Both the position numbers and the translations under genes were made by a program. From a virus, in the IMG/VR virus record IMGVR_UViG_3300033146_001183, positions 1 through 25,886 of that record: 25,886 nucleotides of DNA. The stretch is one strand, 5' to 3'. The notes below the pieces were generated by a model. It had not been told where the DNA came from, searched no databases, and saw only the letters and a list, made by a program, of their open reading frames with translations. Below are positions 1-25,886 of the stretch, piece by piece (the first letter of the stretch is position 1; every line of letters begins with the position of its first letter).

Positions 1-160
1 AGGTGCGCGAAACCACATAGGCTTTAACTCTAATAAAAAATTTAGGTTCTTTTTAGGTGATAGTGGTGGAAATATTTCTGCATTATCTCCTGAAGTAGAT
101 ATATTAAAGTATGGAGCAGGTGGTAAGCTAAGAATGCTTGTTGATGGTTATGGTTGGTAG
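1..160 (+). CDS. C-terminal end of an upstream protein, probably a virion or tail-fibre protein
   Basis: The frame that begins at base 2 is open from the window edge to TAG at 158-160, giving the last 52 residues of a protein whose start lies outside. The piece is rich in Gly, Phe and Asn (GARNHIGFNS near its start, VDGYGW at its end), a composition common in C-terminal domains of phage fibre and baseplate proteins. No family can be assigned from so short a fragment. A terminator-like hairpin at 286-309 closes this unit and a promoter for the next gene follows, so it is probably the last gene of an upstream operon. Being a real coding region is likely from the clean frame; the virion role is only a guess. 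Confidence 0.55.
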   Translation, partial: GARNHIGFNSNKKFRFFLGDSGGNISALSPEVDILKYGAGGKLRMLVDGYGW

Positions 161-194
161 GTTGACTCCAGGGTTTTAATAATAATTCCTTGGT

Positions 195-285
195 GTGAAC
201 TTACTTATGTCAAAAAGTAGTTCACTAAGAACGACATATGTCAAAAAGTCGTTCACTATGAACACCATATGTCAAAAAGGTGTTC
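195..285 (+). repeat. Three tandem hairpins with covarying stems and an identical loop
   Basis: Three units of about 32 nt lie end to end (195-225, 229-254, 260-285). Each has outer strand GAAC pairing with GTTC, then an inner triplet that changes from unit to unit while staying paired: TAC:GTA (with one bulged T), GAC:GTC, ACC:GGT. The 12-nt loop is nearly invariant: TTATGTCAAAAA in unit 1 and ATATGTCAAAAA in units 2 and 3. Conserved loop plus compensatory stem changes points to selection on an RNA (or cruciform) structure, for example three binding sites for one protein. The array abuts the terminator-like hairpin at 286. Confidence 0.8.
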
Positions 286-315
286 GCTCCGGGACTTTGG
301 TCCCGGGGCATTTTA
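286..315 (+). terminator. Terminator-like GC-rich hairpin
   Basis: A 10-bp stem (286-295 pairing with 300-309, core CCGGGAC:GTCCCGG, one G-T pair) closes a TTTG loop. It is by far the most GC-rich stretch of the neighbourhood and is followed by ATTTTAA, a short and imperfect T tract. It lies between the end of the upstream gene and the promoter at 315-335, the expected place for a rho-independent terminator. Confidence 0.65.
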
Positions 316-335
316 ACACTAAAATGTGATATAAT
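315..335 (+). promoter_or_regulatory. Promoter, phage motif with -10 TATAAT
   Basis: TATAAT at 330-335 is preceded by TGTGA and by AACACT starting 15 nt upstream of it. The same arrangement recurs at eight other places in the window. The start codon of the next gene is 17 nt downstream, leaving room for a short leader with GGAGGT. No -35 box is seen. Confidence 0.7.
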
Positions 336-351
336 ACATTTGGAGGTTAAC

Positions 352-597
352 ATGACACAAATTTTAAATGGTGATGGTTTAATAACCAATCATACAGAAA
401 GAACTATTGATGACATAAAGAGAGATTCATACTCACATGCCAGTACTAACGTTGAGATTGGTGCTGATGAATCAATCATTGTCGATTATAAATCACTCGA
501 TGAATTGATCAAGACTTATATTGGTAAAGATGATGACATACTACAATGTGCTGACAGCATAAGAGTTTTTTTGAGGGGTAGAGGTAAAATCATTTGA
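352..597 (+). CDS. Hypothetical 81-residue phage protein
   Basis: Start ATG 352 was chosen because GGAGGT lies at 342-347 and the promoter at 315-335 would be inside any longer frame. The product is a small acidic, soluble protein with no membrane segment, cysteine motif or recognisable domain. The 3' end overlaps the next gene (TTGA overlap at 594-597), so the two are translationally coupled and probably act in the same phase of infection. Function unknown. Confidence 0.75.
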   Translation: MTQILNGDGLITNHTERTIDDIKRDSYSHASTNVEIGADESIIVDYKSLDELIKTYIGKDDDILQCADSIRVFLRGRGKII

Positions 598-1163
598 ACA
601 TTAATGATGTATTTATTAAATATAAGGTTCTATATAACTTCACAAACGGGTTAGATGATTTTAGATTCACATATGGTTTAAAGGATATAAAAAAAATTAA
701 AAAATATCAAGCATTAATTGATTCTGGTGTTGATATAGATGAATTCTTTTATTCTAATTTCGCACTAAGAAAGAGTTTCTGGGTTTGGAATTTTTTAGAT
801 AACAGGTCGATGTATTTTTATAGAAATTTTAATGATATAATAGATAAAAACCAAAAGCGATATATCAAAGAAATTTTAATATCATTAAAACAATTCGAGA
901 AGGTAGAGTCCATTTTGGATTTTGATAATAGGGATGAATTCATGAGGCTATTCCCATTATATTCAGAATGGTTTTGGTCAGTTATATATCCAAATATAAA
1001 AGAGTTGGTGTTATCATTTGATGATTCATGGGTATTAGAGAATACAGATTATAGTAATGTGAAAGAATTAATAAATAAACTCACGAGATTGAATTTGCTA
1101 GTTAAACGAATGGTTGGGTATGATAAATTAAAAAATAGAATAGATTCAGTAGTTAATAAATGA
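594..1163 (+). CDS. Hypothetical 189-residue protein, TTG start
   Basis: The frame begins with TTG at 594 overlapping the TGA of the previous gene. AGAGGT lies about 8 nt upstream and no ATG occurs in frame for the first 70 residues or so, so TTG is the likely start. The protein is rich in aromatic and basic residues (SFWVWNFLDNRSMYFYR in the middle) and looks like an all-helical soluble protein. No motif is recognised. A promoter for the next gene begins in its last codons. Confidence 0.7.
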   Translation: MNINDVFIKYKVLYNFTNGLDDFRFTYGLKDIKKIKKYQALIDSGVDIDEFFYSNFALRKSFWVWNFLDNRSMYFYRNFNDIIDKNQKRYIKEILISLKQFEKVESILDFDNRDEFMRLFPLYSEWFWSVIYPNIKELVLSFDDSWVLENTDYSNVKELINKLTRLNLLVKRMVGYDKLKNRIDSVVNK

Positions 1164-1182
1164 TACCATTTTATGGTATAAT
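1162..1182 (+). promoter_or_regulatory. Promoter, phage motif overlapping the end of the previous gene
   Basis: TATAAT at 1177-1182 with TATGG directly before it, and GATAC 15 nt upstream. ATACC (1163-1167) and GGTAT (1175-1179) form an inverted repeat across the element. The next start codon is at 1208. Confidence 0.65.
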
Positions 1183-1207
1183 TATTCCATGCGCTTGGGG
1201 GTGTAAA

Positions 1208-1873
1208 ATGAGATTAGAAAGTAAGATTTATTTTAGAACTAATATTATGAGAGAGATTATAATGTTCTCTGTGTTTTTAGTATTTATATTAGGGTTTATT
1301 ATTGTTGAAGTGTCAACGATGAAAGAACAGATAATAATGAAGAATAAACAGATAGCAGTTTTGGGTGAACAGTTGAGATCTTCAGAATTTAAAAGACAGG
1401 ATGTTGAGATTGAGCTATCTAAGATTGAGAAGTTAGAGGCTAAGGGTAGGTTTAAAAATGAGATATATGATAATGTGAGTGGTGAGTTTGGTAGTATATT
1501 AGATGTTGTATACGATAAGAGTTCTAAATACGGAGTAGACCCATATACGATATTAGGTATAATTAAAGCTGAATCAAATTATGATAGAAAAGCTCTTTCA
1601 ACAACTAAAACTGGCAAACCTATAGCATATGGACTGATGCAGATAAATCTAAGTGTATGGCGAGGTTCTATGGGTTTAGATGAGGGTATGATATATAATA
1701 TACCATATAATATAGAAGCTGGTATAAAGATATTCAAATATTATTTAGGTAGAGCAAAAGGTGATGTAAACAAAGCTTTATTCTTTTATAATAATGGTGA
1801 AGGTGGAGTTTATAATAATCGTAAATATAGTCCTAAAGTATCTGCATTCGCAATTGGGTATAAAACAAGATGA
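1208..1873 (+). CDS. Membrane-anchored lytic transglycosylase (SLT domain)
   Basis: Predicted 221-residue peptidoglycan-cleaving enzyme. A basic N-terminus is followed by one hydrophobic segment (about residues 17-35) and a short coiled coil (about 40-75), then a C-terminal SLT/goose-lysozyme-type domain. The family signatures are present in order: catalytic Glu122 in KAESNYD, GLMQI at 142-146, NIEAGIKIF, and ALFFYNNG. Family enzymes cut the MurNAc-GlcNAc bond with formation of 1,6-anhydro-MurNAc. The anchor suggests it sits at the inner membrane facing the periplasm and helps lysis or DNA entry. ATG 1208 was chosen over 1160 because the promoter at 1162-1182 and the G-rich site at 1197-1202 lie between. 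It overlaps the next gene by 4 nt. Confidence 0.88.
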   Translation: MRLESKIYFRTNIMREIIMFSVFLVFILGFIIVEVSTMKEQIIMKNKQIAVLGEQLRSSEFKRQDVEIELSKIEKLEAKGRFKNEIYDNVSGEFGSILDVVYDKSSKYGVDPYTILGIIKAESNYDRKALSTTKTGKPIAYGLMQINLSVWRGSMGLDEGMIYNIPYNIEAGIKIFKYYLGRAKGDVNKALFFYNNGEGGVYNNRKYSPKVSAFAIGYKTR

Positions 1874-2265
1874 ATATTATAAAATTTAGTAATTTTGTTG
1901 TTAGATTTAAAGACATAAATTCAATTTTAATATACTTTTCACAAGATAATTACTTGATAATGAGATTGGTCTGTGATGGTATAACACATGAAGAGGGGTT
2001 TCATTATCCAAATTACAATGTTACGGACCAAATGATATTAAGAGAGTTTATAGTCAACTCGGTGATTCATACATTTATGAATACTAAGGTTGCTAAGAAT
2101 AAGATATTAGAGATAGATAGTATTCTGTTAGGTTACGATAATATGAAGTTAGAAATGACATATTCTGAGATAATGGATGAATTGGAGCTGTATAGTTTGA
2201 AAGATTCTATACTAGATAATGTAAATGTTTATACTATTAACAACGAAAGTGAAGTAATACATTGA
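1870..2265 (+). CDS. Hypothetical 131-residue protein
   Basis: Starts at ATG 1870 overlapping the TGA of the transglycosylase gene (ATGA), so it is co-transcribed and coupled to it. The protein is mixed alpha/beta in appearance, acidic, without membrane segments or cysteine motifs. No family recognised. It ends just before a new promoter, so the transglycosylase and this gene form a two-gene unit. Confidence 0.75.
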   Translation: MNIIKFSNFVVRFKDINSILIYFSQDNYLIMRLVCDGITHEEGFHYPNYNVTDQMILREFIVNSVIHTFMNTKVAKNKILEIDSILLGYDNMKLEMTYSEIMDELELYSLKDSILDNVNVYTINNESEVIH

Positions 2266-2270
2266 TTTAT

Positions 2271-2291
2271 TATACTATTTTATGGTATAAT
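2271..2291 (+). promoter_or_regulatory. Promoter, phage motif
   Basis: TATAAT at 2286-2291 preceded by TTATGG, with TATAC starting 15 nt upstream. TTATAC and GTATAA form an inverted repeat around the centre. AAGGAG and ATG 2310 follow at normal distance. Confidence 0.7.
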
Positions 2292-2309
2292 ATAATATAA
2301 GGAGAAATC

Positions 2310-2639
2310 ATGAATGAAAAAGTAAGATTGGTTATTGATGTTTTAGAGGAACAACACAAGGATATAATAGAAAGAATTTCAGTACTTGAAGATAAACAAA
2401 ATGATAATGATACAGTTTTGGATAATATTTTAGTAGATCTAAAATTTAAAGGTTATAGTATTGATGGTGATACATCAAAAAATGTATATCAAATTAGAGA
2501 TGAAATGTATATCGGTAATATGGCTATAACAGAAGTTGCATATTCATGCCCTAATTGTAATAATGTTACATTTAAAGGTTCCAACTACTGTCAACAATGT
2601 GGGGTAAAATTAGTTTTTGCGGTTGATAACAATGAATAG
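2310..2639 (+). CDS. Coiled-coil protein with C-terminal zinc ribbon
   Basis: A 109-residue protein starting at ATG 2310 behind AAGGAG. The first 45 residues look like an amphipathic helix or coiled coil. The C-terminus carries a four-cysteine zinc ribbon: CPNC, eleven residues, CQQC. Such small ribbon proteins in phages often bind nucleic acid or host polymerase, but nothing shows which applies here. It overlaps the start of the RNase H gene by 8 nt, suggesting co-expression with replication functions. Confidence 0.78.
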   Translation: MNEKVRLVIDVLEEQHKDIIERISVLEDKQNDNDTVLDNILVDLKFKGYSIDGDTSKNVYQIRDEMYIGNMAITEVAYSCPNCNNVTFKGSNYCQQCGVKLVFAVDNNE

Positions 2640-3531
2640 ATTGGTATTGGTAGACACAAACAATCTGTTATATATATCAACATTTTCGAAAACGAACGCC
2701 GATAAATATAACAACTATGAAGATATAACTATAGATGATGTAGATAAAATATACAGAGATGTTCTAAGTACTGTAATATTCAAATATTTCAATATCATAG
2801 AATATAACGAAGGCCACACAGAGGTATTATATGCAAAGGATGCTTATAAAGTGTGGAGAAGGTCTAGAATATTTAACGAATATAAAGCACAACGGGTTAA
2901 GAACCGTAATAATGGGAATATAGACTTTAAAATTTTATATAAAGTATTCGATAAAGTATGGGATACAATAAGCGGTTTATTACCTGCTAGATTTATACAT
3001 ACAGAGAACGCTGAAGCTGATGATGTAATAACAAGAACAATTAAAAAAGAATACGACAAATATGATAAATTCCAAATTATATCAACAGATGGTGATTTTG
3101 TACAATTATTAAAAAATGATAAAGTTGAACTATATAATCCATCTAGATTTGAGTTCGTTGTTGTTGATAATCCAAATTATGAACTGTTTGTAAAAATAAT
3201 AAAAGGTGATAGAAGCGATTGGATACCATCGATATACTCACAGTCTAGGGGTGAAAGGCAAAAACCAGTTAGGACTAAAGATCTTATAGAATGGTTCAAC
3301 AACCCTGGTGATTTCTCTAAGTACATGAAAGAACAGAGTAAAGATGTTAAGAAATATTTCATCAGAAACAAAAAATTAGTTGATTTAGAACTTATTCCTG
3401 ATGATATAAATGATGAAATAGATGTAGAATTAAAGAATAAGCCAGTAGAATTCAATCTCTCAAATTTTTTAAAAATCGCAGAGAGAGAAGATATCGAATT
3501 TATGGCTGAAAGATTGGAGTTAATAGGATGA
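2632..3531 (+). CDS. rnh: RNase H-like 5'-3' exonuclease (T4 Rnh / FEN family)
   Basis: Predicted 299-residue 5' nuclease, close to the 305 of T4 RNase H, which removes RNA primers from lagging-strand fragments. Metal-binding signatures are in the right order: VLVDTNN at the N-terminus (Asp8), a basic helical-arch region KDAYKVWRRSRIFNEYKAQR, EAEADD (Asp130, Asp131), STDGDF (Asp153, Asp155) and KGDRSDW (Asp193, Asp196), followed by a helix-hairpin-helix-like stretch. ATG 2632 was chosen over the TTG at 2617, because VLVDTNN then lies at the expected distance from the start; no strong Shine-Dalgarno is visible, consistent with coupling to the overlapping upstream gene. The UvsY-like gene follows with a 4-nt overlap. 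Confidence 0.9.
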   Translation: MNRLVLVDTNNLLYISTFSKTNADKYNNYEDITIDDVDKIYRDVLSTVIFKYFNIIEYNEGHTEVLYAKDAYKVWRRSRIFNEYKAQRVKNRNNGNIDFKILYKVFDKVWDTISGLLPARFIHTENAEADDVITRTIKKEYDKYDKFQIISTDGDFVQLLKNDKVELYNPSRFEFVVVDNPNYELFVKIIKGDRSDWIPSIYSQSRGERQKPVRTKDLIEWFNNPGDFSKYMKEQSKDVKKYFIRNKKLVDLELIPDDINDEIDVELKNKPVEFNLSNFLKIAEREDIEFMAERLELIG

Positions 3532-3950
3532 ATAAAGAACTTAAAAAAATCGAAACTGATATAATAGAAGAAATCAAATCCGTCGCAAATACGAAAAGTT
3601 CGAACCCGTTGTTGAGGTTAGAATCTAATTCTGATAAAGCATTAAGATATTCAGGTGTTTTGTATCTAGTAAAAAAGAAGATGCATGGGTTATCTAAGAT
3701 TGAAAAGATTAAATATAATGAATTATTTAAGAAATTTAGATATGATACCAGTTATCTAGCGACAAAACGAGCTGAAATAGAAAGTTTCATATTCAGAGAT
3801 TTGAAATATATGGACATGAAAAATGATCTCAATGAAATTAAAAATCTTGTTGAGTTATTAGAGAATACAGTTAAGATATACCAAGATAAAGAATATAGTG
3901 ATAGATTGTTGGCTAAGGCTTTTATCGAAGGTATAGATTATAAGGATTAA
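3528..3950 (+). CDS. Probable UvsY-like recombination mediator
   Basis: A 140-residue, helical, charged protein overlapping the RNase H gene by 4 nt. T4 UvsY is 137 residues and loads UvsX recombinase onto gp32-coated single-stranded DNA. The resemblance is one of architecture: an N-terminal acidic/basic helix, a central K-rich helix pair, then EIESFIFRDLKYMDM and a C-terminal run LVELLENTVKIYQDKEYSDR ending in AFIEGIDYKD, which matches the UvsY pattern of a long helix followed by an R-x-F/Y...I...F-G end. This is inference from pattern and neighbourhood, not a sequence match that can be proved here. Otherwise it is an unknown helical protein. Confidence 0.55.
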   Translation: MNKELKKIETDIIEEIKSVANTKSSNPLLRLESNSDKALRYSGVLYLVKKKMHGLSKIEKIKYNELFKKFRYDTSYLATKRAEIESFIFRDLKYMDMKNDLNEIKNLVELLENTVKIYQDKEYSDRLLAKAFIEGIDYKD

Positions 3951-3952
3951 TT

Positions 3953-4327
3953 ATGGGGCAGTTTAAATACGAAGTATCTAGAAGTGATAATGGTAAGTTC
4001 TTATTACATACATCTGATTCATTAACTGTATATGATACAGAATCTGACGTCAAAATAGCATTAAATAAGAAATTCGAGGAATTTAATGATAATAGGATGT
4101 ATGATGGTTATGATTATCAAGATCCTTTACTTGATGTAGGTAGGTATGAATCTATTAATCTAAGGTTTAGAAAAACAACAGATGGTAATATTATGTTTTT
4201 ATACAACGACGAATCGATGTATATATTGAATGATGTTGTAGATGTGGCAGATAAAGTGAGAAGTTTAATTTTAGAGAATGGTTTGAAAGATAAACTTGGG
4301 GTTAATAATGAAAAAGAGAATAAATAG
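3953..4327 (+). CDS. Hypothetical 124-residue protein
   Basis: Starts at ATG 3953 only two bases after the stop of the UvsY-like gene, with a weak GGA upstream, so coupled translation is likely. The protein has repeated beta-like stretches (FKYEVSRSDNGKFLLHTSD, LRFRKTTDGNIMFLYNDESM) that look like two copies of one sheet element. No motif recognised. Its 3' end overlaps the next gene by 20 nt. Confidence 0.72.
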   Translation: MGQFKYEVSRSDNGKFLLHTSDSLTVYDTESDVKIALNKKFEEFNDNRMYDGYDYQDPLLDVGRYESINLRFRKTTDGNIMFLYNDESMYILNDVVDVADKVRSLILENGLKDKLGVNNEKENK

Positions 4328-4787
4328 TAAGGCTAAGGGTAATAATGCAGAGAGAGCAGTAGTTAAGATATTGAACGAGTATTTCAACACAGATAGATTC
4401 AAAAAAGTTCCACAATCTGGAGCTTTTGGGACAATACACTCAAAGTCATTATCTAAAACCGAAGCACAAGTATTCATTGGTGATATTATAACACCAGAGG
4501 AATTTCCATTCATATTAGAAGTTAAACATTATAAAGATGTAGATATGTGGAAAATATTCGAAACTGGTGAAACACAGTGGGATGAGCAATTAGAAGAAGA
4601 GGAACTTAACTTAGAAAAATCAGGTAAGAAAGGAGTTGTCTTAGTATTCAAAAAGAACAACAGGAAATTCATAGCAATGTTTAAGAAAGATCTATTGGAT
4701 ATTAAAACATATCCGAAAATGGAATTCGAAGACAAGATTGCAGTACCATTTACAGACTTTCTTACATGTATAAAGGAGATGGAATAA
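4308..4787 (+). CDS. PD-(D/E)XK nuclease, Hjc-type Holliday junction resolvase-like
   Basis: Predicted 159-residue nuclease. The N-terminus KAKGNNAERAVVKIL carries the Lys-Gly...Glu signature of Hjc/PDDEXK enzymes; VPQSGAFG follows (Ser-Gly motif), then GDII with the metal-binding Asp and FILEVKHYKDV with Glu-x-Lys. Family members cut branched DNA such as Holliday junctions, which would fit the neighbouring RNase H and UvsY-like genes. ATG 4308 is preferred over TTG 4296 because GGGG at 4298-4301 is correctly spaced from it. A restriction-like or other PDDEXK role cannot be excluded. Confidence 0.75.
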   Translation: MKKRINSKAKGNNAERAVVKILNEYFNTDRFKKVPQSGAFGTIHSKSLSKTEAQVFIGDIITPEEFPFILEVKHYKDVDMWKIFETGETQWDEQLEEEELNLEKSGKKGVVLVFKKNNRKFIAMFKKDLLDIKTYPKMEFEDKIAVPFTDFLTCIKEME

Positions 4788-4936
4788 TGACAAAAACAAT
4801 TACAATCTCAAACAAGAAGAATATGGTTTATAACAAACCAGAAGTTAAAATGTTTAAAAACACTACTTATATTGTATATCAAGAAGGTGATGATATTATT
4901 TTAAGTAAGTTTGAAGATGGTAAAGTGGGCATCTGA
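4787..4936 (+). CDS. Small hypothetical protein, 49 residues
   Basis: ATG 4787 overlaps the TAA of the nuclease gene and is preceded by AAAGGAGATGGA at good spacing. The frame runs to TGA at 4934-4936. The peptide begins MTKTITISNKKNM and is basic then acidic, with no recognised motif. Short beta-strand repeats such as TTYIVYQEGDDI suggest a folded mini-domain. Support comes from the strong ribosome binding site and the tight packing with its neighbours. Confidence 0.6.
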   Translation: MTKTITISNKKNMVYNKPEVKMFKNTTYIVYQEGDDIILSKFEDGKVGI

Positions 4937-4997
4937 TAATAAATGGATAATTATTGCATTCGTATTAACATTTATGTTAGGCGCAATTATATTCTAA
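4917..4997 (+). CDS. Tiny single-span membrane protein, 26 residues
   Basis: A frame from ATG 4917 to TAA 4995-4997 overlaps the end of the 49-residue gene in another frame. It encodes MVKWASDNKW followed by an uninterrupted hydrophobic stretch of about 16 residues ending in GAIIF, a classic short membrane segment with a positive N-terminus. The Shine-Dalgarno is weak (TTGAAG), so translation may depend on coupling. The function is unknown; a lysis or host-membrane role is possible. Confidence 0.45.
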   Translation: MVKWASDNKWIIIAFVLTFMLGAIIF

Positions 4998-5008
4998 TGG
5001 GGGCAACA

Positions 5009-5611
5009 ATGAATTCATACATTAAACATTTTAGAAATGAAATCGAAATATTAAAAAAAGTAGGGGATTTTGATGATTGGGTGGTGAGAGACTTCATTAA
5101 AAACATAGAAGATATTACAGAGGTGTTCGCTAACCAGGGTCACTCAGGAAGTTCAGCACCATTTTATTCATCTGCATTAGCTGAGACAATAAAGAGGGTT
5201 TTAGGTTTCGATATAATAACACCCCTAACGGGTAAAGATGGAGAATGGGGTGAACAAATATCAAATGACGGTACACTACAGAATAAGAGACTATCGTCAG
5301 TATTTAAAGGTGATAAAGGTTCGTACTACTTAGATGCTATAGTCTGGAAGGATGGTGATTTCACATATACAGGTAAAGTTGAAGAAATTAGAAGTAGACA
5401 ATACATAAAATACCCGTTCATGCCAAAAACATTCTATATAGATGTAGTCAGAATATATGGAACAAAAGAAGAATTTATAAAGAACAATCTAGATTACTAT
5501 GAGGACTTTAAGAAAGGTGAGGATGGTGAAATAATAGAACAATACTACAGGACAGAAATAAAAGATAGAAGACAATTAGATGAAGTTGCAAAATATTACA
5601 ATAATGATTAA
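5009..5611 (+). CDS. Conserved phage protein of unknown function (GHSG...PLTG type)
   Basis: A 200-residue protein. ATG 5009 has GGGGG at 4999-5003; the longer frame from 4943 would lack a ribosome site. The sequence NQGHSGSSAPFY, LTGKDGEWGE, QNKRLSSVFK, YYLDAIVWKDG, SRQYIKYPFMPKTFYIDV resembles a family I recall as common in large phages and annotated only as conserved hypothetical. The invariant His-Ser-Gly, Asp-Glu-Trp and Lys/Arg residues look like an active site, but no reaction is known to me. It follows the small genes of the nuclease unit closely. Confidence 0.8.
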   Translation: MNSYIKHFRNEIEILKKVGDFDDWVVRDFIKNIEDITEVFANQGHSGSSAPFYSSALAETIKRVLGFDIITPLTGKDGEWGEQISNDGTLQNKRLSSVFKGDKGSYYLDAIVWKDGDFTYTGKVEEIRSRQYIKYPFMPKTFYIDVVRIYGTKEEFIKNNLDYYEDFKKGEDGEIIEQYYRTEIKDRRQLDEVAKYYNND

Positions 5612-5643
5612 TATATTCTCAAAAATAAAATAAGGAGATGATA

Positions 5644-6291
5644 ATGAAATTGGATACAAGTAAGATACTATCGGTGTTGATGATAGCAATATTAATACTT
5701 TTCTTTTTTAATCAAATGGACAGTAACGGTAAAAAGGATAAAGAAATTAACGAATTGATGAAGTCTGTCCGGGAACTAAAAGAGAAAGATTATAATAAAA
5801 AGATAGACACCATAATAGAGAATATAAAAATTATGGATAACAAAATAATTGATAATAATAAAGCAATTGATAAATATGATAAAAAAATAGATAAACTGTT
5901 CAAGAAAGCAAATAATATTACATTTAAAAGTGTAAAAGAATTAAGAGATGAATTTGGGAAAAAAGATATACCGGTAGGAGTTGCTCTAGATAATTTGGAC
6001 GACTGCAATGAGAAAGTCCTGACCCTAGGGGAACTATCACTATCACAACGATCACAAATAAAACTGTTCGAAAAAAATGAAGTTAACTTTAACCTAACTA
6101 TAGAAGCATATCAAAAAATAACAGAAACTTGCGAAACTGATAGAGAAAACAAAATTAACATAATTGCAAACATTCAAACCCGTTTGGATGATAAGATAAG
6201 AGCCGTTAACTTTTGGAAACCAATTGCTATCGGTGGGGTTGCTACAACTGTTATTGTAGCTATTGTGTCTATTTTAAGTAAAAGTAACTAA
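5644..6291 (+). CDS. Two-membrane-segment coiled-coil protein
   Basis: A 215-residue protein with a hydrophobic segment near the N-terminus (about residues 9-22, ILSVLMIAILILFFF), a long highly charged coiled coil (about 30-190), and a second hydrophobic segment near the C-terminus (about 192-211, IAIGGVATTVIVAIVSIL). Two cysteines lie in the coiled-coil part. Both ends in the membrane with a rod between them resembles some phage spanin-like or superinfection-related proteins, but no homology is visible. ATG 5644 lies 6 nt after GGAG, while ATG 5638 touches it, so 5644 is preferred. The RNR gene follows after its own AAGGAG. Confidence 0.7.
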   Translation: MKLDTSKILSVLMIAILILFFFNQMDSNGKKDKEINELMKSVRELKEKDYNKKIDTIIENIKIMDNKIIDNNKAIDKYDKKIDKLFKKANNITFKSVKELRDEFGKKDIPVGVALDNLDDCNEKVLTLGELSLSQRSQIKLFEKNEVNFNLTIEAYQKITETCETDRENKINIIANIQTRLDDKIRAVNFWKPIAIGGVATTVIVAIVSILSKSN

Positions 6292-6301
6292 GGAGAAATG
6301 A

Positions 6302-9300
6302 ATGAAGAATACACAGAAACTATCTAAGTATTTCAATGAAGATGTATCGAAAATATGGAGGACAAAGTATCACCCAGAAAAAACACCTGGTGAATTATGG
6401 AAAGAAATGGCTAAACTTGCTAGTGAGGTTGAAGAGCCAAATAAACAAAAAGAATGGGAAGATAATTTTAATGACATTTTACAAGATTTTAAATTCATAC
6501 CTGGTGGGCGTATACTTTATGGGCTTAATGAGTCTATAAAAGACCCACAAAAAAAAATAGGCCTATCTAACTGCTTTGTTGTCCCTGCCCCCAATGATAG
6601 TATTGAGTCCATATTTGACACTGCTAAAATTTTAGCACGTATATATTCAAGAGGTGGGGGTTGTGGGGTTTCGCTGGACAAAATCAGACCGAAGGGTGCA
6701 ATAGTTAACAATTCTGCTGAAAGATCAGATGGAGTAGTTCCTTTCATGAAGATATTCAGTTCTGTTACTGAGAATATAAGTATCAATGGGCGAAGGGGTG
6801 CTTTATTACTAACATTATCTGTTGATCACCCTGATATTATAGAGTTTATAAACTCTAAATGTGATTTGAAAGATATAACAGCAGCCAATATTTCTGTTCG
6901 TCTAACTGATGATTTCATGAAGGCTGTGATTAATGATGAAATGTGGAATTTAACATTTCATGTCAAATCTACAGGTGAGAAAATCGATAGATCATTACCA
7001 GCTAATGAGATTTTTGATTTATTTATAAAGAACTCGAATGCAACTGGTGAACCTGGTGGTGTATACTGGGATAAGGTTGAAAAATTTTCCCCAAATTACC
7101 ACTTCCCGAATCATAGGGTTGCTGGCCAAAACCCATGTTCAGAAGAAACTTTACCTGAATTTGGTGCATGTTTATTAGGTAGTGTTGTCTTGTCTAAATT
7201 TGTTAAATATGGGTTAACCAAGAGGGCAGAAGTTGATTGGGATTCATTGCGATTACATTTACAACATGGATTGAGATTTTTAGATAATGTAATAGATCTA
7301 CAAATAAAATATAAGTTATATCCACATAACGAACAATTGAAAATTGCACAAAGTGGTAGGCAAAGTGGGTTAGGTATAACAGGTTTACACGATTACCTAA
7401 TTCTACAGGGTAAACGTATAGATTCTGAAGATGGTTTAGCTGCGGTCGATAAATTATCAGAATTTATAACCGATGTTGTGTATTCATATGGTATGGATAT
7501 AGCTAAAGAGAAAGGTGCGTTCCCAGATTGGGATTATGATTTGTGGATGAAGTCTGATTTTGTTAAATCTCTCCCAAGTCATTTACACGAAAAGGCAAAG
7601 GAGTGCGGTGTCAGGAATATTAGCATGATGAGTTTTGCACCAACGGGTTCATTATCAATCATTGCAGGTTCATCGAGCGGAATTGAACCTATATTTCAGA
7701 AAAGTTATGATCGCATTGTTAAATTGGGTGGAGCTGAAAAGATAATAAAAGTACTACATCCTTTATATGAGCGATATTTAGAAAAGAATTATGATATAGA
7801 TGAATCTGTTTTTGTAACTTCTCATGAAATAAGTTGGGAAAAAAGAATAAGATTGCAGGCTATATTACAACGTAGACTTGATACTGCAATTAGTAGTTGT
7901 TTAACATTAGAGAATCATATGATTAACACTGATAAAGGCCTGAAATATATTGAAGATGTTGTTAATCCTGGAGATAATAATACATTTACAGGCATTAATG
8001 GTGAATATATCACATTAAATCATAATAATGAGAAGTCTAAAATAACAGATGGATATATTAATGGAATTGCTGATACTTATAAGGTTGAATTTTCAAAAGG
8101 TAATAATATAATAGGAACAAAAAACCATAAATTACAGATATTAACTAATAATTATGATACAAAATGGGTTGAAATTGGAGATATTCAAAATGGAGATTAT
8201 GTAGTTGGGAGGATGAATCTTGGGTGTTTTGGAAATTCTCAAACTTGTATATCTAAAATAAATGGAAAATTTGAATCTAAAATTAAAGATGTTATGCATG
8301 GTAATACAAAGAAGATAAAATTACCAGGTAGAGTTACAACAAAATTTGCCAGATTATTAGGATATTTGATATCTGATGGGTGTGTTAATGATAATGGTAT
8401 TACATTATCTCAGCTTAATAATAATGTAGTTTCTGATTTTACAAATTTAGTTAAAGAATTATTTGATATTGATGTGTATGTATATCGAGATAAAAGAGTA
8501 AGTGATAATGAATTATTATCCGTATCAGCAAATAGTAGAATATTGCGTGATTTTATTGAATATATTGGCATAACTCGGAGTGCATTTACTAAGACAATAC
8601 CTAAAGTTATATTTGAAGGTGCAGGAAGAACTCAAACAGCAGAATTTATAAAAGGATTAACATTAGATGGATTTGTATCTAAAGATAAATTAGGGGTAAT
8701 GACAACAATTAGTAAAAAATTAGCTAATGAATTAATATTATTATTAAATCAATTTGGAATTATTGCTAATATTATGTGTAATCCTGAAGGTGAACGTAAA
8801 TTCCCACAGGGGGGAATATATGAAACTAAAGAATCATTTTCTGTATATGTGACAGGTTATAGTGCATATAAATTTATAAAAAATATAGGATTTGCTGAAG
8901 ATAGAAAAAATAAAGAAGCAAAAGAGAAATTCAAAACACAACAGTATTTTAGAAATGAATTATTTGGAAATATACCAGATTATGGAATAATGGAAAATAT
9001 AAGAGATAAATGTTTACCACATATAAATAGTAATAAATTATATAGTGAACTACATTCATATACGAATCGTTCTAATTATACAAGAAGTGTCGAGCGTTCT
9101 CAGATTCAGTATTTTAAAGATTTAAATATTTTAATTGATATTCCTGATTATATTATGGACCCAACATATAGATTTATGGAAGTTAAAGATGTTACATATA
9201 ATGGTAAAAAAGAAACTTTAGATGTCTCTGTAGATAATGGACATTCTTATATTGTTAATAATTTAATTTCACACAATACAATTAACTTACCATCAGATAC

Positions 9301-9880
9301 AACAGATGAAACAGTTAGAAATATATACATAGAGGCTTGGAAACAAGGATTGAAGGGGATCACTGTATACAGGGACGGGTCTCGTTCTGGAATATTAATA
9401 AGAAAGAAGAAACGTCCGGCAGTATTGGAATCAAAGACTTACCAGATAAAAAGTGAGGAAGTTACGTATTACGTAACTATTAGTGATAATATGGATCAGG
9501 GTGAACTTAAGAAGAAACCTTTTGAGATATTTATAAACAGTCAGAAACCTAATGATCTTATAGGTGTTGTAACGAGATTAATGTCAGCTATTATGAGAAG
9601 AACAGATGACGTATCATTCATTGTGAGACAACTTAGAAAGAGTGCAAATGGTCATGGTGGGGATTTTCTTAAAAAGTTAGCTAATGTTATAGAAGAGCAT
9701 ATTGGGAAGAAGAAGGTTATTGATATACAACATATTGCAGTAAGTCCTATTTCTATTTCTAAACCTAGAGTTTCTGGGTTTCAAGAGTGTCCAAGTTGTA
9801 AACAGATGACATTGGTTATGGAGAATGGTTGTAATAGTTGTAAGAATCCATCTTGTGGGTATGGTGCTTGTGGTATATAG
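6302..9880 (+). CDS. nrdJ: Class II (adenosylcobalamin-dependent) ribonucleotide reductase with an intein
   Basis: The 1192-codon frame encodes a reductase of 732 residues interrupted by a 460-residue intein (residues 533-992). The extein matches NrdJ: SNCF (Cys91, redox pair), a Gly-rich SRGGGCGVS, NPCSE (Asn277, Cys279 thiyl site, Glu281), GACLLGSV (Cys290, redox partner), APTGSLSIIAG and, after the intein, TINLPSDTT...GLKGITVYRDGSR. The C-terminus is a Cys-rich zinc-binding tail (CPSC...CNSC...CGYGACGI) typical of NrdJ. It makes dNTP precursors without needing oxygen or a NrdB partner, but needs host cobalamin. No nrdB-like gene is in the window. ATG 6302 follows AAGGAG. Confidence 0.93.
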   Translation: MKNTQKLSKYFNEDVSKIWRTKYHPEKTPGELWKEMAKLASEVEEPNKQKEWEDNFNDILQDFKFIPGGRILYGLNESIKDPQKKIGLSNCFVVPAPNDSIESIFDTAKILARIYSRGGGCGVSLDKIRPKGAIVNNSAERSDGVVPFMKIFSSVTENISINGRRGALLLTLSVDHPDIIEFINSKCDLKDITAANISVRLTDDFMKAVINDEMWNLTFHVKSTGEKIDRSLPANEIFDLFIKNSNATGEPGGVYWDKVEKFSPNYHFPNHRVAGQNPCSEETLPEFGACLLGSVVLSKFVKYGLTKRAEVDWDSLRLHLQHGLRFLDNVIDLQIKYKLYPHNEQLKIAQSGRQSGLGITGLHDYLILQGKRIDSEDGLAAVDKLSEFITDVVYSYGMDIAKEKGAFPDWDYDLWMKSDFVKSLPSHLHEKAKECGVRNISMMSFAPTGSLSIIAGSSSGIEPIFQKSYDRIVKLGGAEKIIKVLHPLYERYLEKNYDIDESVFVTSHEISWEKRIRLQAILQRRLDTAISSCLTLENHMINTDKGLKYIEDVVNPGDNNTFTGINGEYITLNHNNEKSKITDGYINGIADTYKVEFSKGNNIIGTKNHKLQILTNNYDTKWVEIGDIQNGDYVVGRMNLGCFGNSQTCISKINGKFESKIKDVMHGNTKKIKLPGRVTTKFARLLGYLISDGCVNDNGITLSQLNNNVVSDFTNLVKELFDIDVYVYRDKRVSDNELLSVSANSRILRDFIEYIGITRSAFTKTIPKVIFEGAGRTQTAEFIKGLTLDGFVSKDKLGVMTTISKKLANELILLLNQFGIIANIMCNPEGERKFPQGGIYETKESFSVYVTGYSAYKFIKNIGFAEDRKNKEAKEKFKTQQYFRNELFGNIPDYGIMENIRDKCLPHINSNKLYSELHSYTNRSNYTRSVERSQIQYFKDLNILIDIPDYIMDPTYRFMEVKDVTYNGKKETLDVSVDNGHSYIVNNLISHNTINLPSDTTDETVRNIYIEAWKQGLKGITVYRDGSRSGILIRKKKRPAVLESKTYQIKSEEVTYYVTISDNMDQGELKKKPFEIFINSQKPNDLIGVVTRLMSAIMRRTDDVSFIVRQLRKSANGHGGDFLKKLANVIEEHIGKKKVIDIQHIAVSPISISKPRVSGFQECPSCKQMTLVMENGCNSCKNPSCGYGACGI
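7898..9277 (+). mobile_element. Intein with LAGLIDADG homing endonuclease inside nrdJ
   Basis: In-frame 460-codon insertion between Ser532 and Thr993 of the reductase frame. Splicing motifs: Cys1 in block A (CLTLENHMI), Thr and His of block B in GTKNHKLQI, blocks F/G ending GHSYIVNNLISHN with penultimate His and terminal Asn, and Thr as +1 extein residue. The endonuclease carries two LAGLIDADG-type motifs, LLGYLISDGCV and FIKGLTLDGFV, each keeping its acidic residue, so both splicing and homing look intact. The insertion cuts the extein precisely at AISS/TINLPSDT, a conserved segment of class II enzymes and the kind of site inteins favour. By eye the DNA is poorer in C than the flanking extein, suggesting separate origin. 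Confidence 0.92.
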
Positions 9881-9934
9881 TGTAACAAAATAATAATAAT
9901 GTTAAAAAATAAAATAATAACATAATAAATAAAA

Positions 9935-9955
9935 GTAACTATTATGTGGTATAAT
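9935..9955 (+). promoter_or_regulatory. Promoter, phage motif
   Basis: TATAAT at 9950-9955 preceded by TTATGTGG, with GTAAC starting 15 nt upstream. GGAGGT and ATG 9972 follow. An AATAAATA element lies just upstream at 9924-9931, so the gene could be read from two promoters. The 90-bp gap from 9881 shows nothing else. Confidence 0.65.
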
Positions 9956-9971
9956 ATGTTTGGAGGTTGGT

Positions 9972-10916
9972 ATGGCATTTAAAATAATCGAAGGTTACGG
10001 TGATATAGAGGTTGGTGATTTAGATTTTGAACATGAAATGGGTAAATTGCGAGATGATGATGTTCCTAATGATGAAGTTGAGACTGTATATGATGAAAAT
10101 GATGATTCGGTTATAGATAAATATGAAGCTGACAATTTTAAAGATTATATAGACACCAAACAATTCAAAACTTTTGATGATTATATAAATAAATCAAAGT
10201 TTAATATTGATAAAGCTAAGGGTGAATCATATGATATGTTGAAGTGGGAACCATCTTCAGAAGGTGAAGGTGGTTATGGATTCATTAGCCTATGGTTCAA
10301 TACTTTAACAGGTGATTTAATAACGAATTATAGTCCATTCAATAATTCTAATACTAATCATAAGATGATGGTATTTCAGACACAGAAGATGACACCTAAT
10401 CCATTTTATATAAATTTTGATGGTTCAAATTTTGACTTATATGAGATAGCTATGAGGTTCCAATGGGTTCGAATTGGTTCGAATTCTGGTGGTTCTGAGT
10501 GGTATTTCGATAATGATTATTGGGATGGTTATATGACTAATCGTGTTAAGTCTTTGGTTCGTGCTTTATTGAATACTGGTGTTGCTGCCAAATCTACAAA
10601 TGGTAAGAGTATTAATGTTAAAATAGGTGATCCGAATACTCCGATGAGGTTTGAGCAAGGTGCTGATATTCCTTTACAGACAATGGCTGAGTTTGCTGGT
10701 TTGTCAAAATTTGATAAACGTAACAGCATTAGTAAATCTAAAGATTTTGAGAGTGGTAAGCCTGGTAATTCGGTTAAACGTTCTCACGGCACTACCAATA
10801 AGAATGGTGGACATTGGGATTATAGTTTGAATGATTCATTAATATCTAATGGTTTGACAATTGAAGAGGTCAAAGAGTTCGCAACGGTTGAGGAATGGGA
10901 TGATCTTAACGGATGA
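9972..10916 (+). CDS. Hypothetical 314-residue acidic protein
   Basis: Starts at ATG 9972 behind GGAGGT (9962-9967); the TTG at 9960 lies inside the ribosome site. The first 75 residues are very acidic (DEVETVYDENDDSVIDKYEA), the middle is aromatic-rich (GYGFISLWFNTLTGDLITNY, EWYFDNDYWDGYM) and looks like a beta-rich fold, and the end is polar with basic Ser/Lys/Asn stretches. No membrane segments. I recognise no family. Its own promoter and its position after the RNR suggest a new transcription unit running to about 13670. Confidence 0.78.
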   Translation: MAFKIIEGYGDIEVGDLDFEHEMGKLRDDDVPNDEVETVYDENDDSVIDKYEADNFKDYIDTKQFKTFDDYINKSKFNIDKAKGESYDMLKWEPSSEGEGGYGFISLWFNTLTGDLITNYSPFNNSNTNHKMMVFQTQKMTPNPFYINFDGSNFDLYEIAMRFQWVRIGSNSGGSEWYFDNDYWDGYMTNRVKSLVRALLNTGVAAKSTNGKSINVKIGDPNTPMRFEQGADIPLQTMAEFAGLSKFDKRNSISKSKDFESGKPGNSVKRSHGTTNKNGGHWDYSLNDSLISNGLTIEEVKEFATVEEWDDLNG

Positions 10917-11091
10917 GTATAGGTTAAAAGCCAAGTTAAATCCTAAGTATGGAATATGTATATATTGTGGAAGGTATTCTGATGTATTATATGCAATGTT
11001 GCCATCTGATCCATTTCCAGAATGTCCGTATGCTGAGTATAAGAATATAGGTGGTCATAAGTTATGTGTAAATTGGGTGAGTAATGGGTAA
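10900..11091 (+). CDS. Small cysteine-rich, probable zinc-binding protein
   Basis: A 63-residue protein whose ATG 10900 overlaps the previous gene by 17 nt and has GAGGA at 10890-10894. CIYCGR near the middle and CPYAEYKNIGGHKLC later supply four cysteines, with a nearby His, in a spacing like a small treble-clef or ribbon. No longer match is recognised. The longer TTG-initiated frame from 10861 has no ribosome site. The stop codon overlaps the next gene start. Confidence 0.65.
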   Translation: MILTDEYRLKAKLNPKYGICIYCGRYSDVLYAMLPSDPFPECPYAEYKNIGGHKLCVNWVSNG

Positions 11092-11932
11092 TTTTAATAA
11101 AAAATATGTGTTTATGGGTCTTAGTGTAGCATTAACATTAATATCTTTACAGGTAGGTTTTAAGTTATATTCTACATTTTTTGGATTGTCTGTAGCTATA
11201 CTGATAGCTGCAACTATAGAATTGTTGAGATTGTCATCTTTATATTCGATTAAGAAGTTTACACCCGGGTATAAGATTATAGCAATAACTTTATACACGT
11301 TAGTAGCTGTAATATCATTTACAGTAGCTGTAATATCGTTTAATTCTGATGTTGTCAATGATGATTTGGATAGGGTCGGTCTATTGGAGTCTAATATGTT
11401 GAAGGATTCCAATATTATAAAGACTGAGTACTCTAAACTTATAGACACACAGATATCTGATATTAATAAGAAATTATCAATCGTAGAAAAGAAGAATACA
11501 GCTTGGGTATCTAAGACATATAAACGTCGTATAGAATTATATAATAAACAAATAAATGATTTGATAAATAAAAGGTCCATTTTTTTAGACACCAAACCTA
11601 GTAAAGATTGGATAAATTCACAGAAGGCTATATTAGGTATAAGAGATATTACAGGTATATACAAGAATAGTGAATATAATGCAATAGAGAAGGCTACTAC
11701 AGCTTTTCTTGGTGTGGATCACTTATTATTCCAAAAGATGATTGGTGTAGTATTGGCAACTATGGTTGAGTTTGGTATAATATTATTAGCCATTATTGCG
11801 GTATCTTTCGATGAACCTGAAGATTATACAAAACCTAAGAAGGAATTAAATATGTTTAGATTTAAAAAGAAAGTTAAAGATGAGAAAGTTTCAAGTGATA
11901 GTAAAGTATTGAAGAGTAGGAAATTGATATGA
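11084..11932 (+). CDS. Four-helix membrane protein with a coiled-coil loop
   Basis: A 282-residue integral membrane protein. Predicted membrane segments lie at about residues 8-27, 28-49, 64-88 and 216-240. Between the third and fourth is a 125-residue polar, Lys-rich loop with heptad-like repeats (LESNMLKDSNIIKTEYSKL, VSKTYKRRIELYNKQINDL), and the C-terminal 40 residues are basic and cytosolic. Such architecture suggests a host-membrane remodelling, anchoring or superinfection role, but no family is recognised. The start overlaps the previous stop, and the end overlaps the next start by 4 nt. Confidence 0.75.
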   Translation: MGNFNKKYVFMGLSVALTLISLQVGFKLYSTFFGLSVAILIAATIELLRLSSLYSIKKFTPGYKIIAITLYTLVAVISFTVAVISFNSDVVNDDLDRVGLLESNMLKDSNIIKTEYSKLIDTQISDINKKLSIVEKKNTAWVSKTYKRRIELYNKQINDLINKRSIFLDTKPSKDWINSQKAILGIRDITGIYKNSEYNAIEKATTAFLGVDHLLFQKMIGVVLATMVEFGIILLAIIAVSFDEPEDYTKPKKELNMFRFKKKVKDEKVSSDSKVLKSRKLI

Positions 11933-12132
11933 AAACCATCTTTGATAGTTCTATAAGTCGTAGGTATAGATATGATGATAATATAAAGCTAGGCATCAGT
12001 TGCGACCAAGATGAGTTCAATATAATAACAAAAGTATTTCAGAAATATAAGAAAACTGGGCAGACTAATAAATATATTATAGAAGATTTCATAAAAGAGT
12101 TTTTAATTATGAAAATGAAAGAGGAGAGTTAG
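11929..12132 (+). CDS. Small basic hypothetical protein
   Basis: A 67-residue protein starting at ATG 11929 in an ATGA overlap with the membrane protein gene. A strand-like segment (IKLGISCDQDEF) followed by two helices rich in Lys and Ile recalls ribbon-helix-helix-type DNA binders in size and order, but the match is not strong enough to assign. It ends one base before the FmdB-type gene and is certainly part of the same operon. Confidence 0.6.
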   Translation: MKTIFDSSISRRYRYDDNIKLGISCDQDEFNIITKVFQKYKKTGQTNKYIIEDFIKEFLIMKMKEES

Positions 12133-12133
12133 A

Positions 12134-12427
12134 ATGCCGGTTTATGATTTTAGGTGTAAGTTATGTAATAGAGAATTTGATGACTTTTTCAAAAGTAGAG
12201 ACGCAAATTTAGATAATGTTAAATGCTCGTTCTGTGGAAATGATAAAGGTAATATTAAAATACCTTCTAAGTCGTCAATAGTATTTAATGGTCCAGGTTG
12301 GGAAACAAATGAGGGTAGAAGTCTGGAGCATAGTAAACCACATAGGGATATGGATGTCACTAGTGTTCAAGGTATGAGTAAAATAGATAAACCTACTGCA
12401 AGTGACGCTGTATTACATAAGAGGTAG
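12134..12427 (+). CDS. FmdB-type zinc ribbon protein
   Basis: A 97-residue protein beginning MPVYDFRCKLCNREFDDF, the hallmark start of the FmdB/CxxC regulatory ribbon family, with a second pair CSFC about 20 residues later. These proteins form a small zinc ribbon; their role is thought to be regulatory but is poorly known. Here the tail after residue 45 is long, polar and not part of the ribbon. The GGAGAG upstream supports ATG 12134. It sits directly before the endolysin gene. Confidence 0.8.
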   Translation: MPVYDFRCKLCNREFDDFFKSRDANLDNVKCSFCGNDKGNIKIPSKSSIVFNGPGWETNEGRSLEHSKPHRDMDVTSVQGMSKIDKPTASDAVLHKR

Positions 12428-12429
12428 TT

Positions 12430-13113
12430 ATGGTACTTAAGAATGGAGATGTTGGTGACAAGGTTAAACACATTACAAATTTGCTGTGTGCGTCTGGTTA
12501 TCTAGAAATAGCAACCTATGTGTTTGATAATGAAGTTGAACAGGCTGTAAAGTTATTCCAAGAAAGACACTTAGATATTAATGGTGACCCACTAACAATT
12601 GACGGTATAGTAGGAAAGAATACAATGTTCGCACTCACAGGTGATTATGAATCTGATGAATGTCCAGAACATTTACATATAGCAATACGTGAGATTGGCA
12701 ATTGTGAGATTGGTTCTAATAATTCAGGGGTCAATGTTGAGAAATATCTTAATGGTAGAATAGATACACCTGCCAACTGGTGTGCTGGATTTGTTTCTTG
12801 GTGTTTCGATAATACAGAATATGGTATACCATTTGAGTATTCATTAGGTGCAAAAGGTATATATAATCAGTTCAAAAAAAAAGGTTGGATTTTAGATGTA
12901 GATATAGATGAAGTTAAACCAGGAGACGTAGTTTTTTGGTGGAGAGTTGCACCTGAAAGTTGGATGGGGCATATAGGGATTGTATATAGTTTAATAGATA
13001 ACACATTAACAGTAATAGAAGGTAATAAAGGTTCATATCCAGCATGTGTTAATAAATTTAAGTATCAATTCGATTCTATGTCTAAATTATTAGGATTTGG
13101 TAGAGTGAAATAA
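12430..13113 (+). CDS. Endolysin: peptidoglycan-binding domain plus CHAP amidase/endopeptidase
   Basis: A 227-residue two-domain lysin. Residues 1-75 form a PG_binding_1 repeat fold (NGDVGDKVKHITNLL, AVKLFQERH, TIDGIVGKNTMFAL). Residues about 80-227 form a CHAP domain with nucleophile Cys118 in NWCAGFVSWCF and His181 in MGHIGIVYS, the order required for this cysteine-peptidase fold. It should cut peptide bonds of peptidoglycan at lysis. No signal peptide is seen, so export needs a holin, which I have not identified with certainty; the small membrane proteins at 4917 and 13125 are possible partners. Start ATG 12430 follows the previous stop by two bases. Confidence 0.9.
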   Translation: MVLKNGDVGDKVKHITNLLCASGYLEIATYVFDNEVEQAVKLFQERHLDINGDPLTIDGIVGKNTMFALTGDYESDECPEHLHIAIREIGNCEIGSNNSGVNVEKYLNGRIDTPANWCAGFVSWCFDNTEYGIPFEYSLGAKGIYNQFKKKGWILDVDIDEVKPGDVVFWWRVAPESWMGHIGIVYSLIDNTLTVIEGNKGSYPACVNKFKYQFDSMSKLLGFGRVK

Positions 13114-13124
13114 GGAGTTATCAA

Positions 13125-13670
13125 ATGTCAGATAACATTAAGTACATTGTGTTTTTAATCATTATATTCTTTGTTATTATATTTGTAATATATAATAATC
13201 ATGTTGGGCCAGTTAAAATAGTTAAACCTATTGAAACTTTTAAGATAGTTGAACCCGTTAAAAAGGTTGAACCCGTTAAAAAGGTTGAACCCGTTAAAAA
13301 GGTTGAACCCGTTAAAAAGGTTGAACCCGTTAAAAAGGTTGAACCCGTTAAAAAGGTTGAAAAGGTTGAACCCGTTAAAAAGGTTGAACCCGTTAAGATC
13401 ATCAAATCGTTTTGTGAAGAAATAGGTTTTGATTCAGCTGGTGTAGAGTTGATAAGATGTTCTTCAATTGGTAATAAATACCTATTCGTTTATAAGGTTA
13501 AAGACGACAATTTTGAAATTATAAATAATCATTTCTGGAAGTTGAAATTCAAACCTGGTTTGAAGAACACATTTGTGAAGTGTGTGTTTTTTTATAATGG
13601 TAAAATAACAATGAATTACATTTTTGAGAACAGATTAAAATATTTTATAGAAGAGATATCAATTTTTTAA
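13125..13670 (+). CDS. TonB-like membrane-anchored protein with VEPVKK repeats
   Basis: A 181-residue protein: one N-terminal membrane segment (about residues 7-24, YIVFLIIIFFVIIFVIY), a Pro/Lys/Glu/Val repeat rod (about 40-92) made of VEPVKK units, and a folded C-terminal domain of about 85 residues with two cysteines. This is the layout of TonB and of phage inner-membrane spanins, in which a Pro-rich rod crosses the periplasm. Its place right after the endolysin (TAAGGAG between them) favours a lysis-related role such as spanin, but the C-terminus is not recognised. One repeat is shortened to three codons in the middle of the array, a sign of slippage. Confidence 0.75.
   Translation: MSDNIKYIVFLIIIFFVIIFVIYNNHVGPVKIVKPIETFKIVEPVKKVEPVKKVEPVKKVEPVKKVEPVKKVEPVKKVEKVEPVKKVEPVKIIKSFCEEIGFDSAGVELIRCSSIGNKYLFVYKVKDDNFEIINNHFWKLKFKPGLKNTFVKCVFFYNGKITMNYIFENRLKYFIEEISIF
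13248..13397 (+). repeat. 18-bp tandem repeat coding for VEPVKK
   Basis: Seven complete copies and one partial copy of GTTGAACCCGTTAAAAAG, almost identical at DNA level, with one 9-bp remnant (GTTGAAAAG) between copies six and seven. The lack of synonymous drift shows recent expansion or gene conversion. Each copy contains the nonamer GAACCCGTT found elsewhere in the window. Confidence 0.95.
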
Positions 13671-13689
13671 CACCATTGTGTGTTATAAT
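13669..13689 (+). promoter_or_regulatory. Promoter, phage motif, upstream of dUTPase
   Basis: TATAAT at 13684-13689 preceded by TGTGTGT, with AACAC 15 nt upstream; AACAC and GTGTT form an inverted repeat. GAAGGAG and ATG 13706 follow. The element begins at the stop codon of the TonB-like gene. Confidence 0.72.
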
Positions 13690-13705
13690 ACATGAAGGAG
13701 ATAGA

Positions 13706-14152
13706 ATGAATGTTAAAGTAATTAGTACAAAAGGATTAGAATTAACTAAGAGTAATGATAGCGATTCTGGTTATGATATAAGGTCTGCTGAGAATATGGT
13801 TCTGAGATATGGTACACGTGAGACAATATCAACTGGTATATTTCTAGATATGACAGAATGTGAAGGTTCAGATTGGGTGTTAGAATGTCAGGTTAGGCCA
13901 AGATCAGGTATGGCGTCTAGACATGGAATAACAGTTGTTAATTCACCGGGTACAATAGACAATACCTATTTAGGTGAGGTTAAGATTATTTTATTAAATA
14001 CAGGTATTGGTGATTATAAGATAAGCTCTGGTGATAGAATAGCTCAACTAGTATTCAATAGAATACCAAAGGTTAATCTTAAATATGTAGATATTTTTGA
14101 ACATGATACAGATCGTGGTGAAGATGGATTTGGAAGTACAGGGGTGAAATGA
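13706..14152 (+). CDS. dut: dUTPase (dUTP diphosphatase)
   Basis: A 148-residue trimeric-type dUTPase, which hydrolyses dUTP to dUMP, keeping uracil out of DNA and feeding thymidylate synthesis. All five motifs are present in order: SGYDIRSAE (I), RPRSGMASRHGI (II), SPGTIDNTYLGEVK (III), SGDRIAQLVF (IV) and RGEDGFGSTG (V, the flexible C-terminal lid). ATG 13706 behind GAAGGAG is the true start, because the frame upstream runs through the promoter. It pairs functionally with the RNR. The next gene overlaps by 4 nt. Confidence 0.95.
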   Translation: MNVKVISTKGLELTKSNDSDSGYDIRSAENMVLRYGTRETISTGIFLDMTECEGSDWVLECQVRPRSGMASRHGITVVNSPGTIDNTYLGEVKIILLNTGIGDYKISSGDRIAQLVFNRIPKVNLKYVDIFEHDTDRGEDGFGSTGVK

Positions 14153-14472
14153 TGGATTACAATACAAACAAAAAATATTTTGATTGTGGTTTATGTGGTG
14201 ATTGTACAACTGTGAGGTTTTCTTTATATGATGATTACGATGAATGTGATTCAGATGACATTAAGATGAGTGAAGATAGATTCAGTCTAAACATAAAGAC
14301 ATTTATAGATTATGGTACATACTGGAAGAATAGGTTAATGGCTATATGGGATGTTATTAAATATGGTGAACATCATTACAATGATTCATATTTAAACCTG
14401 AGTCAGATGAAAGATCTTAATAAATATCTAAATAAATTAATAAAAGATTGTGATAAGAAGATTAAAACCTAA
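14149..14472 (+). CDS. Small cysteine-rich hypothetical protein
   Basis: A 107-residue protein starting at ATG 14149 in an ATGA overlap with dut; ATG 14152 is an alternative one codon later. CGLCGDC near residue 13 and a further Cys (DECD) may bind zinc; the rest is helical and ends in a Lys-rich tail. Not recognised. Coupled to dut by overlap, so probably expressed with it. Confidence 0.65.
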   Translation: MMDYNTNKKYFDCGLCGDCTTVRFSLYDDYDECDSDDIKMSEDRFSLNIKTFIDYGTYWKNRLMAIWDVIKYGEHHYNDSYLNLSQMKDLNKYLNKLIKDCDKKIKT

Positions 14473-14473
14473 C

Positions 14474-14860
14474 ATGATACGAACAGTATTGCTTGAATGT
14501 GTTAATGAAATAATTCTATATGTTCTAGCAATTGGAATAGTATTAGGGTTGTTTGTTGCATTTTTAATATATCTGGTACTTTCATATGTTTGTAAACTAT
14601 TCAAATGGTTAGCCAATTTATTCAATAAGAATACTAGTGTTGCCATTGATTATAACCGAATTGTAAATGTTGATGGTAGTGAACATGAATCAACAGAAAT
14701 AACAGTTATGGAAGTTGACGAATATTTTGGAGGGGTTGATTATTCCATTATAGATCTTACTAATGGTGAACATGGTAGGTACACAGTTACTTCAACACAA
14801 GTTGGAACATTAGGTGTAAGGATGATTCACGATTCCAAATTAAATTACATGCAACGTTAA
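14474..14860 (+). CDS. Single-span membrane protein, 128 residues
   Basis: ATG 14474 lies one base after the previous stop. A strongly hydrophobic stretch of about 30 residues (about 11-40, including VLAIGIVLGLFVAFLIYLVL) is followed by a short amphipathic Lys/Leu segment and an 80-residue polar domain. The ribosome site is weak (AAGAAG), so translation may rely on coupling; an earlier TTG at 14450 is possible. Function unknown. Confidence 0.6.
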   Translation: MIRTVLLECVNEIILYVLAIGIVLGLFVAFLIYLVLSYVCKLFKWLANLFNKNTSVAIDYNRIVNVDGSEHESTEITVMEVDEYFGGVDYSIIDLTNGEHGRYTVTSTQVGTLGVRMIHDSKLNYMQR

Positions 14861-14863
14861 GAT

Positions 14864-14938
14864 AATAAATAAAATAGACTGGGGGAAAGTCTTGGTTGGA
14901 TAAAACCAAAAAATTTTAAGGAAAAGCTAGGAGGCTTA
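14864..14938 (+). promoter_or_regulatory. AATAAATA element and double-hairpin leader of the hsp20 gene
   Basis: AATAAATA at 14864-14871 resembles T4-type late promoters. Directly after it AGACT/AGTCT close a GGGGGAA loop, then TTGGTT/AACCAA close a second hairpin, followed by AAAATTTT and AGGAGG before ATG 14943. The leader is long and structured compared with the other leaders here, so it may control Hsp20 translation. No phage-motif TATAAT is present. Confidence 0.5.
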
Positions 14939-14942
14939 TAAA

Positions 14943-15368
14943 ATGGATTTAGGACGAAATGCAAGAGGTATGGATTATAGACGATATATTCATGACCTTA
15001 TTGAAAATTTAAATATTAACAGTGAGAAAGAAGAGTATCAAGAAAGATTAGGATCATGTGATGTATATAAATTCGATGGTAATTATGTATTAGATGTGGA
15101 TGTTCCTGGTCTCACTAAAAAGGATATCGAAATACACATGGGTGAAGAATATGTCACGATCTCTGGAGAAAGACCACAGAAAAAAGATAAAGATGATAGA
15201 GAATTCATAAGAGCTGAAAGGACATTCAGGAGATTTGAACGTAAATGGAAACTCCCAAATGATTGTGATACATATGAATCTACAGCTAAAGTTGATAATG
15301 GTGTATTAACAATAACAATACCAATTAAAGAAAAGGAAATAAAGGATAGAATTATAACAATTAATTAA
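14943..15368 (+). CDS. Small heat-shock protein (Hsp20 / alpha-crystallin)
   Basis: A 141-residue ATP-independent chaperone. The alpha-crystallin domain spans about residues 38-135: YVLDVDVPGLTKKDIEIHM, VTISGERP, FIRAERTFRRFERKWKLP and the signature NGVLTITIPIKE. The N-terminal arm is short and lacks a signal. Family members hold unfolding proteins in solution; a phage copy may protect virion proteins or host factors during infection. AGGAGG is well placed before ATG 14943. The gene is flanked by a structured leader and a terminator-like hairpin, so it is a single-gene unit. Confidence 0.93.
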   Translation: MDLGRNARGMDYRRYIHDLIENLNINSEKEEYQERLGSCDVYKFDGNYVLDVDVPGLTKKDIEIHMGEEYVTISGERPQKKDKDDREFIRAERTFRRFERKWKLPNDCDTYESTAKVDNGVLTITIPIKEKEIKDRIITIN

Positions 15369-15370
15369 CT

Positions 15371-15396
15371 ACGACTCCCCAGTCGTTTAATAAATA
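15371..15396 (+). terminator. Terminator-like hairpin after hsp20
   Basis: ACGACT (15371-15376) and AGTCGT (15381-15386) form a perfect 6-bp stem with a CCCC loop, followed by TTTAATAAAT. It begins three bases after the hsp20 stop. An AATAAATA sequence (15389-15396) follows immediately but is only 4 nt from the next ATG, so it is unlikely to be that gene's promoter. Confidence 0.6.
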
Positions 15397-15400
15397 TATT

Positions 15401-15670
15401 ATGGAAGATAAACTTGAATATATATACCCTGAAGGGTACAAACACAAACCAATACCAAAAGGGTTAGACCCAGATGTAGAGAATAAGATTATAGATAATG
15501 GTATCGATATAATGACAGATATAATCGAAAAGTTAAGAATGGATAGAGATGGTAAAAGAGAGTATACTAAAGCTGAACAAAAAGAAGATAGAAATAGATA
15601 TGATGAATTTATGAAGGATTGGGATAATAAAGTAGCTGCAGTAGGTGACTATGGATTTCAGAGTAATTAA
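15401..15670 (+). CDS. Hypothetical 89-residue charged protein
   Basis: Starts at ATG 15401 without any clear ribosome binding site; translation may use a leaderless or coupled mode, or a later start. The protein is acidic/basic and helical (KREYTKAEQKEDRNRYDEFM), with no recognised domain. It overlaps the start of the Gp88-like gene by 20 nt, which supports it being real. Confidence 0.6.
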   Translation: MEDKLEYIYPEGYKHKPIPKGLDPDVENKIIDNGIDIMTDIIEKLRMDRDGKREYTKAEQKEDRNRYDEFMKDWDNKVAAVGDYGFQSN

Positions 15671-17435
15671 CACAATAAAAAGACTCATAGAAAATATCAA
15701 TAATGCTAATACATCACAATGTTCAACAGGTAAAATACTTGCAGATAATACAGGGTATGAGCCAGTTAACACACCACAACCACTAACTAGTGATAGGTAT
15801 AATAAATTATTAGATTTGCAAGATGATAATACAGTTCCAATATCGCAAGAGTATATAAATAGTATAACACCTGAAGTCGAACATAATGGTGGTTATGAAA
15901 TACATATAGATGATGGTATTACTAGTTTATGTGATACATTGAATGAACTTATGGATAAAGAACCTACGGATACAGAAGGTGATAATGATGATGACGATAT
16001 AGAACCAACTGAAAATATAGAAGAACCTATACCAGACGCTGAATATATCGAACCCGTTGATATTGAAGAATCCCTATCTAAAATGGGGTTGTCTAAAGAT
16101 GAGATTAGAATAATAGAAAATAATAAATCTATGCGTAAATTAGTACTAGAGATGTTGGATTGGGATAAAATAGACCCAGAAGATAATATACCAACAGAAA
16201 ATGTACTATCAATAGGTAATAGTAAGATAGGGAAGAATACATTAGTGTTCAATCTAACACCAGCTATATACTGTCCATCATTAAAACTTGACGCAGAAGG
16301 TAACCAATACTGTCAAGTAACTATTGGTAAAGGTGAGACATCAAAAATATCATGTTATGCATATCAGGATGAATTACAATATCCAGAAGCATTACTATTA
16401 AGAATAAGACAAATGAAATTCTGGCAACTCTCAGACACACAGACAATAGTTAATGAGTTTAGAAGATATATTAAAGAAAAAAAATTAGATAAAATCGCTG
16501 AAAAAACTTCAATCAATATGAGATGGAATCAATCAGGAGATATAGATAATAAAGAAGATGTTGATAAGATGATACAAGTAGCAAAAATGATGCAAGAAGA
16601 ATTCAACATACACACATATACATATACAGCAAGGTATGACTTAATAAACCATTTTAAAACTCCAGATAACGTAAGAGGTGAGAATCAGTTTTATGTAGAT
16701 ATCAATGCAAGTGGAACAGATTTTGAAGGTACAAACGGGTTCCAATTCTCGGCGTTCCCGGATGCACCATTGGAATATTTCACAAAAAATAAATTCGGGG
16801 TCTTAAAATATGACGAAACTAAAAAACCTACAAATGATAAAATCACATATTATAATGAATTAGTGGGTATTAAAGATGACCCAGACGGTTGGTTCTTCTG
16901 CCCTGCAAATTGTGGACCTTGTGATGCATGTAAACATGTAGATGGTAAAGTCTTAAAAAAGAAGGCCATTAGAATACATAGAGCATATAGTAAAAGAAAC
17001 TTTGAGGTTGAAGATATAGATAAAATTGCAGACACTTACAAAGTAAGAGAAGACATCCTTAAATTTAGAGAAATGTATAAATATATAGAAAGTACAATAT
17101 TTAGACTAAAAACAACATTCGGGGGAGAATGGAAAAAAGAAAAGACTATATCAACTAAAGCATTAGAAATAAAGGAATTAATTAATAACAAATTCGGCGA
17201 AATAGAAGATTTCGGTAGAACATCAGCTGATATGATAGATGAAGCTAAAAAACGTATAGATAATATCAAACACTACATGACCTTGAAATCTAAGAAAAAA
17301 AACATAAATAAATATAAAAAACAATTAGCAAATAATAGGGAAATCGTTAGACTGTTAAATTCTTTTACAGACTTAAATGCTATATTCGAGAAAATAATAG
17401 AAAAATATCTAAATAAGTTTATAATTCAACACTAA
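15651..17435 (+). CDS. Large Gp88-like protein
   Basis: A 594-residue protein. Residues 1-165 are acidic and low-complexity; about 175-440 resemble the phage Gene-product-88 family: LSIGNSKIGKNTLVFNL, YCPS, then SCYAY (Cys235), RWNQSGD (291-297, matching the R-x-H/N-D/Q-S-G-D motif), TYTAR, and a Cys cluster FCPANCGPCDACK. Residues 440-594 form a Lys-rich coiled coil. Family function is unknown to me; the conserved Cys, Ser-Gly-Asp and aromatic residues look enzymatic and metal-linked. ATG 15651 follows AGGTG at short spacing; GTG 15645 is an alternative. The long acidic N-terminus and basic C-terminus are unusual for the family, which is normally about half this length. Confidence 0.7.
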   Translation: MDFRVINTIKRLIENINNANTSQCSTGKILADNTGYEPVNTPQPLTSDRYNKLLDLQDDNTVPISQEYINSITPEVEHNGGYEIHIDDGITSLCDTLNELMDKEPTDTEGDNDDDDIEPTENIEEPIPDAEYIEPVDIEESLSKMGLSKDEIRIIENNKSMRKLVLEMLDWDKIDPEDNIPTENVLSIGNSKIGKNTLVFNLTPAIYCPSLKLDAEGNQYCQVTIGKGETSKISCYAYQDELQYPEALLLRIRQMKFWQLSDTQTIVNEFRRYIKEKKLDKIAEKTSINMRWNQSGDIDNKEDVDKMIQVAKMMQEEFNIHTYTYTARYDLINHFKTPDNVRGENQFYVDINASGTDFEGTNGFQFSAFPDAPLEYFTKNKFGVLKYDETKKPTNDKITYYNELVGIKDDPDGWFFCPANCGPCDACKHVDGKVLKKKAIRIHRAYSKRNFEVEDIDKIADTYKVREDILKFREMYKYIESTIFRLKTTFGGEWKKEKTISTKALEIKELINNKFGEIEDFGRTSADMIDEAKKRIDNIKHYMTLKSKKKNINKYKKQLANNREIVRLLNSFTDLNAIFEKIIEKYLNKFIIQH

Positions 17436-17448
17436 AGTATGTTATAAT
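17428..17448 (+). promoter_or_regulatory. Promoter, phage motif, head of the RNA region
   Basis: TATAAT at 17443-17448 preceded by TATGT, with AACACT 15 nt upstream. It overlaps the stop region of the Gp88-like gene and would drive the tRNA-like gene at 17460 and the 50-residue gene behind it. Confidence 0.7.
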
Positions 17449-17459
17449 ATAATAGTAAT

Positions 17460-17520
17460 GGGGATTGATGTAACCTGGTAGCATAAGTCACTTTGATTGG
17501 TTCAAATCTACTATCCCCTG
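17460..17520 (+). tRNA. tRNA-like gene lacking the 3' half of its anticodon arm (Gln-TTG-like)
   Basis: GGGGAT (17460-17465) pairs with ATCCCC (17513-17518). The D arm is ATG/CAT around a normal loop with TGG, and the T arm has loop TTCAAAT (17501-17507) with one mismatch in the stem. Only 11 nt (AAGTCACTTTG) lie between the D and T arms, where about 22 are needed. What remains looks like a 5' anticodon strand AGTCA and a loop beginning CTTTGA, which would give anticodon TTG. A normal cloverleaf cannot form. The 61-nt gene is followed by GTTTTT. Confidence 0.6.
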
Positions 17521-17542
17521 TTTTTAAAAAATAGGAGGAATG

Positions 17543-17695
17543 ATGACTGAATTAGGTTCACTAGACGATAGATTAAATGAAGCACTAACACTAGATGATA
17601 TACCAGAATGTAATGACGATAATACATATGATATAGATAAATATAGAATATCATTTTTCCACACATATAAGGACGATGACGATGACTTCGTCTGA
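17543..17695 (+). CDS. Small acidic hypothetical protein, 50 residues
   Basis: AGGAGG at 17533-17538 precedes two adjacent ATGs (17540 and 17543); the second has better spacing. The frame runs to TGA 17693-17695. The peptide is very acidic and ends in DDDDDFV. No motif recognised. Its stop codon overlaps the first base of the 17-bp repeat array. Confidence 0.6.
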   Translation: MTELGSLDDRLNEALTLDDIPECNDDNTYDIDKYRISFFHTYKDDDDDFV

Positions 17696-17782
17696 ACCCG
17701 TTGGAATGTCGAACCCGTTGGGATTAAGAACCCGTTGGAATGTCGAACCCGTTGGAATGTCGAACCCGTTGGGATTAAGAAC
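17694..17782 (+). repeat. 17-bp tandem repeat array, two unit types
   Basis: Five head-to-tail 17-bp units plus a GAAC stub: units 1, 3 and 4 are GAACCCGTTGGAATGTC, units 2 and 5 are GAACCCGTTGGGATTAA (order A-B-A-A-B). The array fills the gap between two genes and ends at the AAGGAG of the next gene. The first nine bases equal the core of the VEPVKK-coding repeat. Confidence 0.95.
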
Positions 17783-17796
17783 TAAGGAGAAATGAA

Positions 17797-18093
17797 ATGG
17801 AAGCTAATTTCAGATACATAATAGAAACAGAAAAGATAAAGTATTTTAAGAATGAGGGTGTGTCTGACAATGTGGTAGATAAAACCCTTAAATTATTTGA
17901 GAGTTTGTATAAGATAAATAATAAATTTAAAGTATACCCATGCTTAGATGATAAGGACGACAAATATTCTATAATTCAAATAGAATTAGATACTGATGGT
18001 TTATACATAGAGTATACCATTTTTGAAGATGAGACCCACATGTTATTAATGGACGATGATGACGTTATCGTAGAACAGAAAATCGCAGATTGA
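17797..18093 (+). CDS. Hypothetical 98-residue acidic protein
   Basis: Starts at ATG 17797 behind AAGGAG. The N-terminal half is helical (TEKIKYFKNEGV, KTLKLFESLYKI), the C-terminal half beta-like and acidic (LYIEYTIFEDE, LLMDDDDVIVEQ). No family recognised. It is the last protein gene before the tRNA cluster, and its ribosome site lies just past the repeat array. Confidence 0.72.
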   Translation: MEANFRYIIETEKIKYFKNEGVSDNVVDKTLKLFESLYKINNKFKVYPCLDDKDDKYSIIQIELDTDGLYIEYTIFEDETHMLLMDDDDVIVEQKIAD

Positions 18094-18123
18094 AAAAAAA
18101 TAACACAACATTTATACCAAAAC

Positions 18124-18222
18124 AATAAATAACTATAGAAGGAAGATAATTTGAGACATTTAATGTGGAATCCGAGTTGCTTGATCATAGCCATGGATAC
18201 CTGTATGTTAAATTATAAACCT
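18124..18222 (+). promoter_or_regulatory. AATAAATAACTATAGA leader element, then unassigned sequence
   Basis: AATAAATAACTATAGA followed by AGGAAGA is nearly identical to the element at 22255, before the second homing endonuclease, and resembles a T4 late promoter with its downstream bases. The rest up to 18222 contains no convincing gene; a TTG-initiated 44-codon frame exists but runs into the structured RNA. Confidence 0.45.
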
Positions 18223-18335
18223 TCAACAGCGACATCTGGAACACCAAGATCATTTGAAGATCATGGTGTCCTTACACTCCGATAAGCCAAAAAAGGTTTT
18301 TGAAGGGTAGTAAGGCTTAGTCGGATAGCTGTTGA
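18223..18335 (+). ncRNA. Structured RNA: three-way junction closed by an 8-bp stem
   Basis: TCAACAGC (18223-18230) pairs perfectly with GCTGTTGA (18328-18335). Inside are two arms. Arm one: GGAACACC (18238-18245) with GGTGTCC (18265-18271), one bulged A. Arm two: TCCGA and AAGCC (18278-18288) with GGCTT and TCGGA (18314-18325), capped by CAAAAA/TTTTTG. The nesting of four independent stems in 113 nt of AT-rich DNA is hard to explain by chance. It is not a tRNA: no T-loop is present. No known RNA family recognised. Confidence 0.65.
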
Positions 18336-18382
18336 TATCAACGATTTCAAATAAAATTCAATTAAGTCTTACAAAATGTTTG

Positions 18383-18410
18383 CATTTTAACACTGTTTTG
18401 TGTTAAAATG
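18383..18410 (+). promoter_or_regulatory. Perfect 11-bp inverted repeat matching the phage promoter motif
   Basis: CATTTTAACAC (18383-18393) and GTGTTAAAATG (18400-18410) flank TGTTTT. TAAAAT at 18404-18409 occupies the -10 position, with AACAC 15 nt upstream, as in the other promoters. It would drive the first tRNA block. The repeat could also be an operator or a transcribed hairpin. Confidence 0.55.
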
Positions 18411-18419
18411 TATTCGATA

Positions 18420-18497
18420 GAGGACAGGTTGTTCTCTTAAGTTTCTTTGAATTGTTTGTATTGTATAAAAATCGGTACGTCAAACCTGACAGTACCG
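18420..18497 (+). other. Two further strong hairpins
   Basis: AGAGGAC...GTTCTCT (around 18420-18438) is a 7-bp hairpin with one G-T pair. At 18473-18497 CGGTAC, GTCA, loop AACC, TGAC, bulged A and GTACCG form a 10-bp hairpin. No gene is seen between them. Confidence 0.55.
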
Positions 18498-18507
18498 TAA
18501 AAAATTA

Positions 18508-18573
18508 TCCCCAATAGAAGTAAATAATTCGCGCGAGTTAAACTTATTACCTAATAGGTAAGATTGGGGACCA
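18508..18573 (+). ncRNA. tRNA-sized element with 7-bp end stem and encoded CCA, no T-loop
   Basis: CCCCAAT (18509-18515) pairs with ATTGGGG (18563-18569), followed by A and CCA exactly like a tRNA 3' end. Inside are two hairpins, AATTC/GAGTT with a GCGC loop and CTT..ACCT/AGGT..AAG. The usual T-loop (TTCxAxx) and D-loop GG are absent and the interior is only 47 nt. It may be a tRNA mimic or a decayed tRNA. Identity unknown. Confidence 0.5.
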
Positions 18574-18644
18574 TTATGTTCAAGGGTGTCTGATGATTAC
18601 GCAGTCTTTATTCATTGAGGTAAAACCTCAACTTGAGCAAACAT
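18574..18644 (+). other. Self-complementary spacer before the next tRNA-like gene
   Basis: ATGTT and TCAAG near 18576-18585 pair with CTTGA and AACAT near 18631-18643, enclosing TTGAGG/CCTCAA with a TAAAA loop. No gene or T-loop is visible. It may be processed together with the flanking tRNA-like genes. Confidence 0.4.
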
Positions 18645-18704
18645 GGGCCAGTAGCCAAACTGGGAAGGCACTACTTTTGGTCGGTTCAAATCCGACCTGG
18701 TCCA
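18645..18704 (+). tRNA. tRNA-like gene without a complete anticodon arm
   Basis: The acceptor stem GGGCCAG (18645-18651) with CTGGTCC (18697-18703) is complete with one G-T pair. The D arm GCC/GGC has a normal AAACTGGGAA loop. The T arm GTCGG-TTCAAAT-CCGAC is perfect. But only 10 nt (ACTACTTTTG) join the D and T arms, so no anticodon stem-loop can form; the remnant resembles the 5' strand and first loop bases of a Gln or Pro tRNA. Discriminator A, no CCA encoded. Total 60 nt. Confidence 0.65.
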
Positions 18705-18733
18705 ATTAATAAATACTAAATAGTTAAAAGAAA

Positions 18734-18809
18734 TGCGGGTGGCAGGCTGGAAGTTTGACGTAGGCTCATATCCTATGGTAGGTTGGTTCAATTCCAACAC
18801 CCGCGTCCA
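18734..18809 (+). tRNA. tRNA-Met (CAT), initiator-like
   Basis: Acceptor TGCGGGT pairs with ACCCGCG, the first pair being a T-G wobble. The anticodon arm GTAGG-CTCATAT-CCTAT gives CAT; the T arm is GTTGG-TTCAATT-CCAAC; CCA is encoded (18807-18809). The D region (GGCTGGAAGTTTGAC) and GGCTCATA around the anticodon follow bacterial initiator tRNA, and the weak 1-72 pair imitates the initiator mismatch. An elongator role remains possible. Confidence 0.82.
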
Positions 18810-18826
18810 TTTAATATTGTAAGTAT

Positions 18827-18903
18827 GGGGTTGTAGCATAATTGGCTAGTGCAACACGTTGTCTGCGTGTAAAGTAAGGGTTCGATCCCCTTCGACCTCG
18901 CCA
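18827..18903 (+). tRNA. tRNA-Asp (GTC)
   Basis: Acceptor GGGGTTG/CGACCTC with two G-T pairs, D arm GCA/TGC, anticodon arm ACACG-TTGTCTG-CGTGT (anticodon GTC), T arm AAGGG-TTCGATC-CCCTT, discriminator G, CCA encoded. A regular, complete tRNA. Confidence 0.95.
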
Positions 18904-19283
18904 GCAATATTAAATAGTCGAAACGGGTTCGAACTCCATGGCGTTCGATCGTTAGACTTTAAATAACCCTGCCTATTCCTATGACATATACATGATACCT
19001 ATGGGTTGGTATATAACAGGATCCGCTGATGTGGAAACAGCGAAAACAAATCCACCCGGAAAAATAGTAGTTCCGTTAACCTAATCTACTCGGGTTTATG
19101 TTTGTTGTTCCCGTTATTAAAACGACATTCCTGGTTAGGGTTCTTGTTGGTTATCTCAGTTATCAAAAGAATCCCAGCATTATTAATTTACTATTTTCAG
19201 AAACGGGTTTTTGGTGGTAATATGAGATTATGCATGGTCAAAATGTTCTCCGCCATCTTCTCAGTGTCTGTTATGGACAGGAA
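18904..19283 (+). other. 380-bp stretch without a recognisable gene but with several stems
   Basis: Contents seen: an AACGGGTTC motif copy at 18922; CGAAC/GTTCG hairpin near 18930; ATACC/GGTAT at 18995-19012; interleaved pairs CGCTG:CAGCG (19024-19042) and GTGG:CCAC (19031-19055), a possible pseudoknot; and CCCG..AGTAG / CTACT..CGGG (19055-19094). A 61-codon hydrophobic frame at 19102-19287 has no ribosome site and is doubtful. No tRNA with a proper T arm could be built here. Confidence 0.45.
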
Positions 19284-19355
19284 TTAGATCTATTGGGTAA
19301 TTGGTAATCCTGCTCTTAAAGTGAGAGAATCTCAGTTCGAATCTGGGGGTTTAGT
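19284..19355 (+). tRNA. Degenerate tRNA-like gene, identity unclear
   Basis: A T arm CTCAG-TTCGAAT-CTGGG (19331-19347) and acceptor TTAGATC/GGTTTAG can be drawn, but three of seven acceptor pairs are wobbles. The D region has TTGG. The anticodon arm TGCTC-TTAAAGT-GAGAG has one mismatch and would give AAA, an unusual anticodon; other registers lose U33. No CCA. Either a decayed tRNA or a structural mimic. Confidence 0.45.
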
Positions 19356-19365
19356 TTGGTATGAT

Positions 19366-19420
19366 AATAGTACGGAGTTCGCAGGATGTCTCCGATATCA
19401 AAGCATCTTCCAGCACTATT
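19366..19420 (+). ncRNA. Small structured element with possible pseudoknot
   Basis: AATAGT (19366-19371) pairs with ACTATT (19415-19420). Inside, CGGAG (19373-19377) pairs with CTCCG (19390-19394), while GATG (19385-19388) in its loop can pair with CATC (19404-19407), giving an H-type pseudoknot order. No protein gene overlaps. Confidence 0.45.
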
Positions 19421-19424
19421 AAAT

Positions 19425-19590
19425 GGTAATTAGTCTTTGTTCTGGTGATAACCAGGCGCAGACAGTCTAATTTTCTATAAGGTGGAAAAATAATTAGATT
19501 CAGAATCTAATTTCCTTGAATGAGCCCCATAGATGGGCAAAGTACTGGGATATTTCCGGAGATTCCCTTTACGATTAGACAATAATTACC
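19425..19590 (+). ncRNA. Large structured RNA with nested 7-9 bp stems
   Basis: GGTAATTA (19425-19432) pairs with TAATTACC (19583-19590). Inside: GTCT..CTGGT-GATA-ACCAG..AGAC (19433-19463); GTCTAAT (19465-19471) with ATTAGAC (19574-19580); within that TTTC/GAAA, a 9-bp hairpin AATTAGATT-CAG-AATCTAATT (19492-19512), GCCC/GGGC and GGGA/TCCC. The 9-bp hairpin could be read as an anticodon arm with CAG in its loop, but no T arm exists. I see no group I intron P7 core. Family unknown. Confidence 0.6.
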
Positions 19591-19600
19591 TTATATTTTT

Positions 19601-19675
19601 TGGAATGTATATCAATGGTAGATGACATGTTTTGGGAACATGAGGCTGAGAGTTCGAGTCTCTCCATTCCAACCA
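19601..19675 (+). tRNA. tRNA-Pro (TGG)
   Basis: Acceptor TGGAATG/CATTCCA, D arm ATC/GAT around AATGGTA, anticodon arm CATGT-TTTGGGA-ACATG (anticodon TGG), T arm GAGAG-TTCGAGT-CTCTC, discriminator A, CCA encoded. Followed by GAATTTTTTTTC, possibly a transcription stop. Confidence 0.95.
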
Positions 19676-19749
19676 GAATTTTTTTTCAATGACATTTTAA
19701 TCTCCTTTTTTAGAAAAGTCTTCTAAACTTTTAGAAAAGGGGTATATAA

Positions 19750-19864
19750 ACTGTGGGCAAACTACCCAACAAGGAAGTTTGTGTGGATTTAAACTATTCT
19801 AACCAATTAGTTACATTACATTGTCATTAACAATGAAATTCATGTCAAGAGATTGACCCACAGT
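19750..19864 (+). ncRNA. Structured RNA: 8-bp closing stem around four hairpins
   Basis: ACTGTGGG (19750-19757) pairs perfectly with CCCACAGT (19857-19864). Inside, in order: CAAACT/AGTTTG (19758-19781), CTAA-CCAA-TTAG (19799-19810), CATTGT-CATTA-ACAATG (19819-19835) and TCAA-GAGA-TTGA (19845-19856, GNRA-type loop), the last abutting the closing stem. This is a compact five-way junction, not a tRNA. Just upstream, TTTTAGAAAAG occurs twice around 19711-19739. Confidence 0.65.
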
Positions 19865-19876
19865 TCTGTTTTGATT

Positions 19877-19960
19877 GCTAATGTGTTAGAATATGTAGAC
19901 ATCAGGGTTTTAGACACCCTGGACCGGAAGGTTGTAGAGGTTCGAAGCCTCTCATTCGCA
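19877..19960 (+). tRNA. tRNA-Leu (TAG)
   Basis: Class II tRNA. Acceptor GCTAATG/CATTCGC has one T-C mismatch; anticodon arm AGGGT-TTTAGAC-ACCCT gives TAG; the long variable arm contains ACC-GGAA-GGT; T arm AGAGG-TTCGAAG-CCTCT. The D loop is atypical (no GG) and CCA is not encoded. Probably functional but somewhat degenerate. Confidence 0.8.
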
Positions 19961-19967
19961 TTTTGAT

Positions 19968-20074
19968 AGCTCGGTTAGAATTGATATTCTCGCAATATGC
20001 TTTGTCATTTTGTGGTCTTTAATATTTTCATGAGGATATTATTAGACTTGGTGGTTTGATTCCACCCCGGGTTT
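19968..20074 (+). tRNA. tRNA-like gene with an enlarged, non-canonical middle
   Basis: Acceptor AGCTCGG/CCGGGTT (two wobbles), D arm AGAA/TTCT and perfect T arm GGTGG-TTTGATT-CCACC are clear. Between D and T arms lie about 57 nt instead of 22-38. Their 3' part is a near-perfect hairpin (GTCT..TAATAT...ATATTA..AGAC). No standard 5-bp/7-nt anticodon arm can be found. It could hold an intron, an oversized variable arm, or be a tRNA mimic. Confidence 0.5.
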
Positions 20075-20094
20075 TTTAAAAGGAGTGTGTAAAA

Positions 20095-20313
20095 ATGACA
20101 ATATATAGATGTGGTTATTGTGGTACAGTGTGTAAGGAAGATGGTTCACAAGAAGATATTAATTATCTAAACAGTTTAGAATTTAAACTTAAATTCAAAT
20201 TGTTCGGTGATAAGGCTGAATCTGTCTACGGTACTTGTTGTTTAAATCCACAGCAAGAATATGAGGAATATATGATGAGACAAGATGAATTTCATAGAGG
20301 ATCAGAATATTGA
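20095..20313 (+). CDS. Small zinc-ribbon protein inside the tRNA cluster
   Basis: A 72-residue protein from ATG 20095 behind AAAGGAG. It begins MTIYRCGYCGTVCKEDG, with a CxxC pair plus a third Cys, and has CC at residues 50-51, enough for one zinc site; the C-terminus is acidic. It is read in the same direction as the tRNAs, from within their transcript. No family assigned. Confidence 0.72.
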   Translation: MTIYRCGYCGTVCKEDGSQEDINYLNSLEFKLKFKLFGDKAESVYGTCCLNPQQEYEEYMMRQDEFHRGSEY

Positions 20314-20614
20314 GGTGTATAATTACTCCCCCAGCAGTAAATATCGAGATTTATAATAAATGACATTTTGTATAGTAAGGTATATCACCAAATCATAATT
20401 TGTCATGGTTGTAATTACTGCTTCGGTGGTAATATATACGTTATAAAATATATTATTGATTGAGTAAAACGCTTAAAAACATCATAAATAGTGAGAAAAC
20501 ACTTATAAAGATCAAAATACTGTTAGAATTACCTTTTTGGCAGTAAAAACGAAATCAAATTTCGTATTAATAAACGAATTTACGAAATGGTTTTTCGTGT
20601 GTTACGTTTTAAAT
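20314..20614 (+). other. 300-bp non-coding stretch with hairpins
   Basis: Seen: an 8-bp hairpin ATTACTGC-TTCG-GTGGTAAT near 20424-20443, with a stable TTCG-type tetraloop; an imperfect direct repeat AAAACGCTTAAAAACATC / AAAACACTTATAAAGATC about 31 nt apart (20466-20513); and two related hairpins ACGAAAT-CAA-ATTTCGT (around 20549-20565) and ACGAAA-TGGTT-TTTCGT (around 20583-20599). No protein gene or T-loop is visible. Confidence 0.5.
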
Positions 20615-20690
20615 GGGGTAGGTTGATAATTAGTAGTCAACTTGACTGTGACTCAAGTTTGTGCCGGGGCAGAGCCGGTCCTACTCCCCA
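20615..20690 (+). tRNA. tRNA-His (GTG)-like gene with abnormal T-loop
   Basis: The anticodon arm CTTGA-CTGTGAC-TCAAG is perfect and gives GTG. A T-position stem GCCGG/CCGGT closes the loop GGCAGAG, which lacks the universal TTC. The acceptor GGGG..TAGG / CCTA..CCCC needs a 2-nt bulge, and the D arm is long (GTTGA/TCAAC). The right size and order, but likely a diverged or decayed tRNA. Confidence 0.5.
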
Positions 20691-20694
20691 ATAT

Positions 20695-20765
20695 TCCTCG
20701 TTAGTTTAATGGTAAAACAAAAGATTTGTAATCTTTAAATATTAGTTCGATTCTAATACGGGGAT
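20695..20765 (+). tRNA. tRNA-Thr (TGT)
   Basis: Acceptor TCCTCGT/ACGGGGA, D arm GTTT/AAAC, anticodon arm AAAGA-TTTGTAA-TCTTT (TGT), T arm ATTAG-TTCGATT-CTAAT. CCA is not encoded. The stop codon of the minus-strand endonuclease gene begins at the very next base. Confidence 0.93.
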
Positions 20766-21650
20766 TTAATCCATAATTAACAATTTGAACTTGTATCCAT
20801 GTTTGATATATTCTTTTTCTTTATCTTTCATGTTTTGTTCATCAAGAGTCCATTCACTTTTAATTTCAACTATGGTATTATTCTTTGGGAGATAAAAATC
20901 AGGAATTGCAATTCTTTGTTTATTTTTCTGAGAATCCCAATATAATATTCTTAGAGATTCCATAACATATTCTATTTTCAGATCGTCTAATTCTTTAGCG
21001 TATCTTAGTTCATAACTGCTTCTATAGAATACCTGTCTACCATCCCAAGTTGTGTGGTAACCATTTTTATAACGTGGGTTGGTGGGAGTTGACCTAACAC
21101 CATTTTTTACAGATATCATTTGAGAGTTACTTAATGTTCTTAATTTTATTCCAAGTGATTTTAATATTTTAGTGAAATTTCCAGTATTATAATGACCATA
21201 TTTCTTAGCCATTTGTACTGAACTTAATTCATTATCATAATAATCTTCTTTTAATTTATTTGTAATAATTTCATATTCATTATAAACTTTTTCAGAGCCT
21301 ATTGTTGATAAATCAAATCCGAAATATTTATTAAGCCCACTAAACGATTTATATTTAAGACAAATGTCTCGACGTTTACATTCTTTAGAGTTTATATTTC
21401 CACAAATGTTACATTTATTAATTGATGTTCCATTAGACCATCTTTTAGTACATTTTGAACATTTGACTTGTTTAGAAGACGTTCTTTTATTAACTATCAT
21501 TTTGATTCCACATACTGAGCATTCTCCATGTTTAGTATCTAATTTATTATCAGACTTAGTTGAAAAACTTCTAGAGCATTTTTGAGAGCAAAATCTACCA
21601 GAACCATAAGTTCCATCATGTTCTTTATTACATAGTTCACATTTTAACAT
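20766..21650 (-). CDS. Homing endonuclease-like protein: zinc fingers plus PD-(D/E)XK domain
   Basis: A 294-residue protein read against the tRNAs. The N-terminal third holds several Cys pairs (CELC..FCSQKC; CSVC..CSKC; CNIC..), typical DNA-reading fingers of phage mobile nucleases. The C-terminal third has YRSSYELRYAKELD (Glu), AIPDFYLPKNN (Asp) and TIVEIKSEW (Glu-x-Lys), a PD-(D/E)XK-type site. Between them is a helix-turn-helix-like linker (SSVQMAKKYGHYNTGNFTKI). It lies precisely between tRNA-Thr and the next tRNA, as free-standing homing genes do. AGGAGG precedes its ATG and an AATAAATA element lies upstream on the same strand. Confidence 0.78.
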   Translation of the reverse strand: MLKCELCNKEHDGTYGSGRFCSQKCSRSFSTKSDNKLDTKHGECSVCGIKMIVNKRTSSKQVKCSKCTKRWSNGTSINKCNICGNINSKECKRRDICLKYKSFSGLNKYFGFDLSTIGSEKVYNEYEIITNKLKEDYYDNELSSVQMAKKYGHYNTGNFTKILKSLGIKLRTLSNSQMISVKNGVRSTPTNPRYKNGYHTTWDGRQVFYRSSYELRYAKELDDLKIEYVMESLRILYWDSQKNKQRIAIPDFYLPKNNTIVEIKSEWTLDEQNMKDKEKEYIKHGYKFKLLIMD

Positions 21651-21668
21651 TCGAACCTCCTATACATA

Positions 21669-21676
21669 TATTTATT
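21669..21676 (-). promoter_or_regulatory. Candidate late-type promoter of the minus-strand endonuclease gene
   Basis: AATAAATA on the minus strand, about 19 nt upstream of the start codon, followed by AGGAGG. The 8-mer alone is common in this composition, so support comes only from position. Confidence 0.35.
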
Positions 21677-21723
21677 ATTCTCGGTAGTTGGTACGAATAT
21701 TTTCAATAAAAATAAGTAATCAG

Positions 21724-21791
21724 ATAGGACGGTCGGTTATCGTCGATATATCATAAGTATTCTGAAACTGGTTCAACTCCAGTTACCTGTA
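21724..21791 (+). tRNA. tRNA with CAT anticodon (Met or Ile2), imperfect acceptor
   Basis: Anticodon arm GATAT-ATCATAA-GTATT gives CAT; T arm ACTGG-TTCAACT-CCAGT is perfect; a D arm (GACG/CGTC or ACG/CGT) can be drawn. Only five acceptor pairs, ATAGG/CCTGT, are clear. Because another CAT tRNA with initiator features exists at 18734, this may be elongator Met or a lysidine-modified Ile tRNA. Confidence 0.6.
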
Positions 21792-21794
21792 CAT

Positions 21795-21890
21795 GGTGAG
21801 TTGTGGGAGTAGGTTTATCCAGGCTGGTTGCTAACCAGTTGGCGGTATGAATAATGTCGTCCAAAAGTTCGAATCTTTTACTCACCTCCA
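21795..21890 (+). tRNA. tRNA-Ser (GCT)
   Basis: Class II tRNA with perfect acceptor GGTGAGT/ACTCACC, anticodon arm GCTGG-TTGCTAA-CCAGT (GCT), a long variable arm (GGCG...CGTC), T arm AAAAG-TTCGAAT-CTTTT and encoded CCA. Confidence 0.93.
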
Positions 21891-21895
21891 ATTAT

Positions 21896-21969
21896 TGGGA
21901 TATAGTTCAATGATAGAACAAATGACTGTTAATCATTAGATCGTGGTTTGAGTCCACGTGTCCCAGCCA
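21896..21969 (+). tRNA. tRNA-Asn (GTT)
   Basis: Acceptor TGGGATA/TGTCCCA, D arm GTTC/GAAC, anticodon arm AATGA-CTGTTAA-TCATT (GTT), T arm CGTGG-TTTGAGT-CCACG with T in place of the usual C56, discriminator G, CCA encoded. Confidence 0.93.
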
Positions 21970-21990
21970 GAGCGTTTAAATTAATTAAAA

Positions 21991-22011
21991 TAGACTAGGA
22001 TATGTTATACT
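21991..22011 (+). promoter_or_regulatory. Promoter-like phage motif within the tRNA cluster
   Basis: TATACT at 22006-22011 preceded by TATGT, with TAGACT starting 15 nt upstream, the spacing seen in the other promoters. It could start a second tRNA transcript carrying tRNA-Ser(TGA). Confidence 0.5.
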
Positions 22012-22157
22012 CAAAAATATAGGATCCAAATACTTTAGGCATCAACGTTGTACAACGTAAAGATAAATGATGTACCGTGCTATATCAATATGAGTTAATC
22101 GTAAGATGTTGTGATGAAGACCCGCGTGGTTGTAAAACTAAACATATTCGATTTTAT
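22012..22157 (+). other. Unassigned leader with a 14-bp palindrome
   Basis: A perfect palindrome ACGTTGTACAACGT lies at 22045-22058. The rest of the 146 bp contains no tRNA with a T arm and no supported reading frame. It separates the promoter-like motif from tRNA-Ser(TGA). Confidence 0.5.
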
Positions 22158-22239
22158 AGCGGATAGCCTCTATGGAGAGAAACAGGTGTTGAATACCTGG
22201 CCATGTGGAAGCATGAGAGTTCGATTCTTTTATCCGCTG
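22158..22239 (+). tRNA. tRNA-Ser (TGA)
   Basis: Class II tRNA. Acceptor AGCGGAT/ATCCGCT, anticodon arm CAGGT-GTTGAAT-ACCTG (TGA), variable arm CATG-TGGAAG-CATG, T arm GAGAG-TTCGATT-CTTTT, discriminator G as expected for serine. The D arm is short (CTC/GAG). CCA not encoded. Confidence 0.88.
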
Positions 22240-22254
22240 ATTTCTTCTCTTAAT

Positions 22255-22342
22255 AATAAATAACTATAGAGGAAGAAATGGGAGATATCCCTGCCAACTG
22301 ACCTCGGAAGATGTTGGCTATTCCTCAAATTTTACCGAGGAG
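22255..22342 (+). promoter_or_regulatory. Leader of the second endonuclease gene: late-type promoter, 7-codon uORF and RBS-covering pseudoknot
   Basis: AATAAATAACTATAGA (22255-22270) is followed by GAGGAAG and a short frame ATG 22278 to TGA 22301 coding MGDIPAN. GCCAAC (22293-22298) pairs with GTTGGC (22313-22318), and CCTCGG (22302-22307), inside that loop, pairs with CCGAGG (22335-22340): an H-type pseudoknot with two perfect 6-bp stems. The second stem covers the GAGGAG that serves ATG 22350. The uORF ends within the first stem's loop, so a translating ribosome would open it. Confidence 0.65.
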
Positions 22343-22349
22343 AATTTAA

Positions 22350-23090
22350 ATGTCAGAAGAATTAAAAAAATACAAATGTAAATATTGTGATGAAGAGTTT
22401 GGAATACATCAACATCTAGCTAATCATGTCCAATATGAACACGATTTGGAAGATTATAAATGTAAGTATTGTGGAGAAGAATTCAAACTATCTTCTTTTT
22501 TAGCTAATCATATACAATATATACATATGGAAATAAAAAAAATGAAATGTGAAATTTGTGGAATGGTTGTAAAGAATTCTGGATATAAATCACATTTAAA
22601 GTCTCATGATAATGATATAGAATGTGATAATTGTGGTGTAATATTCAATAAAACTAAATCACAACAAAAAAAATCAAAGTCGGGTAAACATTTTTGTTCA
22701 AGTTCATGTTCTGCCACTTATAATAATAAACATAAAAAAACTGGAACTCGTAGGTCTAAATTAGAAGAGTGGTTAGAGTTTCAATTAATTAAATTATATC
22801 CAGATTTAGAAATCATATTCAATTCAAAGGAACAGATAAATTTAGAATTAGATATTTATATACCATCTATGAAAATAGCAATAGAAATCAATGGTATATT
22901 TAATTATAAACCAATTTATGGGATAGAAAAGTTAAATAAGATTAAACAGTACGACAAAGAACGTGATGTACTATGTGAAAACTATAACATAAATTTACAC
23001 ACAATAGACACATCGGACCAAAAACAATTCACACCTGAATCATCAGAACGATATTTAAAAGAAATACAAAATATAATAATGCCTCGTTAG
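22350..23090 (+). CDS. Homing endonuclease-like protein with C2H2 zinc fingers and an EDxHD/Vsr-like domain
   Basis: A 246-residue protein. Residues 7-85 hold three C2H2-type fingers (CKYCDEEF...H...H twice, then CEICGMV...H..H); residues 91-125 another Cys-rich finger (CDNC...FCSSSC). The C-terminus has KLEEWLEFQLIKLYPDLEI, INLELDIYIPSMKIAIEING and LCENYNINLHTID, the order of EDxHD homing nucleases related to Vsr. In the family copies I recall, a His follows the IEING strand; here Asn (GIFNYKP) replaces it, so catalysis may be impaired. The stop codon lies inside tRNA-Arg(TCT). Translation is probably controlled by the upstream pseudoknot. Confidence 0.78.
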   Translation: MSEELKKYKCKYCDEEFGIHQHLANHVQYEHDLEDYKCKYCGEEFKLSSFLANHIQYIHMEIKKMKCEICGMVVKNSGYKSHLKSHDNDIECDNCGVIFNKTKSQQKKSKSGKHFCSSSCSATYNNKHKKTGTRRSKLEEWLEFQLIKLYPDLEIIFNSKEQINLELDIYIPSMKIAIEINGIFNYKPIYGIEKLNKIKQYDKERDVLCENYNINLHTIDTSDQKQFTPESSERYLKEIQNIIMPR

Positions 23091-23155
23091 TTCAATGAAT
23101 AGAACATAAAACTTCTAATTTTATTATAACAGTTTGATTCTGTTACGAGGTTCCA
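23081..23155 (+). tRNA. tRNA-Arg (TCT)
   Basis: Acceptor GCCTCGT/ACGAGGT, D arm GTTC/GAAC, anticodon arm TAAAA-CTTCTAA-TTTTA (TCT), T arm AACAG-TTTGATT-CTGTT, CCA encoded. Its first ten bases are shared with the end of the endonuclease gene. Confidence 0.93.
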
Positions 23156-23165
23156 TCCCTGCCAT

Positions 23166-23241
23166 ACATCCTTAGTTCAATTGAATAGAATATGGGGCTT
23201 CGAACCCCAAGATGAGAGTTTGATCCTTTCAGGGTGTACCA
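23166..23241 (+). tRNA. tRNA-Arg (TCG)
   Basis: Acceptor ACATCCT/AGGGTGT, D arm GTTC/GAAT, anticodon arm TGGGG-CTTCGAA-CCCCA (TCG), T arm GAGAG-TTTGATC-CTTTC, discriminator A, CCA encoded. Confidence 0.92.
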
Positions 23242-23244
23242 AAT

Positions 23245-23299
23245 GCTTCGATAGCAAAACGGAATGAAGGGATTCTTGGTTCGAATCCAAGTCGAGGCA
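23245..23299 (+). tRNA. Truncated tRNA-like gene, 55 nt, no anticodon arm
   Basis: A perfect acceptor GCTTCGA/TCGAGGC and T arm CTTGG-TTCGAAT-CCAAG are present, with TA at positions 8-9 and a D-loop-like AAACGGAA. Only 21 nt separate TA from the T arm, where about 40 are needed, so the rest of the D stem and the anticodon arm are missing. No CCA. Amino acid cannot be assigned. Confidence 0.6.
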
Positions 23300-23305
23300 C
23301 TTTAT

Positions 23306-23377
23306 ATCTCAATAGTGTTAATGGTAGCACGTCAGTCTCCAAAATTGAAAGTTTTAGTTCGAATCTAAATTGGGATG
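23306..23377 (+). tRNA. tRNA-Trp (CCA)
   Basis: Acceptor ATCTCAA/TTGGGAT, D arm GTG/CAC with TTAATGGTAG loop, anticodon arm TCAGT-CTCCAAA-ATTGA (CCA), T arm TTTAG-TTCGAAT-CTAAA, discriminator G. 3' CCA not encoded. The 60 bp after it hold only a weak CATTAA/TTAATG hairpin. Confidence 0.9.
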
Positions 23378-23437
23378 TAGTTTAAATCACGCATTAAGTA
23401 TTATAATTGTATTTAATGTATCAAATATCATATATAA

Positions 23438-23524
23438 TGGAGAGTTGGACAGGTGGTGAGTCCTATAGGTAGTACCCCTATCGCCTTTGGGTCTAAGTAG
23501 GTTCGATTCCTACTTCTCCAACCA
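23438..23524 (+). tRNA. Class II tRNA of uncertain identity
   Basis: Acceptor TGGAGAG/TTCTCCA, D arm GGAC/GTCC, T arm GTAGG-TTCGATT-CCTAC, long variable region, discriminator A and encoded CCA: a well-formed gene. The anticodon arm is ATAGG-TAGTACC-CCTAT. By position the anticodon would be GTA (Tyr), but base 33 is A instead of the universal T, and a regular tRNA-Tyr(GTA) lies next door. The true charge is unclear. Confidence 0.75.
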
Positions 23525-23529
23525 AATAT

Positions 23530-23615
23530 GGGACGGTGGTCGAGTGGTTAATGACGCAAGTCTGTAAAATTTGTCCTTTTCGGGTTCGGTGGTTCAAATC
23601 CACCCCGTCCCACCA
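23530..23615 (+). tRNA. tRNA-Tyr (GTA)
   Basis: Acceptor GGGACGG/CCGTCCC, D arm GTC/GAC with GAGTGGTTAAT loop, anticodon arm CAAGT-CTGTAAA-ATTTG (GTA), long variable region, T arm GGTGG-TTCAAAT-CCACC, discriminator A, CCA encoded. Confidence 0.93.
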
Positions 23616-23625
23616 TATTAATTCT

Positions 23626-23700
23626 GCCTGAATAGCTTAAATAGTGAAGCGTGGGTGTGAAGTACCCAAGAAATTGGTGCGAGTCCATTTTCAGGCACCA
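23626..23700 (+). tRNA. tRNA-Phe (GAA)
   Basis: Acceptor GCCTGAA/TTCAGGC, D arm GCTT/AAGC, anticodon arm TGGGT-GTGAAGT-ACCCA (GAA), discriminator A, CCA encoded. The T stem has one mismatch and the T loop starts TGC instead of TTC. Last tRNA of the cluster. Confidence 0.88.
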
Positions 23701-23755
23701 AAACATACAATACAAAATTCAGAGATTAATAATAAATAATAACATAGGAGAAATG

Positions 23756-24094
23756 ATGAAAAGGTGTAAAGAATTTATAGAAAAATCGAAAAAGCTTGGA
23801 TTTCTACTTTCATGTGGTACGTGCACACAAGTGGATGAGTCTGTAATAATTACTAAGGTTCACAAGTTAGATAATAAACCTGATGATTACACGTGGGTGA
23901 CCTTTAAACAACTAGATAGGGGTACACCTGAATCTGACACCCCAGTTGGTCTTGTTACTACAACATGTTCTAAAAAAAATAAAATTCATAATGGTATGGA
24001 TTATAGTGATGATGGTTTACCATTTGAACTTCCTATCTGTGACGAATATACTCCGAAATCTGAAATTGTTGATAAATATCCTAATTTATTTTAA
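23756..24094 (+). CDS. Hypothetical 112-residue protein
   Basis: Starts at ATG 23756, 5 nt after TAGGAG; ATG 23753 touches the ribosome site and the longer frame would enter tRNA-Phe. An AATAAATA element at 23731-23738 is the candidate promoter. The protein has four or more Cys (MKRC, LSCGTCTQ, TTCSKK, ELPICDEY), possibly metal-binding. No family recognised. Confidence 0.65.
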   Translation: MKRCKEFIEKSKKLGFLLSCGTCTQVDESVIITKVHKLDNKPDDYTWVTFKQLDRGTPESDTPVGLVTTTCSKKNKIHNGMDYSDDGLPFELPICDEYTPKSEIVDKYPNLF

Positions 24095-24099
24095 CATAA

Positions 24100-24171
24100 T
24101 CATTCACCACTAGCCCCACCATCGATAGCTAATATTATCCCTATGGTGATGAATAGGATGAGTATATACAC
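24100..24171 (-). CDS. Possible tiny membrane peptide, 23 residues
   Basis: A GTG-initiated minus-strand frame just after the stop of the neighbouring minus-strand gene encodes a hydrophobic stretch (YILILFITIGIILAI) with a short polar tail. There is no clear ribosome site; coupling to the upstream gene (5 nt away) would be needed. Low confidence. Confidence 0.3.
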   Translation of the reverse strand: MYILILFITIGIILAIDGGASGE

Positions 24172-24175
24172 TTAC

Positions 24176-24493
24176 TTAATATCTAACATCATTAACTTTG
24201 AGAAATGCTTCAATTGTATCCATATATGTTGGTATAATTTTTGATATGTCTTCAAGAGTTGTATCTTCCAACTCTCCTTCATAACCTTCTATTTCAGATA
24301 TGAAGTATGGTATACTATATAATCTACCATCTTTAATCTCAAATGTTACATCTATATCTAATGTATCATTTAATGCGTATCCCGAATCATCTGGATAGTT
24401 TAATGTAGCATCGAATGTTGGGTAATCTTTTTTTTCTGGTTCGTTATCACCGGGATACCAGTTTTCTCTACTCTCTAAAATTTTAAATATCAT
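24176..24493 (-). CDS. Hypothetical 105-residue acidic protein
   Basis: Minus-strand gene starting at 24493 with GGAG upstream and an AATAAATA element at 24512-24519 on its strand. It is acidic with beta-like stretches (DIDVTFEIKDGRLYSIPYFI) and a C-terminal helix. It is one of only two or three minus-strand genes in the window, set between the tRNA cluster and the replication genes, so it may be a recent insertion. No family recognised. Confidence 0.7.
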   Translation of the reverse strand: MIFKILESRENWYPGDNEPEKKDYPTFDATLNYPDDSGYALNDTLDIDVTFEIKDGRLYSIPYFISEIEGYEGELEDTTLEDISKIIPTYMDTIEAFLKVNDVRY

Positions 24494-24583
24494 AATATAT
24501 CTCCATGTCTTTATTTATTAAAACGGGTTCAAATGTCGGAATTTTTAAATTTTTTTATTTTTATTAATAATTTTATATTTTTT

Positions 24584-24604
24584 TACACTAAAGTGTGTTA
24601 TAAT
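24584..24604 (+). promoter_or_regulatory. Promoter, phage motif, upstream of the clamp operon
   Basis: TATAAT at 24599-24604 preceded by TGTGT, with TACACT 15 nt upstream and ACAC/GTGT as inverted repeat. AAGGAGG and ATG 24625 follow. It lies in a T-rich divergent gap; a copy of AACGGGTTC sits at 24522-24530. Confidence 0.72.
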
Positions 24605-24624
24605 ATTATCATAAGGAGGAACGA

Positions 24625-25077
24625 ATGGTTGAAGAAAGAGTTAGACATATTAGACATAGTGCATTTAGGTATACAGTTGTGTCTTTATTTGATGATATTA
24701 ACATGACCATCAGTTATGGTTATTCTAAGGTACATCCTAAGGATCAATTCAGTAGGCGTATTGGTAGGGAGTTGGCCTCTTGGAGAGCTAATAATAGACC
24801 TATGTGGGTTGAGAAGATGGATAACAATTGTGGGTTTTCAGGTGATGGTTTAAAATTTTTATTAATTAGTAAGATTGAGGCATTTATTTATTCTTTACCA
24901 ATGACTGATGTGTTCCATAGTAATGAATCTAGTTTGTGTGAGGAAGAGCTTTATATAATTAACCGTGTTAGTATAGATAAGCATAATAGGCGTGTAGCAG
25001 AGACTACTCAGAGGTTATTGGGTGAGGTTGGTGGTCCAGAAATATTTGATGGTCCTGAAATAAAAGGGGTGAAATAA
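24625..25077 (+). CDS. Hypothetical protein upstream of the sliding clamp
   Basis: A 150-residue protein from ATG 24625 behind AAGGAGG. Mixed alpha/beta, with a basic N-terminal half (RRIGRELASWRANNRP) and no motif I recognise. It shares one base with the clamp gene (TAATG), so it heads the replication operon and may act with it. Confidence 0.75.
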   Translation: MVEERVRHIRHSAFRYTVVSLFDDINMTISYGYSKVHPKDQFSRRIGRELASWRANNRPMWVEKMDNNCGFSGDGLKFLLISKIEAFIYSLPMTDVFHSNESSLCEEELYIINRVSIDKHNRRVAETTQRLLGEVGGPEIFDGPEIKGVK

Positions 25078-25811
25078 TGAACACAGATAACATAAATTTT
25101 TTAAAGAAGGTGTCGTTGATATCGACAGATGCACTTATTAAGAAGGTTGCTAAGACTAATAAGAGTGGGGAAAGGAATTCCGTAACTGTTACTGATCCAT
25201 CAGTATCTTTTATAATGTATTCTTCTGGTGACAGGGTATTTGATGATACTTTTGGTATTAAGAATATTGGTTCTTTTATTAAGAACTACAATACGTTTGA
25301 TAAGTTGAAAGAGACTAATGGTAGTTTACTATTTTCAGATGATACAAAACGGGTTACATTCCGTAAATATTTACCAAAAATGGTAATGGATGTATCTACT
25401 CCTGATGTTGATATAAGCAATTATACTACTATATTATTGAGTAAGGGTGATATTAAATCAATTAATTCGGCGTTTAAGGACTACAAAGATTTGAGTAACT
25501 ATGTATCTTTTATTGTAGACAAGACCAATGATTTAACTATGAAAATAGGTGAGTTGGATCATGAGAATATATTTGAGATGAAATTATTGAAGGTTCAGAG
25601 GTCTGAGAAGACTGAGATTAAGTTTACTAGTAAGATTATAAATATAATGAAGTTATTTTCATCATTGGATGTTGACCGTGATGAGAATAAGGTACAGCTT
25701 TACATATCTGATGGTGATACTCTAATTGTCATAGAGAAGAATGATTTAAGTTTGACCAAGTATTATGTATCTCCTCTAGTTGATGATGCAGATGGTCTTG
25801 GTGACTTATAG
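25077..25811 (+). CDS. Probable DNA polymerase sliding clamp (T4 gp45-like)
   Basis: A 244-residue protein, close to the 228 of T4 gp45. It has the repeated beta-strand pattern of a clamp: FIMYSSGDRVFDDTFGIKN in the first domain, LLSKGDIKSINSAFKD as the domain linker helix, and KVQLYISDGDTLIVIEKND followed by YYVSP near the C-terminus, as in PCNA/gp45 folds. The trimeric ring would tether the polymerase to DNA and, in T4, also acts as late-transcription co-activator. The strongest support is that the next gene starts like gp44. Sequence similarity alone is weak, so some doubt remains. Confidence 0.7.
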   Translation: MNTDNINFLKKVSLISTDALIKKVAKTNKSGERNSVTVTDPSVSFIMYSSGDRVFDDTFGIKNIGSFIKNYNTFDKLKETNGSLLFSDDTKRVTFRKYLPKMVMDVSTPDVDISNYTTILLSKGDIKSINSAFKDYKDLSNYVSFIVDKTNDLTMKIGELDHENIFEMKLLKVQRSEKTEIKFTSKIINIMKLFSSLDVDRDENKVQLYISDGDTLIVIEKNDLSLTKYYVSPLVDDADGLGDL

Positions 25812-25819
25812 GTGTGATA

Positions 25820-25886
25820 ATGGAAGACTTATGGCAAGAGAAGTATAGACCTAAGGGTGGTATTAATAATGTGATTTTGCCTACCT
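25820..25886 (+). CDS. Start of clamp-loader ATPase large subunit (T4 gp44-like), cut by window end
   Basis: ATG 25820 behind AGGTG opens a frame that runs off the window after 22 residues. It begins MEDLWQEKYRPKG and continues INNVILP, matching the conserved N-terminus (W-x-E-K-Y-R-P ... ILP) of gp44/RFC-type clamp loaders, which precedes the Walker A region. The order clamp then loader is as in T4. Confidence 0.85.
   Translation, partial: MEDLWQEKYRPKGGINNVILPT

Follow-up and report, generated by a model that had tools for sequence, protein, structure and literature searches.

The viral DNA window analysed here (25,886 nt, IMG/VR record IMGVR_UViG_3300033146_001183, taken as one whole stretch) carries tRNA-like genes that keep acceptor and T arms but leave no room for an anticodon arm. 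The question is whether these are tRNA genes in decay or RNAs kept for a purpose other than decoding. A sequence-only reading had listed three such genes and proposed three independent losses. The best member is at 18645-18704 on the + strand. Its acceptor (GGGCCAG/CTGGTCC) is paired at 7/7 positions and its T arm (GTCGG-TTCAAAT-CCGAC) at 5/5, a 3 bp D arm (GCC/GGC) is followed by a 10-nt linker, and the gene carries A73 and G3:U70; the 15-48 pair is A-G, i.e., non-Levitt. The distance from acceptor to T stem is 28 nt, compared with 39-42 nt in the class I tRNAs of the window. The Rfam tRNA model (RF00005, cut-off 29 bits) gives it 36.8 bits, and it is the window's top match (39.1 bits, E 1e-13) to an armless covariance model trained on 49 elements from elsewhere, independent of the window loci. 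Ordinary genes for tRNA-Met (18734-18809) and tRNA-Asp (18827-18903) lie 3′ of it on the same strand.

The gene at 23245-23299, also on the + strand, is part of a tRNA array, with tRNA-Arg ending 3 nt before it and tRNA-Trp beginning 5 nt after it. Acceptor (7/7) and T arm (5/5) are fully paired with 23 nt between them, the D stem is poor, and the scores are 32 bits with the Rfam tRNA model and 29.3 bits with the armless model; by eye the gene looks Cys-like. Both loci are confirmed as genuine anticodon-armless tRNA-like genes, and both are overlooked by ARAGORN. With no anticodon stem, and with acceptor and T stem only 23-28 nt apart, neither has what a tRNA needs for decoding; judging from the parts retained, what disappeared seems to be the variable region together with the 3′ strand of the anticodon arm. 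The strict requirement of acceptor, T arm and short core gave 2 matches in 22.7 Mb of shuffled sequence, thus the presence of 18645 and 23245 in one tRNA cluster and on the same strand is not due to chance. The third proposed gene, at 17460-17520 (+ strand), is at noise level and not supported as a class member. It has a 6 bp acceptor and a T stem of ~4/5, but no Rfam match at E<=1, an armless-model score of 6.1 bits (E 3.5) and a fold that does not outdo shuffled sequence (z -0.14). An alternative reading is a tRNA that lacks the T arm and whose anticodon loop, CUUUGAU, is weak. The losses in the window are therefore two rather than three.

Viral sequences elsewhere were scanned with a single D-arm/T-arm pattern built on the commoner AGCTCA..GGTAGAGC D arm, since a pattern based on the Gln-type D arm of 18645 gave 0 matches. 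At least 119 viral contigs have tRNA-like genes with a linker, usually of 6-8 nt, in place of the anticodon arm. Among the matches listed, 93 of 120 readable ones have an acceptor of >=6/7 and a T stem of >=4/5. The acceptor-to-T distance peaks at 26 nt, separate from the normal 39-42 nt. A control scan with a gap of 19-22 gave 109 stretches over the collection as a whole; these are a mixed set in which some have mini-hairpin anticodon arms. The count for a gap of 5-18 is a lower bound, so its ratio to the control is not exact. A Bacteroidota chromosomal set was excluded from the class, as its acceptors do not match. Isolate genomes and the annotated phages Danklef, bIL309 and ul36 share the armless architecture; in Danklef the gene is annotated as tRNA-OTHER.

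Across the class 98.5% of acceptor and T stem cells are paired, and the covariation score is 0.76 versus 0.16 when shuffled. Of 70 elements, 62 retain the 15-48 Levitt pair (G-C in 47, A-U in 15), and acceptor sequences are very diverse. Elements L093 and L172 are identical while their flanks are 76-78% identical; L134 and L188 are identical at 60/61 positions, with 71% identity in the upstream flank. It had been suggested that relatives be searched for compensatory acceptor changes. Megablast, tblastn and peptide-pattern scans with the clamp, GP88 and RNR proteins found no close relatives of the window phage, but elsewhere in the class C1-G72 has become G1-C72 (L171 versus L093). The number of contigs, the peaked core length, near-complete pairing, conservation above that of the flanks and compensatory change strongly support the earlier proposal, for the class, of function rather than decay. 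The loci 18645 and 23245 are shown to belong to a widespread phage class in which the anticodon arm is gone while the acceptor, the D and T arms and the contacts of the elbow persist. Because tRNA finders miss its genes or call them undetermined, a recurrent, selected class of phage RNA seems to have escaped cataloguing; the open-access literature searched contains no description of it.

The genomic placement of the elements bears on what this function may be. In L142 the armless element lies 3 nt after GOLLD, and in L154 it borders ROOL on the 3′ side, the 5′ side being bordered by a normal tRNA-Gln. All of the Streptococcaceae GOLLD copies (9/9) have a tRNA or tRNA-like sequence within ~10 nt of the 3′ end, the slot being held by a full tRNA, an armless form or a rearranged tRNA with the acceptor kept. 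The L274 ROOL is flanked by a D-armless minihelix of acceptor and T arm ~14 nt 5′ and by tRNA-Lys 4 nt 3′. In T7-like phages the element lies between capsid and tail genes or between scaffold and capsid genes, and head/packaging genes, in a few groups, are the only recurrent protein neighbours across class loci; no defence gene is among them. A strong hairpin ends 0-8 nt upstream of 27/70 elements, compared with 72/420 random sites (p 1.5e-4) and 13/87 normal tRNAs (p 9e-4), and only 5 of these 27 hairpins have a terminator-like U run. U is present at -1 in 33/70 elements, versus ~28% at positions -2 to -12.

Of the two supported window loci, 18645 but not 23245 has a candidate large RNA directly 5′. 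The stretch 18140-18640 (+ strand) ends 4 nt before the element, has no + strand ORF of >=60 aa inside, and folds with z -5.9 over its 501 nt, compared with -0.9 to +1.1 in six coding controls; z reaches -7.0 when the armless element is included. It has no Rfam match at E<=1 within the window, and differs from GOLLD (RF02032) and ROOL (RF03087) in matching neither family. A hairpin, TTGAGGTAAAACCTCAA (18616-18632, + strand, -6.6 kcal/mol), ends ~12 nt before 18645. At the other end of the stretch is a AATAAATAACTATAGAAGG box of repeat family D3 (18119-18142, + strand; further copies at 22250 and 23726), which, read by eye, is possibly a phage late promoter. We infer that 18140-18640 is a candidate structured noncoding RNA whose 3′ end would be set by the element at 18645.

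Large truncations of the substrate are tolerated by bacterial RNase P, and U at -1 is preferred by RNase P. Hairpins consisting of acceptor and T arm alone are cleaved by the bacterial enzyme (PMC11143913). The idea of a minihelix-like mimic, put forward in the sequence-only reading, stands in that the acceptor and elbow requirements of tRNA-recognising enzymes are all kept, but the targets it named, EF-Tu and the CCA enzyme, have no specific support; the GOLLD/ROOL 3′ and capsid placement, U at -1 and the upstream hairpins point to RNase P instead. On balance, we lean slightly towards the view that, within longer phage transcripts, the armless elements are sites recognised by RNase P. Cleavage at the 5′ end of the element would create the 3′ end of the upstream RNA, which could be a giant structured RNA (GOLLD, ROOL or the candidate at 18140-18640) or an mRNA, be it from a capsid gene or another. 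Where a strong hairpin lies just upstream, as it often does, it would shield the new 3′ end, and the other side of the element would be trimmed by host tRNA 3′ processing. The anticodon arm would not be needed for this role and thus would be free to be lost; full tRNAs would serve equally, so the loss is merely permitted and not explained. Several observations weigh against the role. Of ~60 loci searched with Rfam models only 3 have GOLLD or ROOL as a neighbour, a strong upstream hairpin is missing from ~60% of copies, 23245, being in a tRNA array, has no evident RNA to terminate, the Lactococcus P335-type units resemble free small RNAs, and stem pairing and U at -1 could come from the parent tRNAs. 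The A-G combination at 15-48 in 18645 also counts against it.

MALAT1-type RNAs have a protective structure just upstream of the cut. In mammals, RNase P cleavage at mascRNA-type elements generates the 3′ end of the large RNA, as at MALAT1, where the nuclear enzyme acts at mascRNA (PMC4919922). In MALAT1-mascRNA and MEN-beta-menRNA, as here, a small tRNA-like RNA immediately follows a large structured noncoding RNA, and the MALAT1 end is the closest mechanistic analogue of the phage elements. However these eukaryotic systems comprise few loci and use a triple helix, whereas the phage class has many apparently independent origins, a hairpin and a putative cleavage. A broader proposal is plausible but falls just short of being favoured: phages of many hosts may have repeatedly made tRNAs into a stripped RNase P module, often hairpin plus armless tRNA, creating 3′ ends for giant RNAs (GOLLD, ROOL and novel RNAs like 18140-18640) and for capsid mRNAs, a phage counterpart of MALAT1-mascRNA giving terminator-free ends. 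If the element sets RNA ends, it would explain why tRNAs neighbour GOLLD and ROOL, give the true ends of these nanocage RNAs, serve as a simple key in searching for further giant phage RNAs like 18140-18640, and reveal a way in which phage mRNAs around capsid genes obtain stable ends without a terminator.

Other known systems share parts of the arrangement. GOLLD and ROOL have, as here, a tRNA or tRNA-like sequence at giant RNA ends; passages of two reports (PMC12286853, PMC6582537) describe tRNA islands nearby and a pseudo-tRNA within mycobacterial GOLLD, and contain no description of the armless form, the exact-end placement or a processing role. The tRNA-like domain of tmRNA likewise has no anticodon arm. 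A tmRNA identity was rejected for the phage elements, which have no tag reading frame and a canonical AGCTCA..GGTAGAGC D arm, and of the models only that of tRNA matches the elements tested; in L121 and L122 the armless element is merely near a separate permuted tmRNA. Plant mitochondrial t-elements and mitochondrial tRNA punctuation resemble the proposed role, being tRNA-like RNase P cut marks in polycistronic RNA; t-elements are organellar, are cut by PRORP and do not have the defined anticodon-arm loss of the phage class. Armless mitochondrial tRNAs of nematodes and mites also miss an arm, but it is the D or T arm and the anticodon is kept for decoding, the reverse of the phage class.

An unlikely alternative to the RNase P site is that the armless tRNA, once processed, is the end product, a free small RNA that acts as decoy or regulator by binding proteins that handle tRNA (RNase P, CCA enzyme, EF-Tu, a synthetase indifferent to the anticodon such as AlaRS, or a tRNA-targeting defence nuclease). 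Lactococcus phages seem to hold it as a self-contained unit, P335-type copies following their own promoter and the D2544 copy preceding a terminator (both by eye). Copies are mostly solitary, and the retained elbow contacts go beyond strict RNase P needs. AlaRS is an aminoacyl-tRNA synthetase that ignores the anticodon, and G3:U70, the alanine identity pair, is found in window element 18645 and in 9/70 armless elements, 7 of the 9 with the usual GGG..TCC acceptor and A73. However normal tRNAs have G3:U70 at a frequency that is not clearly lower (10/151), the acceptors are diverse, there is no recurrent neighbour or defence gene, and the placement at GOLLD/ROOL 3′ ends and the upstream hairpins are left unexplained. 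The more specific suggestion of decoys against anticodon nucleases found no specific support.

It is improbable that the elements are superfluous phage tRNA genes losing their middle by deletion. Degenerate tRNAs do occur in arrays, and the poor D stem and array location of 23245 and the degraded look of 17460 would fit. However 63 of 93 elements have no normal tRNA within 5 kb, so most are not decaying members of an array, and together with the peaked core length, the stem pairing, the conservation above flanks and the compensatory change described above this leads to rejection of decay for the class as a whole, though not for 23245 and 17460.

Still less credible are amino-acid donors, i.e., aminoacylated non-decoding tRNAs serving a phage modification enzyme. 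The acceptor end is intact, a subset has alanine identity, and a GP88-family gene (PF17338) is directly 5′ of a tRNA-like sequence in the window and in L097, but it adjoins only these two loci, one being the weak 17460; no enzyme is common among the neighbours, and anticodon-independent identity is absent from most acceptors. Assembly or sequencing error, or tRNA halves joined or spliced to wholes as the sequence-only reading had allowed, could be argued from short length alone but is hardly conceivable: the architecture recurs in many independent assemblies, isolates and the three annotated phages, and halves are excluded in practice because one gene contains both acceptor strands and no complementary partner is seen.

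Among other phages compared, Streptomyces phages Picard and ToastyFinz are without the element, and at the corresponding site of Rhodococcus phage REQ3 there is a different fold of very high stability.

The window, a complete IMG/VR virus record of 25,886 bases, carries 14 tRNAs between positions 18734 and 23700, all on the + strand (ARAGORN). Scanning the window for T arms combined with acceptor stems recovers most tRNAs of this cluster, and also finds two additional places where the core is too short. At 18645-18704 and 23245-23299 (both + strand), the acceptor-to-T-stem distance is 28 and 23 nt, respectively, vs. 39-42 nt in the class I tRNAs of the window. Both loci exceed the Rfam tRNA cut-off of 29 bits, with 36.8 and 32 bits; neither was called as a tRNA in the window by ARAGORN. 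In 22.7 Mb of shuffled sequence, the strict criterion gave 2 matches. Thus two of the loci that the sequence-only reading proposed as tRNA-like, with a shortened middle, are supported. Its third, 17460-17520, is not: it is without Rfam support, has a fold z of -0.14, and scores 6.1 bits (E 3.5) with the class covariance model. A T-armless tRNA-Gln-like sequence is an equally good reading of this stretch, which is treated here as unproven.

No close relative of the window phage was found in the searched collections, and therefore the architecture itself was used as the search query. IMG/VR was scanned for a common tRNA D arm followed by a T arm, at a spacing too small for an anticodon arm. At least 119 contigs display this architecture, and 93 of the 120 readable matches, among those listed, have an acceptor of at least 6/7 and a T stem of at least 4/5. 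The acceptor-to-T distance is two-peaked, with one mode at 26 nt and the other at the normal 39-42. Members retain position 26 and a short run of bases; a variable-loop-like N-G-U-C often comes next, before the T stem. The linker between D and T stems is usually 6-8 nt (70 non-redundant members). These armless elements, i.e., with acceptor, D and T arms and a short linker in place of the anticodon arm, constitute a class. No prior description of it was found in the open-access literature; the element of Polaribacter phage Danklef is annotated as tRNA-OTHER.

The armless class is under selection, rather than in decay. Stem cells are paired at 98.5% in 49 aligned members, with a covariation score of 0.76 vs. 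0.16 for shuffles. Part of this signal comes from ancestry in different full tRNAs, and therefore orthologs were compared as well. The 58-nt element is identical between contigs L093 and L172, with flanks 76-78% identical, and L134 and L188 show one difference in 61 positions, with an upstream flank at 71%. Between L093 and L171, both partners of the first acceptor pair have changed, from C1-G72 to G1-C72. Stem pairing, conservation of orthologs above their flanks and this double acceptor change bear out, for the class, the earlier suggestion of function rather than decay. The tertiary Levitt pair 15-48 is mostly present (G-C in 47/70, A-U in 15/70), thus the elbow fold is retained in the class; unlike the majority, 18645-18704 has A15-G48. 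A normal tRNA within 5 kb is absent for 63 of 93 members. With a covariance model built from class sequences, none taken from the window, 18645-18704 is the best window match (39.1 bits, E 1e-13) and 23245-23299 the third (29.3 bits). The latter is located in the tRNA array, where no structured RNA like that of 18140-18640 lies upstream of it, and it could conceivably have arisen by a recent deletion.

Directly upstream of 18645-18704 is a candidate structured RNA, 18140-18640 (+ strand), with a fold z of -5.9; six coding controls gave z between -0.9 and +1.1. No ORF on its + strand reaches 60 aa, and it matches no Rfam family. A repeated AATAAATAACTATAG box at its 5′ end, judged by eye, may be a late promoter. 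The order, structured RNA and then armless tRNA, is as at the giant phage RNAs GOLLD and ROOL, so that in the simplest reading the armless tRNA at 18645-18704 would form the 3′ end of the 18140-18640 RNA.

In a Streptococcus prophage (L142), the element starts 3 nt downstream of the GOLLD 3′ end, and a full tRNA is in the corresponding slot of Streptococcus phage Javan565. In each of the Streptococcaceae GOLLD copies (9/9), a tRNA or a tRNA-like sequence lies no more than about 10 nt from the 3′ end. These slots hold complete tRNAs (Phe, Trp and Arg), the armless form and, in one case, a rearranged form that still has its acceptor; four copies share a Leu-like remnant (remnants judged by eye). 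In L129, the order is GOLLD, class II tRNA, armless element. In L154, ROOL has a normal tRNA-Gln on one side and an armless element on the other; in L274 it lies between a fragment limited to acceptor and T arm and, on the opposite side, a tRNA-Lys. A clear flanking tRNA is missing at 3/5 Lactobacillaceae ROOL loci.

In 27/70 members, a strong hairpin (-10 kcal/mol or lower) has its end 0-8 nt before the element, vs. 72/420 random sites and 13/87 normal tRNAs of the same contigs; a terminator-like U run follows in only 5 of the 27. The 300 nt upstream have a fold z below -3 in 19/65 members vs. 5/59 stretches 2 kb away. U is at -1 in 33/70 members, vs. about 28% at -2 to -12, and also at 18645-18704 and 23245-23299 (read from sequence); G is at +1 in 39/70. 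Both nt fit bacterial RNase P sites and may be inherited. Bacterial RNase P tolerates strong truncation of its substrate. Hairpins of acceptor, T stem and T loop are cleavable by the bacterial enzyme (PMC11143913), and nuclear RNase P produces the MALAT1 3′ end at the tRNA-like mascRNA (PMC4919922). We infer, at roughly an even chance, that armless elements serve as RNase P punctuation; that they are free small RNAs is the main rival. As punctuation they would work similarly to mascRNA and the t-elements of plant mitochondria, with the class assigned to neither.

Other settings include the head genes. In T7-like phages the element is between the major capsid gene and a tail gene (L102 group) or between the scaffold and capsid genes (L133/L155), and in the L093/L171/L172 group it is downstream of the capsid region, with a 15-17 bp hairpin before it in L093 and L171. 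At the site matching the armless tRNA of relatives, downstream of the capsid region, Rhodococcus phage REQ3 (L392) has a different structure, an extremely stable multibranched RNA fold at 4400-4611 (-100 kcal/mol in 211 nt). In Lactococcus P335-type phages the element is 3′ of the lysin gene, apparently as a stand-alone unit. tRNA arrays, as with 23245-23299, are another setting.

Other tRNA-like forms occur elsewhere. A Bacteroidota chromosomal element (L225-L228, L230, L233, L238, L239, L252, L260, L261, L264) combines D and T arms with a linker of 13-14 nt and lacks an acceptor 5′ strand that matches; a tRNA-Arg(acg) is about 375 nt downstream of it in several of the genomes. A conserved D-arm/T-arm tRNA-like sequence in L096, L107, L117, L123, L127, L141 and L183 has a mismatched acceptor 5′ strand, and most copies end with ATGCCCATCC. 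Phage tRNAs in L294, L339 and L357 have the anticodon arm reduced to a tiny hairpin, with acceptor and T arm intact.

The window has further tRNA-like sequences. That at 19968-20073 has a 7/7 acceptor (AGCTCGG/CCGGGTT) and a perfect T arm with 75 nt between, which is too long, possibly by insertion. A His-like shape (GTG loop) at 20616-20689, with a non-canonical T loop, CAGAGCC, was not called by ARAGORN; the surrounding 20314-20694 has a fold z of -3.9. T arms with weak acceptors are at 19284-19355 and 21719-21792. At 17694-17782 are 17-bp tandem repeats, GAACCCGTTGGAATGTC, whose core, AACGGGTTC, recurs on the opposite strand at about 18923 and 24522. The window also encodes a GP88-family protein with long extensions (PF17338, 15645-17435); in L097, a GP88 gene is 24 nt upstream of the armless tRNA. 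A class II-like ribonucleotide reductase (6302-9880) is apparently split by an intein (CLTLEN...HN/T, judged by eye), and 4943-5608 is an anti-defence gene for a Tad3-family type I Thoeris inhibitor (PF25185, E 1e-25).
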